From NCBI RefSeq assembly GCF_020731415.2, contig NZ_CP088273.1, positions 3,353,001-3,417,000 on the forward strand: a DNA stretch of 64,000 bases, read 5' to 3'. This document shows positions 1 to 64,000 of this stretch, in pieces. The position numbers were made by a program, and so were the translations under genes. The notes under the pieces were generated by a model. The model saw nothing but the letters and a program-made list of their open reading frames with translations, did no database searches and was not told the DNA's origin. The stretch's first letter is position 1; every line of letters starts with the position of its first letter. The DNA comes from Phyllobacterium sp. T1293. Lineage in GTDB: Bacteria; Pseudomonadota; Alphaproteobacteria; Rhizobiales; Rhizobiaceae.

Positions 1-429
1 TGACGGAACATTGTAAATGAAGATGGGCAGTTTCACCCGCTGCGCAATCGTTTCAAAGTGATGCGCGATGCCGTTTTGGCTTGGCTTGTTGTAGTAGGGA
101 GTGACTACAAGAGCCGCATCGGCGCCGCATGATTCCGCAGCTGATGTGTAGGCTACCGTAAGCTCGGTGCTGTTCGTACCTGTGCCAGCAATGACAGGAA
201 CACGTCCCTTGGATACTCTGACGGTGGTACGGATGATCTTTAAACGTTCGTCCCAGGAAAGGGTTGGAGCCTCACCTGTGGTTCCGCAGGGCACAAGGCC
301 CTCTATGCCTGACAGAATCTGCCATTGGATATGTTCAGCGAGGGTGTCGTGATCGACAACACCATTTTTGAACGGAGTGACGAGGGCAGTCATTATGCCC
401 GATAATCGCGGGGGGATAGGATTGGTCAT
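1..429 (-). CDS. dapA: 4-hydroxy-tetrahydrodipicolinate synthase, N-terminal part (runs off left edge)
   Basis: Read leftwards from the ATG at 429, 143 codons stay open to the window edge. The enzyme condenses pyruvate with aspartate semialdehyde in lysine/diaminopimelate synthesis in the cytoplasm. Visible family marks are the TTGE loop at residues 50-53 (GTTGEAPTLS), a VVTPYYNKP segment near residue 110, and YNVPS at the very edge, which holds the catalytic Tyr of the proton relay. The Schiff-base Lys would lie just outside the window. AGAGGA stands six bases before the ATG. Other DapA-fold enzymes are possible, but YNVP with TTGE fits true DapA best; compare the different deaminase at 12776-13669. 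Confidence 0.85.
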   Translation of the reverse strand, partial: MTNPIPPRLSGIMTALVTPFKNGVVDHDTLAEHIQWQILSGIEGLVPCGTTGEAPTLSWDERLKIIRTTVRVSKGRVPVIAGTGTNSTELTVAYTSAAESCGADAALVVTPYYNKPSQNGIAHHFETIAQRVKLPIFIYNVPS

Positions 430-478
430 GGATTTCCTCTTTTGGACGATCTGGTGGGATCAGCGCAAATCCTGCAAT

Positions 479-643
479 TCAGATGAAGTGATCGATGGCC
501 GCATATATTCTCAAGGCGGCAGCGCCGGATAAAAGAGAAGCAAGTACGAGCAACGCGATCAGCGTCGGGCCGAGCTTCGATATGTGGCGGGTTTCAATGG
601 TCTGATTGTTGACTGGCAACAAACGGTTCGACGTCATCGTCAT
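479..643 (-). CDS. small single-pass membrane protein, hypothetical
   Basis: A 54-residue product beginning MTMTSNRLLPV. I chose the ATG at 643 because GGAG lies nine bases before it; an in-frame ATG 11 codons upstream lacks such a site. The first ~27 residues are polar and a hydrophobic stretch (LIALLVLASLLSGAAAL) spans about residues 28-46, so one inner-membrane helix is likely. The frame ends about 50 bases upstream of dapA on the same strand, so the two could be cotranscribed. I do not recognise a family; the call rests on the start signal and the clear membrane segment. Confidence 0.4.
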   Translation of the reverse strand: MTMTSNRLLPVNNQTIETRHISKLGPTLIALLVLASLLSGAAALRIYAAIDHFI

Positions 644-1019
644 TTCCTTGCACTCCAATTCTTTGGGTACAGGCAAGAAATACCATGGTGTCGGATAGGA
701 ATTCCATTCCGCACCAAGTGCAAAGATATCAAGAAGTTATAAAGGTGGGACCTAAACCTTCTGGGGCGGTGGGAGCTGTTTGCGTGATGTCGTTACAGGT
801 CCGCTTTATGCAAGCCTTGTGATGACGCCGTACAGAAAGACGAGGTTATCGGCTCGATCTCTACTGTTGTGAACTGCGACCATTGCGTCTGGTGCATAGG
901 TGGAATGAGGGATTGTGACTGTTTTAAATCGATTGAAAGTCTTATGTTCCAGTCATCGAAACGACGCCGGGACCAAGCAAGGTTGCTGACGTCAGACAAC
1001 CCTCAGAAAGGGGATCATT
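644..1019. other. intergenic region between divergent small genes
   Basis: About 375 bases between the leftward membrane protein and the rightward DUF1127 gene. I see no credible reading frame, tRNA or strong hairpin. It ends with AAAGGGG six bases before the DUF1127 ATG. Promoters for both flanking genes must lie here, but I could not pick convincing -35/-10 pairs. Confidence 0.4.
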
Positions 1020-1166
1020 ATGAACGTAGCACGCTCTTTCAACAACTGGCTCAAGTTCCGTCAGACCGTTACCGAACTTGGCCGCATGTCCAGCCGCGAA
1101 CTTCAGGATTTGGGCATCGACCGCGCCGATATCCGCAGTGTTGCCCGCGCATCGGTCGCTCGCTGA
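1020..1166 (+). CDS. DUF1127 (YjiS-like) small protein
   Basis: A 48-residue protein starting MNVARSFNNWLKFRQTV, with AAAGGGG six bases before the ATG. The pattern of an N-terminal amphipathic helix with Trp/Phe/Arg followed by TELGRMSSRELQDLGIDRADI is the DUF1127 signature. The family is very common in Rhizobiales; some members are small Arg-rich proteins tied to phosphate or C1 metabolism and RNA binding, but no role can be assigned to this copy. A good intrinsic terminator lies 34 bases after the stop, so the gene is probably monocistronic. Confidence 0.75.
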   Translation: MNVARSFNNWLKFRQTVTELGRMSSRELQDLGIDRADIRSVARASVAR

Positions 1167-1199
1167 TAGCGATCGACCAACCAGCCAATAACCACTCGA

Positions 1200-1225
1200 C
1201 GCCCGCTTTTGACGCGGGCGTTTTT
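1200..1225 (+). terminator. intrinsic terminator of the DUF1127 gene
   Basis: A perfect 7-bp stem CGCCCGC (1200-1206) / GCGGGCG (1214-1220), loop of 7, followed by five T. It stands just after the DUF1127 stop codon. Confidence 0.8.
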
Positions 1226-1330
1226 GCATTGATCTGCCATTTCATGCCGCAGCTGTTGCTCTGGCGGTAAGGCCAATCCGGCCAATCCCACTTTGATCAA
1301 TGAAGGAAAATACAGGAAACTGAGTTTATA

Positions 1331-1420
1331 TGGCGGAGAGGGAGGGATTTGAACCCCCGATGGAGTTGCCCCCATGCCGCATTTCGAGTGCGGTGCTTTC
1401 AACCACTCAGCCACCTCTCC
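1331..1420 (-). tRNA. tRNA-Ser, anticodon CGA
   Basis: The reverse strand reads as a complete class II tRNA of 90 nt including an encoded CCA. Acceptor arms GGAGAGG and CCTCTCC pair fully, the D arm carries GGCTGAGTGGTTGAAAG, and the anticodon stem CCGCA/TGCGG encloses the loop CTCGAAA with anticodon CGA (codon UCG). A long variable arm of Ser type follows, and the T arm has GTTCAAATC. No integrase or direct repeat was seen next to it, so there is no sign of an island here. Confidence 0.95.
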
Positions 1421-1586
1421 GCGTATAAGTGCCTGCCTTTGACAGACCCTCGATGTGGCCGGGACGATAATCCCTGCCGATGCCGCGATGTCCGTTGGTT
1501 TGATCCGTAAGACTTAGCTTGAGCGTGCGACGCGCTAGATAGCGGGCAAAGCGCAAGGATACAAGAGCAATTTTGCGTTAAATTTC

Positions 1587-1615
1587 TTGACTCTCTTATA
1601 ATCCTCACCTTATAA
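1587..1615 (+). promoter_or_regulatory. candidate sigma-70 type promoter for rplU-rpmA
   Basis: TTGACT (1587-1592) and TTATAA (1610-1615) are separated by exactly 17 bases. They point toward rplU, about 170 bases downstream, so the mRNA would have a fairly long leader. The remainder of the 365-base gap from tRNA-Ser to rplU shows nothing else I can name. Confidence 0.45.
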
Positions 1616-1785
1616 GCGCCCAACGACTGGCGTGGGGGATTCTCCGCGCCGTTTGTTTTTGAGTCCGGATGCCCAAATTCGCAAGGATAGAAAGCATCTT
1701 TCGATTAATATGTCACGACTGACAAAAAGACGGTTATTGCCTTTAGACCGGCAAAAAACCGAACCGAACGCCGAAAGGGCATAAA

Positions 1786-2265
1786 ATGTTCGCAGTCATC
1801 AAAACTGGTGGTAAGCAGTATCGCGTTGCCGCCAATGACCTCCTGAAGGTCGAGAAAGTTGCCGGCAATGCCGGTGATATCGTTCAATTTGCCGAAGTTC
1901 TGATGGTTGGTGTCGGTGCAGACGCTACGATCGGTGCTCCGACCGTTGGCGGCGCGCTGGTAACAGCCGAAGTCGTCGAGCAGGGCCGGGCGCGCAAGGT
2001 TATCGCTTTCAAGAAGCGTCGCCGCCAGAACTCCAAGCGTACACGTGGTCATCGTCAGGAATTGACGACGATCCGTATCGCCGAGATCCTGACGAATGGT
2101 GCCAAGCCTTCGAAGACTGCCGCTGAAAAGCCGGTCAACAAGAAGCCTGCTCCGAAGGCGGAAGCTGCCGCTGTAGAAGCAACCGAGACCAAAGCCGCCC
2201 CGAAAGCCAAAGCTGCGCCAAAGAAGGCTGCTGCCAAGGCTGAGAAGCCCGCTTCGGGCGAATAA
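1786..2265 (+). CDS. rplU: 50S ribosomal protein L21 with long Ala/Lys-rich C-terminal tail
   Basis: Large-subunit protein that binds 23S rRNA near L20. The first ~100 residues are canonical ([14 protein letters not shown] start, then [17 protein letters not shown] at about residues 77-93). Bacterial L21 is usually about 103 residues, whereas this one has 159. The extra ~55 residues are low-complexity Ala/Lys/Pro/Glu ([27 protein letters not shown]), probably disordered and basic. L21 tails of varied kind are known in Rhizobiales. The gene leads the conserved rplU-rpmA pair, with 24 bases to rpmA. Confidence 0.97.
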
Positions 2266-2289
2266 GAACAGGTTTAAAGGAGAAATCCC

Positions 2290-2562
2290 ATGGCACACAA
2301 AAAAGCTGGTGGTTCGTCGCGCAACGGTCGTGATTCCGAATCAAAGCGCCTTGGCGTGAAGAAGTTTGGCGGCGAGCGCGTGCTTGCTGGCAACATCCTC
2401 GTTCGTCAACGCGGCACCAAATGGCATCCCGGCGTCAATGTTGGCCTCGGTAAGGATCACACACTCTTCGCTCTTGAAGCCGGTGTTGTATCTTTCCGTA
2501 CCAAAGCCAACGGCCGTAGTTTCGTGTCGATCGTGAACCCGATCGCCGAAGCAGCAGAATAG
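2290..2562 (+). CDS. rpmA: 50S ribosomal protein L27
   Basis: A 90-residue protein whose N-terminus reaches the peptidyl-transferase centre. It begins [20 protein letters not shown], the standard bacterial form without the cleaved leader seen in Firmicutes, and carries [22 protein letters not shown] and [16 protein letters not shown] stands before the ATG. It follows rplU closely and is followed by a terminator at 2631-2661, so rplU-rpmA forms one unit. Confidence 0.98.
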
Positions 2563-2630
2563 CTGGTCCTGCTTAAAGCACCGGCGTCCCCATCGGACCC
2601 GGTGACTGGCAACCAAGCCAAAAGATCAAA

Positions 2631-2661
2631 GGGAGATGGGGTTACCACCCATCTCCCTTTT
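2631..2661 (+). terminator. intrinsic terminator of rplU-rpmA
   Basis: A perfect 10-bp stem GGGAGATGGG (2631-2640) / CCCATCTCCC (2648-2657), 7-base loop and TTTT. It ends about 20 bases before the acetyltransferase start. Confidence 0.8.
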
Positions 2662-2681
2662 CGCATCTGGAGGATAGCAAA

Positions 2682-3305
2682 ATGGTTGCCGAATTACTGG
2701 AAGACGATGAAGACAGACTGGACCTGATAGACTGTCCGGTTTTAGTGACCGAACGCCTGGTCCTGCGCGCGCCGCACACCGAGGACGTTGACGCAATTGC
2801 CCGTCTCGCCGACAATCTTCGTGTGGCGGAAATGCTTTCCCGCATGCCCCACCCCTACACACAAGATCATGCGGTGGACTTCGTGCGCCGCGCCAATGCG
2901 GGCGAGATCGGCAAATGCGTCTACGCGATTACCCTCGCACAATCCGGTACATTCATTGGTTGCTGCGGTATCAATTACCGGCGCAGCAAGGACCAGCGGA
3001 TGAATGAGCCACGCAAGGATGAGCTGGAAATCGGCTACTGGCTGGGCGAGCCTTATTGGGGCAAGGGCTATGCGACGGAAACGGCGCACGCGCTGGTTGA
3101 TCTCGTGTTCCGTGCCACCCAGGTTGAAAAACTGCATGCCTCCTGCCGGGTCTCGAACATGGGTTCGCGGCGGGTGCTCTACAAAAGCGGATTCCAATAT
3201 GCCAACACAGGCATGATGGATTCGCTTGCGGCCGGAAACGTGCCTGTCGAACGCTATATGCTGGATCGGCGGACATGGATCGGGCTTCGTAGCTGGAATG
3301 CGTAA
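2682..3305 (+). CDS. GNAT-family N-acetyltransferase (RimJ/RimL-like)
   Basis: A 207-residue cytoplasmic acetyl-CoA-dependent acetyltransferase. LVTERLVLRAP near residue 23 is the usual entry strand of RimJ/RimL-type GNATs, ELEIGYWLGEPYWGKGYATE (about residues 112-131) is the acetyl-CoA pyrophosphate-binding loop, and ASCRVSNMGSRRVLYKSGF is the C-terminal motif. The gene lies between rpmA and obgE, where Rhizobiales often have such an acetyltransferase, which hints at a ribosomal or translation-linked substrate; the substrate itself cannot be read from the sequence. It has its own terminator at 3311. Confidence 0.85.
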   Translation: MVAELLEDDEDRLDLIDCPVLVTERLVLRAPHTEDVDAIARLADNLRVAEMLSRMPHPYTQDHAVDFVRRANAGEIGKCVYAITLAQSGTFIGCCGINYRRSKDQRMNEPRKDELEIGYWLGEPYWGKGYATETAHALVDLVFRATQVEKLHASCRVSNMGSRRVLYKSGFQYANTGMMDSLAAGNVPVERYMLDRRTWIGLRSWNA

Positions 3306-3310
3306 TTATG

Positions 3311-3346
3311 ACTGGCCGCCTCAATCTTATGAGACGGCCAGTTTTC
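3311..3346 (+). terminator. terminator after the GNAT gene
   Basis: Stem ACTGGCCG (3311-3318) / CGGCCAGT (3335-3342), extendable inward by CCTC/GAGA, followed by TTTTC. It lies five bases after the GNAT stop. Confidence 0.7.
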
Positions 3347-3393
3347 TTCTCGTGCATTTTCCTGTAATGCCTCGGGACATCAAAAAGGACTGA

Positions 3394-4434
<1,041 letters not shown>

Positions 4435-4473
4435 GTAGCATGATGTTTGCGGAAGAAGTTGTTCTGTCGCCCA

Positions 4474-4630
4474 CCCCTCTCTGCCCTGTCGGGCATCTCC
4501 CCCACAAGGGGGGAGATCAGCCGACAATGCCGCCTTTGCGAAACTTGAAAAGTCACCTGTTGTGCAAAGGCGTTTATGCCAATGTGATCTCCCCCGTTGT
4601 GGGGGAGATGTCCGACAGGACAGAGGAGGG
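4474..4630. repeat. inverted-repeat element (MITE-like) between obgE and proB
   Basis: Two ~46-bp arms, 4474-4519 and 4585-4630, are imperfect reverse complements. The core of each is GGCATCTCCCCCACAA followed by a G-run and GAGATCA (right arm seen on the opposite strand). Each arm can also fold on itself (CTCCCCC..GGGGGAG). They flank about 65 bases of unrelated sequence. Short palindromic elements with this core are familiar from intergenic regions of rhizobial and Brucella-like genomes. The right end reaches to three bases before the proB start codon. Confidence 0.8.
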
Positions 4631-4633
4631 TAT

Positions 4634-5782
4634 ATGAACACCAATACCCCTCTCAAATTGTCCGGCTATCGACGGATCGTGGTCAAGATCGGTTCGGCCT
4701 TGCTGGTGGACCGATCCAAGGGATTGAAGCGCGACTGGCTGGAAAGCCTTGGGAGCGATGTAGCGCGGTTGGTGCAGGCGGGTGTCGAGGTGATGATCGT
4801 CTCCTCTGGTGCCATTGCGCTGGGGCGAACTGTGCTTGGATTGCCAAAGGGCGCTTTGCGGCTGGAGGAAAGCCAAGCTGCGGCCGCAGCAGGTCAGATC
4901 GAGCTTGCCAAGGCCTATGCCGAAGTGCTGGGCCATCATCAATTGCGGGCAGGGCAAATCCTTCTGACGCTGTCCGACACGGAAGAGCGCCGCCGCTATC
5001 TCAATGCCCGTGCCACGGTTGGCACATTGCTGCGGCTCAAGGCCGTGCCAGTCATCAATGAAAATGACACGGTGGCGACGACTGAAATCCGCTATGGCGA
5101 CAATGATCGTCTTGCTGCCCGTGTCGCGACGATGATGGGTGCTGATCTTCTGATCCTTTTGTCCGATATTGATGGACTTTACACGGCTCCACCACATCAG
5201 AACCCCGATGCGCAGTTTCTGCCCGTGGTTGATGCGATTACGCCTGATATTGAAGCCATGGCGGGCGCTGCCGCCTCGGAATATTCGCGCGGCGGCATGA
5301 AAACCAAGCTCGACGCTGGCAAGATTGCCAATGCGGCAGGGACTGCGATGATCATTGCCTCGGGTACGCGCATGCATCCCTTGGGCGCTATCGATGCAGG
5401 CGAGCGGTCGACACTGTTCAAGCCAAGCTCAAATCCTGTCAATGCGTGGAAGACCTGGATATCAGGCAATCTTGAACCGGCGGGCCGGCTGGTGATCGAT
5501 GAGGGTGCGCTCGTAGCACTTAAATCTGGCAAATCACTTCTGGCGGCAGGTGTACGTGAGGTGGCCGGACAGTTCACGCGCGGCGATACGGTTGCAGTCG
5601 TAGGGCCTGATGGGCGTGAAGCAGCGCGCGGCCTTATTGCTTATGATGCCGGGGATGCCGTAAAGATTGCTGGGCGGAAAACCAATGAGATTGCCGCGAT
5701 CCTTGGTTATGATGCCCGTTCCGCGATGATCCACCGGGATGATCTGGTTGTGCGCGCAGCAAAACGTGCTGCGAAGGAGTGA
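4634..5782 (+). CDS. proB: glutamate 5-kinase
   Basis: First enzyme of proline synthesis; phosphorylates glutamate to gamma-glutamyl phosphate. The 382-residue protein has an amino-acid kinase domain ([11 protein letters not shown] near residue 15, [52 protein letters not shown]) and a C-terminal PUA domain from about residue 290. The ATG at 4634 is used because GGAGG lies four bases before it and homologues start here; upstream in-frame codons belong to the repeat element. Its stop lies within a few bases of the proA start, indicating coupling. Confidence 0.96.
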
Positions 5783-5784
5783 AG

Positions 5785-7068
5785 ATGCTGGGACGAGTCG
5801 AGTCGATTGACGACGTTGCTGAACTGATGGCCGAAATTGGCCGCAGAGCCCGTGCCGCTGCCCAGCCCCTGTCTATCGCCTCGCCGGAACAGAAAATGAT
5901 AGCGTTGATCGCCATGGCGGACGCTGTTGATCGCCATGCCGCAGAGATTTTGCAAGCCAATAGCCGGGATATGGCAAATGGGGAAAAGGCTGGGATGGCC
6001 GCCTCGTTACTGGACCGGCTGAAGCTTGACGCCAGCCGCGTTGCGTCGATATCGGAAAGCATTCGCACGATTGCCGCGCTCAAGGACCCGGTTGGCGATA
6101 TCATTGCGGAATGGGACAGGCCCAACGGCTTGCATATTGAGCGCGTGCGCACGCCGCTTGGGGTTATCGGCGTAATTTATGAAAGCCGCCCGAATGTGAC
6201 TGCCGATGCGGGCGCACTTTGCCTGAAATCCGGCAATGCCGTCATTCTGCGTGGCGGGTCGGATTCAGCCCACTCATCGCGTGCTATCCATGCGGCACTG
6301 ATTGAGGGACTTGAGGCGGCGGGCCTGCCGAAAGATGCCATTCAGCTTATTCCGGTGACAGACCGCGCTGCGGTTGGTGAAATGCTCAAAGGGCTTGATG
6401 GTAATCTCGATGTGATCATTCCGCGTGGTGGCAAGAGCCTTGTCGCTCGCGTGCAGGCGGAAGCACGGGTTCCAGTCTTTGCTCATCTGGAAGGGCTCTG
6501 CCACGTCTATGTGGACGCGTCTGCCGATCTTGAAATGGCCCGGCGGATTATCGTCAATGCCAAGATGCGCCGGACCGGGGTTTGCGGCTCAGCGGAAACC
6601 CTGCTTCTGGACCGGCTGATTGCGCCAGTGCGTCTTTTGCCATTGCTGGAGGATTTGCATCAGGCGGGTTGCGAAATCCGTGGCGATCAAGCTGTCATCG
6701 CGCTTTTTGCCGAAGCGAAACCTGTAAGCGAGGAAGACTGGTCAACGGAATATCTCGATGCCATCATCTCGGTGAAACTGGTTGATGGCATCGGTGATGC
6801 TATCGAGCACATCAACCGCTACTCATCGCATCACACAGAGGCTGTCATTGCCGAGGATGTGCATGTGGTGGAGCGCTTCTTCAACGAAATCGACTCCGCC
6901 ATCCTGTTACATAACGCTTCGACGCAATTTGCCGATGGCGGTGAATTTGGCATGGGTGCAGAAATCGGTATTGCCACCGGCAAGATGCATGCGCGTGGTC
7001 CCGTGGGTGTTGAGCAATTGACCTCGTTCAAATACCGCGTTCGCGGTAATGGCCAGATTCGCCCGTGA
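5785..7068 (+). CDS. proA: gamma-glutamyl phosphate reductase
   Basis: Second step of proline synthesis, NADPH reduction of gamma-glutamyl phosphate to glutamate semialdehyde. The 427-residue ALDH-superfamily protein shows [38 protein letters not shown], and the catalytic Cys in [13 protein letters not shown] near residue 270. AAGGAG at 5774-5779 is five bases before the ATG at 5785; a GTG at 5779 overlaps that site, so I prefer the ATG. The stop overlaps the nadD start (GTGA), so proB-proA-nadD look translationally linked. Confidence 0.96.
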
Positions 7069-7721
7069 CATCCATTGAAGCGTTACGTCACGATTTTCCG
7101 GGGGTGAGCGCTGCGCAATTGCGCATGCCCTTCGTTGAAAAGGGGATGACCGTCGGGTTATTTGGCGGATCGTTCAATCCACCCCATGCCGGACATGCGC
7201 TGGTGGCGGAAATTTCATTGCGCCGCCTGCAGCTTGATCAGCTCTGGTGGATCGTTACGCCGGGTAATCCGCTGAAGGACCAACGCCATCTGGCACCACT
7301 GGCCGAACGGCTCAAGCTGTGCGAACGTCAGGTACACGATCCGCGCATCAAGGTAACGGCGTTCGAGGCTGCTTATAACGTTCGCTATACGGCTGATACG
7401 CTGGCCTTGATCAAGGCGCGCAATCCGGGCGTGAATTTTGTCTGGATCATGGGTGCCGACAATCTTGCGGATTTCCACCGCTGGCAGCGTTGGCAGAAGA
7501 TCGCCCTGACGTTTCCCATCGCCGTGATCGACCGTCCGGGTTCGACATTGGCGTTCCTGTCGTCGCGCATGGCCAAGACTTTCGACTATGCCCGCTTCGA
7601 TGAGGAAGACGCGCCGCTGCTGGCGCGGGCACCGGCGCCAGCATGGACTTTCATCCATGGACCACGGTCTTCGCTGTCATCGACGGCGATACGTAACGGG
7701 GCGGCAAAACAGCAGGAATGA
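7065..7721 (+). CDS. nadD: nicotinate-nucleotide adenylyltransferase
   Basis: Adenylates nicotinate mononucleotide to deamido-NAD in NAD synthesis. The 218-residue reading begins with a GTG overlapping the proA stop. The nucleotidyltransferase motif [14 protein letters not shown] is at about residues 31-44, [16 protein letters not shown] follows near 125, and [10 protein letters not shown] near the C-terminus is the ISSTxIR equivalent. An internal ATG at 7125 or 7146 would give a length closer to some homologues, so the exact start is open. Next in order is rsfS, the common Rhizobiales arrangement. Confidence 0.93.
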
Positions 7722-7870
7722 AATAGTGAACAAAGGTTCGGTCGTCACGTCTTGAAAGTGTCATGCGACTCTGCCTATCTTAATAACGTGCAGCACGATT
7801 AAAGGCTGCGGCGCGTTGTTCTTATTGGAAAGGAAATACACTGAGAACAGCAATTCAGAAGAAGGATGCC

Positions 7871-8254
7871 TTGGCTCCTTCAACGGCGGAGATGAACGGT
7901 GAAACTTCCGTTTCTCTTGCCCTCCAGACAGTCCTTGCCAGTCTCGATGACTCCAAGGCTGAAAAAATTGTCCCCATCGATCTTCGTGGAAAATCTGTCA
8001 TCGGCGACCATATGGTCATCGCATCGGGTCGTTCACACCGTCACGTAACGGCGGTGGCTGATCAGCTCCTGCATGCGCTGAAGGAAAGCGGTCACAGCAA
8101 TAATGCGAAGGTTGAGGGTCTTGCCAGCGGTGATTGGGTGCTGATCGACACGGGCGATATCATCATCCATATTTTCCGTCCTGAGGTGCGTGAGTTCTAC
8201 AATCTCGAGAAGATGTGGCTCGCTCCTGAACTCGACGGCGAAACCGTACACTAG
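7871..8254 (+). CDS. rsfS: ribosomal silencing factor RsfS
   Basis: Binds L14 on the 50S subunit and blocks subunit joining when nutrients are short. The RsfS/Iojap core is complete: ALQTVLASLDDSKAEKIVPIDL, DHMVIASGRSHRHVTAVAD, GDWVLIDTGDIIIHIFRPEVREFYNLEKMW. The start is uncertain. A TTG at 7871 gives 127 residues; the ATG at 7892 gives 120 and keeps the whole domain. The open frame also continues upstream toward AAGGAAA at about 7831, without an ATG. It is the usual neighbour of nadD and rlmH. Confidence 0.93.
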   Translation: MAPSTAEMNGETSVSLALQTVLASLDDSKAEKIVPIDLRGKSVIGDHMVIASGRSHRHVTAVADQLLHALKESGHSNNAKVEGLASGDWVLIDTGDIIIHIFRPEVREFYNLEKMWLAPELDGETVH

Positions 8255-8429
8255 AACAGCGTGTGCCGTAACGGCACACGAAACCACTCTGGTGTGAGAA
8301 AGTTCTGACGGATTGAAGCGTTCGGGCATCCGGCCATTTGTGGACGCTTTAAACGGCTCACTGGATCTGGACCGGTCATGGACCGGGGCGTTATAGTTTG
8401 CGCAGAGTGACGCAAGACTGGAGTGTGCC

Positions 8430-8912
8430 ATGCGTATCACCGTTTTTGCCGTGGGCCGGATGAAATCTGGCCCCGAACGGGAACTGGCAGACCGCTATTT
8501 CGACCGGTTGAAAAAGACCGGTTCTCCACTCGGTCTTGAATTCAATACAGTTACGGAAATCACCGAAAGCCGTGCCCAGCAGCCGGAACTGCGCAAGCAG
8601 GAAGAATCGGCGAAAGTGCTTGAAGCGCTTGATCAGGGCGGGGTTCTTGTCCTTCTTGACGAGCGCGGCAAAACCATGCCGTCAGAAGACTTCGCCAATG
8701 CCATTGCCCGTTTTCGCGATGATGGTAAACGGCAACTGCTTCTGGCGATTGGTGGGCCTGATGGTCACGATGCTTCGCTGCGGGCTCGTGCCGATCTTGT
8801 TCTGGCACTCGGGGCCATGACGTGGCCGCATCAGATCGTCCGTATTCTGGTGGCGGAACAACTCTACCGTGCGACGACTATACTTTCAGGCCACCCATAT
8901 CACAGGGTCTAA
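8430..8912 (+). CDS. rlmH: 23S rRNA (pseudouridine1915-N3)-methyltransferase
   Basis: SPOUT-family methyltransferase that modifies helix 69 of 23S rRNA on assembled 70S ribosomes. The 160 residues show the trefoil-knot SAM site LLLAIGGPDGHD (about residues 106-117), VLLDERGK near residue 72, and the diagnostic C-terminus HPYHRV. The start MRITVFAVGRMK matches the family. It stands 175 bases after rsfS in a gap with no obvious terminator, so it may share that transcript. Confidence 0.96.
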   Translation: MRITVFAVGRMKSGPERELADRYFDRLKKTGSPLGLEFNTVTEITESRAQQPELRKQEESAKVLEALDQGGVLVLLDERGKTMPSEDFANAIARFRDDGKRQLLLAIGGPDGHDASLRARADLVLALGAMTWPHQIVRILVAEQLYRATTILSGHPYHRV

Positions 8913-8966
8913 AGGAGTTTCGCCACCTCCGGAGGAGATGGCGAAAAACAGGATTGGTGATTTCGA

Positions 8967-9344
8967 TCAATAATCGTCAGGCTGGTAATAACGATCATCG
9001 CCATAGTTGCGACGATCATCGCGGCGCGGATAGCGATCATCCCGCCGAGGACGATCATCCTGGTCACGCCAGCGCGGACGCCCGCCGCTATCGGCAAAAA
9101 CAGCACCGCAACCCTTGTCTACCCAGATCCTGCCGCGGCTGAAGCCCCAGCTCTGGCCGGGAATGCAAGGCGAACCGGAAAGCTGCCTGATAATACGCGG
9201 CCGACGCATATCAGCATCGCATTCATTGTAGCGGAACTTGCGTGATTCGCACCTTACGGCGCGTTCCTGTGCCTGGGCTTCAGGCACCGTCACGAACTGC
9301 ATACCCCCCAGGGTTACAGCCAAAGCTAGTAAATATCGGTACAT
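8967..9344 (-). CDS. secreted DUF3011 protein with Arg/Asp-rich tail
   Basis: A 125-residue exported protein of unknown function. The ATG at 9344 is chosen because GGAGAGGG lies directly upstream; it opens a clear signal peptide (MYRYLLALAVTLGG, cleavage after AQA). The mature part has four conserved Cys in the DUF3011 pattern: VRCESRKFRYNECDAD, SPCIPGQSWGF, IWVDKGCGAVF. The last ~40 residues are repeats of R, D and Y (DDRPRRDDRYPRRDDRR), probably disordered. It is convergent with rlmH. DUF3011 proteins resemble small lectin-like or cell-surface proteins, but no role is established. Confidence 0.75.
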   Translation of the reverse strand: MYRYLLALAVTLGGMQFVTVPEAQAQERAVRCESRKFRYNECDADMRRPRIIRQLSGSPCIPGQSWGFSRGRIWVDKGCGAVFADSGGRPRWRDQDDRPRRDDRYPRRDDRRNYGDDRYYQPDDY

Positions 9345-9459
9345 TTTCCCTCTCCGATATGATGACAACACATGTCGAACCTACATGTGTTCAAGGCGCA
9401 ATTGTGGAGTTTGTTCCACGCCGGTCAATCACATTTCTACCGTTGCTTGTTATGCTTTG

Positions 9460-10341
9460 TCAGGTGAAGCGTCCAGTCTCACTATTCACCAGATCGGAAA
9501 TGAAGCTGGAGACGGCTGTGATGCGCCGCAGTGTGCGTACGGATTCGTGGTAGGCGAGCCAATAGGAGCGGTGAATGGTGCGTTCCGGCAGTACCGGCAC
9601 AAGATCGGGATATTCCCGGGCAATGAATGTATGCAGGATACCGATCCCGGCACCTGCTTTAACAGCCTCGACCTGACCGATAGCGCTGGAAATTTCAAAA
9701 GCGGGGCGCCAGTCGCGGGTGATTTCCGGCGCATAATTCAGCGAGGGGCTGATGACGAGATCATCGACGTAACCAACCAATCGATGCTTTGCGAGGTCTT
9801 CAATGTTTTGCGGTGCTGGGTATTCAGCAAGATAGGCACGGCTGGCATAAAGACAGAGTGTATAATCGACGAGCTTTTTTGCCACGAGACGACCCTGGTC
9901 AGGCCGGTCAACGGTTATGGCAATATCCGCCTCGCGCCGCGACAGTGAAAAGGAGCGGGGAACCGGCACGAGCTGGATTTTCAGATCAGGATAGCGGGCT
10001 GTGAGGGTGGCAAGGCGTGGCGCAAGAAACGATACACCGAAGCCATCAGGTGCTCCGATGCGCACCGAGCCTGAAATTGACACATCCGCATCGCCCAAAG
10101 AGGAGCGGATCGCCAGCATTTCGGCTTCCATGCGCTCGGCAGACAGAAGAAATTCCTCTCCCGCATGGGTGAGTTCGCAGCCATTGGTGCGGCGGGTCAG
10201 GAGCTTTGTGTTGATGTCATTCTCAAGCGCGGTCAGGCGGCGTGCGACTGTCGCATGATTGACGCCAAGTCGTTTGGCCGCTCCCAGTATTTGCCCCGAG
10301 CGTGCCACACTCAGAAAAACCCGTACATCATCCCAGTTCAT
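9460..10341 (-). CDS. LysR-family transcriptional regulator, divergent from mmsA
   Basis: A 293-residue regulator. The N-terminal winged helix-turn-helix reads MNWDDVRVFLSVARSGQI, then GAAKRLGVNHATVARRLTALE, and a periplasmic-binding-like effector domain follows from about residue 90 (GSVRIGAPDGFG). It is transcribed away from mmsA across a 130-base gap, the classic LysR arrangement, so control of methylmalonate semialdehyde dehydrogenase expression is the natural inference. The effector is not known; valine or beta-alanine catabolic intermediates are candidates only by context. Confidence 0.88.
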   Translation of the reverse strand: MNWDDVRVFLSVARSGQILGAAKRLGVNHATVARRLTALENDINTKLLTRRTNGCELTHAGEEFLLSAERMEAEMLAIRSSLGDADVSISGSVRIGAPDGFGVSFLAPRLATLTARYPDLKIQLVPVPRSFSLSRREADIAITVDRPDQGRLVAKKLVDYTLCLYASRAYLAEYPAPQNIEDLAKHRLVGYVDDLVISPSLNYAPEITRDWRPAFEISSAIGQVEAVKAGAGIGILHTFIAREYPDLVPVLPERTIHRSYWLAYHESVRTLRRITAVSSFISDLVNSETGRFT

Positions 10342-10473
10342 GAATGAGCCTCCTTATAGAGTGGTACTTCAATTTTTGCACAACGGATACGCTTTTGCTC
10401 GGCTTGCAATAAAAATTTTGAAGCGCGATGATAGGGTAACGAAATTCAATCAATCATAGGGAGGTTGCTCGCA

Positions 10474-11970
10474 ATGCGTGAAGTTGGACATTTTATCGGT
10501 GGCAAGCATGTCGCCGGAACAAGCGGTCGCACGACCGAGATTTTCCAGCCGATGGACGGCACCGTTCAGGGCCGTGTTGCTCTGGCAACGCCAAATGAAG
10601 TGCGTGCTGCCATTGCCAATGCCAAGGCGGCACAACCCGCATGGGCGGCAACCAATCCGCAGCGCCGCGCACGCGTTTTGCGCAAGTTCCTCGATCTCGT
10701 CGAAGCGGAATATGATTCCCTTGCGGAGCTTCTGGCGCGCGAGCATGGCAAGACTATTCCTGATGCCAAGGGCGATATTCAGCGCGGCCTTGAAGTGGTC
10801 GAGGTTTGCCTCGGTTCAGCCCATATGCTCAAGGGCGAATTCACCGACAATGCGGGCACGGGCATCGATGTTTACTCCATGCGTCAGCCGCTTGGCGTTG
10901 TCGCAGGTATCACCCCGTTCAACTTCCCAGCGATGATTCCGCTGTGGAAGGCTGGTCCGGCGATTGCTTCGGGCAATGCCTTCATCCTGAAGCCTTCGGA
11001 ACGCGATCCGGGTGTTCCGATGCGTCTGGCCGAACTTTTCATTGAGGCCGGTTTGCCAGCGGGCATCTTCAATGTCGTCAATGGCGACAAGGAAGCTGTC
11101 GACACCATTCTTGATGATCCTGATATCAAGGCTGTCGGCTTTGTGGGTTCAACGCCGATTGCCCAGTACATTTATTCCCGTGCGACAGCCAACGGCAAGC
11201 GCGCCCAGTGCTTTGGCGGTGCCAAGAACCACATGATCATCATGCCTGATGCGGATATGGACCAGACGGTCGATGCGCTGATCGGTGCCGGTTACGGTTC
11301 GGCTGGCGAACGCTGCATGGCGATTTCCGTTGCCGTCCCTGTTGGCAAAGACACGGCAGATCGTCTTGTTGAGCGTCTTATTCCGCGCGTCGAAAGCCTG
11401 AAAGTTGGTCCATCGACCGATATGACTGCGGATTATGGTCCTGTCGTCACCCAGCAGGCACTTGATCGCATCAAGGGTTATGTGGATCTCGGTATCAAGG
11501 AAGGCGCCAAGCTCGTTGTCGACGGTCGTGGCTTCAAGATGCAGGGTTATGAAAACGGCTACTATATGGGTGGCTGCCTGTTCGACCACGTTACGCCTGA
11601 TATGCGCATCTACAAGGAAGAAATCTTTGGACCGGTTCTCGGCATTGTCCGCGCCGATACCTATGAAGACGCGATCCGCCTGCCAAACGAACATGAATAT
11701 GGCAATGGCGTTGCAATCTTTACCCGCGATGGTGACGCCGCCCGTGACTTCGCCTCGCGTGTTCAGGTCGGCATGGTCGGTATCAACGTACCAATCCCGG
11801 TTCCGATTGCTTACTACACATTTGGCGGCTGGAAGGGTTCCGGTTTTGGCGATCTGAACCAGCACGGTCCCGATGCATTCCGCTTCTACACCAAGACCAA
11901 GACAGTCACCTCGCGTTGGCCGTCAGGTGTCAAGGATGGTGCTGAGTTCGTCATTCCAACGATGAAATAA
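10474..11970 (+). CDS. mmsA: CoA-acylating methylmalonate-semialdehyde dehydrogenase
   Basis: Oxidises methylmalonate (and malonate) semialdehyde to propionyl- or acetyl-CoA with NAD and CoA, in valine, inositol and beta-alanine breakdown. The 498-residue ALDH carries the MmsA-specific FGGAKNHMIIMPDAD, the catalytic Cys in GSAGERCMAIS (about residue 286), EEIFGPVL, and the typical PVPIAYYTFGGWKGS C-terminus. AGGGAGG precedes the ATG at 10474; a TTG three codons earlier overlaps the ribosome site. It ends at a strong terminator. The family signature argues against its being the ketoglutarate-semialdehyde dehydrogenase of the nearby hydroxyproline cluster. Confidence 0.95.
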   Translation: MREVGHFIGGKHVAGTSGRTTEIFQPMDGTVQGRVALATPNEVRAAIANAKAAQPAWAATNPQRRARVLRKFLDLVEAEYDSLAELLAREHGKTIPDAKGDIQRGLEVVEVCLGSAHMLKGEFTDNAGTGIDVYSMRQPLGVVAGITPFNFPAMIPLWKAGPAIASGNAFILKPSERDPGVPMRLAELFIEAGLPAGIFNVVNGDKEAVDTILDDPDIKAVGFVGSTPIAQYIYSRATANGKRAQCFGGAKNHMIIMPDADMDQTVDALIGAGYGSAGERCMAISVAVPVGKDTADRLVERLIPRVESLKVGPSTDMTADYGPVVTQQALDRIKGYVDLGIKEGAKLVVDGRGFKMQGYENGYYMGGCLFDHVTPDMRIYKEEIFGPVLGIVRADTYEDAIRLPNEHEYGNGVAIFTRDGDAARDFASRVQVGMVGINVPIPVPIAYYTFGGWKGSGFGDLNQHGPDAFRFYTKTKTVTSRWPSGVKDGAEFVIPTMK

Positions 11971-11993
11971 GTCACTTTGTGACTTGATCAAAT

Positions 11994-12026
11994 CGCCGCT
12001 CGGTTTCGCACCGGGCGGCGTTTTTA
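11994..12026 (+). terminator. terminator of mmsA
   Basis: CGCCGCTCGGT (11994-12004) pairs with ACCGGGCGGCG (12010-12020) with one T-G wobble, 5-base loop, followed by TTTTT. It separates mmsA from the convergent GntR gene. Confidence 0.85.
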
Positions 12027-12040
12027 TTGTATGGCCTGAC

Positions 12041-12694
12041 TTATGGTGCCAGTGTCCTGAGATAACCAATCAACCGGCTTGCCTCATCGGCAGCCTTATC
12101 CGGTTCGCGGGTGATGATTGCGTGGATGAGAGCCGTGTGCGCGCCTGCCGATTGCTCCAGACTTCCAGGTCGCTGCAGGCGGAACCAGAAGCGGCGGCTA
12201 TGGGTTTGCAGCGGGGAGGCAAGTCGGGCGGCGTAAGGATTTTCCGCAGCCTGTCCCAACACCGTATCGAAAATCTTGTCGGCGTTGAGAAAGCCAATCA
12301 CATCATTACCGCTTCGAGCTGCCGTCATTGCATCAGCTGCCGCCTTGAGCCGCTCGTAATGCAGGGCTGCGCCATAGAGCGCGGCACCCCGTGCAAGAAC
12401 CCGCTCCACACCCTCGCGGACATCGAGAACCTTGGCGAAATCCTGCGGATTAAGCGCTGAAATGGCGATACCCGAACGCGGGCGAATTTCCATCAGGCCT
12501 TCCCAAGCCAGTTTCTGCACGGCCTCGCGCACGGGTGTGCGACCCATATTGGTCATATCCGTCAGGGTTCGTTCATTGACGATCGCTCCCGGCTCCAGCT
12601 TCAACGTCACGATCATCTCCTCAATCTGGCGATAGGCCAGATCGGCAAGACTTTCTCCTGTTGGGGCAATGGAATGGGCGGTGGTTTGATCCAT
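12041..12694 (-). CDS. GntR-family regulator with FCD ligand domain
   Basis: A 217-residue regulator of the FadR type. The N-terminal winged helix (LADLAYRQIEEMIVTLKLEPGAIVNERTL...GRTPVREAVQKLAWEGLMEIRPRSG, residues ~18-77) is followed by the all-helical FCD domain. In that domain, Asp/His residues (DVREGVERVLARGAA, HTALIHAIITRE) would bind a metal and a small carboxylate. It is divergent from the hydroxyproline catabolic genes and is the obvious candidate to regulate them. A palindrome at 12751-12760 in the shared promoter may be its operator. Confidence 0.88.
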   Translation of the reverse strand: MDQTTAHSIAPTGESLADLAYRQIEEMIVTLKLEPGAIVNERTLTDMTNMGRTPVREAVQKLAWEGLMEIRPRSGIAISALNPQDFAKVLDVREGVERVLARGAALYGAALHYERLKAAADAMTAARSGNDVIGFLNADKIFDTVLGQAAENPYAARLASPLQTHSRRFWFRLQRPGSLEQSAGAHTALIHAIITREPDKAADEASRLIGYLRTLAP

Positions 12695-12740
12695 CAGACA
12701 AACTTTCTATTCAAGGCAATTGACAGCCACACGCTCTACA

Positions 12741-12760
12741 GATATATTTCTGATATATCA
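12741..12760. promoter_or_regulatory. candidate GntR operator in front of the hydroxyproline genes
   Basis: TGATATATCA (12751-12760) is a perfect 10-bp palindrome and is preceded by GATATATTTC, so GATATA..TATATC also forms a wider dyad. It lies 15 bases before the deaminase start and about 50 bases before the regulator start, where a repressor would block the forward transcript. Binding by the adjacent regulator is inference. Confidence 0.4.
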
Positions 12761-12775
12761 AGAAGGAGAAGAGAC

Positions 12776-13669
12776 ATGTGGTCAGGCGTTTTCCCTGCAG
12801 TTACAACCAAATTCACTGACGATGATAAACTCGATCACAAGGAAATGGAACGTTGCTTCTCTCTCCTGATGGATGCGGGTTGCGATGGCCTTATTGTTGC
12901 GGGCTCGCTGGGCGAAGGCCCGATGCTGAGCCATGATGAAAAACTTGAAGTGCTGAAGACGGCGCAGAATGTTGCCAGGGGCAAGCCTGTTCTTCTGACC
13001 ATCAATGAAGCTGCGACACGCGATGGTGCTGCGCTGGCCAAGCGGGCGGCCAAGGCCGGTGCCGATGGGCTGATGCTGGTCCCAAGCCCGATTTATCATA
13101 CTGACCCGGAAGAAACCGTCACGACCCTCAAGGCTGTTGCAGCCGCCGGTGATCTGCCTGTGATGATCTATTCCAACCGCATTGCTTACCGCGTCGACAT
13201 TACCAGCGAAATTCTGGCTGAACTCGCGTCAGACAAGCATTTTGTGGCGATCAAGGAATCATCGGATGATGTGCGCCGCACGAGCGATATCATCAACACA
13301 TTCGGTACACGTTTTGATCTCTTTACCGGCGTTGACAATCTCGCTTTTGAAGCGCTGACAACCGGTGCCATCGGCTGGGTTGCCGGGCTTGTCACCGCAT
13401 TCCCGAAGGAGACGGTTGCGATCTATAAGCTCATTGGCGCGGGCCGCTATGCCGAAGCGCTTGAGATTTATCGCTGGTTCCGCCCCTTGCTCGACCTTGA
13501 TGTCTCCACCTATCTTGTGCAGAACATCAAACTGGCGGAAGTCCATGAAATTGGAACCAATGATCGTGTGCGCCTGCCGCGCCAGCCTCTGCGCGGTGAA
13601 CGCCGGGCGGCTGTCGACAAGATCGTCAAGGATGCGATCGCATCACGGCCAAAGCTGCCTGTTCTCTGA
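12776..13669 (+). CDS. DapA-superfamily 1-pyrroline-4-hydroxy-2-carboxylate deaminase
   Basis: A 297-residue Schiff-base aldolase-fold enzyme. It would convert 1-pyrroline-4-hydroxy-2-carboxylate to 2-oxoglutarate semialdehyde and ammonia in trans-4-hydroxyproline breakdown. MWSGVFPAVTTKF is the usual start of this subgroup; GSLGEGPMLSHDEK replaces the TTGE loop of DapA, MIYSNRIAY carries the conserved Tyr, and VAIKESSDD the catalytic Lys. AAGGAGAAG precedes the ATG. It heads a three-gene unit with an FAD dehydrogenase and a proline racemase-type epimerase, which is what points to hydroxyproline rather than lysine. It clearly differs from the DapA at 1-429. Confidence 0.85.
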   Translation: MWSGVFPAVTTKFTDDDKLDHKEMERCFSLLMDAGCDGLIVAGSLGEGPMLSHDEKLEVLKTAQNVARGKPVLLTINEAATRDGAALAKRAAKAGADGLMLVPSPIYHTDPEETVTTLKAVAAAGDLPVMIYSNRIAYRVDITSEILAELASDKHFVAIKESSDDVRRTSDIINTFGTRFDLFTGVDNLAFEALTTGAIGWVAGLVTAFPKETVAIYKLIGAGRYAEALEIYRWFRPLLDLDVSTYLVQNIKLAEVHEIGTNDRVRLPRQPLRGERRAAVDKIVKDAIASRPKLPVL

Positions 13670-13678
13670 GATCTGGCA

Positions 13679-14932
13679 ATGAGCGCCCGCTGGGACAAGC
13701 AGGATATCGTCATTATCGGTGCCGGCATTGTCGGCATCGCTATCGCGGCTTTTCTTGGCGAAGCCGGACGCAAGGTCCTGGTGATTGACCGTCAGGGCAT
13801 TTGCGAAGGCACAAGCTCCGGCAATGCCGGGGCGTTGGCTTTTTCCGATATTCTGCCCATGGCCTCGAAAGGGGTCATGGGTAAAGTTCCGGGCTGGCTG
13901 ATGGACCCGCTCGGACCTTTCACCATCCGTCCTTCCTATTTGCCGAAGCTTGCGCCGTGGCTCTACCGGTTCTGGCGCGCCAGCCGTCCCGATGTATTGG
14001 AGCGAACAACCATAGCCCAGGGCGCAATGATGCGCCTTGCCGAGCCTGAAATGCTTGGGTTAATGCAGCGCGCCGGTATACGGCATATGGTCCGCGAAGA
14101 TGGTTCGCTTGAACTCTACGAGAGCGAGCACGAACTTAATCTGTCATTGCCCGGCTGGGCTGCGCGCGACAAAGCCGGAATAGCATTCGAACACCTGCGT
14201 GGTGACGCACTGGCCGAATGCCAGCCGGGCCTGTCACCGCGCTTTGTTGCGGGAACCTTCGTTCCCGGATGGAAAACCGTCAGCGATCCCCAGCATGTCG
14301 GCAAGGGGCTGTGGGCCTATGCGGAAAAGCTTGGCGCGCGGTTCGAACGCGCAGATGTCGTTTCAGTTGCAGTGGATAATGCTGGCGGGGTTGTCAGGCT
14401 GGCAGACGGACGAACCATCGATGCGGCCAAGCTCATTATTGCCGCCGGTGCATGGTCACACAAATTAGCAAGCCATCTCGGCGATCATATCCCGCTTGAT
14501 ACGGAACGTGGCTACAACACGACCCTGCCAACGGGTGCGATAGACGTCAAATGCCAGTTGATTTTTTCCGGCCATGGCTTTGTTGTGACGCCGCTTGAAA
14601 CCGGTGTGCGCGTTGGCGGTGCGGTGGAATTGGGCGGACTGGACCTGCCACCCAACTACAAGCGCTCGGAAGTCATGTTGCAGAAAGCCAAAACCTTCTT
14701 GCCCGATCTTGATATCTCTGGCGGTCGCCAGTGGATGGGATATCGTCCGTCCATGCCCGATTCCCTGCCGGTGATCGGCTACGCAAAAGGAAGCAAGAAT
14801 ATTCTTTATGCCTTTGGTCACGGGCATCTGGGGTTGACCCAGTCCGCTGCCACGGGCCGACTGATTTGTGATCTGGTCGAGGGCCGCACACCCGCTATCC
14901 CGATCGATCCGTTTTACCCGCAACGCTTTTAG
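13679..14932 (+). CDS. FAD-dependent D-amino acid (D-hydroxyproline) dehydrogenase
   Basis: A 417-residue DadA/DAO-family flavoprotein. The Rossmann FAD site is IVIIGAGIVGIAIAAFLGEAG (residues ~11-31), followed by VIDR and GTSSGNAGALAF; a second FAD contact, IIAAGAWSHKLA, lies near residue 259, and MGYRPSMPDSLPVIG in the C-terminal part is typical. In its position between the deaminase and the epimerase it would oxidise cis-4-hydroxy-D-proline to the pyrroline carboxylate, passing electrons to the respiratory chain. Nine bases separate it from the upstream gene. The specific substrate is inferred from context. Confidence 0.85.
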   Translation: MSARWDKQDIVIIGAGIVGIAIAAFLGEAGRKVLVIDRQGICEGTSSGNAGALAFSDILPMASKGVMGKVPGWLMDPLGPFTIRPSYLPKLAPWLYRFWRASRPDVLERTTIAQGAMMRLAEPEMLGLMQRAGIRHMVREDGSLELYESEHELNLSLPGWAARDKAGIAFEHLRGDALAECQPGLSPRFVAGTFVPGWKTVSDPQHVGKGLWAYAEKLGARFERADVVSVAVDNAGGVVRLADGRTIDAAKLIIAAGAWSHKLASHLGDHIPLDTERGYNTTLPTGAIDVKCQLIFSGHGFVVTPLETGVRVGGAVELGGLDLPPNYKRSEVMLQKAKTFLPDLDISGGRQWMGYRPSMPDSLPVIGYAKGSKNILYAFGHGHLGLTQSAATGRLICDLVEGRTPAIPIDPFYPQRF

Positions 14933-14947
14933 GACTTCGAGAATATC

Positions 14948-15949
14948 ATGGCGCGTCATTCTTTCTTTTGTGTCGATGGTCACACCTGCGGCAACCCGGT
15001 ACGCCTCGTGGCGGGTGGAGGACCCAACCTGACCGGTTCAAACATGATGGAGAAGCGCGCGCATTTCCTGCGTGAATTCGACTGGATTCGCACGGGTCTG
15101 ATGTTTGAGCCGCGCGGGCATGACATGATGTCCGGCTCAATCCTTTATCCGCCAACGCGCGATGATTGCGATGTGGCGGTGCTGTTCATTGAAACGTCGG
15201 GATGTCTGCCCATGTGTGGCCATGGCACCATCGGTACGGTGACGATGGCCATCGAGCACGGGTTGATCAAACCAAAAACCCCCGGCGTCCTGCGGCTCGA
15301 TACCCCAGCTGGTCTGGTGGTCGCCGAGTATACGCAGGAAGGTGAGTATGTCACCGGCGTGCGCATTACCAACGTTCCTGCGTTTCTTTATGCGGAAGGA
15401 CTTGAGGTGGAATGCCCCGATCTTGGAACGCTGCATGTGGATGTTGCCTATGGCGGTAATTTCTATGCGATCGTCGATCCGCAGAAAAACTTCCGCGATA
15501 TGGCCGATTATCGCGCACTTGACCTCATCGGTTGGAGCCCGGTCCTGCGTGAGCGGCTGAACGAACGCTATTCGTTCCAGCACCCGGAAAAGCCGGATAT
15601 CAACAAGCTCAGTCACATCCTGTGGACCGGTGCGCCGACGAAGCCGGAAGCACATGCGCGCAATGCTGTATTCTATGGTGACAAGGCAATTGACCGTTCA
15701 CCCTGCGGAACTGGAACGTCAGCCCGTATGGCGCAATTGGCGGCAAAAGGAAAATTGAAGCCCGGTGATGACTTCGTACACGAATCAATCATTGGCTCAC
15801 TGTTCCACGGCCGTGTCGAGGCAGCGACAAATGTGGGTGAACGGCAGGCAATCATACCGTCAGTTGCAGGCTGGGCACGGATGACCGGTTACAACACGAT
15901 CTTCATTGATGATCGCGATCCCTTTGCTCACGGATTTGTGGTCAAGTGA
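14948..15949 (+). CDS. 4-hydroxyproline 2-epimerase (proline racemase family)
   Basis: A 333-residue cofactor-independent epimerase that interconverts trans-4-hydroxy-L-proline and cis-4-hydroxy-D-proline. Both catalytic cysteines are present: LPMCGHGTIG near residue 90 and DRSPCGTGTSARMA near residue 252. This excludes the 3-hydroxyproline dehydratase subgroup, which lacks the second Cys. VDGHTCGNPVRLVAGG marks the N-terminus. It closes the hydroxyproline unit, 15 bases after the dehydrogenase. Related to the PrpA protein described in Brucella as a B-cell mitogen and later as a hydroxyproline epimerase. Confidence 0.9.
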   Translation: MARHSFFCVDGHTCGNPVRLVAGGGPNLTGSNMMEKRAHFLREFDWIRTGLMFEPRGHDMMSGSILYPPTRDDCDVAVLFIETSGCLPMCGHGTIGTVTMAIEHGLIKPKTPGVLRLDTPAGLVVAEYTQEGEYVTGVRITNVPAFLYAEGLEVECPDLGTLHVDVAYGGNFYAIVDPQKNFRDMADYRALDLIGWSPVLRERLNERYSFQHPEKPDINKLSHILWTGAPTKPEAHARNAVFYGDKAIDRSPCGTGTSARMAQLAAKGKLKPGDDFVHESIIGSLFHGRVEAATNVGERQAIIPSVAGWARMTGYNTIFIDDRDPFAHGFVVK

Positions 15950-16218
15950 GCTTGGCCGAACCCATCAGGATAATAAGGCGAGGATAGGTAATTCCGTTAA
16001 ATATGAGGCATCTGCCATAAGTTTCGTCAATGATCGATGAAAATTTGGTGAAAAATTTCGCGCAGAGTATGCCAGCAAATGTGAAGCCGCTGTTTGCAGT
16101 AAAAAAGCTGTTGCTTTCTTTAACGCAGACGTTACGTGTAAAGAAGTTGGGGTAAATGGGAACCGGATAAAAAAACCGGATAAGAAACTTCCCAATGAAA
16201 ATGAGGGGTATCGTTGCG

Positions 16219-17127
16219 ATGGAGTACTTCATCCAGCAAGCGATCAACGGTCTGACACTAGGTTCAATCTACGGCCTAATCGCAATCGGCTACACGATGG
16301 TCTACGGGATCATCGGCATGATCAACTTCGCCCATGGCGATGTTTTCATGCTTGGCGCGTTTATGGCGATGATCGTTTTTCTTGCTTTAACCACTTTTAT
16401 TGGCGGCGTGCCCGTTGTGCTTGCACTGCTCCTGATGATGCTTGTCGCCATGCTGCTGACAGGCCTTTGGAGCTGGACAATCGAACGTCTGGCATACCGG
16501 CCATTGCGCGGCTCGTTCCGCCTCGCGCCGTTGATCACGGCGATCGGCATGTCGATTGCCCTTTCAAACTTCGTGCAGGTCACGCAGGGTCCGCGCAACA
16601 AGCCAATTCCTCCGCTCGTCAATGGCGGCATTACAATCTACGGAACGGGCATCACCGTCGCCTATAAGCAGATGGTCATCGTTGTGGTAACTGCAATCCT
16701 GCTTGCCGCATTCTGGTATCTGGTCAACCGCACCACGCTGGGGCGGGCACAGCGTTCCTGTGAGCAGGACCGCAAGATGGCTGCGCTGCTCGGCATTGAT
16801 GTGGACAAGACGATCTCCATGACCTTCGTCATGGGCGCCATGCTCGCAGCTGTCGCCGGAACGCTCTACCTCATGTTCTACGGCGTTATCTCCTTCACCG
16901 ATGGTTTTACACCCGGCGTCAAGGCTTTTACGGCTGCGGTGCTGGGCGGTATCGGCTCATTGCCCGGCGCTGTCGTGGGTGGATTGCTGATCGGATTGAT
17001 CGAGGCGCTATGGTCCGCTTATTTCTCCATTGATTACAAGGACGTGGCCGCTTTCTCCATCCTTGCAATCGTCCTGATCTTCCTGCCCTCCGGCATTCTT
17101 GGTCGGCCCGAAGTCGAAAAGGTTTAA
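16219..17127 (+). CDS. livH: branched-chain amino acid ABC transporter permease LivH
   Basis: Inner-membrane permease of a high-affinity branched-chain amino acid importer. The 302-residue protein has about eight hydrophobic segments, opening with the family start [30 protein letters not shown] and carrying [19 protein letters not shown], the cytoplasmic loop that docks the ATPase. I use the ATG at 16219 (AGGGG ten bases upstream); two in-frame ATGs at 16195 and 16201 are possible. The 269 bases upstream form an AT-rich leader that separates it from the hydroxyproline genes. Four bases separate it from livM. Confidence 0.93.
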
Positions 17128-17131
17128 GCTT

Positions 17132-18556
17132 ATGGCTGATATCCAAGCTTCAGGACAGGATTCCGTCTACCTCAAGGCCACCAAAGAGGCGGTTTTCGCC
17201 GGGTTGATCGCCTTCGGCCTGTTCTTCCTCATTGTCGGTTTCCGCACCGACCAGAACATCAACAATGAGCTGGTCCTTGTTCAGCGCTGGGGCCTGCTGG
17301 CGATCTTCGTGGCGGTGGCTGCGATTGGCCGCTTCATTTTCGCAGCTTTCATCACGCCCTCACGGGAACGGGCAAAGCTGGCAAAATCAAAGGTGTCTGC
17401 CGCTGCCAAAGCGGACCGCCGCTCGCTCAAGGCAACGGTCTCACGCTTTGGCCTGGCTTTGCTGTTCATCTATCCGTTTCTGGTGATCCTTATCCTCGCG
17501 TTGATCAATTTTGCAGCGACGGGACAATGGGCATTCCAGAGTGGTGTGCAGGGCTCGCTGAAATATGTCGATAATTTCGGCATCCAGATTCTGATCTATG
17601 TCATGTTGGCGTGGGGGCTGAATATCGTTGTGGGCCTCGCCGGTCTGCTCGATCTTGGTTATGTCGCCTTCTATGCGGTGGGCGCCTATTCCTACGCTTT
17701 GCTCTCCACGCATTTCGGACTGTCCTTCTGGCTGCTATTGCCAATGGCCGGTATTTTTGCCGCCATGTGGGGTATCGTTCTCGGTTTCCCCGTCCTGCGG
17801 CTGAGAGGCGACTATCTGGCCATTGTCACGCTGGCTTTTGGCGAAATCATCCGGCTGGTGCTGATCAACTGGACCGTCGTGACCAAGGGCACATTCGGTG
17901 TATCCGGCATTGCCAAGGCCACGATGTTCGGCATTCCGTTCACGACAGGCCCGACTGGCTTTGCCGCTACCTTCGGACTGCCGAATTCCGGCGTCTATTA
18001 TAAGATCTTCCTCTATTACCTCATCCTGTTCCTTGCGCTGCTGACAGCCTGGGTAACAATCCGTCTGCGCCGTATGCCGATCGGCCGTGCGTGGGAAGCA
18101 TTGCGTGAAGACGAAATTGCCTGCCGGTCGCTCGGCATCAATACGACAACGACGAAGCTCACGGCTTTTGCCACGGGTGCAATGTTTGGTGGTTTCGCCG
18201 GATCGTTCTTCGCTGCCCGTCAGGGCTTCGTCAGCCCCGAATCCTTCGTGTTCCTCGAATCGGCGATCATTCTTGCCATCGTGGTGCTCGGCGGTATGGG
18301 CTCGCTCATCGGTATTGCCATTGCTGCGGCTGTCATGATCGGCGGCACGGAACTGTTGCGCGAACTGGAATTCCTCAAGCTGATCTTTGGCAATGATTTT
18401 ACGCCGGAGCTTTATCGTATGCTGTTGTTCGGTCTCGCCATGATTGTCGTCATGGTGTGGAAGCCACGCGGGTTTGTCGGCAATCGAGAACCGAGCGCCT
18501 TTCTGCATGAACGTAAGATGATCTCCAGCGAGTTTACGAAAGAAGGGCACGGCTGA
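17132..18556 (+). CDS. livM: branched-chain amino acid ABC transporter permease LivM
   Basis: The second permease, 474 residues, longer than typical LivM (~320-430). Two N-terminal hydrophobic segments precede a basic cytoplasmic loop (about residues 75-105, [21 protein letters not shown]). The standard LivM core follows ([60 protein letters not shown], the ATPase-docking loop). The long N-terminal addition is common in Rhizobiales. The stop shares a base with the livG start (TGATG), so the two are translationally coupled. Confidence 0.93.
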
Positions 18557-19890
18557 TGGTTTCGGAAGTGCGTAACAATCCCAATGCCGTGCTACGCGTT
18601 GAGCATCTCTCGATGAAGTTTGGTGGCCTCGTTGCCATCAATGATCTGAACTTTGAAGCCAAACGCGGGGATATTACCGCCCTGATCGGCCCCAACGGTG
18701 CGGGGAAGACCACAGTCTTCAATTGCATCACTGGTTTCTACAAGCCGACTGAGGGCATGTTGACCATGACCCGCGACAATGGCGAGACATATCTTCTGGA
18801 GCGTATGAGCGATTTCGTCATCACCAAGAAGGCGAAGGTCGCGCGTACATTCCAGAATATCCGGTTGTTCTCGGGTTTGACGGTGCTGGAAAATCTTCTG
18901 GTTGCCCAGCACAATCCGCTGATGTTGTCATCGGGTTATACGGTTCTGGGTCTTCTCGGCTTTCCGACCTATAAGAAGGCAGCTGCAGACGCGATCGAAA
19001 AGGCTCGCTTCTGGCTGGAAAAGATCAATCTGGTTGACCGCGCCGATGATCCTGCGGGCGATCTGCCCTATGGTGCGCAGCGGCGTCTTGAGATTGCCCG
19101 TGCCATGTGTACCGATCCCGAGCTTCTCTGCCTGGATGAGCCTGCAGCGGGCCTCAATGCGCGTGAATCGGCAGAGCTTAATCAGCTCCTGCTGAACATC
19201 CGCAAAGAAACCGGAACATCGATCATCCTGATCGAGCACGACATGTCGGTGGTGATGGAAATCTCCGATCACGTCATCGTTCTGGAGTATGGCACCAAGA
19301 TTTCCGACGGTACGCCCGAAACGGTAAAGAACGATCCGAAGGTTATTGCGGCTTATCTCGGTGTCGAGGACGAAGAGGTTGTCGAACTGATCGAACATGC
19401 CGCGGCAACCGGCAGTGATGACATCACGGCAGCGGTTGATCTGTTGTCGACTGAAGCCATCCACGAAATCGAAGTGACCCATGCGGAACCAGCCGCTGCG
19501 CCGCTCATATCCACGCCTGCAACGAAAGCGGCAAAGGCAGCACCAGCCAAACCGGCCACTGCGAAAGCAAAGACGGCTGCAAAGCCTGCTGATCCAGCCA
19601 TCAAGGCGGGAGCAACATCCAATGCACTCGCCGCGCCGCGCGGTGGCAAGCCGGACAGTCTGATTGTGATCAAAGGGATTGGTCCGGTTAACGAGCGTAA
19701 GCTCAACGAGCATGGTATTTTCCACTTCGACCAGATTGCCGCGTGGAAGAAGGCCGACGTGATTGCCGCCGAAGCCTATCTTGCCTTTGACGGGCGTATC
19801 GCACGCGAAGACTGGATCGGTCAGGCCAAGAAGCTTGCCAAAGAGAACCAGAATAAACCGGCTGCCAAAAAGACCGGAGGGGCTAAGTAA
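18556..19890 (+). CDS. livG: LivG ATPase fused to a C-terminal helix-hairpin-helix domain
   Basis: A 444-residue ABC ATPase; LivG proteins are normally ~250-290 residues. Residues 1-~265 are standard: Walker A GPNGAGKTT, the long LivG insertion after TRDNGETYLLERM, signature region LPYGAQRRLEIARAM, Walker B LLCLDEPAAGLN, and H-loop IEHDMSVV. Next comes an Ala/Lys/Pro-rich linker (about residues 310-365) and a C-terminal domain, LIVIKGIGPVNERKLNEHGI..FDQIAAW..DGRIAREDWIGQAKKLA. This matches the HhH-type module found at the C-terminus of rhizobial NuoE and some L21 proteins. The frame is continuous, and its stop overlaps the livF start (TAATG). Confidence 0.92.
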   Translation: MVSEVRNNPNAVLRVEHLSMKFGGLVAINDLNFEAKRGDITALIGPNGAGKTTVFNCITGFYKPTEGMLTMTRDNGETYLLERMSDFVITKKAKVARTFQNIRLFSGLTVLENLLVAQHNPLMLSSGYTVLGLLGFPTYKKAAADAIEKARFWLEKINLVDRADDPAGDLPYGAQRRLEIARAMCTDPELLCLDEPAAGLNARESAELNQLLLNIRKETGTSIILIEHDMSVVMEISDHVIVLEYGTKISDGTPETVKNDPKVIAAYLGVEDEEVVELIEHAAATGSDDITAAVDLLSTEAIHEIEVTHAEPAAAPLISTPATKAAKAAPAKPATAKAKTAAKPADPAIKAGATSNALAAPRGGKPDSLIVIKGIGPVNERKLNEHGIFHFDQIAAWKKADVIAAEAYLAFDGRIAREDWIGQAKKLAKENQNKPAAKKTGGAK

Positions 19891-20639
19891 TGTCGCAAAC
19901 ACAACCTCTTCCGAAGAGCGGAGCCCTTCTCAGTATCGAGAATGTTGAAACCTATTACGGCAATATCCGTGCGCTCAGCGGTGTCAGCGTTCATGCGGAT
20001 GCGGGCGAAATCGTCACGTTGATCGGCGCCAACGGTGCCGGCAAGTCGACGCTGATGATGACCATTTTTGGTATGCCGCGCGCCCGCACCGGCCGTGTGA
20101 TGTTTGACGGCAGGGATATTACGCAAATGCCGACGCATGAGATTGCGCGTCTGCGTATTGCCCAGTCGCCGGAAGGCCGCCGCATTTTCCCGCGCATGAC
20201 CGTGCAGGAAAATCTGCAGATGGGCGCCAGCCTCGATAATCTGGAATTTTATGACGAGGATGTGCGCAAGGTCTTTGAGCTGTTTCCGCGATTGAAGGAG
20301 CGTATCAATCAGCGTGGCGGCACCCTGTCGGGCGGTGAGCAGCAGATGCTGGCCATTGGCCGGGCATTGATGGCGCGCCCGCGTCTGCTCCTGCTGGATG
20401 AACCATCGCTTGGCCTTGCACCTTTGATCATCAAGCATATTTTCGAGGCGATCAAGGAACTGAACAGGTCGACGGGTCTCACTGTGTTTCTGGTTGAGCA
20501 GAACGCCTTCGGTGCTTTGAAACTGGCGGATCGCGGCTATGTGATGGTCAACGGCATCGTGACGATGAGTGGATCGAGCAAAGACCTTCTCGCCAATCCG
20601 GAAGTGCGCGCGGCCTATCTTGAAGGCGGACGTCACTAA
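19890..20639 (+). CDS. livF: branched-chain amino acid ABC transporter ATPase LivF
   Basis: The second ATPase of the importer, 249 residues, ordinary length. It has Walker A GANGAGKSTL near residue 48, Q-loop region IAQSPEGRRIFPRMTVQENL, signature LSGGEQQMLAIGRALM, Walker B LLLLDEPSLGL and H-loop VEQNAFGAL, which in LivF carries Gln rather than His. It follows LivG with overlapping start and stop codons. Unlike LivG it has no C-terminal addition. Confidence 0.95.
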   Translation: MSQTQPLPKSGALLSIENVETYYGNIRALSGVSVHADAGEIVTLIGANGAGKSTLMMTIFGMPRARTGRVMFDGRDITQMPTHEIARLRIAQSPEGRRIFPRMTVQENLQMGASLDNLEFYDEDVRKVFELFPRLKERINQRGGTLSGGEQQMLAIGRALMARPRLLLLDEPSLGLAPLIIKHIFEAIKELNRSTGLTVFLVEQNAFGALKLADRGYVMVNGIVTMSGSSKDLLANPEVRAAYLEGGRH

Positions 20640-20702
20640 CAAGAATAGGACCGGCTTTCCAGCGGGTTCTGGGAAGTCCGGTGCTGCAAGGGGAACATTG
20701 CC

Positions 20703-21056
20703 ATGCAAGGCATTCTGTACGAAGAATCCTCACTCTGGCTGTTTGTGCTGGTGACCTGCCTCATGGGAGGCTGGGCCGCATGGATGGCGGGACGGGCGTG
20801 CGCCAAGACGTGGCGCTCCTATACGATCCTGATTTTCTACATGCTGCTTCTGGGCGTTGCCGTGCGCTTCATTCATTTTGCCCTGTTTGAGGGCACAATG
20901 GTGACACTGCACTATTACGTCATCGATACCATCGTGCTGATTATCATCGGCACATTGGGCTATCGCTACACCCGTACAAACCAGATGGTTCAGCAATATC
21001 ACTGGCTCTATGAAAAAGTTTCTCCCTTCTCATTCAAGGACAGAACAGGGGTCTAA
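20703..21056 (+). CDS. small membrane protein of the liv operon (DUF6867 type)
   Basis: A 117-residue protein with three hydrophobic segments (about residues 10-30, 43-63, 70-92) and a short polar C-terminus ending FSFKDRTGV. The start MQGILYEESSLWLFVLVT follows 63 bases after livF, and livJ starts 127 bases later, so it sits inside the transporter operon. Proteins of this shape occupy the same place in many Rhizobiales liv operons. A role as an accessory subunit of the transporter is inferred only from this position. Confidence 0.75.
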   Translation: MQGILYEESSLWLFVLVTCLMGGWAAWMAGRACAKTWRSYTILIFYMLLLGVAVRFIHFALFEGTMVTLHYYVIDTIVLIIIGTLGYRYTRTNQMVQQYHWLYEKVSPFSFKDRTGV

Positions 21057-21183
21057 TCAATCTCGCTGACGCGAAATGAATCAGCGTGACAACCGCCGGA
21101 AAATCGGCAAATGTGGTCTTCAAGCGATGGGAAAATCCTATCGTTAGGGGTTTCGTAAGTACCTAGAAAATGGGAGTTTTCAA

Positions 21184-22299
21184 ATGAAGAAGTCACTGTT
21201 CTCGAGTGTTGCCGTTGCAGCAATGCTCGCTTTGGGCGGTCATGCCTATGCTGATCTTCTGGTCGGTATCGGCGCTCCGTTGACCGGCCCGAACGCCGCT
21301 TATGGCGCGCAGATTCAGAAGGGCGCAGAAGCCGCTGCAGAAGTCGTAAACGCTGCTGGCGGCGTTAATGGCGAAAAGATCAAATTCGTTCTGGGCGACG
21401 ACGTTTCCGATGCCAAGCAGGGTGTTTCCGTTGCCAACAAGTTCGCAGCCGATGGTGTCAAGTTCGTTATCGGTCACTTCAACTCCGGTGTTTCCATTCC
21501 TGCATCAGAAGTCTATGCGGAAAATGGCATCGTTGAAGTAACGCCTGCTGCAACCAATCCTGTTTTCACCGAACGCGGCCTGTGGAACACATTCCGCACA
21601 TGCGGTCGTGACGATCAGCAGGGTGCCATTGCCGGTGCCTATATTGCCGAGCATTTCAAGGACGCTAAGATCGCTGTCATTCACGACAAGACGCCTTATG
21701 GTCAGGGCCTTGCCGATGAAACCAAGAAGGCGATTGAAGCAAAGGGCCTGAAGCCAGTCCTTTATGAAGGCGTCAATGTTGGCGATAAGGATTTCTCGGC
21801 ACTCATCGCCAAGGCGAAACAGGCCGGTGTTAACGTTCTTTATTGGGGTGGCCTGCACACCGAAGCTGGTCTGATTATCCGCCAGCTGGCTGATCAGGGT
21901 CTCAAGGTCAAGTTCATCTCGGGCGATGGCATTGTAACCAACGAGCTTGCCGCGATTGCCGGTGACGCTGTTGTCGGTACGCTGAATACGTTCGGTCCCG
22001 ATCCACGCACCAACGCAGCCAATAAGGAACTGGTTGAGAAGTTCCGTAAGGCCGGTTTCGAGCCTGAGGCCTACACGCTTTATTCCTATGCGGCCCTGCA
22101 GTCTATCGTTGGAGCGGCTACCGCTGCAAAGTCGAATGATCCTCAGGCCGTTGCCAAGGCTCTGAAGGAAAAAGGCCCGTTCAAGTCGGTTCTCGGCGAT
22201 ATTTCCTTCGATGAGAAGGGCGATCCGAAGCTTCCAGGCTATGTTATGTATGAATGGAAGAAGGACAAGGACGGCAAGTACACTTACGTTCAGCAGTAA
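21184..22299 (+). CDS. livJ: branched-chain amino acid-binding protein, copy 1
   Basis: Periplasmic receptor of the Liv importer, 371 residues. A signal peptide ([23 protein letters not shown]) precedes the type I binding fold: [98 protein letters not shown] lies before the ATG. It ends at a strong terminator, after which a second, nearly colinear copy follows. It binds Leu/Ile/Val or related amino acids; the exact ligand cannot be fixed. Confidence 0.94.
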
Positions 22300-22325
22300 G
22301 CCTTTCCGATCCCTATATAGTTGCG

Positions 22326-22357
22326 AAATGCCCGGCCTTTGTGCCGGGCATTTTGTT
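22326..22357 (+). terminator. terminator of the first livJ
   Basis: Stem AATGCCCGGC (22327-22336) / GCCGGGCATT (22343-22352), 6-base loop, T-rich tail. It separates the two binding-protein genes, so the second probably has its own promoter. Confidence 0.85.
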
Positions 22358-22478
22358 TTGGACATTTGAGTTCGCTGTGCGCACTATGTGTCGTGTGCAA
22401 CGCAATAAATGTTGCGCATTGAAGATTTTGCCTTCTCTTTTGATGTTATTCATTTCCTGGCGCAGGGGGAGCCGTTCC

Positions 22479-23594
22479 ATGAAATCATTGTCACTACAGG
22501 GCGTTGCGGTCGCTATTACGCTTATGCTGGGCGGTCAGGCCCATGCGGACATTCTCGTTGGCATCGGCGCACCACTGACCGGTCCTAATGCGGCTTTTGG
22601 CGCACAGATGCGCAAGGGTGCCGAGATGGCATTCGAGGAGATCAATGCGGCTGGTGGCATCAATGGCGAAAAGGTTGCTCTAACCTTTGGCGATGACGCA
22701 TCTGATCCCAAGCAGGGCGTTTCCATTGCCAATAAGTTTGCAGCTGATGGCGTCAAATTTGTCATCGGGCACTACAATTCCGGCGTATCCATTCCCGCTT
22801 CGGATGTTTATGCCGAGAATGGCATTCTTCAGGTAACGCCCGCTTCGACCAATCCCAACTTCACCGAGCGCGGATTGTGGAATGCTTTCCGCATCTGTGG
22901 GCGCGATGATCAGCAGGGCGTGGTGGCAGGTGCCTATATTGCCGAGCATTTCAAGGATGCCAAAGTCGCCATTGTTCATGACAAGACGCCCTATGGCGAA
23001 GGACTTGCCAATGAGACGAAGAAAGCCCTCAATGCCCATGGCATGACGGAAGTCCTGTTCGAGGGCGTGCATGCGGGCGACAAGGACTATTCAGCTCTTG
23101 TTTCCAAAGCGAAGGAAAATGGCGTTACCCTGCTCTATTGGGGCGGTTTGCACACGGAGGCCGGACTGATTATCCGGCAGCTCGCCGATCAGGGCCTGAA
23201 AGTGCAGTTCATGTCGGGCGCTGCAATCGTCTCCAATGAACTGGCAGCAATTGCCGGAGATGCCATTGCGGGAACACTCAACACCTTCGGCCCCGATCCG
23301 CGCAACAATCCGGCCAATGACGAACTGGTCAAGAAATTCCGCGCGACAGGCTTCGAACCGGAGGCGTTTACGCTCTACACCTATGGCGCGGTGCAGGCGA
23401 TTGCAGCAGCTGCCACGGCAGTCAAATCAAACGATCCGGAAACGGTCGCCAAGGCGCTGAAAGCCAATGGTCCGTTCAAGACCGTTCTGGGCGATCTCGC
23501 CTTTGACGAGAAGGGCGATCCGAAGTTTCCCGGCTATGTAATGTACGAATGGAAAAAGGGGCCGGATGGCAAGTACACCTACTTCCAGCAATGA
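22479..23594 (+). CDS. livJ: branched-chain amino acid-binding protein, copy 2
   Basis: A second 371-residue receptor, identical in length to the first and colinear without gaps as far as I can align by eye ([62 protein letters not shown]). I use the ATG at 22479 since AGGGGGAG lies eight bases before it and it opens a signal peptide ending AHA; the frame continues upstream through the terminator without meaning. Differences cluster in the signal peptide and scattered positions (for example [12 protein letters not shown] for [12 protein letters not shown]), which suggests a tandem duplication that has had time to diverge in ligand preference. Confidence 0.93.
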
Positions 23595-23764
23595 GTTTTC
23601 GTCCTGACACACTCGGTGAAATAGCTGTCCAAATGTGGGGCATTTTGCCGTTGGACATTTCACTATCTTGTGATCAATATGCATTGTTTGCAGTGCAGCA
23701 ATCACCCCGCCCAGCATGGGTTTCATCGCTCATATTGCGTCTATAAGATTTCGGAGTTTTCGCT

Positions 23765-26700
23765 TTGCCTATCAAGAAAATCCTCGTCGCCAATCGATCA
23801 GAAATTGCTATCCGTGTTTTCCGTGCCGCCAACGAGCTTGGCATGAAAACCGTGGCGATATGGGCGGAGGAAGACAAGCTGGCGCTGCACCGCTTCAAGG
23901 CGGATGAATCCTATCAGGTTGGGCGTGGACCGCATCTTGCCAAGGATATGGGGCCGATTGAAAGCTACCTGTCGATTGAGGAAATCATCCGCGTGGCAAA
24001 GCTATCAGGCGCGGATGCAATTCATCCGGGCTATGGGCTGCTTTCCGAAAGTCCGGAGTTTGCCGAAGCGTGCGGTGAAGCCGGGATCATCTTCATTGGC
24101 CCGAAGCCCGAAACCATGCGCCGCCTTGGCAACAAGGTTGCAGCGCGTAATCTGGCTATCGAGATCGGCGTTCCTGTCGTTCCGGCAACGGACCCGCTGC
24201 CTGACGATATGGATGAGGTGAAGAAGCTCGCGGAAACGATCGGCTACCCTGTGATGCTGAAAGCGTCGTGGGGTGGCGGTGGTCGCGGCATGCGCGCCAT
24301 CTTCTCTCCCGATGATATTGCCCGCGAAGTAACCGAGGGCAAGCGCGAAGCCAAGGCGGCTTTCGGCAAGGATGAAGTCTATCTGGAAAAGCTGGTGCAG
24401 CGGGCGCGGCATGTCGAGGTGCAAATCCTCGGTGATACCCATGGCAATGCGGTGCATCTGTTCGAGCGCGACTGCTCGATCCAGCGACGTAACCAGAAAG
24501 TTGTCGAGCGCGCTCCTGCGCCTTATCTCAACGAGGCGCAGCGCAAGGAGATCGCGGATTACGGTCTGAAGATCGCCAAGGAAACCAGCTATATCGGTGC
24601 GGGTACCATCGAATTTCTGATGGATTCTGACACAAACCAGTTCTATTTCATCGAGGTCAATCCACGCATTCAGGTTGAGCATACGGTCACCGAAGAAGTT
24701 ACCGGCATCGATATCGTCAAGGCGCAGATCCGTATCCTCGAAGGTGCCACCATTGGCACGCCGGAATCTGGTGTTCCTGCCCAGAAAGACATCAAACTGA
24801 ACGGCCATGCCTTGCAATGCCGTATCACCACGGAAGACCCTGAGCAGAATTTCATTCCGGATTACGGTCGTATCACCGCCTATCGCGGTGCAACGGGCTT
24901 TGGTATCCGGCTTGATGGAGGCACAGCCTATTCCGGCGCGGTCATTACCCGCTACTACGATCCGCTTCTGGAAAAGATTACCGCCTGGTCGCCAACAGCG
25001 GATGAAACAATCCAGCGTATGCACCGCGCCCTGCGCGAGTTCCGTATTCGCGGCGTCGCCACCAATCTGACCTTCCTTGAAGCCATCATTACCCATCCGA
25101 AATTTGCCGATAATAGCTATACGACGAAGTTCATCGACACGACGCCTGAGCTGTTCGAGCAGGTGAAGCGGCAGGACCGCGCCACCAAGCTTCTGACTTA
25201 TCTCGCCGATGTGACTGTTAATGGCCATCCTGAGACCAAAGGCCGTGCGACACCACCGGAAGAGGCGGCATTGCCACGGGTACCGTTCATCGAAACGCCG
25301 ATCCCGGATGGTACCAAGCAACTTCTCGATCAGCTTGGGCCAAAGAAGTTCGGCGAGTGGATGCGCAATGAGAAGCGCGCGCTGTTTACCGATACCACCA
25401 TGCGCGACGGTCATCAGTCTCTGCTGGCAACGCGCGTGCGCACGTTTGATATTGCCCGGGTGGCGGGCACCTATGCGCGTGCTTTGCCGCAGCTTTTCTC
25501 GCTGGAATGCTGGGGTGGCGCGACGTTCGATGTCTCCATGCGCTTCCTGACTGAAGATCCGTGGGAACGGCTTGCTGAAGTGCGGGAAGCTGCGCCGAAT
25601 ATCCTGCTGCAGATGCTTCTGCGTGGTGCCAATGGCGTTGGTTACAAGAGCTATCCTGATAATGTGGTCAGATATTTCGTGCAGCAGGCGGCGCGCAATG
25701 GCGTCGATGTGTTCCGCGTTTTCGACAGTCTCAATTGGGTCGAGAATATGCGCGTTACCATGGATGCGGTGCTGGAAGAGAACAAGCTCTGCGAAGCCTC
25801 CATCTGTTACACTGGCGATATTCTGAATTCCGCCCGGCCCCAATATGACCTGAAATATTACACCGGTCTGGCACAGGAGGTCGAAAAGGCCGGGGCGCAC
25901 ATTATCGCCATCAAGGATATGGCTGGTCTGCTGAAACCCGGTGCTGCAAAGGTATTGTTCAAGGCGCTGCGCGAGGCTACGGATCTGCCATTGCATTTCC
26001 ATACCCATGACACATCAGGTATCTCGGCGGCGACAGTGCTTGCCGCCGTGGATGCGGGTGTTGATGTGGTCGACGCTGCGATGGATGCTCTATCAGGCAA
26101 TACCTCACAGCCATGCCTTGGCTCGATTGTCGAGGCGCTCAAGGGCACGGAGCGCGATCCCGGCCTTGATCCGGAATGGATTCGTCGCATTTCGTTCTAT
26201 TGGGAAGCGGTGCGCACACAATATGCGGCGTTTGAAAGTGATCTGAAGGGTCCGGCATCGGAAGTCTATCTGCACGAAATGCCGGGAGGCCAGTTCACGA
26301 ACCTCAAAGAACAGGCACGCTCGCTCGGCCTTGAGACGCGCTGGCACGAGGTGGCGCAGGCCTATGCCGACGTGAACCAGATGTTTGGCGATATCGTCAA
26401 GGTCACGCCCTCGTCGAAGGTTGTTGGCGACATGGCGCTGATGATGGTCAGTCAGGACCTGTCGGTTGCGGATGTGAAGAACCCGGATAAGGATATCTCG
26501 TTCCCCGACTCCGTCGTATCGATGATGCGCGGCGATCTTGGCCAGCCGCCAAAGGGTTGGCCGAAGGATATCCAGAAGAAGATATTGAAAGACGAGAAGC
26601 CGTTCACGGAACGGCCCGGTTCATTGCTGGCACCGGCTGATCTTGTGGCTGAGCGTAAGGAGATTGAGGAGAAGCTGGAACGCAAGGTCAGTGACCAGGA

Positions 26701-27220
26701 GTTTGCATCTTACCTTATGTATCCAAAAGTCTTTACCGACTTTGCGGTAACGCACGGGACCTATGGCCCGACGAGCGTGTTGCCGACGCATGTCTATTTC
26801 TATGGTCTGGCGCAGGAAGAGGAAGTCTTCCTCGATATTGAACGCGGCAAGACGCTGGTTGTGCGTAATCTTGCGGTGGGTGAGCCGGACGAGAAGGGCA
26901 TGGTTACTGTGTTCTTCGAAATGAACGGCCAGCCGCGCCGCGTGAAGGTGCCTGATCGCACCCGCGCTGGCGGTGTTGGCGTCAGGCGCAAGGCAGAACT
27001 TGGCAATGACAAACATGTCGGCGCGCCCATGCCGGGTATTGTTTCCACGGTGGGTGTCACGGTTGGTCAGAAGGTCAATGCGGGTGATGTTCTGCTTTCC
27101 ATTGAAGCCATGAAGATGGAAACAGCCTTGCGCGCCGAGCGTGATGGCACGCTGGCCGAAATTCTGGTGCGCGCTGGCGATCAGATCGATGCAAAGGACC
27201 TGCTCGCCGTTTACGAGTAA
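23765..27220 (+). CDS. pyc: pyruvate carboxylase
   Basis: Biotin-dependent anaplerotic enzyme making oxaloacetate from pyruvate. The single 1151-residue chain has all domains: biotin carboxylase (residues 1-~460, KASWGGGGRGMR, EVNPRIQVEHTVTEE), carboxyltransferase (~540-830, TTMRDGHQSLLATRVRT, KDMAGLLKP, HFHTHDTSG), the allosteric/tetramer region, and the biotin carrier with EAMKM, Lys 1117 being the biotinylated residue. The start is a TTG at 23765 with GGAG upstream; no ATG fits the conserved IKKILVANRSEIAIR beginning. It stands alone between livJ and a repeat element. Confidence 0.97.
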   Translation: MPIKKILVANRSEIAIRVFRAANELGMKTVAIWAEEDKLALHRFKADESYQVGRGPHLAKDMGPIESYLSIEEIIRVAKLSGADAIHPGYGLLSESPEFAEACGEAGIIFIGPKPETMRRLGNKVAARNLAIEIGVPVVPATDPLPDDMDEVKKLAETIGYPVMLKASWGGGGRGMRAIFSPDDIAREVTEGKREAKAAFGKDEVYLEKLVQRARHVEVQILGDTHGNAVHLFERDCSIQRRNQKVVERAPAPYLNEAQRKEIADYGLKIAKETSYIGAGTIEFLMDSDTNQFYFIEVNPRIQVEHTVTEEVTGIDIVKAQIRILEGATIGTPESGVPAQKDIKLNGHALQCRITTEDPEQNFIPDYGRITAYRGATGFGIRLDGGTAYSGAVITRYYDPLLEKITAWSPTADETIQRMHRALREFRIRGVATNLTFLEAIITHPKFADNSYTTKFIDTTPELFEQVKRQDRATKLLTYLADVTVNGHPETKGRATPPEEAALPRVPFIETPIPDGTKQLLDQLGPKKFGEWMRNEKRALFTDTTMRDGHQSLLATRVRTFDIARVAGTYARALPQLFSLECWGGATFDVSMRFLTEDPWERLAEVREAAPNILLQMLLRGANGVGYKSYPDNVVRYFVQQAARNGVDVFRVFDSLNWVENMRVTMDAVLEENKLCEASICYTGDILNSARPQYDLKYYTGLAQEVEKAGAHIIAIKDMAGLLKPGAAKVLFKALREATDLPLHFHTHDTSGISAATVLAAVDAGVDVVDAAMDALSGNTSQPCLGSIVEALKGTERDPGLDPEWIRRISFYWEAVRTQYAAFESDLKGPASEVYLHEMPGGQFTNLKEQARSLGLETRWHEVAQAYADVNQMFGDIVKVTPSSKVVGDMALMMVSQDLSVADVKNPDKDISFPDSVVSMMRGDLGQPPKGWPKDIQKKILKDEKPFTERPGSLLAPADLVAERKEIEEKLERKVSDQEFASYLMYPKVFTDFAVTHGTYGPTSVLPTHVYFYGLAQEEEVFLDIERGKTLVVRNLAVGEPDEKGMVTVFFEMNGQPRRVKVPDRTRAGGVGVRRKAELGNDKHVGAPMPGIVSTVGVTVGQKVNAGDVLLSIEAMKMETALRAERDGTLAEILVRAGDQIDAKDLLAVYE

Positions 27221-27322
27221 ATGTCGGTCTATCCCCGTTGCTAATGCCTCGCGCCCTTAAATTAAAACTGAGAGCGCGATGACTTTGTTTAGTGCCGATT
27301 GCAGATAACGGTGTTCTGGTTG

Positions 27323-27451
27323 GTGGTTCGACAAGCTCACCATGAGGGAGAGGGGTGATGTAAGGGAGCCATATTCTGCACCCTTTGCGCTGCAATCTCT
27401 CCGATTATCGTTGCATCCACACTCTCCCTCATGGTGAGCTTGTCGAACCAC
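27323..27451. repeat. inverted-repeat element with perfect 30-bp arms
   Basis: Arms 27323-27352 and 27422-27451 are exact reverse complements of each other; each contains GTTCGACAAGCTCACCATGA. About 69 bases lie between them. The transcript could form a long hairpin in the 393-base gap between pyc and the DeoR gene. A short repeat with this core is widespread in alphaproteobacterial intergenic DNA. The rest of the gap shows no gene. Confidence 0.85.
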
Positions 27452-27613
27452 GAACCATAACCACCTCTCATCACCCAACATAACACTCGCGTGCCCATTT
27501 GTGCGCATATCGGCATAAACAGGCGTTGAAAATAAACCATATGTGCAATATGGTGCGTGCAATTAATGTTCTGTGCCGAGCGCAGAACCGCGCGCTTACA
27601 GAGTATTGCCATA

Positions 27614-28396
27614 ATGACCAAAGACCTGTCGCCAGACGAGCGGAAGAGCATGATCCTCAAACGGGTCAATGAATCCGGCCGTGTTCTGGCGAATGCCGTT
27701 GCGGTGGAATTTGGCGTTTCGGAGGATTCCATTCGCCGGGACTTGCGCGAATTGTCGGAGGCGGGTCTCGTTCAACGCTTCCATGGCGGTGCGGCACGCA
27801 GCAGTTCCAGCTTTCGCAGCTTTCAACAGCGCGCCAAGGATGAAACCGCCGGTAAAAAGGCGATTGCCATGGCCGCAGCTGAAAGAATTGCTCCAAATTC
27901 GACAATGCTGCTGGACTCCAGCACGACAGTACTCGAATTTGTCCGCGCTCTGCCCGTCAATCTTCAAATGCGCATCATCACCAGTTCGCCTGACATTGCC
28001 TCCGCTGCTCTCGACCATCCATTGTGTGAGGTCATTCTCCTCGGTGGGACGCTGAACCGGTTCACCCGCAGCGTTATCGGGCAATCGCCCCTTGCCGAAG
28101 TGCAACTCATGCATGTGGATTACTGTGTGCTCGGTGCCTGCGCCATTGACGAAAGTCTGACGTTGCGCGCCGAGAACTATGAAGATGCCCATTTGAAACT
28201 GGCAATGAGCAAGGCGAGCAATGAAGTCATTCTCCTTGCGACAGCTGAAAAACTGCTCAAGCAGGCACCCTTTGCCATTGCTCCCATATCAATCATTTCC
28301 ACGCTCATCACCGATGAAACGGCCGATCCATCGATTGTCGAACGGATAGGCAGCATGGGTGTTGAAATCGTCATAGCCGACAGTCGCGGTGCGTGA
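27614..28396 (+). CDS. DeoR/GlpR-family transcriptional regulator
   Basis: A 260-residue repressor-type protein. The N-terminal DeoR helix-turn-helix is RKSMILKRVNESGRVLANAVAVEFGVSEDSIRRDLRELSEAGL followed by QRFHGGAA, and the C-terminal DeoRC sensor has MLLDSSTTVLEFVRAL (sugar-phosphate binding) and DYCVLGACAIDESLTL. I use the ATG at 27614, the normal family start. Its stop shares a base with the start of the MFS gene (TGATG), so the two are coupled and the regulator probably governs uptake of the permease substrate, likely a sugar. Confidence 0.88.
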   Translation: MTKDLSPDERKSMILKRVNESGRVLANAVAVEFGVSEDSIRRDLRELSEAGLVQRFHGGAARSSSSFRSFQQRAKDETAGKKAIAMAAAERIAPNSTMLLDSSTTVLEFVRALPVNLQMRIITSSPDIASAALDHPLCEVILLGGTLNRFTRSVIGQSPLAEVQLMHVDYCVLGACAIDESLTLRAENYEDAHLKLAMSKASNEVILLATAEKLLKQAPFAIAPISIISTLITDETADPSIVERIGSMGVEIVIADSRGA

Positions 28397-29613
28397 TGTC
28401 GGCTTTATCAGAAATTCAAGCCGGTGATAAAATTATGGATGCCTCTGTCTATCGCAGGAAAGCTGTTTATGGCCGCTGGGCTGTGGCCTGTGCTTTCTTC
28501 TTCAATGGTTTTCTGATCGGCAGCTGGGCGCCGCAGATCCCCGTTTTTATGACGCGGCTGCATATCAGCGAATTCACGCTTGGCCTGATGATCCTGGTCT
28601 TTGGCCTCGGCGCTCTGGCGGCCATGCCCTGGTGCGGTTATCTCATCGGCAGATATGGTTCGCGTGCGGTGGTACAAGGCTTTGCGATCTTCTGCAGTTT
28701 CTCGCTGTTGCTGGTGGCGCTGGCCCCCAATCTTTATGTCGCCGCGCCCGCACTGTTTCTGTTCGGCGCTGTCATAGGCGGCATGGATGTGGCTATGAAC
28801 GCCAATGCCGTGGAAGTGGAGAAGAAACTGGCCCGTGCGGTCATGTCATCCTCGCATGGTTTCTGGAGCCTTGGTGGTTTTGCCGGTGGTGCGCTGGGCG
28901 GATTGCTCATTGAAGCCCATGGTCATCTCATTCATGCGGCTGTTGTCACTGCTATTGCCGTTGTTCTGGGCCTTGCAGCGTTCCGCTACATGATCACGGA
29001 AGACGCGCCTGTCGTACACGAAAAGAAGGGAAAGCTGGCTTTCCCGACCAATCCACTGATCTATCTCATCGGCATCATGGCGTTGTTCTCAATGATTCCC
29101 GAAGGTTCGGTGCTGGACTGGGCTGCCCTCTATCTCAAGCAGGAGCGCGGTGCGGATATTGCCACGGCGGGCTTTGCCTTTGCAGCATTCTCGGGAACCA
29201 TGTCGGTGATGCGTTTTCTGGGTGACGGTGTCCGCAACCGCTTTGGCGCGGTGAAGACCTTGCGCGTTTCCGCGTTGATTGGTGCATCGGGCATGCTGGT
29301 CGCAAGCCTTGCACCGACGCCATGGATTGCCATTCTGGCCTTCGCTTTTTCGGGGCTGGGTATTGCCAATATGGTGCCGATTGCTTTTTCGGCGGCAGGC
29401 AATCAGAAGGGAACGTCGTCAGGCGTTGCTCTTAGTCTCGTCACGCTGATGGGCTATTCCGGCATTCTCGTCGCACCATCCGCCATTGGATTTGTGGGTG
29501 GCCGGACCGGTTTTGGTCCTGTTTATATGGTGCTTGCCTGTTTGCTTGTGGTGGTTTTCCTGATGGCAAATCTTGCATCAAGTGCTGATCGGGATGAAAG
29601 TTCGCAGGCTTGA
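28396..29613 (+). CDS. major facilitator superfamily transporter
   Basis: A 405-residue, about 12-helix inner-membrane permease (FFFNGFLIGSWAPQIPVFMTRL, then LVFGLGALAAMPWCGYLIGRYGSRAVV with the RxGxR loop, and a central loop around VHEKKGKLAFPTNP). It resembles the YbjJ/FucP-like sugar-permease subgroup. The ATG at 28396 overlaps the DeoR stop; a second ATG at 28435 (MDASVYRRKAVYGRW) is an alternative start. The substrate is unknown; the DeoR partner favours a carbohydrate. Confidence 0.85.
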   Translation: MSALSEIQAGDKIMDASVYRRKAVYGRWAVACAFFFNGFLIGSWAPQIPVFMTRLHISEFTLGLMILVFGLGALAAMPWCGYLIGRYGSRAVVQGFAIFCSFSLLLVALAPNLYVAAPALFLFGAVIGGMDVAMNANAVEVEKKLARAVMSSSHGFWSLGGFAGGALGGLLIEAHGHLIHAAVVTAIAVVLGLAAFRYMITEDAPVVHEKKGKLAFPTNPLIYLIGIMALFSMIPEGSVLDWAALYLKQERGADIATAGFAFAAFSGTMSVMRFLGDGVRNRFGAVKTLRVSALIGASGMLVASLAPTPWIAILAFAFSGLGIANMVPIAFSAAGNQKGTSSGVALSLVTLMGYSGILVAPSAIGFVGGRTGFGPVYMVLACLLVVVFLMANLASSADRDESSQA

Positions 29614-29618
29614 TGATT

Positions 29619-29648
29619 ATGGCGGCCAGTTTTTGAACTGGCCGCCAT
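29619..29648. terminator. bidirectional hairpin between MFS gene and patatin gene
   Basis: Perfect 13-bp stem ATGGCGGCCAGTT (29619-29631) / AACTGGCCGCCAT (29636-29648) with a 4-base loop. It lies between two convergent genes. There is no long T tract, so termination efficiency is uncertain. Confidence 0.6.
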
Positions 29649-29651
29649 TGT

Positions 29652-30773
29652 CTATGCCCGGCGCCTTGCTGCGCCAACGGGTTTCTTGCGCTGGAGGAGG
29701 AAGTCGGTAACCCGCCGCCCGGTCTTTTTGGCCTTGAGGCCGACATTCATTTCCGGTGACAGTTCATCGGACAAATCCAGCGTGGCGTGTTCGCCGATTG
29801 CGTCGAAATGCTCTTCCAGCCAGTCATCGGCTGCCGCTTGGCCAAGATCGCGCAGATATTCAAGGAATGCCCATTCCGCATTGATTTTTGACGATGCAGC
29901 CAGACCCGCAAGTGCCACATCGGCGTCGATGCGATGCATACGGATATGCTTATATTCGCCGTGCTCGAGCCTGCCGCCGTCGATCAGCGAATTGACAAAA
30001 GCAATCGAGCGGAATTCCCGTAGGAGCGCCGCGTTGAATGTGATCTCGTCAATACGATCGGTGATTTCACGGGCGGTCTTTGGGGCGCCGCGTCGCTCGA
30101 TCGGGTTGATCTGGATGAGCAATACATCTTCGGCTTTGGTCGAATAGAAGAAGGGATAAAGCGCGGGATTGCCACCATATCCACCATCCCAATAGGGCTC
30201 GCCGCCGATCTCCACCGCCTGAAAAATATAAGGCAGGCAAGCGGAAGCCATCACAACATCGGCGTTCAGTTCCGATTGGGAAAAGACCCGCAGACGGCCG
30301 CTTTCCACGTTCGTTGCCGAGATGAAAAGCTTGAGCTGCGAACAGGCTTTCACCCGGTCGAAATCAATCTCGCGCTCGACCACATCCCGCAAAGGGTTGA
30401 GGTTGAACGGGTTGAACTCGTAAGGCGAAAACATGCGTGAGAACTGCTCGAACAGATTATAGCCGACGCCGTTTTCCACGGACCAGTTGCCAAAAAACCG
30501 GTCCCATGGCGTGCGCTGGACCGGGCTAAATTGCCCGGTGCGGCCAACCGCCCGCCAGAATTCGTGCAGTTTTTCGCGGGCGCCCTCGGCCCCATTGCGG
30601 CTCCAGCCATCGGCCAGTGCCACGGCATTCATCGCACCGGCGCTGGTGCCGGAAATGCCTTCAATGGTCAAGCGCCCATCTTCAAGAATCCGGTCGAGAA
30701 CGCCCCAGGTAAAGGCGCCGTGCGAGCCGCCGCCCTGAAGCGCGATGTTGATGGCTTTGGGTTTGTGATTCAT
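29652..30773 (-). CDS. patatin-like phospholipase, coupled to bdhA
   Basis: A 373-residue cytoplasmic patatin hydrolase with a Ser-Asp dyad. The oxyanion loop ALQGGGSHGAFTWGVLD (residues ~10-26), the nucleophile elbow GISGTSAGAMNAVALA (about 40-55, Ser in GTSAG) and WDGGYGGNPALYPF (Asp in DGG, near residue 196) are all present, so it should be active. No signal peptide. Its start codon overlaps the last base of bdhA, so both are made from one transcript, bdhA first. Linkage to hydroxybutyrate oxidation suggests an acyl or polyhydroxybutyrate-related substrate; this is inference. Confidence 0.88.
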   Translation of the reverse strand: MNHKPKAINIALQGGGSHGAFTWGVLDRILEDGRLTIEGISGTSAGAMNAVALADGWSRNGAEGAREKLHEFWRAVGRTGQFSPVQRTPWDRFFGNWSVENGVGYNLFEQFSRMFSPYEFNPFNLNPLRDVVEREIDFDRVKACSQLKLFISATNVESGRLRVFSQSELNADVVMASACLPYIFQAVEIGGEPYWDGGYGGNPALYPFFYSTKAEDVLLIQINPIERRGAPKTAREITDRIDEITFNAALLREFRSIAFVNSLIDGGRLEHGEYKHIRMHRIDADVALAGLAASSKINAEWAFLEYLRDLGQAAADDWLEEHFDAIGEHATLDLSDELSPEMNVGLKAKKTGRRVTDFLLQRKKPVGAARRRA

Positions 30774-31552
30774 TACTGAGCCGTCCAGCCGCCATCGACG
30801 GAGATGGATGTGCCGGTGATCTGTGCAGCTGCATCGCTGGCGAGGAAGACGACCGTCGCGCCGATCTGTTCAACGGTGGCAAATTCCTTGGTTGCCTGCT
30901 TATCGAGCATGACTTCGCGGATCACCGTTTCGCGATCCATATTGTGCGCTTTCATCTGATCGGGGATTTGTGCCTCGACAAGCGGCGTCAGAACATAACC
31001 GGGGCAGATGGCATTGCTGGTGATGTGCTTTTCGGCAACCTCAAGCGCGACCGTCTTGGTCAGGCCAAGAACGCCATGTTTGGCCGCCACATAGGCGGAT
31101 TTGAACGGCGAGGCGCGCAGGCCATGGGCCGAGGCAATATTGATGATGCGGCCCCATCCGGCTTTTTTCATATAGGGAAGCGCAGCAGCCGTTGTGTGGA
31201 ATGCAGAGGTCAGATTGATGGCGATGATCGCATCCCACTTTTCCGTTGGGAATTCATCAACGGGCGCAACAAACTGGATACCGGCATTGTTGACGAGTAC
31301 GTCCACGCTGCCGAATGTCGCGGCAGCCTGATCGATCAGAGCGCGGCATTCATCACCCTTGGACATGTCGGCCTTGATATAGGCAACACCGGTGGAATGC
31401 TTGGCGGCAATCTCCTTGGCGAGATCGTGATCTTCGGGGCGGTCGGTGAAGGAATTGATCACCACATTGTAACCCGCCGCTGCGAGTGCGTGGGCGGAAC
31501 CCAGTCCGATGCCGGAGTTGGAACCTGTAACGACTGCGGTCTTCTTGGCCAT
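30773..31552 (-). CDS. bdhA: D-3-hydroxybutyrate dehydrogenase
   Basis: A 259-residue short-chain dehydrogenase that oxidises D-3-hydroxybutyrate to acetoacetate with NAD, releasing carbon from polyhydroxybutyrate. TGSNSGIGLGSA is the NAD site, NNAGIQFVAPVDEFP follows, the catalytic Ser is in INIASAHGLRA and the Tyr-Lys pair in SAYVAAKHGVLGLTKT, with the family C-terminus GTSISVDGGWTAQ. HGLRASPFKSAY and NAICPGYVLTPLVEAQI are typical of BdhA rather than PhaB. It is divergent from ispG and is the first gene of the unit with the patatin. Confidence 0.93.
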   Translation of the reverse strand: MAKKTAVVTGSNSGIGLGSAHALAAAGYNVVINSFTDRPEDHDLAKEIAAKHSTGVAYIKADMSKGDECRALIDQAAATFGSVDVLVNNAGIQFVAPVDEFPTEKWDAIIAINLTSAFHTTAAALPYMKKAGWGRIINIASAHGLRASPFKSAYVAAKHGVLGLTKTVALEVAEKHITSNAICPGYVLTPLVEAQIPDQMKAHNMDRETVIREVMLDKQATKEFATVEQIGATVVFLASDAAAQITGTSISVDGGWTAQ

Positions 31553-31782
31553 GAGATACTTCCTTTGGTGTAAATAACCGTCTTAACAACCCGTGTTGAA
31601 GGTGGGTGGAATATATTGCATTGCAGCAAAATTACCAGCTTTGGCATGTGAACAGTTTGTCATGTGGTTCACTGTGCCGTGATCGGCAGATGCATTTGCT
31701 TTGAATTTGCCGCGTTAATGTCACATGGTGTTGACACAATGCATTCCCTGCGCCACGTGAGGGGAATATCTGGAGTTTGACG

Positions 31783-33039
31783 ATGTCTGACTATTATTCG
31801 CAGCCTTTTGCCCGCCGCGCCTCTGTTGGTGTTGACGTGGGCGGAGTCATGGTGGGCGGAGGCGCGCCTGTCGTTGTGCAGTCAATGACCAACACGGATA
31901 CGGCCGATGTGGATGGTACAGTTGCTCAGGTGGCTGCGCTTTCGCGGGCCGGTTCGCAAATTGTCCGTATCACTGTAGACCGGGATGAATCCGCCGCTGC
32001 AGTGCCGAAAATCCGCGAACGGCTGGACCGGCTTGGCCTTGATGTGCCGCTGGTCGGTGATTTCCATTATATCGGCCATAAGCTGCTGGCCGACCACCCG
32101 GCTTGCGCCGAAGCTCTGGCCAAATATCGCATCAATCCCGGAAATGTCGGTTTCAAGGACAAGAAGGATGCGCAGTTCGGTGCCATTATCGAAATGGCGA
32201 TCCGTTATGACAAGCCGGTGCGTATCGGCGTCAACTGGGGCTCGCTGGATCAGGAGTTGCTGACAGCACTGATGGACCAGAATCACGCCGCCGGTGCGCC
32301 ATTGACGGCGGAACAGGTCACGCGCGAAGCGATCGTCCAGTCCGCGCTGATTTCCTCGCAACTGGCCGAAGAGATCGGCCTGCCGCGCTCAAAAATCATT
32401 CTTTCCGCCAAGGTCAGTCAGGTGCAGGATCTGATTGCCGTTTATGCGGAACTGGCACGGCGTTGTGACCACGCACTGCATCTTGGCCTCACCGAGGCCG
32501 GTATGGGTTCTAAAGGCATTGTTGCCTCGTCGGCGGCGCTTGGCATTCTGTTGCAACAGGGCATCGGCGATACGATCCGCATATCGCTGACACCCGAGCC
32601 CAATGGCGACCGCACCCGCGAAGTGCAGGTTGCGCAGGAATTGCTGCAGACCATGGGTTTTCGCCAATTTATCCCCATCGTTGCCGCTTGCCCCGGTTGC
32701 GGGCGCACCACATCAACAGTGTTTCAGGAACTGGCGCAGTCAATCCAGAGTGATATTCGCGACAACATGCCGGTCTGGCGGGAAAAGTATCCCGGTGTTG
32801 AGGCTTTGAACGTCGCCGTCATGGGCTGTATCGTAAATGGACCGGGTGAGTCGAAAATGGCTGATATTGGCATTTCACTGCCCGGAACCGGCGAGACACC
32901 GACAGCCCCGGTTTTTGTCGATGGCAAGAAGGTGGCTACCCTGCGCGGTGCCGGTATTGCCAAGGAATTCCAGAAAATGGTTGCCGATTATATCGAGAAC
33001 CGTTTTGGCCAGAATGCCGGTTCGCACGCGGCGGAATAG
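31783..33039 (+). CDS. ispG: 4-hydroxy-3-methylbut-2-en-1-yl diphosphate synthase
   Basis: Iron-sulfur enzyme of the MEP isoprenoid pathway that converts MEcPP to HMBPP, 418 residues. [20 protein letters not shown] lies at the N-terminus (TIM barrel) and the [4Fe-4S] ligands in [12 protein letters not shown] and [10 protein letters not shown] in the C-terminal part. TGGAG lies seven bases before the ATG at 31783; an upstream TTG is less likely. It is convergent with a prenyl diphosphate synthase gene, a product user of the same pathway, with only a few bases between the stops. Confidence 0.96.
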
Positions 33040-33042
33040 CTT

Positions 33043-33963
33043 TTAGCTCTGCCGTTCGGCGATGAACCGGGCGGCTTGCTTCAGCAGGGATGCCTGTTCA
33101 CCAAAAGGCGCAAGAAGTTCTTCTGCTTCTGCTACCAGTCCGCTCAGCTGTTGTTTGGTCCAGTCGATACCATGCATGGAAACCAGCGTGGCTTTGCCAG
33201 CGGCGGCATCCTTGCCGGTTGCCTTGCCCATATTGGCCGCGTCAGCCGTGACATCAAGCAGATCATCCGCCAGCTGAAAGGCAAGACCAATTGCCGAGCC
33301 ATATTCCGCCAGACGTTCACGATCTTCAGGTGAGGCATTGGCAATGATTGCACCTGCTTCGCAGGCGAAGCGGATGAGTGCGCCGGTTTTCATGGCTTGC
33401 AGGCGGATAATGCCGGCTTCATCCGGCTTTACCTTTTCCGCTTCCAGATCAAGCGTCTGACCGCCCGTCATGCCACCAATGCCAGCGGCCCGTGCCAATG
33501 TTGTTACCAGCGCAACTTTTGCTTTCGCATCCAGTTCCGTTTCTTCGGCAGCAACGAGTTCGAAGGCATAGGTAAGGAGGCTGTCGCCCGCAAGGATCGC
33601 TGCGGCCTCGTCAAACTTGCGATGAACCGTTGGCTGGCCACGGCGCATATCGTCATTGTCCATGGCGGGAAGATCGTCATGAATGAGCGAATAGCAGTGA
33701 ATGCATTCAAGTGCCGCTGCCACCCGCAGCGCTGCAAGCGTATCTGCACCGAAAAGGGCGGCGCTTTCCATGACAAGGAACGGGCGCAGGCGTTTGCCAC
33801 CATTGAGCACGCCATGCCGCATGGCTGCCATCAGACGGGGAGGGCGGCTGATCTCGCCACTTAGCGGGCGATCAGAAAGCAGGTCAGTCAGCAGCGTTTC
33901 CACAGAAGCGGCGCGGTGCTGCAACGTTATCTGGAACAGGGAAGAACATTGATCTGTCATCAT
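33043..33963 (-). CDS. ispA: short-chain polyprenyl (farnesyl/geranylgeranyl) diphosphate synthase
   Basis: About 306 residues; condenses IPP with allylic diphosphates. It contains GGKRLRPFLV, the first Asp-rich motif HDDLPAMDNDDMRRG, the GQTLDLE segment, and the second Asp motif FQLADDLLDVTAD. These are IspA-type features (two residues inserted in the first DDxxD). I use the paired ATG at 33963; a TTG at 33999 would add 12 residues. In many Rhizobiales this gene is linked to isoprenoid functions. Chain length (C15 or C20) cannot be told by eye. Confidence 0.9.
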   Translation of the reverse strand: MMTDQCSSLFQITLQHRAASVETLLTDLLSDRPLSGEISRPPRLMAAMRHGVLNGGKRLRPFLVMESAALFGADTLAALRVAAALECIHCYSLIHDDLPAMDNDDMRRGQPTVHRKFDEAAAILAGDSLLTYAFELVAAEETELDAKAKVALVTTLARAAGIGGMTGGQTLDLEAEKVKPDEAGIIRLQAMKTGALIRFACEAGAIIANASPEDRERLAEYGSAIGLAFQLADDLLDVTADAANMGKATGKDAAAGKATLVSMHGIDWTKQQLSGLVAEAEELLAPFGEQASLLKQAARFIAERQS

Positions 33964-34088
33964 GATCTGGCAATGAGCGAAAAATTGTCGGCTGGTCAAT
34001 GATTAGATGCATTTCTTTTGCATTTTTGCCTTGATGTGCCTGTGAACATAGCTGCAAACACACGGAAATGGTTCCCTTTGGATAGGCA

Positions 34089-34868
34089 TTGCTCTATGTC
34101 CATGAAGGGCTTTCAACACAGGCGGTGGGTGTGGCAAGGGTACTCGTCAGAAACAAAAGAGGTGGAGGTTATCTGGTCAGCCCAGGTGGCTCGCCTTTGG
34201 GGCGCATCATGCGTTACCTGATACTGGCGGGAATTATCCTGATGATGATTCCGATCATCTTGCTCAGCCTGTACCGTCTGCCTTTTGTTCATCCGATTTC
34301 GACCTTGATGGTGAAAGATCTTGTGACATTTTCCGGGTATGATCGCCGCTGGGTGTCGATGGACGAAATCTCCCCAGTGCTGGTGCATTCCGTCATGATG
34401 TCTGAGGATGCACGCTTCTGTTTTCATTCGGGTGTCGACTGGGACGCGATGAATTCAGTTGTTTCCGATGCCATGGATGGCGAGCAGACGCGCGGTGCGT
34501 CAACCATCACCATGCAGACTGCCAAGAACCTGTTTCTATGGAATGGTCGGTCCTTTATCCGTAAAGGGCTGGAGTTGCCATTGGCGATGATGACAGATCT
34601 TGTTCTTACCAAGCGGCGGGTCATGGAAATTTATCTCAACATTGCCGAATGGGGTCCGGGTATTTACGGTATCGAGGCCGCAGCCCAGCATCATTTCAAG
34701 GTAAGCGCGGCAAGGCTGACACCGCGTCAGGCGGCGTTTCTCGCCGTAAGTCTGCCCAACCCGATTGTGCGTAATCCGGCAAGGCCGGGGCGCGGCTTGC
34801 AAACACTGGCAAGGCTCAATGAACGTCGTGCGCGGGGGGCTGGCGCATATATTGGTTGTGTGAAATAA
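34089..34868 (+). CDS. mtgA: monofunctional biosynthetic peptidoglycan transglycosylase
   Basis: Membrane-anchored GT51 enzyme that polymerises lipid II glycan strands in the periplasm. One hydrophobic helix ([19 protein letters not shown]) is followed by the GT51 domain: [17 protein letters not shown] with the catalytic Glu, [46 protein letters not shown], and [16 protein letters not shown]. The start is doubtful: the TTG at 34089 gives 259 residues, a GTG near 34131 and the ATG at 34209 are alternatives, the last leaving almost no cytoplasmic segment. Confidence 0.9.
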
Positions 34869-35045
34869 GCACCGGATCGGCCTGAATCCCGGCATATCCA
34901 CGCTTGCGACAAAAAATATGCGACTCCTGCTGGTCAAAAGCTCTCAAGACGTGTATAGCCCAGCCGAACTTTCCGGAATTTTGTCCATTGTGACAGGCTC
35001 GATCGGGCCAGCGCCGGATTTTGACTGATTACTGGAGCAGGAACA

Positions 35046-35228
35046 ATGGCTGTACCTAAAAGAAAAACTTCTCCGTCGAAGCGCGGCATGCGCCGCTCCG
35101 CCGACGCGTTGAAGGCCCCGACTTACGTCGAAGACAAGAATTCAGGCGAACTGCGCCGTCCGCACCATGTCGATCTGAAGACCGGCATGTATCGCGGCCG
35201 TCAGGTTCTGACGCCGAAAGAAGGCTAA
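35046..35228 (+). CDS. rpmF: 50S ribosomal protein L32
   Basis: A 60-residue protein of the large subunit. [22 protein letters not shown] is the conserved start, and the C-terminus ([20 protein letters not shown]) is the alphaproteobacterial form without zinc-binding Cys. GGAGCAGG precedes the ATG. An intrinsic terminator follows 28 bases after the stop. The usual plsX/fabH neighbours are not here; mtgA before rpmF is the common Rhizobiales order. Confidence 0.97.
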
Positions 35229-35255
35229 TCCCTTCCTGGATTTCGTGATAAGGAG

Positions 35256-35280
35256 GACCGGCCTTGTGCCGGTCTTTTTT
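35256..35280 (+). terminator. terminator of rpmF
   Basis: Stem GACCGGC (35256-35262) / GCCGGTC (35268-35274), 5-base loop, six T. Confidence 0.9.
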
Positions 35281-35303
35281 GTTTACGTGGGGAGGCGAAT
35301 GCC

Positions 35304-35708
35304 GTGATTTCCAACATTCCTTTGATGATCGTTCCGCTTGTTGTGTTCAATCTGGTTATCGCCGGATTGGCCGGTATTGGCGGGGCGGACCCTTGGGCAA
35401 CGCAGCTCTATTCCATGCAGATGCTATCAGGCGGTGTCTGGCGGATGACGCTTGGCGACCTGATGATCGTCCTGTCGCTCGCACTGCTGTTCTTCGAGAT
35501 CATGAAGTCAACACGCACCAGCAATGCGTCCGTGGTTGACCATCTCCTGTCGACATTTGTCTTCGTGGCATTTCTGGTGGAATTCCTGCTGGTACCAGCC
35601 GCCTCGCATTCACTGTTCTTCATCCTGATGGCGATGGCCTTCTTCGATATTCTGGCGGGCTTCACCGTTTCGCTGCGCTCCGCTGGCCGCGACGTCAACT
35701 TTCGCTAG
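35304..35708 (+). CDS. four-helix membrane protein, hypothetical
   Basis: A 134-residue protein with four hydrophobic segments (about residues 3-25, 48-66, 81-98, 103-122) and a short basic C-terminus. It starts at GTG (35304) with GGGGAGG about ten bases upstream; a nearby ATG is out of frame. It fits widespread but unnamed Rhizobiales membrane proteins found after rpmF. No motif suggests a function. It ends at a strong bidirectional terminator. Confidence 0.7.
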   Translation: MISNIPLMIVPLVVFNLVIAGLAGIGGADPWATQLYSMQMLSGGVWRMTLGDLMIVLSLALLFFEIMKSTRTSNASVVDHLLSTFVFVAFLVEFLLVPAASHSLFFILMAMAFFDILAGFTVSLRSAGRDVNFR

Positions 35709-35724
35709 AGCTAATTTGTCATGC

Positions 35725-35760
35725 AAAACCCCGGCAGATGCGATCATCTGCCGGGGTTTT
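35725..35760. terminator. bidirectional terminator
   Basis: A perfect 16-bp stem, arms 35725-35740 and 35745-35760, with CCCCGGCAGATG in the stem and flanking A4/T4. It works for both the membrane protein gene and the convergent DHA2 transporter gene. Confidence 0.9.
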
Positions 35761-35774
35761 GGTCTTTCCGTCGA

Positions 35775-37295
35775 TCAAGCGGCTACGGCTTGTTTATCCG
35801 GTATGCGCATGACGACAAAGATTGAGATCGCCGTCACGACCGTAATCTCCGAGAGGATTCGCAAAAGATGGCCGAATGCTTCACCATAACTCTGCAGCAC
35901 AACCTCGCGTCTGACCGGATCAAGCAGGGACAAAGCTGACGCAAGATTGCCTGTCGCGATTTTCTGGGCTGCCTCTACGGCATTCGGGCCAGTTCCGCCG
36001 GGAAGCACCGCACCCAGTTTCCAGCTAAGCAGTGCAGTCAGAAGCGCACTGACAATGGCAAGCGCAATGCCTTCTCCAGCGATACGGGTGGTGCTGAAGA
36101 TGCCCGTTGCCATGCCGGCCCGTTCCTTCGGCACAACACTGACCGCAAGCCCATCCATCAAACCCCAGGGCAGACTGATGCCAAAACCGATGAGAACCAA
36201 TGCAGGCAAGGTAAGCTCTACCGGTTGACCGGGCATGCAACGGCTGAGCCAGAACAGACCAGCGGCGGAGATGAGCAGGCCGACGCTGCATAATATCGCA
36301 GGTGAAAACCAGCGTGTGAGCAGAGCGGCAAGAAATGGCACGATCAGCAAAGGCGCGGAGAGAGCGAGCATCATCTGACCGGTCTGAACTTCGCTGAAGC
36401 CTTCAACGCCGATATAGCGGATAGGCAGGAGAATGAGCAGGACGACGAAGGAATAGGCTGGAGCTGCTGCCAGAAGCTGGACACCGACAAAGCGTGGATA
36501 GCGGAACAGGCTGAGATCGAGCATGGGCCTTGCAGCGCGTTTCTCGATAATCGCGAAAATGCCGAATACGAGTATCGCACCAGCAAGAAGGCTGACGACG
36601 AGAGGATGTCCCCAGCCAATATCCGGCGCCTGCAATATGCCTGATGTCAGAAGTGTCAGTGCTGCCGTAAAGCTGATGGCACCGGGCCAATCAATGCCGC
36701 GAGCATCGGGATCGCGGGTTTCCCGCAGCCGCGATGCGCCGAGACCAAATGCGATAATCGTAAGCGGCACCGTAACGAGGATTGCCGCCTGCCAGCCGAA
36801 ATGGCTGATGAGGACGCCCGAGAGAATCGGCCCGAAGGATAGTCCCACACCAAAGGTGATGCCAATCAGGCTGAAAGCGCGCGTGCGCTCATTTCCTTCG
36901 AATTCCTGAGCAAGCGCTGCCATGCCACCAGAAAAGGCAAGAGCGCTGGAAAGGCCCTGTGCTGCCCGCAATATATCAAACAGGACAAGGTTGGTGACGA
37001 GCGACAAGGTCAGCGAGAACAGGCCAAACAGCCCGAGGCCGGTCAGGAAGATGCGCTTGCGGCCGTAATTGTCGGCGAGCGCACCGGATGCCATCAGGCT
37101 GCTGCCAAAGGCGAGCATGAAAGCGTTGGTAACCCAGTTGAGTTCGACGGGGCTGCCCCCGAGGGCGCGCGCGATGGAAGGGAGCGCTACAGCGGGTCCG
37201 GTAAAGCTGATCGGCATGGCCAGTGCTGCGAGGCAGACAGCAGCCAAAATCATCAGTTTTTCCGCAGTGCTGTGCGGAATTGCATGGGCAGTCAT
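35775..37295 (-). CDS. DHA2-family (14-helix) MFS efflux transporter
   Basis: A 506-residue drug:H+ antiporter-type pump. It has about 14 hydrophobic segments. Motif A appears as SGALADNYGRKRIFLTGL after helix 2, and the N-terminal helix 1 pattern SFTGPAVALPSIARALGGSPVELNWVTNAFML is typical of the EmrB/QacA group. It has no partner membrane-fusion protein here, so it probably exports toxic compounds across the inner membrane alone. It is divergent from a LysR regulator across about 120 bases, which probably controls it. Substrate unknown. Confidence 0.88.
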   Translation of the reverse strand: MTAHAIPHSTAEKLMILAAVCLAALAMPISFTGPAVALPSIARALGGSPVELNWVTNAFMLAFGSSLMASGALADNYGRKRIFLTGLGLFGLFSLTLSLVTNLVLFDILRAAQGLSSALAFSGGMAALAQEFEGNERTRAFSLIGITFGVGLSFGPILSGVLISHFGWQAAILVTVPLTIIAFGLGASRLRETRDPDARGIDWPGAISFTAALTLLTSGILQAPDIGWGHPLVVSLLAGAILVFGIFAIIEKRAARPMLDLSLFRYPRFVGVQLLAAAPAYSFVVLLILLPIRYIGVEGFSEVQTGQMMLALSAPLLIVPFLAALLTRWFSPAILCSVGLLISAAGLFWLSRCMPGQPVELTLPALVLIGFGISLPWGLMDGLAVSVVPKERAGMATGIFSTTRIAGEGIALAIVSALLTALLSWKLGAVLPGGTGPNAVEAAQKIATGNLASALSLLDPVRREVVLQSYGEAFGHLLRILSEITVVTAISIFVVMRIPDKQAVAA

Positions 37296-37418
37296 TTTTC
37301 ACCTGCGATATCAAATGTGAGAGGAATTAAGCAAAATTCATGATACACAGGCTTTAATCACTGAGAATTAGCATTGATGTCCGATGATAGAGGACAATAA
37401 TTCCGTAATAGGCTTGAT

Positions 37419-38315
37419 ATGGACAATCTGAATGGCCTCTTCGCTTTTGTGCGTTCAGCTGAAACCTTGAGTTTCGTTGCGGCGGGCCGGTCGCTGGGGG
37501 TTTCTGCTTCGGCGGTTGGAAAAACCATCGCCCGGCTGGAGCAAAAGCTGGATGTGCGTCTCTTCCAGCGCAGCACCCGGCGTATCAGCCTGACGGAAGA
37601 GGGGCAGCTGTTCTACGAACGCTGCCGGCGCATCATTGATGACCTTGATGATGCGGAATCCATGCTGTCGCGGACCAAGGAAGCGCCGCGTGGACGTTTG
37701 CGCGTCAGCCTGCCGACGATTGGTTATCGCTTTCTGCTGCCGCACTTGCCGGAATTCGAGGAACTTTATCCGGAGATCGAGCTTGACCTCGATTTCAACG
37801 ACCAGATTGTCAATGTGATCGAGGAGGGTTTTGATGCGGTCATCCGCAGTGGTGACTTACCCGATTCATCGCTGATGGCGCGCCGCCTTGGGCCGTTCAG
37901 GCAGGTGCTTACGGCATCATCAGCTTATCTCGACAGACGCGGAACGCCCCGGATATTGGGTGATCTGGAACACCATGCATGTCTGCGTTATCGCTTCCCG
38001 ACAAGTGGCAAATTGCAGGATTGGGTTATGGGAGGGGCAACGGATGTTGAACTGCGCCTCTCGTCGGCGCTGGTGTGCAACAATATGGAAGCGCTTTATG
38101 GGGCAACCATTCGCGGCCTTGGCATTGCCTATATGCCGGATTTCCTTGTGGCCGATGCGGTAAAAACCGGTCAGTTACACACGCTGCTTGATGATTGTTT
38201 TGTTCAGACCGGGCAGTTCTGGGTGCTTTGGCCTTCGAACCGGCACTTGTCGCCCAAGCTGCGGGTCTTTGTCGATTTCATCGCGCCCCGGTTGTTTTCC
38301 GGGACGCGATTGTAA
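37419..38315 (+). CDS. LysR-family transcriptional regulator, divergent from the DHA2 pump
   Basis: A 298-residue regulator: N-terminal helix-turn-helix LFAFVRSAETLSFVAAGRSLGVSASAVGKTIARLE and RSTRRISLTEEG, then an effector domain from about residue 90 (GRLRVSLPTIGYRFLLPHLPEFEELYPEIELDL). It is of the CrgA/AaeR-like LysR group, which often controls efflux or quinone/aldehyde stress genes. Placement opposite the efflux pump suggests it regulates that gene. Inducer not deducible. Confidence 0.88.
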   Translation: MDNLNGLFAFVRSAETLSFVAAGRSLGVSASAVGKTIARLEQKLDVRLFQRSTRRISLTEEGQLFYERCRRIIDDLDDAESMLSRTKEAPRGRLRVSLPTIGYRFLLPHLPEFEELYPEIELDLDFNDQIVNVIEEGFDAVIRSGDLPDSSLMARRLGPFRQVLTASSAYLDRRGTPRILGDLEHHACLRYRFPTSGKLQDWVMGGATDVELRLSSALVCNNMEALYGATIRGLGIAYMPDFLVADAVKTGQLHTLLDDCFVQTGQFWVLWPSNRHLSPKLRVFVDFIAPRLFSGTRL

Positions 38316-38320
38316 AACAA

Positions 38321-38345
38321 AGGCCTGTTCAAAAAGAACAGGCCT
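38321..38345. terminator. bidirectional hairpin between LysR and HbpS-like genes
   Basis: Perfect 10-bp stem AGGCCTGTTC (38321-38330) / GAACAGGCCT (38336-38345) with loop AAAAA, located between convergent genes. Confidence 0.7.
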
Positions 38346-38349
38346 GAGA

Positions 38350-38787
38350 TCAGCCTTGGCCGCCGTCAGCGACGAAGCCAGCGGCTTCGATACCGGCGAT
38401 AGCGGCAATTTCATCATTATCGGATGTATCGCCGGTCACACCGACGGCGCCGAGGATTTCGCCCTTGGCATTCTTGATGAGAACACCGCCAGCAACCGGA
38501 ATGACGCGGCCACCGGATGCTGCAACCAGTCCTTCGACGAAATGCGGGCGGTCCTTGGCAAACTTCTCAACGGTGCGCGATCCCGTACCGATAGTCAGTC
38601 CGCCGAAAGCTTTGCCAAAAGCAATTTCAAAACGCAGCATGGAAGCGCCATCCTGCTTCTGGAAAGCCTTGAGATGGCCGCCTGCATCCAGCACTGCAAC
38701 GGAAAGCGGGCGCATCCCGGCTTCACTGCCTTTGGCGAGTGCAGTCTTGATAATTGTATTGGCTTTGGAAAGTGATAGCTGAGCCAT
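38350..38787 (-). CDS. GlcG/HbpS (heme-binding protein) family protein
   Basis: A 145-residue cytoplasmic protein. MAQLSLSKANTIIKTALAKGSE starts the domain, followed by PLSVAVLDAGGHLKAFQKQDGAS and GRVIPVAGGVLIKNAKGEILGAVGVTGDTSDNDE, the conserved glycine-rich core of the GlcG/HbpS (DUF336) fold. AGAGGA stands before the ATG at 38787; the ATG six codons earlier overlaps it. Family members bind heme or are encoded with glycolate or corrinoid genes; many are of unknown role. Nothing around it (efflux pump, phaR) fixes the function. Confidence 0.85.
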   Translation of the reverse strand: MAQLSLSKANTIIKTALAKGSEAGMRPLSVAVLDAGGHLKAFQKQDGASMLRFEIAFGKAFGGLTIGTGSRTVEKFAKDRPHFVEGLVAASGGRVIPVAGGVLIKNAKGEILGAVGVTGDTSDNDEIAAIAGIEAAGFVADGGQG

Positions 38788-38880
38788 AATATCCTCTTGG
38801 GTCATGCGTTGATTGTAGAATAGGCAAAGCCGATCCGCCGCGAGAGCCGGATGGTCAGTCGAAAACGGTTTTGGCCTTGA

Positions 38881-39492
38881 TTACTTGTCGAGAGAATCGA
38901 GCTTGCGCTGCATGGCAGCGATCTGTTCTTTCAGCTCGTCCAGTCCTGTGTCCTTCTTGGCGGTTTCGGCGGCAGGTGCTTCGTCAGCCTCGGCTGCTCC
39001 AGCCGTCTTGTTGAGCGGGAAAGGCGTGAACATGCGCATCGCGTGTTGCAGCATTTCCGTGTTGCGGCGGACTTGCTCTTCCACAAGCTTGACCGGCGCG
39101 CTGATGTCCATCATGTCAATGGGTGACTTGCCAAACGCGGTAGTCAGTTGCTCGCGCATACGCTCCTGCTCCTTGGCAAAGGCGCTCATCGACTGTTCGA
39201 GGAATGTCGGCAGTACCACCTGCATCTGGTCGCCATAATAGGCGATGAGCTGGCGCAGGAAGGGGATCGGCAACATGTTCTGCCCGTCCTTGTTTTCCAG
39301 TTCAAAGATGATCTGGGTCAGTACGGGATGGGTAATATCTTCGCCTGTCTTGGCGTCCTGAACGGTGAAATCCTCATTTCGCTTCACCATCTCGGCCAGA
39401 TCTTCCAACGTCACATAGGTGCTTGTGCCGGTGTTATAGAGGCGCCGGTTGGCATATTTTTTAATGACGATTTCGCCGGTTTTGGCTGCCAT
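38881..39492 (-). CDS. phaR: polyhydroxybutyrate synthesis regulator PhaR
   Basis: A 203-residue repressor that senses PHB granules and controls phasin and PHB genes. The N-terminal PHB/PHA accumulation DNA-binding domain is complete (IVIKKYANRRLYNTGTSTYVTLEDLAEMVK, residues ~8-37), then the FLRQLIAYYGDQMQVVLPTFLEQSM domain (about 78-102). The C-terminal tail is coiled-coil-like (LDELKEQIAAMQRKLDSLD). GGGGAG lies seven bases before the ATG at 39492. It is divergent from phaAB, the normal Rhizobiales arrangement. Confidence 0.95.
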   Translation of the reverse strand: MAAKTGEIVIKKYANRRLYNTGTSTYVTLEDLAEMVKRNEDFTVQDAKTGEDITHPVLTQIIFELENKDGQNMLPIPFLRQLIAYYGDQMQVVLPTFLEQSMSAFAKEQERMREQLTTAFGKSPIDMMDISAPVKLVEEQVRRNTEMLQHAMRMFTPFPLNKTAGAAEADEAPAAETAKKDTGLDELKEQIAAMQRKLDSLDK

Positions 39493-39581
39493 CTGAGAAC
39501 TCCCCAACTCATGTCATCAGACTCGAACGGTCCGAATTTGCGTGCCCGCTAACTCATATACATGCGAGGATAGGGGCAAAG

Positions 39582-39608
39582 TTGCACAATTCAAAGTGAT
39601 TTGTGCAG
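39582..39608. promoter_or_regulatory. candidate PhaR operator between phaR and phaA
   Basis: TTGCACAA (39582-39589) and TTGTGCAG (39601-39608) form an inverted repeat with one mismatch and an 11-base spacer, 90 bases before phaR and 155 before phaA. PhaR proteins are known to prefer TGC/GCA-rich dyads, so this is a reasonable autoregulatory site, but binding is inferred. Confidence 0.4.
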
Positions 39609-39624
39609 CGCATCCATCGCGTAG

Positions 39625-40947
<1,323 letters not shown>

Positions 40948-41079
40948 TCTGTAAAAATAAGCTCCGGTCCGGTGAAAATCGGACCGGTGTCTTGGCAGCA
41001 CTAAATTTCCGGACAGCTGCTCCGTCTCTTTTTCAACAACACTGACTTTGAAATCCAACATGCATTAGGGAGGGGAAAT

Positions 41080-41805
41080 ATGACCAAAACGGCAATCGTT
41101 ACGGGTGGAACACGTGGTATCGGCGCAGCCATATCCGTGGCTCTGAAAGCGGCAGGTTACAAGGTCGCGGCAAATTACGCTGGCAATGATGATGCGGCGA
41201 AGAAATTTACGGAGAAGACCGGCATTGCGACTTATAAGTGGGATGTTTCCAACTATGAGGAATGTGCGGCAGGTATCGCCAAGATCGAAGCGGATCTTGG
41301 TCCGGTTTCCGTACTGGTCAATAATGCGGGTATCACCCGCGATGCCATGTTCCACAAGATGACGCCGGGCCAGTGGGGCGAGGTGATCAATACCAATCTC
41401 ACCGGCCTCTTTAACATGACCCATCCTGTTTGGACGGGTATGCGCGACCGCAAATTCGGCCGGGTGATCAATATTTCCTCGATCAACGGTCAGAAAGGTC
41501 AGGCCGGACAGGCCAATTATTCCGCGGCTAAGGCGGGTGATATTGGCTTCACCAAGGCATTGGCGCAGGAAGGTGCTCGTGCGGGCATCACCGTTAATGC
41601 CATCTGCCCCGGCTATATCGGAACAGAAATGGTGCGGGCTATCGACGAGAAGGTTCTCAACGAGCGTATCATTCCGCAAATCCCGGTCGGTCGTCTGGGT
41701 GAACCGGAAGAAATCGCGCGCTGTGTCGTGTTCCTTGCTTCTGATGATGCGGGTTTCATCACAGGCTCGACACTATCAGCCAATGGCGGGCAGTATTTCA
41801 GCTGA
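41080..41805 (+). CDS. phaB: acetoacetyl-CoA reductase
   Basis: NADPH-dependent reduction of acetoacetyl-CoA to (R)-3-hydroxybutyryl-CoA, the PHB monomer. The 241-residue short-chain dehydrogenase carries TGGTRGIGAAISVALKAAG, NNAGITRDAMFHKMTPGQW, the Ser in INISSINGQKGQAGQ and YSAAKAGDIGFTKALAQE. These are PhaB-specific (NAGITRDxxFHKM). AGGGAGGGG lies before the ATG. It completes the phaAB pair; a terminator follows. No phaC gene is in the window. Confidence 0.96.
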   Translation: MTKTAIVTGGTRGIGAAISVALKAAGYKVAANYAGNDDAAKKFTEKTGIATYKWDVSNYEECAAGIAKIEADLGPVSVLVNNAGITRDAMFHKMTPGQWGEVINTNLTGLFNMTHPVWTGMRDRKFGRVINISSINGQKGQAGQANYSAAKAGDIGFTKALAQEGARAGITVNAICPGYIGTEMVRAIDEKVLNERIIPQIPVGRLGEPEEIARCVVFLASDDAGFITGSTLSANGGQYFS

Positions 41806-41824
41806 TCCGATGTTAAATCGAATG

Positions 41825-41854
41825 ACGCCGCAGGCTGGAGACAGTCTGCGGCGT
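41825..41854 (+). terminator. terminator of phaAB
   Basis: Perfect 9-bp stem ACGCCGCAG (41825-41833) / CTGCGGCGT (41846-41854), 12-base loop, followed by a T-rich run (TTCTATTTT). Confidence 0.65.
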
Positions 41855-41973
41855 TTCTATTTTCTGCGCCGGTGATTCCCGTTTCTACGATCAGAGGTTA
41901 ACGGTTTTGCCTGAATCTTGTCCTATTTCAGTTCACCATCAGAGGCGATTGGTGCGAGTCCCGCTCGAGTCGC

Positions 41974-42039
41974 ACTAGATGTAGCCGTGAACAAAACGGG
42001 AAAACGAGTAAAGCGCTGATTCGTCGCTGATTCGTTCTG
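41974..42039. repeat. 66-bp direct repeat, copy A
   Basis: Begins ACTAGATGTAGCCGTGAAC and ends with two tandem 11-mers of the form GCTGATTCGTY. It is matched by copy B exactly 282 bp downstream: the first 29 bases agree at 25 positions, the last 25 are identical, and the ~12-base middle differs although its length is the same. Confidence 0.85.
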
Positions 42040-42255
42040 GCTTTGATCGTAATGTTAACGGAAAAGGCCATTTGAGCCTTGCATAGCTTAACTAAGTGTA
42101 AGGAAATATTACTGTTTTCTTAATTCGACTAGAGACCAGCGCCATATGGTTGGACTTGCAAAGTCACGAAATTTCAAAGGTTAATACGGGAACGCAGATT
42201 CAAGGGATTCTCACGATCATCGATTCAGCATCTTGTACGACTCTCGTCGTAGAAA

Positions 42256-42321
42256 ACTAGATATGGCCGTGAACAAAGCAGGAATCTGGTCCTATAGCTG
42301 ATTCGTCGCTGATTCGTTCTG
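42256..42321. repeat. 66-bp direct repeat, copy B
   Basis: Begins ACTAGATATGGCCGTGAAC and ends with the same tandem GCTGATTCGTY 11-mers as copy A. It carries an additional GAATC at 42282 in the variable middle. A small dyad (TACGAC..GTCGTA) lies just before it, as a different dyad does before copy A. Confidence 0.85.
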
Positions 42322-42488
42322 CTCGCGTTCTATTTCTTAATGGAACACTCCGTGAATCGGTTCGCAATTGTTTATCTTGAGGTCGCCGCATACTTTCTGT
42401 CTGATACCGATAATGCTATCGGATAGTGCATGCCCGGCATGCCTTGCTGGTTTTGGTAAGGCCGTCGTGCCGGTGTTGGATATTTTTG

Positions 42489-45400
42489 ATGAACCTTATG
42501 CCTACCCCCGAACTTCCTCTGATCCTGAGCGGTCGTGACGTCACCGCCGTTCTGGGGCCGACGAACACGGGCAAGACTCACCTCGCCATTGAGCGGATGC
42601 TGGCGCACCAGACAGGCATGATTGGCCTGCCACTGCGCCTGCTGGCGCGCGAAGTCTATAATCGTGTGGCCGAACGGGTCGGGCTTGCCAATGTTGCGCT
42701 GATAACAGGCGAAGAAAAGATTCAGCCACCCGGCGCGCGTTATGCGGTTTGTACTGTCGAGGCGATGCCACGTCAGACCGATGTGGACTTCGTTGCCATT
42801 GATGAAGTTCAGCTCGCCAATGATCTTGAACGCGGCCATATCTTTACAGACCGCATCCTGCATCTGCGTGGGCGTCAGGAAACGCTGCTGCTGGGCGCGG
42901 CAACCATGCGCGGCATACTGGAAAAGCTGCTGCGCGGCATTTCCGTCGTCACCCGTCCGCGCCTGTCCAATCTCGCCTATGCGGGCTCCAAGAAAATCAC
43001 ACGCCTGCCACCGCGCACGGCCATCGTCGCCTTTGCTGCCGATGAAGTCTATTCCATCGCCGAACTGATCCGCCGCCAGAATGGTGGCGCGGCTGTGGTT
43101 ATGGGGGCTTTGAGCCCGCGCACCCGCAATGCGCAGGTGGACCTCTATCAATCGGGCGATGTGGATTATCTGGTGGCGACCGATGCGATTGGCATGGGGC
43201 TCAATCTCGACGTTGATCATGTCGCTTTCGCACAGGACCGCAAATTTGACGGTTATCAGTTCCGCGATCTGTCGCCGGGCGAAATTGGCCAGATTGCCGG
43301 GCGTGCCGGTCGGCATTTGCGCGATGGTACATTTGGCGTCACCGGGCAGGTCTCCGGTTTTTCCGAAGAGCTGGTACAGCGGGTGGAATCGCACAATTTC
43401 GATTCGGTCAAGATTTTGCAGTGGCGCACGGCACGGTTTGACTTTTCCAGTATCGATGCATTGAAGCGGTCGATTGATACGCCCGCACCGGTTGAGGGAC
43501 TGACGCGCGCACTACCTGCGGTGGATCAGCAGGCGCTCGAATATCTGTCAAAAGACCCTGATATTGCCCCGCTGGCCAATACGCCGGAACGGGTGGCATT
43601 GCTTTGGGATGTCTGCGCCTTGCCGGACTACCGGAAAATTGCGCCTGCTCAGCACGCCGATATCATCGCATCGATCTATACAGACCTCGTGAAACATGGT
43701 CATGTCAACGAAACCTACATGGGCGAACAGGTACATCGGGCTGATACGACCGATGGTGATATTGATGCTTTGTCGCGAAGGATCGCCCAGATCAGAACCT
43801 GGACTTTTGTGTCTCATCGGCCCGGATGGCTGGCAGATCAGGCACATTGGCAAGAAAAGACGCGTGAAATTGAGGACAGATTATCAGATGCACTGCATGA
43901 ACGGTTGACGAAACGCTTCGTAGACCGCAGGACAAGCGTGCTTATGAGGCGCCTGAGAGAGAATACAATGCTAGAAGCCGAAATTAGCCCTGCCGGGGAC
44001 GTTGTTGTCGAAGGGCACCATGTTGGACGTTTGGATGGATTCCGTTTTACGACGGACAGCCAGATTGATGGAACCGATGCAAAAGCCGTGAAGGCCGCTG
44101 CACAGAAAGCCTTGGCGACAGAGTTCGACAATCGCGCCGAGCGCTTTGCCGCCTCCGCGAATGGCGATTTTGCTCTTGCCTCGGATGGGACGTTGCGCTG
44201 GATTGGCGCGCCTGTTGCCTCCGTGGTCTCGGGCGAACAGCCATTGAAGCCCCGCGCGGTGCTTCTGGCCGATGAGCAGTTGACGGGACCGGCACGCGAC
44301 AAGGTTGCTGCGCGTGTTGACCGCTTCCTTGCCCATCATGTGGATACGGTTCTCAAACCGCTGGTCGATCTTGCCAATGCCGATGCGCTGGTGGGGATCA
44401 CGCGGGGACTGGCGTTTCAGCTGGTTGAAAACTTTGGCGTGTTGCAGCGCCGGGATGTGGCCGAGGACGTTCGCGGTCTCGATCAGGATTCGCGCGCAGC
44501 GCTCCGCCGTCTTGGCGTGCGCTTCGGTGCCTATCATGTTTTCCTGCCTGCCTTGCTCAAGCCTGCGCCCGCGGGTCTTCTGACGCTGCTATGGGCGCTC
44601 AAGGAAGATGCCAAGGATCGTCCGGGTTACGGCGATGTCGTGCAGGTGCTTTCCGCAGGTCGCACGTCGGTTGTAACCGATCCTGCTTTCGATCCATCCT
44701 TTTACCGCCTTGGCGGGTACAGGCTGCTCGGACGGCGCGCAGTGCGCATCGATATTCTCGAGCGTCTGGCTGATCTTATCCGTCCGGCACTGGCGTGGAA
44801 GCCGGGTGTGGGAACACGGCCCGATGGCGCTTATGATGGCACCCGTTTTGTCGTTACGCCTGCGATGATGTCCATTCTCGGTGCAACTGCCGACGATATG
44901 GAAGAAATCCTGAAGAATCTTGGCTATCGCTCGGAAGCAACCGATGCGACCGTGGTATCCGCCAAGGTTGCCGAGCTTGATGCGGTGGCCCAGACAACTG
45001 CACCGCAGGAAACGGCAAAAGTTGCGTCAACCACTCCAGCAGCTGAACCGGTCGGCGATCCGATTGTCAAACCAGTGGTTGAGGCTGTGGAAGCGGTTGC
45101 GGTGGCGGTAGCAGAAGAAGCATCCGCGCCTGTTGCTGAAACTGCGGCAGCTCCTGCAGTTGCGGAAGAGGCTCCCAAGCCTGTTCTTCTCTGGCGTCAG
45201 GCTCCCCGCTTTGAAGGCCGCCACAACAACAATAATCGCCGTTCGCAGGGTGCGCGTGAGAATCAGCGTGAGCCGCAGGCTCGCAATGGCAACGCACCGG
45301 GTGAAGAGCGCCAAGGTCGCCCGAACCGCAATGCCGGTCCGCAGGGCGAGCAGCGCGGCGAGCGCAGGGATTTCCGTGGCAAGGGCGGCAAGCCTGTTGG

Positions 45401-45551
45401 AGCTGACCGCTTCAAACAGGATGGCGGCAAGCCATCCGGTAAACCTCAGCAGCACGGTAAGCGGCCGGAACATGAAGAGCGGCCGGTCAAGATCGACATG
45501 GACTCCCCCTTCGCCAAATTGCTGGCGTTGAAGGAGCAGATGAAAAAGTGA
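42489..45551 (+). CDS. Suv3-like DExH-box helicase with disordered RNA-binding tail
   Basis: A 1020-residue superfamily 2 helicase related to mitochondrial Suv3. Walker A GPTNTGKTHLA (Lys 29), DEVQ box AIDEVQLAND, ATDAIGMGLNLDVD and IGQIAGRAGRH (motif VI) lie in the first ~280 residues; Suv3-type C-terminal regions follow. Residues from about 820 form an acidic Ala/Val/Glu segment, and from about 910 an Arg/Asn/Gly-rich tail (HNNNNRRSQGARENQ) ending in the conserved DSPFAKLLALKEQMKK. I start at ATG 42489; ATG 42498 is equally possible. It should unwind RNA, perhaps with a ribonuclease. The next gene is an S4 RNA-binding protein 14 bases away. Confidence 0.9.
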   Translation: MNLMPTPELPLILSGRDVTAVLGPTNTGKTHLAIERMLAHQTGMIGLPLRLLAREVYNRVAERVGLANVALITGEEKIQPPGARYAVCTVEAMPRQTDVDFVAIDEVQLANDLERGHIFTDRILHLRGRQETLLLGAATMRGILEKLLRGISVVTRPRLSNLAYAGSKKITRLPPRTAIVAFAADEVYSIAELIRRQNGGAAVVMGALSPRTRNAQVDLYQSGDVDYLVATDAIGMGLNLDVDHVAFAQDRKFDGYQFRDLSPGEIGQIAGRAGRHLRDGTFGVTGQVSGFSEELVQRVESHNFDSVKILQWRTARFDFSSIDALKRSIDTPAPVEGLTRALPAVDQQALEYLSKDPDIAPLANTPERVALLWDVCALPDYRKIAPAQHADIIASIYTDLVKHGHVNETYMGEQVHRADTTDGDIDALSRRIAQIRTWTFVSHRPGWLADQAHWQEKTREIEDRLSDALHERLTKRFVDRRTSVLMRRLRENTMLEAEISPAGDVVVEGHHVGRLDGFRFTTDSQIDGTDAKAVKAAAQKALATEFDNRAERFAASANGDFALASDGTLRWIGAPVASVVSGEQPLKPRAVLLADEQLTGPARDKVAARVDRFLAHHVDTVLKPLVDLANADALVGITRGLAFQLVENFGVLQRRDVAEDVRGLDQDSRAALRRLGVRFGAYHVFLPALLKPAPAGLLTLLWALKEDAKDRPGYGDVVQVLSAGRTSVVTDPAFDPSFYRLGGYRLLGRRAVRIDILERLADLIRPALAWKPGVGTRPDGAYDGTRFVVTPAMMSILGATADDMEEILKNLGYRSEATDATVVSAKVAELDAVAQTTAPQETAKVASTTPAAEPVGDPIVKPVVEAVEAVAVAVAEEASAPVAETAAAPAVAEEAPKPVLLWRQAPRFEGRHNNNNRRSQGARENQREPQARNGNAPGEERQGRPNRNAGPQGEQRGERRDFRGKGGKPVGADRFKQDGGKPSGKPQQHGKRPEHEERPVKIDMDSPFAKLLALKEQMKK

Positions 45552-45565
45552 GGTTTTGCCTCTAA

Positions 45566-45970
45566 ATGACGGGAACGGACCGGCAGCGCGTCGACAAGTG
45601 GCTGTTTTTTGCACGGGTGGTTAAATCCCGTTCCCTGGCGGCAAAACTGGCATCGGGCGGGAATGTCCGGGTCAATAAGGACAAGATCGATCAGCCATCA
45701 CACGGGGTCAAACCTGGTGATGTGCTGACAATCACCCTGGACAGACGCATCCTCATCTACAAGGTGCTCTCGGGTGGCACACGGCGCGGCCCGGCTGAAG
45801 AGGCCCGAACGCTGTATGAGGATATTTCTCCACCACCTCCACCCAAAGATGCGCTGAGCCGCCTTGATACTTTGCCGCGGCGTGATGCGGGCAGTGGCCG
45901 CCCTACGAAGCGCGAGCGACGGGAAGTCGACAGGCTGATGCTGGGCCGGAACGAAGAGCCGGAAGATTAG
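45566..45970 (+). CDS. S4-domain RNA-binding protein (Hsp15-like)
   Basis: A 134-residue protein. The S4 fold occupies about residues 8-70 (QRVDKWLFFARVVKSRSLAAKLASGGNVRVNKDKIDQPSHGVKPGDVLTI), like Hsp15/HslR, which binds free 50S subunits carrying nascent chains. The C-terminal half is Pro-rich then basic (PPPPPKDALSRLD, RPTKRERREVDRL), common in alphaproteobacterial members. It begins 14 bases after the helicase and is probably cotranscribed, forming an RNA-handling pair. Confidence 0.88.
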   Translation: MTGTDRQRVDKWLFFARVVKSRSLAAKLASGGNVRVNKDKIDQPSHGVKPGDVLTITLDRRILIYKVLSGGTRRGPAEEARTLYEDISPPPPPKDALSRLDTLPRRDAGSGRPTKRERREVDRLMLGRNEEPED

Positions 45971-46282
45971 TTTGCGACAAAAAATGCGGGAATATCGAAA
46001 TTCTCTCCCAATTCGTCGGCGGGGCTAAAATAATATTTCCAGAATACCTATATTAGGAGGCAATGGTTGCTTGTCGGCGGGTCATCGCGATGCGATGAAT
46101 GGCACTCTGCGGACTTGAACATTGGCTCATGTCCTGATGTGATGAAGACAATCCTTTGCACGTCGAGATTTTTCGGGCCGCGTTCTGGTGCCGCAGTCCG
46201 TTCTTCCCCTCTTGTCAGCCCGGTGCCAAATCGTTACCTCAACCGCTGACACACTGACTATGGTGTCTTCAGGAGCCAGTAA
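45971..46282. other. intergenic region before fdxA
   Basis: A 312-base gap. AGGAGGCA followed by ATG at about 46063 opens a frame of only 11 codons, too short to call. I see no tRNA, terminator or clear promoter. The fdxA ribosome site (CAGGAGCC) is at the right end. Confidence 0.4.
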
Positions 46283-46621
46283 ATGACATATGTTGTGACC
46301 GACAATTGCATCCGCTGTAAGTATATGGATTGCGTTGAGGTCTGTCCGGTCGATTGTTTTTACGAAGGTGAGAACATGCTCGTCATCCATCCGGATGAGT
46401 GCATCGACTGTGGCGTTTGTGAACCGGAATGCCCCGCCGAAGCCATCAAGCCGGACACTGAGCCGGGGCTCGACAGCTGGTTGCAGCTGAATTCGGAATA
46501 TGCGGAAAAGTGGCCAAATATTTCGGCGAAGAAAGATGCGCCTGACGACGCCAAGGAAATGGACGGTGTAACCGGTAAACTGGAGAAGTATTTCTCACCG
46601 GAGCCAGGCGAAGGCGACTAG
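46283..46621 (+). CDS. fdxA: seven-iron ferredoxin
   Basis: A 112-residue [3Fe-4S][4Fe-4S] ferredoxin for cytoplasmic electron transfer. Cysteines follow the FdxA pattern: [23 protein letters not shown] (residues ~8-30) then [18 protein letters not shown] (about 38-55). The ~55-residue C-terminal tail ([30 protein letters not shown]) is the helical extension of the 7-Fe type. GGAGCC precedes the ATG. Ferredoxin next to carD is the conserved Rhizobiales arrangement. Confidence 0.95.
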
Positions 46622-46982
46622 ACCTGTTCAAAGTGCCATGCTTGCCCGCAAGACTGATTTGCCCTGAAAATCAAGACTTGCAATACGTTTAATTTGAGCA
46701 TGTGCAGCAAAAAGTTGATTCTGATCACTTTTCGTGTTATGGTCTGTCGATATGTTGATCATTGGACGTCAATTTCGTGGCGCTAAAGCATAAATCACCA
46801 ATCGGCTAGATTTTTTCCGGACTTAACAGTTCAGGTTGAGGTTATTTGGTTGTGACCTGTCCTGCTGTTTGGTCTGGATTGCTTTGCGCGACATTATTGA
46901 CGGCCGACAAACCGGGTTCCGGTTTCCAGTGATTGGTTTAACCGGTGCGTTTTGCCGGGCGCAGCAGGGAGTAATGAAGCGC
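46622..46982 (+). promoter_or_regulatory. long leader region of carD with candidate promoter
   Basis: A 361-base gap. TTGATT (46715-46720) and TATGGT (46738-46743), 17 bases apart, form a plausible promoter for carD about 240 bases before its start, which would give a long untranslated leader. A frame is open through the leader in phase with carD, but it lacks the character of a protein domain. No hairpin strong enough to name a riboswitch was seen. Confidence 0.35.
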
Positions 46983-47588
46983 ATGACAGCAGTTCCGCAG
47001 AAAAAGACCGCCCAGCGTATCGGATTCAAAACGGGCGAGTTTATTGTATATCCGGCTCATGGTGTAGGACAGATCGTCAATATTGAAGAACAGGAAGTTG
47101 CAGGCCACAAGCTTGAGCTTTTTGTCATTGACTTTCAAAAAGATAAGATGCGCTTGAAAGTACCGGTCGCAAAAGCAACCGCCATTGGTATGCGCAAGCT
47201 CTCCGAGACAGATTATGTTGAACGTGCTCTGAAGGTCGTTCAGGGACGTGCCCGTATCAAGCGCACCATGTGGTCCCGCCGCGCGCAGGAATATGATGCG
47301 AAGATCAACTCGGGCGACCTGATTTCAATTTCAGAAGTTGTTCGCGATCTTTTCCGTGCCGACAACCAGCCGGAGCAGTCCTATTCCGAACGCCAGCTTT
47401 ATGAAGCAGCACTCGACCGCATGGCTCGTGAAATTTCCGCCGTCAACAAGATGTCGGAAACCGAAGCTGTCCGTTTGATTGAAGTCAATCTCGCCAAAGG
47501 TCCCAAGCGCGGCGCGAAGACTGATGAGGCTGAAGCAGAGGCTGATGCGGACGTTTCCGTGGAAGACGAGCAGGAAGAAGCCGCATAA
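46983..47588 (+). CDS. carD: CarD-family transcriptional regulator
   Basis: A 201-residue RNA polymerase-binding protein that stabilises open complexes, important at rRNA and stress promoters. The N-terminal RNAP-interaction (Tudor-like) domain reads IGFKTGEFIVYPAHGVGQIVNIEEQEVAGHKLELFVIDFQKDKMRLKVPV (residues ~12-60). The helical DNA-binding part includes MWSRRAQEYDAKINSGDLISISEVVRDLF and SERQLYEAALDRMAREISAV. The tail is acidic. ATG 46983 is preferred; ATG 46974 is too close to the AGGGAG site. A bidirectional terminator follows. Confidence 0.93.
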   Translation: MTAVPQKKTAQRIGFKTGEFIVYPAHGVGQIVNIEEQEVAGHKLELFVIDFQKDKMRLKVPVAKATAIGMRKLSETDYVERALKVVQGRARIKRTMWSRRAQEYDAKINSGDLISISEVVRDLFRADNQPEQSYSERQLYEAALDRMAREISAVNKMSETEAVRLIEVNLAKGPKRGAKTDEAEAEADADVSVEDEQEEAA

Positions 47589-47610
47589 GAGCGGGTTCAT
47601 CTATTTCAAC

Positions 47611-47637
47611 AAAAAGCCCGGTTTTACCGGGCTTTTT
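47611..47637. terminator. bidirectional terminator between carD and the M48 peptidase gene
   Basis: Stem AAAAAGCCCGGT / ACCGGGCTTTTTT with a 3-base loop; A-run on one side and T-run on the other serve both strands. Confidence 0.92.
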
Positions 47638-47639
47638 TG

Positions 47640-49151
47640 TTATTCGCTGATGATCTTGACCTTATCGCCGACCGAAACCGTACCGCCCGGTGGCAGGGCA
47701 TTGATCAGCCGGAAGAGATCGAGCTTACGGTCTGTTCCCATGATCTGGTTGGACAGGCTGGCAAGCGTATCGCCCGATTTGACCGTGATAACCCTGATAC
47801 GCAGCGGCTTGATATTGGCCTTTTCCTGCGGCGTCAGCAGATGAAAACTCTGCGTGACCGTTTGTGCAGCTGGCATCAATGCAGTGCTGCCCGTTGGTGC
47901 TGCTGTCAGGAAGCGATAGATACGATCGCCTGAGTTCACGACAAAAATATCGAATTCCCAGCGATCCGCTTTGGCCTTTGCCGATGCGGCAGGCAAGCCA
48001 TTGAAGGTCGTTGCCTTGACGCTGGCATTGTCGAGGCCCGTGACCCAGCCGCTGCGCATATAATCGACCATGGATGTCTTGCCGGATATCTGCGTTCCAT
48101 CGAAACGGATCGCGACTTCGCCGGGTCCTGTTGCCATGACAGCCGCTGCAGAATTGTCGATGACGAAACCGTCTGGAACCGTAAAGCTGACACCAAGCAG
48201 CGGATGCACGAAGGTGCGGCCGCGGACATAGCCTTCTTCGGGCGTGTCGCCATAGAGCAGCCCGTCAATGCCCTGCAGGAAGGAGTCGCGGTCTGTCGTA
48301 CCGACACCCGGCGCACCGATCTTGCGGGCATGGCCGCGCGCAAGCTCAATACGCTGCGGCGCCGAGGGATGGCTGGCAAGGAAGTCGAGGCTGGCATCGG
48401 TGGCGCCGGAGACATTGCGGAAATCCGAATAGGCGGCCATGGATTGCAGGAAGCGCGCGGCGGCAAAGGGATCATAACCGGCTTCACCGATCATCTTGAT
48501 GCCGATGGCGTCAGCCTGCAGTTCCTGATTGCGCGAGAATTGCGCCATGCGCAGCTTGCCGCGAATGAGGGCCTCGCGGCCCGCCTGATCATCCTGCAAA
48601 ACTTCCGACACAACACGCCCGGCGATAACCGCTTCCGCCTCGCGCTGTTGGCGTTCAACACCATGATTGGCGATGACGTGGCCCATTTCGTGGGCGATAA
48701 CAGCGGCGAGTTCCGCGCTGTCATTGGCCAAGGCGAGCAAGCCGCGTGTGACATAGAGATATCCGCCCGGCAGCGCGAAGGCATTGATATTGGGCGAATT
48801 CAGAATGGTGATGCGGTAGGTATGGGTCGGATTATCTGACACGGTGGTCAGATTGCCGACAACCTTGGCGACCATGCGCTCGAGCTTTGCATCCTTGTAC
48901 TCGCCGCCATAGGTGGCAAGGATACGCGGATGCTGTTCGGCACTGAGTTTTGCCAGTCGGTCATTCTTCGAGACGTTGTCAACGATGACAGGGCTGGACG
49001 ATGGTCCAAGCGCATCTTCCTTTGTTACATTCAGGACTTGGCAGCCCGACAGAAAGGCAAGCAGCAGCGTTGCCGAAGCCACAGTCGTGCCTCGCCCTGC
49101 CGGAAAGAACCGTCGATTGCCTGTCGGGAGAATGTGCGAGCCCAGAATCAT
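47640..49151 (-). CDS. M48 family zinc metalloprotease lipoprotein with C-terminal LysM
   Basis: A 503-residue periplasmic protease of the BepA/YfgC type, likely involved in outer-membrane protein quality control. The N-terminus has a lipoprotein signal (LLLAFLSGCQ, about residues 27-37). The zinc site is VIAHEMGHVIANHG (HExxH, near residue 157) with the downstream Glu helix around NQELQADAIGIKMIGEAG. After the protease domain a variable region leads to a LysM-like module (ITVKSGDTLASLSNQIMG...GDKVKIISE), which could hold peptidoglycan. It stands alone and is convergent with carD. Confidence 0.9.
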   Translation of the reverse strand: MILGSHILPTGNRRFFPAGRGTTVASATLLLAFLSGCQVLNVTKEDALGPSSSPVIVDNVSKNDRLAKLSAEQHPRILATYGGEYKDAKLERMVAKVVGNLTTVSDNPTHTYRITILNSPNINAFALPGGYLYVTRGLLALANDSAELAAVIAHEMGHVIANHGVERQQREAEAVIAGRVVSEVLQDDQAGREALIRGKLRMAQFSRNQELQADAIGIKMIGEAGYDPFAAARFLQSMAAYSDFRNVSGATDASLDFLASHPSAPQRIELARGHARKIGAPGVGTTDRDSFLQGIDGLLYGDTPEEGYVRGRTFVHPLLGVSFTVPDGFVIDNSAAAVMATGPGEVAIRFDGTQISGKTSMVDYMRSGWVTGLDNASVKATTFNGLPAASAKAKADRWEFDIFVVNSGDRIYRFLTAAPTGSTALMPAAQTVTQSFHLLTPQEKANIKPLRIRVITVKSGDTLASLSNQIMGTDRKLDLFRLINALPPGGTVSVGDKVKIISE

Positions 49152-49309
49152 GTCCTCATGTCGTACGGCGCCAGTGCCAACGCTAAAATCAAGTTCTCAC
49201 TCGTCTTTTGCCTGCGGAATCGGCGTGCTTACTTTCTAGCTAACCCGTTGAGCAGGCGGGAGCAAGAATTTCATTGATTTCTTATGAGACCCATTGAGTA
49301 CAAAATATG

Positions 49310-50071
49310 TCAAAGTGATAACTCTTGCGAGCCGAGATATTTTCGCAACAGCGCAGGACCCGTCGCCGATAACAATTCCCGTGCAGGTCCTGACGCTGCA
49401 ACCCGGCCATTTTCAAGGAAAAACAGGGTTGATGGGAGGCGCAGGGCATCTTCAGGGTGATGTGTGACCATGACAACGGTCATGCGAGTGTCTGTGTGTA
49501 ATTGCCCGATGAGATCAAGCATTTCATGGCGCAGCGCCGGACCTAGCGAAGCAAAGGCTTCATCCAGCAGCAGCACAGGCCGGTTGCGAACCAGCGCACG
49601 CGCAATGGCCACACGCTGACGCTCGCCTCCCGATAATGCCTGTGGTTTGCGCGTCTCTTTGCCGGCAAGACCAACTTTTGCGATGGCATCACGGATCGCG
49701 GCATGATCGGCTTCACCGAGCCGAAGATTGGATTTGCGGCCAAGACCGACATTGGCGGCCACATCGAGATGGGCAAACAGATTGTTGTCCTGAAACACCA
49801 TCGAAACCGGTCGTTGTGAGGGCTCGACCTCGGTCATGTCCTGATCGGCGATGAACACCCGGCCGGAAACCGGCGTTTCAAATCCGGCTATCAGATTGAG
49901 AACGGTCGACTTGCCTGCACCGCTTGGTCCAATGATCGCAGCGATGGATGATGGTTCGATGGCAAAGTCGAAATGCATGGCCATGTCGCCATAGTCGAAG
50001 CGAACGGCGTCAAGACGGATGGCCGCTCCACCTGCTTCTGTATTTGCCGTTAGATCAATCATCTCTATCAC
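49310..50071 (-). CDS. thiQ: thiamine ABC transporter ATPase
   Basis: ATPase of the ThiBPQ importer for thiamine and its phosphates, 253 residues. Walker [19 protein letters not shown]-loop [21 protein letters not shown] (the ThiQ-type DNNLF), signature [16 protein letters not shown], Walker [14 protein letters not shown] and H-loop MVTHHPEDA are all present. Its first codons overlap the thiP end by 17 bases (8 if the second ATG at 50062 is used), so the two are coupled. Last gene of the unit. Confidence 0.94.
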
Positions 50072-51689
50072 TGTTCTGTCTGGCGAGGCTGGCGGCGCCG
50101 CGATCTGCCGTGAACATCAACAACAGGCACAGGGCGCCCAGGATCAGCGCCAATCCTGCTGCGTCCTGTGTGCGATAACTTCCCATGCGCTGCAAGAGCA
50201 GGAAAGGCAGGGTCTGGATGGAATCATTGCCGAAGAGCGCGATGGTTCCAAGATCGCCAAGCGACAGGGCCATGGCAAAGGCAAAGGCAACAGCTGTAGG
50301 CAGGCGCAAGACGGGCCAGTCGATCAGGCGCAGCCGGTCCCACCCTGATATGCCGAGTTGAAGGCAAAGCCTGTTGTGGCGGCTTGCGGCCGTATCCCAT
50401 GCCGGGCGCAAGATGCGGAAGGCGAAGGGTACGGCCATGGCAGCGTTGACGCAGATGACCATGACGGGAGCAAGGCTGAACGGGTCGATCGCATGGCGGG
50501 AGAGAATAAACCAGCCAGCCCCAATGACGATGGGCGGTACGACCATGATCAGGCTCGCGCCGAGATCCAGCGAACGTTCGAAAACGCCAGGTGCCGCTGC
50601 CTGCCTTTGGCTTTGCAGATATTCCCGCGCCATGACAAGTGAGAGTGAGATGAGCACAGAAAGGAGGGCGGCTCCAGCGCCAAGTACGATGCTTGTGACA
50701 ATGGCGCGCCAGACAGCAAATTCCGTCATTAGCCGGGACAGATCGGCACCTAACCCCGAAACAATGGTTCCTGCCATGGGAAGACCGACGAAGAGCAGGC
50801 CAAAGATGATTATTGCTGTATTGACGATTTTTGTCGTCCGGTTCGGCTGATCAAACCGCCGGGCAGTCGTTAGAAGACTGAAACCCTCTTCTGCCGGTTT
50901 GCCCGTCAGACTAAGCAGGAGCAGAACGGCTATCGTCAAGCTCAACTGCAGCAGTGTAAGCGATACGGCGCGGGCAATATCGAAATCAAAATGCAGGGAT
51001 TGATAGATCGCAACCTCCAGCGTGGTTGCGCGCGGCCCGCCGCCCAGTGTCAGGACGATGGTGAAAGATGTGATGCAGAGCATGAAGATCAGCCCGGCAA
51101 TACCGGAAAGATTGCGCCTGATAACAGGCCATTCGATCAGTTTGAACCGGGCCCAACTGCCCATGCCAAGCTGCGAGGATAGTTTCCAATAGTCGGAGGG
51201 AATGGAATCTAGGCTGGCAAGTATGAGCCGTGTCGCCAGGGGCAGGTTGAAAAAGACATGGGCTATCAGAATGCCGGTAAGGCCGTAAATATTGGGTCTG
51301 GCATCGATTCCAAGTCTGTCAAAACCAAAAGCAAGCAGGCCATTACGGCCATAAATGCTGGTGATGCCAAGGACGGCGACGAGCGCGGGCAGGGCCAATG
51401 GCAGGGCAAAAAGGCGTAAGATGAGCGCCCGGCCCGGAAAGACGGGATGTTCATGCAATGCGCGGGCGAGGGGAATGGCAAAGGCAACCGCAAGCAGCAT
51501 CGATAATAGCGCCTGCATGAGGGTAAAGCGCGCCACACGCCATAAATAGCTGTCGAAAGCCGCAAAGCCTTCGGTGCTTCCTCGCAGCGCTTCCACTGCA
51601 AGGCTGAGAAGAGCGCCACCCGCAAGCACTGCCAGAAAGGCGAGGGCGATGGCCCCGGCCCATGGTTTCAGCATGCGGGTGGCAGTCAT
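50055..51689 (-). CDS. thiP: thiamine ABC transporter permease
   Basis: A 544-residue membrane protein with about 12 hydrophobic segments in two homologous halves, as in ThiP and the FbpB-type permeases. EAA-like docking loops occur in both halves ([28 protein letters not shown] near residue 168 and [22 protein letters not shown] near residue 455). It begins four bases after thiB and overlaps thiQ, forming thiB-thiP-thiQ under one TPP riboswitch. Confidence 0.94.
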
Positions 51690-51693
51690 GCTG

Positions 51694-52713
51694 CTACAGG
51701 CTCATGGCCGCAAGCCATTCATCGATCCAGGCTTTGCGGTTCCTGGCAACCTCTTCAGCTGGGAAGATCAGCGTCTTGACCGGTTTCACAAGGTTCTCGA
51801 AGGCTGGATTGAGGGCATCGGTGGTTTTGGCCGCAGGGTACATCCAGTTGTTTTCAGGAATGGCATCCTGAAATGCCGGACTGGTCATGAAGCTTAGAAA
51901 CTGCGCCGATAGCGGGTTTTTCGCACCGTTGACCGTTTGAGCCGCAACCTCGATCTGCAGGTAGTGCCCTTCGCTGAATGAAATCGCCTTGTAGCGATCC
52001 ACCCGTTCGGCGATCAGATGATAGGCCGGAGAGGTCGTATAGGAAAGAACGAGCGGTGCCTCGCCCTTGGTGAAGAGGCCATAGGCCTCGGACCAGCCCG
52101 GTGTGACGGTCAAAACGCGATTTTTCAGCTTGGCCCAGGCTTCACCGGCCTTATCGCCATAAACAGATTTAACCCAGAGAAGCAGGCCAAGACCCGGCGT
52201 CGAGGTGCGCGGGTCCTCGATGACGATTTTTTGCGTCGAATCGCCTTCCACAAGTTCTTTCAGAGTCTCGGGCGGCGTTTTCAGCTTTTCCGAATCATAA
52301 ATGACGGCGAAATAGCCGTAGTCATAGGGAACGAAAATATCGTCCTTATAGCCACCGGGGATATTCACCGCGCTGGTATCGATGCCATGGGGAGCAAAAA
52401 GATTGGTCTCTTTCGCTTCAAAGGTCAGGTTCGTGTCGAGCCCGAGAACAATATCCGCCTTTGTCGATTCGCCCTCGAGTTTGACGCGGTTGAGCAGCGC
52501 GACACCATCGGCAACGGCTACAAATTCCACCGTGCATGCACATTGCTTCTCGAAAGCCTCCTTGACCTTCGGTCCCGGACCCCATTCGGCGGTGAAGCTT
52601 TCATAGGTGTAAACGGTGAGTTTGCCTTCGGCTTGCGCCGCGCCAAGCGGCATGAGGCCGAGAATTGCGGTCAAAATAGCCGCCGTTTTTACAATAGTCT
52701 CAAATGGCCGCAT
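51694..52713 (-). CDS. thiB: thiamine-binding periplasmic protein
   Basis: A 339-residue periplasmic receptor that delivers thiamine, TMP or TPP to ThiPQ. A signal peptide (residues 1-~28, [16 protein letters not shown]) precedes the TbpA fold: [82 protein letters not shown]. It is the first gene after a TPP riboswitch on the same strand, which supports thiamine specificity over the similar iron-binding proteins. Confidence 0.95.
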
Positions 52714-52770
52714 CGGCGCCTCCTATCGTTCATGGTTCAAAAGGATTGGTGCGCCGGCAAATCTGCCGCG

Positions 52771-52870
52771 TCTAATCCCTCCGCCGGTACAAACCGGATC
52801 AGGTTCCGCGGGTTGGCAGGGTTTCCCCTGAAGCCTCTCAGCCGGTCGATCACACCCGGCACCCCGTTAG
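52771..52870 (-). ncRNA. TPP (thi-box) riboswitch controlling thiBPQ
   Basis: The reverse strand carries the conserved thi-box elements in order: ACGGGGTGCC, GGCTGAGAGG, AACCCGCGGAACCTGATCCGG and GTACCGGCGGAGGGATTA (5' segment at 52868, 3' segment ending near 52771). CTGAGA binds the pyrimidine and the GCGGAGGGATTAG end closes helix P1. About 57 bases separate it from thiB. In proteobacteria thi-boxes lower expression when TPP is plentiful. Confidence 0.95.
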
Positions 52871-53035
52871 AGCACCGCAAGGATAGAGGTTCGGCCAGAG
52901 CGGTGCAAGCGGTCGATACTTATGAAATCCTTATGTTTTGCCCAATCTGCCAAATCGAAAGCTGACATTCCCGGCTCTATCTTCCGCCGCGAAAACGTCC
53001 CCTCACGGCCTGTTTTCCAAAAGAAAGGTTCAATC

Positions 53036-53224
53036 ATGTTTCGGGGTCATGGCTTTTATCATTCCGGCGTCAGGGTTCAGCAGAGTGCAGCCTCAAGGAA
53101 TAATTCGATGCGCTTGCGTCTCCGCCGTCAAAAATTCCTCGCGGCACTCAATCCAAGCCTGTTTCTGGCCGTGGGTGTTGCGATTGCAGGCATTGCGGCA
53201 ATCCTGCTTGGTCGGCTGGGGTAG
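53036..53224 (+). CDS. small membrane protein, hypothetical
   Basis: A 62-residue product from the ATG at 53036, with AAAGG seven bases upstream. It has a polar, basic first half (SMRLRLRRQKFLAA) and a single hydrophobic helix (LFLAVGVAIAGIAAILLG, about residues 42-60). It lies between the divergent thi riboswitch and thiamine pyrophosphokinase, 54 bases before the latter, so cotranscription is likely. No family recognised. Confidence 0.4.
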   Translation: MFRGHGFYHSGVRVQQSAASRNNSMRLRLRRQKFLAALNPSLFLAVGVAIAGIAAILLGRLG

Positions 53225-53278
53225 AACCGCTTCACGCAAGCCCTGTGCGACCGGCTTTTGCCATGCTATGGCCGGTGC

Positions 53279-53905
53279 ATGAGCAAATTCGTTCTTCTCC
53301 TTGGTGGCACCGTTCACGTTACCGATCGTCTTCGGCGTCTCGTGGCGGGAGCGCGCATTCTTGCCGCCGATGGTGGGATAGTCCATGCGGGCGCGCTGGG
53401 CCTTGAACCGGAGCTGTGGCTGGGCGATTTCGATTCGACATCGCCTGAGTTGGCAGAACGCTACGCCCACATACCACGTTCGGTATTTCCTGCGGCCAAA
53501 GACATGACCGATGGCGAACTGGCGCTCAATGAAGCCTACCGGCTGGGGGCGACGGAAGTGATTCTCTGCGGCGCTTTTGGCGGTGAACGCACCGATCATA
53601 CGCTGCTGCATCTGACCATGGCGACCCGTTATGCGGCGGAAGGCCGAAAGATCATCCTGTCGAGCGGAACCGAAGAAGCACACCCTCTGGTTGCAGGGGA
53701 ATATTCGTTCGATTTTGCTGACGGAACTGTGTTCAGCATTGTTGCATTTACGTCCATGCGTGGATTATTTATCCATGGTGCGCGATGGCCGCTGGAAAAT
53801 ATGGAACTTTCTTTCGGTTCATCGCTTACAGTGTCGAATGCCGTGTGTGGAAATCTCCACGTATCGCTTCGTTCAGGCAATGCAGTTCTGATTGCGGCGC
53901 CGTAA
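53279..53905 (+). CDS. thiN: thiamine pyrophosphokinase
   Basis: Transfers pyrophosphate from ATP to thiamine to make TPP directly, a salvage route that does not need ThiE/ThiL. The 208-residue protein has ILAADGGIVHAGALGLEPELWLGDFDST (ATP and metal site, residues ~31-58), AAKDMTDGELALNEAYRLGA, GAFGGERTDHTLLHL and TSMRGLFIHGARWPLEN, all diagnostic. The ATG at 53279 is the family start. Position beside the thiamine importer, on the opposite strand, makes an import-and-activate module. Confidence 0.94.
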   Translation: MSKFVLLLGGTVHVTDRLRRLVAGARILAADGGIVHAGALGLEPELWLGDFDSTSPELAERYAHIPRSVFPAAKDMTDGELALNEAYRLGATEVILCGAFGGERTDHTLLHLTMATRYAAEGRKIILSSGTEEAHPLVAGEYSFDFADGTVFSIVAFTSMRGLFIHGARWPLENMELSFGSSLTVSNAVCGNLHVSLRSGNAVLIAAP

Positions 53906-54008
53906 AATTGCCCAACGCTTGTAAAACAAAGCGGAAAATGCAATTCTTGCGGTACAGCATTGGGGACGCAAGCTGGTAGGTTTAGTTTTAAAACGGGAGA
54001 GGTCTTCC

Positions 54009-54305
54009 ATGTTGAAAAGTTTGTCGACAGTAGCAGTTGCAGCCGTTCTGGCACTTTCAGTGGCTGGTTGTACAACTGGTGAGCAGCGCGCTGCAGGTTA
54101 TGGTGTTGGCGGTGCAGCCCTTGGCGCATTGGCCGGTGGTGCAATCGGTGGTGGCCGTGGCGCACTTGCTGGTGCAGCTATCGGTGGTGTTGGCGGCGTT
54201 GCCGTTGGTGCCGCAACAGCCAACAATGATGGTGGTGGCCGTCGTTATTGCACATACGAAAACCGCTATGGCGAGCGTTATCGCGCACCTTGCCGCGGTT
54301 ACTAA
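54009..54305 (+). CDS. glycine-zipper lipoprotein, copy 1
   Basis: A 98-residue lipoprotein. The signal MLKSLSTVAVAAVLALSVAGC has a lipobox (VAGC), followed by GYGVGGAALGALAGGAIGGGRGALAGAAIGG, a glycine-zipper segment of the OmpA/SlyB/YMGG type that inserts in membranes. The C-terminus has two Cys (RRYCTYENRYGERYRAPCRGY). ACGGGAGAG precedes the ATG. A terminator at 54330 follows. A second, similar gene lies immediately downstream. Confidence 0.85.
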   Translation: MLKSLSTVAVAAVLALSVAGCTTGEQRAAGYGVGGAALGALAGGAIGGGRGALAGAAIGGVGGVAVGAATANNDGGGRRYCTYENRYGERYRAPCRGY

Positions 54306-54329
54306 TTCTTCCCCATCAGGGAATACAGG

Positions 54330-54357
54330 ACAGGCCGGGAAACCGGCCTGTTTCTGT
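54330..54357 (+). terminator. terminator after lipoprotein copy 1
   Basis: Stem ACAGGCCGG (54330-54338) / CCGGCCTGT (54343-54351), GAAA loop, then TTCTGTTT. Confidence 0.8.
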
Positions 54358-54451
54358 TTGTGGGCCCTGAGAGCCTGCCAAGGCCGATCTTTCTTCTGCC
54401 GCATTAGGGCTTCAAGGTTTGCCTGCTATATTCATGTTGAGAGGATTCACA

Positions 54452-54826
54452 ATGGGTTTTCGTTTAACCGCGATTGCGGTTTCAGCGCTTCTGGCCATGT
54501 CATTGGCCGGCTGTGAAACGAGCGAACAGAACCAGCGTGCCGGGACGGGCGCGTTGATCGGTGGCGGTGTTGGTGCGCTTGCCGGACAGGCACTCGGACA
54601 TAATACCAAAAGCACTGTGATTGGTGCGGCCGGCGGCGCGCTTCTGGGTGCAGCTGTTGGTACAGCAACAACTCCCAGTGGCAGCGGTAATGGCAATCAA
54701 AACCTTTGCCGTTATCAGAGGCCCGATGGCAGCATCTACAATGCTCCCTGTGAAGGCAATGGTGGCCGTGGTGCAGCCTATGGCGGTTACAACAATGGCG
54801 GTGGCTACAACAACGGCGGCTACTAA
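54452..54826 (+). CDS. glycine-zipper lipoprotein, copy 2
   Basis: A 124-residue lipoprotein starting MGFRLTAIAVSALLAMSLAGC (lipobox LAGC), then AGTGALIGGGVGALAGQALG, VIGAAGGALLGAAVG (glycine zipper), a Cys pair flanking YQRPDGSIYNAPC, and a Gly/Asn/Tyr-rich end (YGGYNNGGGYNNGGY). GAGAGGA precedes the ATG at 54452. Architecture and terminator match the preceding gene, so the two look like an old tandem duplication. Confidence 0.85.
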   Translation: MGFRLTAIAVSALLAMSLAGCETSEQNQRAGTGALIGGGVGALAGQALGHNTKSTVIGAAGGALLGAAVGTATTPSGSGNGNQNLCRYQRPDGSIYNAPCEGNGGRGAAYGGYNNGGGYNNGGY

Positions 54827-54856
54827 GCAGCCAGCCCCGTTGCTGAATGAATGCAG

Positions 54857-54886
54857 ACAGGCCGGATTCCGGCCTGTTCTGTTTTA
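54857..54886 (+). terminator. terminator after lipoprotein copy 2
   Basis: Stem ACAGGCCGG (54857-54865) / CCGGCCTGT (54869-54877), ATT loop, then TCTGTTTT. The stem is identical to that after copy 1. Confidence 0.8.
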
Positions 54887-54987
54887 TATGGTAAAGATAT
54901 TTGACAGCGGCGCCAATCTCGCCGACAAGCGCCCGTCGGCAGTGATGTCAGGCAATAGCGCTCATTTTCCAGAACTGAAAAAACTCC

Positions 54988-56805
54988 ATGGCTCCTCCAC
55001 TTCTTCGTCTTGACCGGATTGCATTGACGTTTGGCGGCACACCGCTTTTGACCGATGCGGCTATTTCCGTCAGCGAGGGCGACCGTATCGCCCTTGTTGG
55101 CCGCAACGGTTCGGGCAAGTCAACCTTGCTGAAAATCGCGGCGGGCTTTATTGCGCCAACCGACGGCGAAGTGTTCCGCCACCCCGGCGTGACGGTTCGC
55201 TATCTGGCTCAGGCGCCCGATATGGAAGGCTTTGCCAATGTCCGCGACTATGTTGAAGCAGGTCTTGGACCGGCGGATGATCTCTACCGGGTCAGTTACA
55301 TCCTCGAACATCTCGGCCTGACTGGAGAAGAAAAGCCTGACAATCTGTCGGGCGGCGAAGCGCGCCGTGCGGCATTGGCCAAGGTTCTGGCACCGCAGCC
55401 GGATATCCTGCTTCTCGATGAGCCAACCAATCATCTGGATTTGACAACCATTGAATGGCTGGAAGGTGAACTCAGGCAGATCCGCTCCAGTATCGTGGTC
55501 ATCTCCCACGACCGGCGCTTTCTCGAAAACATCAGCCGCTCCACTGTCTGGCTTGATCGCGGTGTTACGAAACGGCTCGATCAGGGTTTTGGCGCCTTCG
55601 AAGAATGGCGCGACAAGGTGCTTGAGGAAGAAGAGCGCGATCTGCACAAGCTTGGCCGCCAGATCGTGCGCGAAGAACATTGGTTACGGTACGGCGTTAC
55701 GGCACGGCGCAAACGCAACATGCGCCGCCTCGGCGAGTTGCACACGATGCGCGGCGAATTCCGCAATCATCGCCGCGCGCAGGGAACGGCGGTTCTTAAA
55801 GCCAGCGACAGCAAGGAATCCGGCAAGCTGGTCATTGAGGCGGAACATCTGGTCAAGGCTTACGGCGAGCGCGTGCTCGTCAAGGATTTCTCCACCCGTA
55901 TCCAGCGCGGCAACTGTGTCGGCTTTGTTGGCCCGAACGGTGTTGGCAAGACCACGCTTCTCTCCATGCTGACGGGTCTGCTGGCACCCGATAGCGGTTT
56001 TATCCGTCTCGGGACCAATCTCGAAATTGCTGTGCTTGATCAGAAGCGCGATAGTCTCAACCTTGAGCAGACGCTTTCCGATTATCTGACCGATGGTCGC
56101 GGCGAGAATGTCATTGTCAATGGCGAGCAGCGCCATGTGGCGTCCTATATGAAGGACTTCCTGTTCCAGCCGGAGCAGCTGCGCACGCCGATCCGCGAAC
56201 TCTCCGGTGGTGAAAGGGCGCGGCTGATGCTGGCGCGCGTCCTCGCGCGTCCGGCCAATCTGCTGGTACTCGACGAGCCGACCAACGATCTCGATATGGA
56301 AACGCTTGATCTCCTGCAGGAGCTGGTTTCCGGTTTTGCCGGAACGGTGCTGCTGGTCAGCCATGATCGCGATTTCCTTGACCGTACCGTAACGTCAGTG
56401 ATCGCGCCTGAGGGCGATGGCCGCTGGCTGGAATATGCTGGTGGGTATACGGATATGCTGGCACAGCGCAAGGAAGCGCTGGCGACGCGCAAAGACCTTA
56501 AGGCAACCAAGCCACAAACGTCTGCCGATGCCTCCGGTGAAAAGCCAACGGCGCAGCGCGAGGAAAAGCGCAAGCTTTCCTACAAGCAGAAATTTGCGCT
56601 GGAGAATCTGCCGGGCAAGATGGAGGCATTGCACGCCGATATCCACAAGCTTGAGGCGAAGCTGGCTGACCCCAATCTTTTTGCCAAGAACCCGCAGCTT
56701 TTCAACAAGACAGTCGAGGAGATCGGCAAAAAACGGCATGACCTCGAACGTTTCGAGGAAGAGTGGCTGGAACTCGAAATGCTGCGCGAGGAAATCGGCG
56801 GCTAG
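54988..56805 (+). CDS. ABC-F family ATPase (Uup-like)
   Basis: A 605-residue soluble tandem ABC ATPase of the ribosome-associated ABC-F family. Walker A motifs are GRNGSGKSTLLK (~residue 40) and GPNGVGKTTLLS (~315), signatures NLSGGEARRAALAKVLA and ELSGGERARLMLARVLA, Walker B LLLDEPTNHLDLTT and LVLDEPTNDLDMET. The linker (EEEERDLHKLGRQIVREEHWLRYGVTARRKRNMRRL) is the P-site tRNA interaction motif region. The basic segment after residue 510 leads to a Uup-type C-terminal coiled coil. No membrane partner, as expected for ABC-F. Confidence 0.93.
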   Translation: MAPPLLRLDRIALTFGGTPLLTDAAISVSEGDRIALVGRNGSGKSTLLKIAAGFIAPTDGEVFRHPGVTVRYLAQAPDMEGFANVRDYVEAGLGPADDLYRVSYILEHLGLTGEEKPDNLSGGEARRAALAKVLAPQPDILLLDEPTNHLDLTTIEWLEGELRQIRSSIVVISHDRRFLENISRSTVWLDRGVTKRLDQGFGAFEEWRDKVLEEEERDLHKLGRQIVREEHWLRYGVTARRKRNMRRLGELHTMRGEFRNHRRAQGTAVLKASDSKESGKLVIEAEHLVKAYGERVLVKDFSTRIQRGNCVGFVGPNGVGKTTLLSMLTGLLAPDSGFIRLGTNLEIAVLDQKRDSLNLEQTLSDYLTDGRGENVIVNGEQRHVASYMKDFLFQPEQLRTPIRELSGGERARLMLARVLARPANLLVLDEPTNDLDMETLDLLQELVSGFAGTVLLVSHDRDFLDRTVTSVIAPEGDGRWLEYAGGYTDMLAQRKEALATRKDLKATKPQTSADASGEKPTAQREEKRKLSYKQKFALENLPGKMEALHADIHKLEAKLADPNLFAKNPQLFNKTVEEIGKKRHDLERFEEEWLELEMLREEIGG

Positions 56806-56854
56806 AGCAGTTTCCGTTTAAACAGGGCTGCTCCAGCTTCGTTACCTAACGATC

Positions 56855-57220
56855 TTAATTGGCCTTTGGCGCAATCTTTGCAGCGAGGTTCTCGATACGG
56901 GTTGTGACCTCGGAAAGAACACCTGTTATTGCCGTGTCGTTCTTATCTGCTTTTTGCAGAGCCTCGTCACGGCTCTTGCGCAGGGCATCGGCTTCGTTTT
57001 CAAGGCCTTTCACGCGCATCTGCAATTCGTGCAATTCATCCGTGATCATAATGCCAGCCATGACAGTCAGGCGCAGGTCACCAATTTCACCAAATGATGA
57101 TTTAAGGTGCGTAACGTAACGGTCGAACCGTTCGGCAAGGCCAGTCAGGTGTTGCTCCTGGCCTTCGTCACAGGCCATCCGGTATGCTTTGCCGTCAATC
57201 GTAACTGTTACAGTGGCCAT
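56855..57220 (-). CDS. zapA: cell division protein ZapA
   Basis: A 121-residue FtsZ-ring-associated protein. The N-terminal ZapA globular part (ATVTVTIDGKAYRMACDEGQEQHLTGLAERFDRYV, residues ~2-36) is followed by a long helix and coiled coil (DELHELQMRVKGLENEADALRKSRDEALQ), as expected for the dimer-tetramer. The ATG at 57220 is the family start, with AAAGAGA upstream. It follows the DUF4164 gene by 27 bases. 6S RNA and ygfA, which often follow zapA in proteobacteria, are not here: a convergent ABC-F gene is 50 bases away. Confidence 0.93.
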   Translation of the reverse strand: MATVTVTIDGKAYRMACDEGQEQHLTGLAERFDRYVTHLKSSFGEIGDLRLTVMAGIMITDELHELQMRVKGLENEADALRKSRDEALQKADKNDTAITGVLSEVTTRIENLAAKIAPKAN

Positions 57221-57247
57221 GGTCGTCTCTTTCAACTGATGTCGATA

Positions 57248-57520
57248 CTACCGGTCCAGTACGGTGCGAATGGATTCCATCGCCGTTACGAGACGGCGAG
57301 AGACTTCCTTGTTTGCCGCTTCCAGACGTTCTGCACGTCCTTCCGATGCATCCAGCTCCTGTGCCAGCCTTCGCCGGTCCATGTTCATGCGCTGGACTTC
57401 TTCCTCAGCTTCGGCAAAATCACCTTCCTGCTCAAGGCGCATATCAACAGCGTCCTCAAGATGAGCCAAGGCTTTTGCCAGTCTTTCCAGAACCTGTTTG
57501 AGGGTGGCTTCCTCTGCCAT
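57248..57520 (-). CDS. DUF4164 small coiled-coil protein
   Basis: A 90-residue protein, almost entirely alpha-helical coiled coil (LERLAKALAHLEDAVDMRLEQEGDFAEAEEEVQRMNMDRRRLAQELD, then EGRAERLEAANKEVSRRLVTAMESIRTVL). I start at the ATG at 57520 (MAEEATLK), preceded by AGGGGAAA; the upstream continuation is unlike a protein. The DUF4164-zapA pair is conserved in Rhizobiales, which suggests a cell-division or ZapA partner role, not shown here. Confidence 0.8.
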   Translation of the reverse strand: MAEEATLKQVLERLAKALAHLEDAVDMRLEQEGDFAEAEEEVQRMNMDRRRLAQELDASEGRAERLEAANKEVSRRLVTAMESIRTVLDR

Positions 57521-57827
57521 TTTCGTGTTTCCCCTGTGTGTCGCTCTTTTACGCGAATCGCAAAAAGAAGAACAACTTATGCGCCGAAGTCTAGAGGGCA
57601 CATCAACACCGCGTCAATCAATCCACGCTGTCACAGTTCGGTCATGCACTGATAATAGAACGAGAGAGGGCCTATGCGACGAAAGAGCCCGCTTTTCGAA
57701 CGCTCCATTTTGACTTAGGTTTTATTGACTCCCTGATGACACCTGCTATGTGTCGCGTGCCTTTTGGATTTTGTCTGAACCGGCGTCCAGAAACGGCATT
57801 TCCTATCCTCTTCGAAAGACGGTACAC
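57521..57827 (+). promoter_or_regulatory. tkt upstream region with candidate promoter
   Basis: A 307-base divergent gap between DUF4164 and tkt. TTGACT (57725-57730) and TATGTG (57747-57752), spaced 16 bases, point toward tkt about 75 bases on. Nothing else recognisable. Confidence 0.4.
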
Positions 57828-59813
57828 ATGACCAATTCTGAAAAATCAAACCAAATGGCCAATGCAATCCGCTTTCTGTCGGCGGATGCAGTGGAGAAGG
57901 CCAATTCTGGCCACCCCGGCCTTCCCATGGGCGCAGCCGATATTGCGACCGTTCTCTATACCCGTTTCCTCAAGCATGATCCGAAAGCGCCGCATTGGCC
58001 TGACCGTGATCGCTTTGTCCTTTCCGCAGGACACGGCTCGATGCTGCTCTATTCGGTGCTCTATCTTTCCGGTTACGAAGACATCACCATCGACCAGATC
58101 AAGAATTTCCGCCAGCTTGGCTCGCGCACAGCCGGCCATCCGGAATATGGCCACGCCGCTGGTATCGAAACCACAACAGGCCCGCTCGGTCAGGGTCTGG
58201 CCAATTCTGTCGGCATGGCGCTTTCCGAGCGCGTGCTGAACGCTGAGTACGGCGATGATCTGGTAAACCACCATACCTATGTGATCGTGGGTGACGGTTG
58301 CCTCATGGAAGGCATCAGCCAGGAAGCCATTGCGCTTGCCGGTCATCTGAAGCTGAACAAGCTCATCGTTTTCTGGGACCACAACAACATTTCCATCGAT
58401 GGCCCCGTGTCACTCGCTGACAATACGGACCAGTGCGCCCGTGTTGAAGCATCAGGCTGGAATTCCATTAATGTGGACGGCCATGATCAGGATGCAATCG
58501 CCGCTGCGATCGAAAAGGCCCATAAATCAGACAAGCCAACGCTGATCGCCTGCAAGACGACAATCGGTTTCGGTGCGCCGACCAAGGCCGGCACCAACAA
58601 GGTCCATGGTTCGCCGCTGGGTGCGGAAGAACTCGCCGGTGCCCGCAAGGCGCTGGGCTGGACATCCGAGCCCTTCGTGGTTCCTGCTGATATTCTTGAT
58701 ACATGGCGTCTTTCCGGCCTGCGTTCCGCTGGGGAACATGCGGCATGGGACAAGCGTCTGGCCGCCGCCGATGCGGAAATTCGTGCGGAGTTCGACCGTC
58801 GCATGCGCGGCGATCTGCCCGGTAATTTTGATGCCACCATCATTGCCTACAAGAAGAAGCTTTCGGAAGACAAGCCGAAGGTTGCTACCCGTAAATCATC
58901 GGAAATGGCGCTTGAGGTCATCAATGCCGTCGTCCCCGAAACCATTGGCGGCTCTGCTGATCTGACCGGTTCCAACAACACCAAGACCAGCCAGACGCAG
59001 AACATCAGCCCTGATGATTACGGTCAGCGTTATGTTCATTATGGCATTCGCGAGCACGGCATGGCTGCTGCCATGAACGGTATTGCGCTGCATGGCGGTC
59101 TCATTCCCTACTCCGGCACGTTCCTTACATTCTCGGATTACGCGCGCGGTGCGATGCGTCTTTCGAGCCTGATGGGCATCCGGGTCATCTATGTGATGAC
59201 ACATGATTCCATCGGTCTGGGTGAGGATGGTCCGACGCACCAGCCGGTTGAACATCTGGCTGCGCTGCGTGCCATTCCGAACAATTACGTGTTCCGTCCG
59301 GCCGATGCCGTCGAAACTGCCGAGTGCTGGCAGCTGGCGCTGGAGTCGCGCAAGACACCGTCGACACTGGCGCTTACACGTCAGAACTTGCCGACAGTCC
59401 GCACCGTGCATGTGGACGAGAACAAGTGCGCCTATGGTGCCTATGAACTCGCTGCAGCAAGCGGCAAGGCGGAAGTGACGATTTTTGCGACCGGTTCGGA
59501 AGTCGAGATCGCTCTCGCCGCCCGCGCGCAGCTGGAAGCGAACGGCCATCCGGCCCGCGTTGTGTCCGTGCCCTGCTTCGAACTTTTCGAACAGCAGAGT
59601 GAAGACTACAAGCGTGCCCTGCTTGGTGATGCGCCAGTCAAGGTTGCGGTGGAAGCTGCAATTCGCCTCGGTTGGGACCGTTTCATCGGCATTGACGGCA
59701 TCTTCGTCGGCATGACGGGCTTTGGTGCCAGCGGCCCGATTGAAGAGCTATACAAGCATTTCGGTATTACAGCGGAAGCCATCGTTTCGGCGGCAGAAGG
59801 CAAGTTGAAATAA
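57828..59813 (+). CDS. tkt: transketolase
   Basis: TPP-dependent enzyme of the pentose phosphate and Calvin-type pathways, moving two-carbon units between sugar phosphates. The 661-residue protein has [36 protein letters not shown], the TPP motif [20 protein letters not shown] through to [11 protein letters not shown], then [38 protein letters not shown] and the C-terminal domain. The ATG at 57828 ([18 protein letters not shown]) matches homologues; the open frame extends upstream without support. It is followed by gap after 69 bases. Confidence 0.97.
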
Positions 59814-59882
59814 TCGGCGGTTTACCGCTTAAGCAAGGGCGCCCAGGGTCTTGACCCTCAACCCCCAAGGAGAAACTAAAAA

Positions 59883-60890
59883 ATGACTGTTCGCGTTGCA
59901 ATCAACGGGTTTGGCCGTATTGGCCGCAATGTTCTTCGCGCTATTATCGAGTCCGGCCGCACTGACATTAAAGTCGTCGGCATCAATGATCTGGGTCCAG
60001 TCGAAACCAATGCGCATCTGATGCGCTATGACTCCGTGCATGGCCGCTTCCCCGGTACTGTTACGGTATCCGGCGACACCATCGATGTTGGTCAGGGTCC
60101 GATCAAGGTAACTGCGGTGCGCAACCCGGCAGAATTGCCCTGGAAAGAGCTTGATGTTGATATCGCGCTTGAATGCACCGGTATCTTCACGGCCCGCGAC
60201 AAGGCTGCGGCTCACCTTGAAGCCGGTGCCAAGCGCGTCATCGTTTCGGCTCCCGCTGACGGTGCTGATCTGACCGTTGTCTTCGGTGTGAACCATCACA
60301 AGCTGACCAAGGAGCATCTGGTTATTTCCAATGCATCCTGCACCACCAACTGCCTTGCACCAGTTGCCTTTGTGCTCAACGAAGTTGTAGGCATTGATCA
60401 TGGTTTCATGACCACGATCCACAGCTATACCGGTGATCAGCCGACGCTCGACACGATGCACAAGGATCTTTATCGCGGCCGCGCTGCTGCTCTGTCGATG
60501 ATCCCCACCTCAACCGGTGCTGCCAAGGCCGTTGGCCTTGTTCTGCCAGAACTCAATGGCAAGCTTGACGGCAGCTCGATCCGCGTTCCAACCCCGAACG
60601 TCTCGGTTGTGGATTTCAAGTTCGTTGCCAAGCGTGCGACAACCGTTGCCGAGATCAATGATGCGATCAAGTCGGCTGCCAATGGCAAGCTCAAGGGTGT
60701 TCTTGGTTATACGGATGCGCCGAATGTCTCCATCGACTTCAACCATGATCCGCATTCCTCCATATTCCATCTCGACCAGACCAAGGTGATGGACGGAACT
60801 TTTGTGCGCGTACTGTCGTGGTACGACAATGAATGGGGCTTCTCGAACCGCATGGCCGACACGGCTGTCGCGTTCAGCAAGGTCATTTGA
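59883..60890 (+). CDS. gap: glyceraldehyde-3-phosphate dehydrogenase, type I
   Basis: A 335-residue glycolytic/gluconeogenic enzyme. NAD site [18 protein letters not shown], the catalytic Cys in [19 protein letters not shown] (about residue 154), [35 protein letters not shown] and [15 protein letters not shown] are present. [28 protein letters not shown] fits the class found in Rhizobiales, whose carbon flow is mainly gluconeogenic on organic acids. AAGGAGAAA lies before the ATG; a strong terminator at 60914 follows. Confidence 0.97.
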
Positions 60891-60913
60891 GTGACTGAGG
60901 CCTGATATGTTGC

Positions 60914-60949
60914 AAAATGGCGGGTCGACAACACCCGCCATTTTTGTTT
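60914..60949 (+). terminator. terminator of tkt-gap
   Basis: Stem AAAATGGCGGGT (60914-60925) / ACCCGCCATTTT (60933-60944), 7-base loop, TTGTTTTT after it. Confidence 0.92.
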
Positions 60950-61021
60950 TTGCTTATGATAACGGAAGTGTTCGGTCTGCAAGTGACCGGATAGTCTCCG
61001 ATCCAGACAGGGATGACGACC

Positions 61022-62215
61022 ATGCCAGCTTTCAAGACTCTCGATGATGCCGATGTTAAGGGAAAGCGCGTTCTTCTGCGTGTTGACCTCAACGTGCCGG
61101 TTGCCAATGGCCATGTAACGGATGCCACCCGGATCGAGCGTGTTGCTCCCACCATTCTCGAATTGTCCAAGAAGGGCGCCAAGGTCATCCTGCTTGCGCA
61201 TTTCGGTCGCCCGAAAGATGGTCCGACGCCGGAATTTACCCTGAAGCCCATTTCCCATGCGGTTGCCAAGGTCCTTGGCCAGAATGTGCATTTTGCTGAG
61301 GACAGCATTGGCGATAAGGCTGCGGAAGCCGTCGCCAAACTCAATGACGGCGATATTCTGCTGCTTGAGAACACGCGTTTCCACAAGGGCGAAGAAAAGA
61401 ACGATCCTGTTTACGTCAAGGCGCTGGCCGCCAATGGCGATATTTACGTCAATGACGCGTTTTCAGCAGCACACCGCGCTCACGCCTCGACTGAGGGTCT
61501 GGCGCATGTGCTACCGGCTTATGCTGGTCGCACCATGCAGGCGGAACTCGAAGCGCTGGAAAGTGGTCTTGGCAGTCCGAAGCGCCCGGTTGTTGCCGTT
61601 GTTGGTGGCGCAAAGGTTTCGTCCAAGCTCGATCTCCTCGGCAATCTGGTGCAGAAGGTCGACGCGCTTGTTATCGGCGGCGGCATGGCCAATACATTTC
61701 TGGCCGCGCAGGGTGTCAAGGTTGGCAAATCGCTGTGCGAGCATGATCTTGCCGACACCGCCCGCGAAATTATGGCCAAGGCGCAGGCCGCCAACTGCAC
61801 CATCATTCTGCCTGTAGATGCCGTTGTTGCCTGGCATTTCGAAGCCAATGCGCCATCCCACGCCTATGGTCTGGATGCAATCCCTGAGGATGGCATGATC
61901 CTCGATGTCGGGCCTCAATCGATCGAGCGCATCAAAGGTGCGATTGATGATGCGGCAACACTCGTCTGGAACGGCCCGCTTGGTGCTTTTGAGCTGACAC
62001 CTTTTGACAAGGCAACCGTTGCCGCAGCCCGGCATGTGGCAGAACGGACAAAATCAGGCCATCTCGTTTCGGTTGCGGGTGGCGGTGACACTGTTGCCGC
62101 TCTCAACCATGCGGGCGTTGCCGATGATATGACTTATATTTCGACCGCAGGCGGCGCTTTCCTTGAATGGATGGAAGGCAAGCCGCTGCCGGGCGTTGAT
62201 GTACTCAAGCGTTAA
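61022..62215 (+). CDS. pgk: phosphoglycerate kinase
   Basis: A 397-residue enzyme interconverting 1,3-bisphosphoglycerate and 3-phosphoglycerate with [96 protein letters not shown] and [12 protein letters not shown] are all conserved. AGGG lies nine bases before the ATG at 61022; an ATG at 61013 abuts that site and is less likely. It follows gap after a terminator, so it may be expressed separately. Confidence 0.97.
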
Positions 62216-62229
62216 TGGCGCATTCAAGC

Positions 62230-62260
62230 TAATCCGGGGGCTTTCGTGGTCCCCGGATTA
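62230..62260. terminator. stem-loop after pgk
   Basis: Perfect 10-bp stem TAATCCGGGG (62230-62239) / CCCCGGATTA (62251-62260) with an 11-base loop. No T tract follows, so it may act in mRNA processing or as a weak terminator. Confidence 0.5.
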
Positions 62261-62392
62261 ACGAAGAACAGAAAATGTTATCCTGTTAAATCGGTTGAAA
62301 AAATTTCAATCGTTTCAAAGGCTTGAACTGCCATTCCGTTTGATATGAGCTTCTGGTATGGGCCAGTCGACTAGAAACGGAGTGCATGATCT

Positions 62393-63418
62393 ATGAGTGA
62401 ACGCCTGGAAGATATCGCAATTGCAATGGTTGCCAACGGCAAGGGCCTGCTTGCTGCGGATGAAAGTACAGCAACGATCAAGAAGCGGTTCGATACAATC
62501 GGGCTTGAATCGACAGCCGATAGCCGCCGCGACTATCGCGAAATGTTGTTCCGCTCTGATGATGCCATGAAGAATTACATCTCCGGCGTCATTCTCTATG
62601 ACGAAACCCTCCGTCAGAATGCCAAGGATGGCACACCTTTCGTACAGCTCCTGAAAGCTGCCGGTAGCATTCCGGGTATCAAGGTCGATGCGGGTGCCAA
62701 GGATCTCGCCGGTTTTGCTGGTGAGACGATCACGGAAGGTCTTGATGGCCTGCGCGACCGGTTGGCTGAATATCACAAGCTTGGCGCGCGCTTTGCCAAA
62801 TGGCGCGGCGTTATCAATATTTCCGGCAATCTGCCGACGTGGGGCGCTGTGAAGCAGAACGCGCAGGCTTTGGCCCGTTATGCCGCCCTTTGCCAGGAAG
62901 CTGGTATTGTGCCGATCGTCGAGCCTGAAGTGCTGATGGACGGTAAGCCCGGCACGCATTCGATTGAGCGCTGCTACGATGTGACGGAATGGGTTCTCAA
63001 GACCGTTTTCACCGAACTCTATGATGCCCGCGTTGTGCTTGAAGGTATGATCCTCAAGCCAAACATGGTTATCGATGGCAAGAATGCGCGCAAGGCTTCG
63101 GTCGAACAGGTTGCCGAGCAGACGGTTCGTCTGTTGAAGTCGACGGTTCCTGCCGCTGTACCCGGCATTGCATTCCTGTCCGGCGGTCAGTCGGATGAAG
63201 AAGCAACGGCGCATCTCTCGGCGATGAATGCTGCTCACGACCTGCCATGGAAGCTGACTTTCTCCTATGGCCGTGCCCTGCAGGCCGCGGCTCTGAGCGC
63301 CTGGAATGGCAAATCGGAAAATGTTGCAGCCGGTCAGCGCGCCTTTGCGCACCGCGCCAAAATGAACAGCCTTGCCGCAACAGGCGGCTGGAAAAAGGAC
63401 CTGGAAAAGGCCGCTTAA
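62393..63418 (+). CDS. fructose-bisphosphate aldolase, class I
   Basis: A 341-residue Schiff-base aldolase that makes and cleaves fructose-1,6-bisphosphate. NGKGLLAADESTATIKKRF, GVILYDETLRQ, the substrate Lys/Arg region FAKWRGVINI, VPIVEPEVLMDG and the Schiff-base Lys in VVLEGMILKPNMVIDG (about residue 225) are canonical for the eukaryote-like class I enzyme; C-terminal SFSYGRALQAAAL is also matched closely (FSYGRALQ). Many bacteria use the class II zinc enzyme instead, but class I here with gap-pgk is known in Rhizobiales. A terminator follows. Confidence 0.96.
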   Translation: MSERLEDIAIAMVANGKGLLAADESTATIKKRFDTIGLESTADSRRDYREMLFRSDDAMKNYISGVILYDETLRQNAKDGTPFVQLLKAAGSIPGIKVDAGAKDLAGFAGETITEGLDGLRDRLAEYHKLGARFAKWRGVINISGNLPTWGAVKQNAQALARYAALCQEAGIVPIVEPEVLMDGKPGTHSIERCYDVTEWVLKTVFTELYDARVVLEGMILKPNMVIDGKNARKASVEQVAEQTVRLLKSTVPAAVPGIAFLSGGQSDEEATAHLSAMNAAHDLPWKLTFSYGRALQAAALSAWNGKSENVAAGQRAFAHRAKMNSLAATGGWKKDLEKAA

Positions 63419-63448
63419 GCGTTTTTTATCTAAAAACGTCTCTCATAG

Positions 63449-63480
63449 AGCCCGGGCCGGAATCAGGTCCGGGCTTTTTT
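63449..63480 (+). terminator. terminator of the aldolase gene
   Basis: Stem AGCCCGG (63449-63455) / CCGGGCT (63469-63475) with six T; further pairing can form in the loop. Confidence 0.9.
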
Positions 63481-63497
63481 ATGTTTATGAGGTGCGT

Positions 63498-64000
63498 TTG
63501 ACCAAACCATCGGCTTTCCATCCCCTTGTCAGCTGGCTGCTGTTTCCCGTCTATGCTTGGCAGGGAATAGCGGTACGCCTGAATACGGAACGCATGGTGC
63601 CGCCGGGTGCGTTTCCCGTTGGCGAAATCGCAGGCAAGGAACCGGCGATCCGCCTGCTGGTGCTGGGTGATTCCTCTGCGGCCGGTGTGGGTGTCAGCGA
63701 TGTCTGGCAAAGCCTTTGCGTGCGGCTCGCCGTCCATTTGCAGGGGAGGACCGGGCGCAAGATTATCTGGCGCGCTGCCGGGTTCAATTCGGCTACATCA
63801 GGCCAGTTGCGTGATCATGTGGTGCCCAATATCGAACGGGGTATGTGGACCCATATCGTGCTGACAACCGGCTCGAATGACACCAAGAATTTCCATTCGG
63901 TTTCCCGTTTCAAGAAGGAGTTCGGCGGGCTGCTCTATGCTTTGAAAGCCAAATGGCCGGAGACTTCTATTGTCTGGTCCCCGGTTATCGATTTTCGTGA
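63498..64000 (+). CDS. SGNH/GDSL-family hydrolase, N-terminal part (runs off right edge)
   Basis: The frame from TTG 63498 (a GTG at 63492 is an alternative; GAGG lies just upstream) stays open to the edge, about 167 codons. After a short, mildly hydrophobic N-terminus (HPLVSWLLFPVYAW) come block I LLVLGDSSAAGVGV with the nucleophile Ser (about residue 61) and block III HIVLTTGSNDTKNF, the GxND motif; the catalytic Asp-His block would lie beyond the window. The protein is a lipase/esterase-type SGNH hydrolase; its substrate is unknown. Confidence 0.8.
   Translation, partial: MTKPSAFHPLVSWLLFPVYAWQGIAVRLNTERMVPPGAFPVGEIAGKEPAIRLLVLGDSSAAGVGVSDVWQSLCVRLAVHLQGRTGRKIIWRAAGFNSATSGQLRDHVVPNIERGMWTHIVLTTGSNDTKNFHSVSRFKKEFGGLLYALKAKWPETSIVWSPVIDFR

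Follow-up and report, generated by a model that had tools for sequence, protein, structure and literature searches.

The dense cluster of GANTC sites between phaB and a Suv3-like helicase gene is, in the reading that we favor at a little better than even confidence, the methylation-site footprint of a tandem two-module cis-regulatory array that would control transcription of the helicase. In our alignments the modules are defined by their sequence, near-rigid internal spacing, wide conservation across the order, orientation and linkage to the helicase gene. By that measure they are a real and strongly conserved array, putatively cis-regulatory, and no description of such an element was found in the open-access literature that we searched. 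From motif content we infer that the array is probably read by GcrA/CcrM and by LexA or a LexA-like protein.

Results

A preliminary description of the window (the whole 64-kb stretch of DNA analysed here) reported 14 GANTC sites within 41874..42358, and our recount confirmed every one of them, at 41874, 41913, 41956, 41967, 42018, 42029, 42197, 42206, 42222, 42239, 42282, 42300, 42311 and 42354. About two had been expected by chance, in line with the 1.8 that independent bases predict; dinucleotide shuffling of the 485-bp stretch (n=2,000) gave a mean of 3.06 sites and a maximum of 9. The three pairs spaced at exactly 11 bp, the three 43-bp intervals and the lack of any GANTC in each of three control gaps (15950-16218, 27221-27613 and 45971-46282) were likewise exact. 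Over the entire window there are 112 GANTC against 283 expected, which indicates that the sequence is otherwise avoided there, and the runner-up 485-bp stretch has four sites. Comparable clusters were absent from a sample of 20 stretches of 20 kb each (400 kb) on the same contig of the 5.07-Mb genome (maximum 7 per 485 bp; 1.47/kb). The densest stretch of that sample, with seven sites per 485 bp, is L146:16488-17111, at approximately 3.656 Mb. Stretch L127 (contig C1, 1-20000) has a GC content of 0.41 against about 0.55 in most samples, which suggests an island or mobile region. GANTC-N6-GANTC occurs 23 times in the whole genome, three of these in the phaB-helicase gap, and there is no second genomic copy of the gap taken whole.

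The gap proper begins after a terminator-like hairpin and contains a module of approximately 90 bp twice, at a spacing of 282 bp (Table 1). The module consists, in order, of a dyad of the form CNANATNTNG, GAACAAA-N4-GAA, YGATTCG, GTTC and TTAA, and the proximal copy adds a second GTTC 11 bp on, which yields GTTC-N7-GTTC. The GANTC repeats of the gap coincide with GAAC/GTTC half-sites 11 bp apart. Internal spacing was established on what we call the 81-locus set, namely the window plus the best 80 of 516 confirmed loci from a scan with the helicase N-terminus, which we treat as close relatives. Module copies were collected from these loci (81 proximal, 67 distal) by a core pattern with up to 3 mismatches, so that part of the invariance within the core stems from how the copies were chosen; that pattern does not cover GAACAAA, the dyad or the second GTTC. 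With the core GATTCGTCGCYGATTCGTTC at 0 to 19, the ungapped offsets are -43 to -34 for the dyad (proximal copy), -29 to -16 for GAACAAA-N4-GAA, +27 for the second GTTC (proximal copy) and +37 for TTAA, and GAAC, GATTCG and GTTC occupy near-fixed offsets in 59 aligned copies.

Table 1. Features of the phaB-helicase gap and its downstream gene (positions in the window)
Feature	Position	Strand	Basis or remark
Intrinsic-terminator-like hairpin 3' of phaB	41824..41855	+	14-bp stem and T tract; consensus match only
Distal module, copy 1	41973..42062	+	70.7 bits with model R1 (copy used to build R1); alignments
Dyad site CTAGATGTAG (form CNANATNTNG), distal copy	41975..41984	+	Sequence and alignment
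GAACAAA-N4-GAA box, distal copy	41989..42002	+	Fourth base of second half-site not C
Core GATTCGTCGCTGATTCGTTC, distal copy	42018..42037	+	Two YGATTCG, 11 bp apart
GTTAAC 3' of distal core	42054..42059	+	
GATTCAGCAT block 5' of proximal module	42222..42237	+	
Proximal (terminal) module, copy 2, nearest the helicase	42255..42344	+	65.0 bits with R1 (copy used to build R1); alignments
Dyad site CTAGATATGG, proximal copy	42257..42266	+	Sequence and alignments
GAACAAA-N4-GAAT box, proximal copy	42271..42285	+	
Core GATTCGTCGCTGATTCGTTC, proximal copy	42300..42319	+	
SOS-box-like GTTC-N7-GTTC (GTTCTGCTCGCGTTC)	42316..42330	+	Same offset in nearly all terminal copies
Candidate helicase promoter, CTTTCT-N17-CTATCG	42393..42421	+	By eye from alignments
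Suv3-like DEAD/DExQ helicase, putative target	42489..45551	+	PF22527, E 1.1e-27

The putative target encodes 1,020 aa; its best PDB sequence matches are Suv3/SUPV3L1, and an NCBIfam search gave no match. Genes for an S4 protein, a ferredoxin and a CarD-like protein follow it in that order. Among the best 80 of 516 loci, those highest in helicase identity are from Phyllobacterium (99% and 98%). phaB lies upstream of the modules in the window and in several close relatives. Elsewhere a DUF3108-type gene takes this place, in 9 of the 20 context loci described below and also in L153, L154, L169, L170 and L174; the domain was confirmed for two of the proteins. A sigma-70 consensus scan of 41780-42520 returned no promoters. 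A conserved CTTTCT-N17-CTATCG begins 73 bp 3' of the proximal core, and its candidate -35 lies 62 bp beyond the end of the SOS-like box. Three other candidates were dropped on comparison with known motifs by eye: EcfG-type GGAAC...CGTT promoters, CtrA half-sites at TTAAC and a DnaA-box-like TGTGGAT/GGTGGATAA near the distal module. The last of these is visible just upstream of the distal module in L047, L086 and other Mesorhizobium loci, and none was noticed in the displayed Phyllobacterium and Brucella rows.

The preliminary description had named conservation of the sites in close relatives as a check. GANTC clusters do recur before the helicase, with at least five sites in the approximately 920 bp preceding the helicase match at 77 of 78 loci (the 80 relatives minus L037 and L052, whose counts were misplaced; the exception, L081, has one), but not all of the 14 sites are conserved. 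The slots conserved beyond the genus account for six (42018, 42029, 42222, 42282, 42300 and 42311), and the other eight are less widely shared. What is conserved is the pair of modules (41973-42062 and 42222-42344, the latter with block 42222..42237 included) rather than the 14 sites as such. At least two copies were detected by pattern in 67 of the 81 loci, window included, at spacings of 271-284 bp in 66 and 241 bp in one.

Conservation extends well beyond close relatives. A 20-base pattern, one mismatch being allowed, was found in 26 of 297 genomes of the order, with zero for the reversed control among the matches listed. R1, a sequence-only model built from 59 module copies, matched 150 of 199 order genomes (76 of 100 genera), each between one and six times; eight of the 150 (source genome included) had supplied sequences to the model, and the filters used in the search lose weak matches. 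The helicase lies directly downstream on the same strand at 19 of 20 context loci, which cover 16 families and were chosen from the matches listed so that none had been used for building R1; in the exception, L221, none lies within the 7 kb of the locus. At three f4 loci, from genomes of 1.3-1.4 Mb, 24-25 bp separate the end of the single module from the earliest plausible start codon of the helicase gene. An f40 genome has four tandem modules, 224-233 bp apart, upstream of the helicase (L148:4030-4799; L148 contains N bases). Two small genomes, G164 (f1, 1.5 Mb) and G066 (f21, 1.4 Mb), have no module match.

For comparisons outside the 81-locus set we used 28 terminal copies, hand-chosen from 17 families (nine from model-building loci) and anchored by script on GATTCG, with none failing, and alignment A2, which has 38 of 39 rows after removal of the overlapping minus-strand L215:3458-3517. 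These other-family copies come from a model that was itself built on such copies, and related sequences among them are not independent. We do not rely on helical phasing between modules, which is weak outside the 81-locus set. Within that set spacings fall at 271-274 (38), 280-284 (28) and 241 bp (1), giving R 0.87 at 10.5 bp, a pattern that may stem from one or two inherited indels. Other-family spacings (n=31, omitting the 805 bp of L157 and those of L153, L154, L174 and L175-L179) give R 0.03, 0.29 and 0.38 at periods of 10, 10.5 and 11.

Distal copies are not always found with the helicase. In family f27 two genomes have a DUF3108-type gene and the helicase on separate contigs, each gene with module copies next to it: two and two, respectively, in G249, and three and one in G165. 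The three DUF3108-linked copies of G165 are situated between convergent genes and face a cysN/cysC-type gene. In the f50 genomes one weak copy accompanies DUF3108, and several, some of them weak, accompany the helicase. The f27 arrangement implies that distal copies are not simply the helicase promoter, and such copies can persist, at least for some time, where they are unable to drive the helicase.

Separation of this kind would also be expected of a chromosome landmark, that is, of modules that bind a replication, segregation or nucleoid protein and have the helicase merely as a stable neighbor. We consider this account unlikely. The gene hemE is a stable neighbor of oriC, and by distance from it the locus is origin-proximal in the source genome (0.15 of the half contig), in G136 (0.16) and, for the helicase, in G198 (0.35); by distance from the skew switch it is so in G175 (0.25). 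These four are the genomes in which position could be judged, GC skew in G035 and G019 being too weak to place the origin. A landmark would also fit the tandem rigid modules at one locus of the source genome (two R1 matches), with their GANTC and TTAA blocks. Against this, skew is positive on both sides of the locus with no switch there, and hemE lies at differing distances from the module or helicase (282, 495, 530, 555 and 932 kb); in G198, 12 kb separate hemE from the copy that adjoins DUF3108. Linkage to the helicase and orientation, moreover, recur in many families, with the module close to the start codon in reduced genomes. In the source genome the skew switches between 3.0 and 3.2 Mb, hemE is at 3.113 Mb and the array is at 3.395 Mb. 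The suggestion in the preliminary description of a replication landmark is not supported on this point, with the GC-skew switch and hemE some 282 kb away, and an origin or terminus was rejected as the main reading on the same two grounds. Taken in 4-kb blocks, the window shows negative GC skew once, at 56001-60000 (-0.016).

The constant orientation of the modules relative to the helicase, in the loci examined, is one of the observations that could point instead to RNA. The conserved stretch would then be transcribed, for example as a pair of sRNAs or as an autoregulatory 5' leader of the helicase, and the f4 module is close enough to the gene to serve as such a leader. Consistent with this idea, the proximal consensus folds at -2.07 (forward) and -3.27 (reverse) kcal/mol against -0.02 (sd 0.08) for column shuffles, and two of 23 inverted-repeat pairs exceed shuffles (55 against 46 of 81 and 42 against 27 of 67). 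However, most of the 23 pairs are near or below the column-shuffle expectation, and an early impression of covariation in a CATNTGG...CCANAT inverted repeat was mostly not borne out by the shuffles. Distal copies give no fold (0.0), and the candidate promoter is downstream of the modules. The cross-family alignment gives a consensus energy of -0.04 kcal/mol, with double changes in none of four predicted pairs, although these pairs hardly vary and so test little. Eight loci yielded no Rfam family at the gathering score; the window region gave a single sub-threshold, chance-level match (20.3 bits against 81). With the fold results and the lack of an Rfam family, the RNA evidence is weak and an RNA role less likely; as a full explanation we judge it quite unlikely.

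We return to the reading of the modules as protein-binding sites. GTTCN7GTTC is given in PMC6237742, in the section cited, as the alphaproteobacterial LexA SOS-box consensus. The preliminary description made no mention of this box in the gap. Of 109 terminal copies, 106 have it at an identical offset: 81 of 81 in the 81-locus set and 25 of 28 from other families (16 of 19 where the locus lay outside R1 building). Among distal copies it occurs in 2 of 67. A left box is less complete. In the 81-locus set the full GAAC-N7-GAAC is restricted to one of 81 proximal copies and two of 67 distal ones, the fourth C being missing in nearly all; it is perfect in several f27, f28 and f40 copies. GAACN7GAA is found in 79 of 81 proximal boxes and 21 of 28 from other families, and GAAC at -29 in all 67 distal copies. 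Sites of the form GAACAAANNNNGAAC occur in the source genome, with GAACN7GAAC upstream of lexA and recA; GAACAAA resembles the first half of several of its GAACN7GAAC sites. Genome-wide, GAACN7GAAC is no commoner (59 and 84) than its reversed control (68 and 77), so that one occurrence means little and it is conservation that counts as evidence.

Could the array be an SOS operator and nothing else, with the GANTC sites incidental to GAAY/RTTC half-sites repeated at 11 bp? The near-universal terminal box argues for this, as does the presence of LexA in the source genome (E 8.7e-16). LexA was found in 17 of 20 genomes tested, and G066 has neither a LexA match nor a module match. Yet perfect boxes are rare in distal copies (left and right, 2 of 67 apiece; 81-locus set), G164 has LexA and a PF01555 methylase without a module match, and the conserved YGATTCG is left unexplained. 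We therefore regard LexA acting alone as an improbable account of the array.

YGATTCG is the sole near-universal GANTC of the module. It stands at core offset 0 in 81 of 81 proximal copies and 38 of 38 A2 rows; at least one YGAKTCG is present in 66 of 67 distal copies (81-locus set), and GATTC in 28 of 28 other-family terminal copies, which the script had anchored on GATTCG. CcrM is encoded in the source genome, as had been presumed, by a 377-aa ORF in L239 (E 6.8e-165 to CcrM structure 6pbd). PF01555 methylases matched in all 20 genomes tested (E approximately 1e-65 or better; CcrM identity checked for the source genome), and absence of the enzyme is therefore unusable as a test. The passages cited from PMC7987155 give YGAKTCG as an extended motif for GcrA activation in Caulobacter and state that it was not observed in Brevundimonas. 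GcrA ChIP-seq peaks in Brucella are enriched 4.4-4.7-fold in GANTC, as reported in the cited part of PMC6813329, and the over-representation of GANTC in alphaproteobacterial intergenic DNA is already known from the corresponding part of PMC3973325.

The central proposal of the preliminary description was a methylation-timed switch. In its pure form the GANTC sites would be selected as methylation targets and phased to count or sense hemimethylation, and besides the presence of CcrM it can draw on the 14 sites against a shuffled maximum of 9 and on slot +22, where GANTC is kept while N alternates between C and G (52/12; other families 11/3). The proposal is partly supported: the cluster exists, it is conserved and tied to the helicase, and nearly every copy has YGATTCG/YGAKTCG. 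Methylation as the main driver is not supported. Our reasoning for this is that: (i) N of the core is invariably T in the 81-locus set (148 of 148 copies, among them all 67 distal ones), while distal cores retain the A in 59 copies and the C in 56, the reverse of the pattern expected under selection for CcrM recognition alone, so this recognition by itself is not what is conserved; (ii) slots -18 and +11 likewise have a fixed N while specified bases vary; (iii) the 11-bp GANTC pair is found in 75 of 81 proximal copies of the 81-locus set and in 5 of 28 from other families and (iv) fewer than two GANTC are present in 23 of 38 A2 rows. The GATTCAGCAT block contains GANTC in 72 of 81 copies of the 81-locus set against 5 of 28 in other families. 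The pure switch is in our estimation very unlikely. GANTC clustering mainly reflects protein-site architecture, and methylation at the locus may be one input.

Discussion

A plausible scenario, built from motif content and arrangement, is that GcrA would bind CcrM-methylated YGATTCG and that LexA or a LexA-like protein would bind GTTC-N7-GTTC. A dimer or oligomer could read the 11-bp-spaced GAAC/GTTC half-sites and another dimer the dyad, with GcrA, or the methylation state of YGATTCG, modulating the complex. The terminal copy would act on the helicase promoter, whereas upstream copies might add occupancy or looping. Under such an arrangement helicase output would be tuned by cell-cycle methylation and DNA damage.

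Methylation sites grouped near regulator sites have precedent, although none of the four kinds of system compared here matches this one fully. The pap-type epigenetic switches have clustered Dam GATC sites, and here too a cluster of methylation sites overlaps regulator-like boxes upstream of one gene. Unlike those switches, the present array is conserved across many families, N is mostly fixed and there is no evidence of bistability. Origins of the RctB/iteron type carry methylation sites inside 11-12-bp repeats; the 11-bp repeats described here also contain a methylase site, but the array has no origin signature and precedes a helicase gene. In the case of GcrA/CcrM promoters of Caulobacter and relatives, as far as they are described in the cited parts of PMC7987155, PMC3667746 and PMC6813329, the likeness lies in an encoded CcrM and a YGATTCG that fits YGAKTCG. 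The difference from those promoters is that the modules form a rigid multi-site array without a recognisable -10 beside the site, at which GcrA would putatively bind. With LexA SOS operators, to the extent covered by the cited section of PMC6237742, the terminal module shares the exact consensus at a fixed offset; here, however, the box sits inside a larger module, the left box is imperfect (81-locus set) and no recognised promoter is there.

A broader and distinctly more tentative proposal is that the modules represent an order-wide, unrecognised composite operator of one to six repeats, which would join CcrM/GcrA cell-cycle signals and LexA damage signals to control a bacterial helicase related to the mitochondrial RNA helicase SUV3. 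As the locus shows, much of a GANTC cluster can arise as a side effect of how protein sites are arranged. The near-rigid spacing of the modules across many families, down to genomes of 1.3 Mb, points to strong selection on control of the Suv3-like helicase. If GcrA/CcrM and LexA both read the array, it would directly connect cell-cycle methylation with DNA-damage control.
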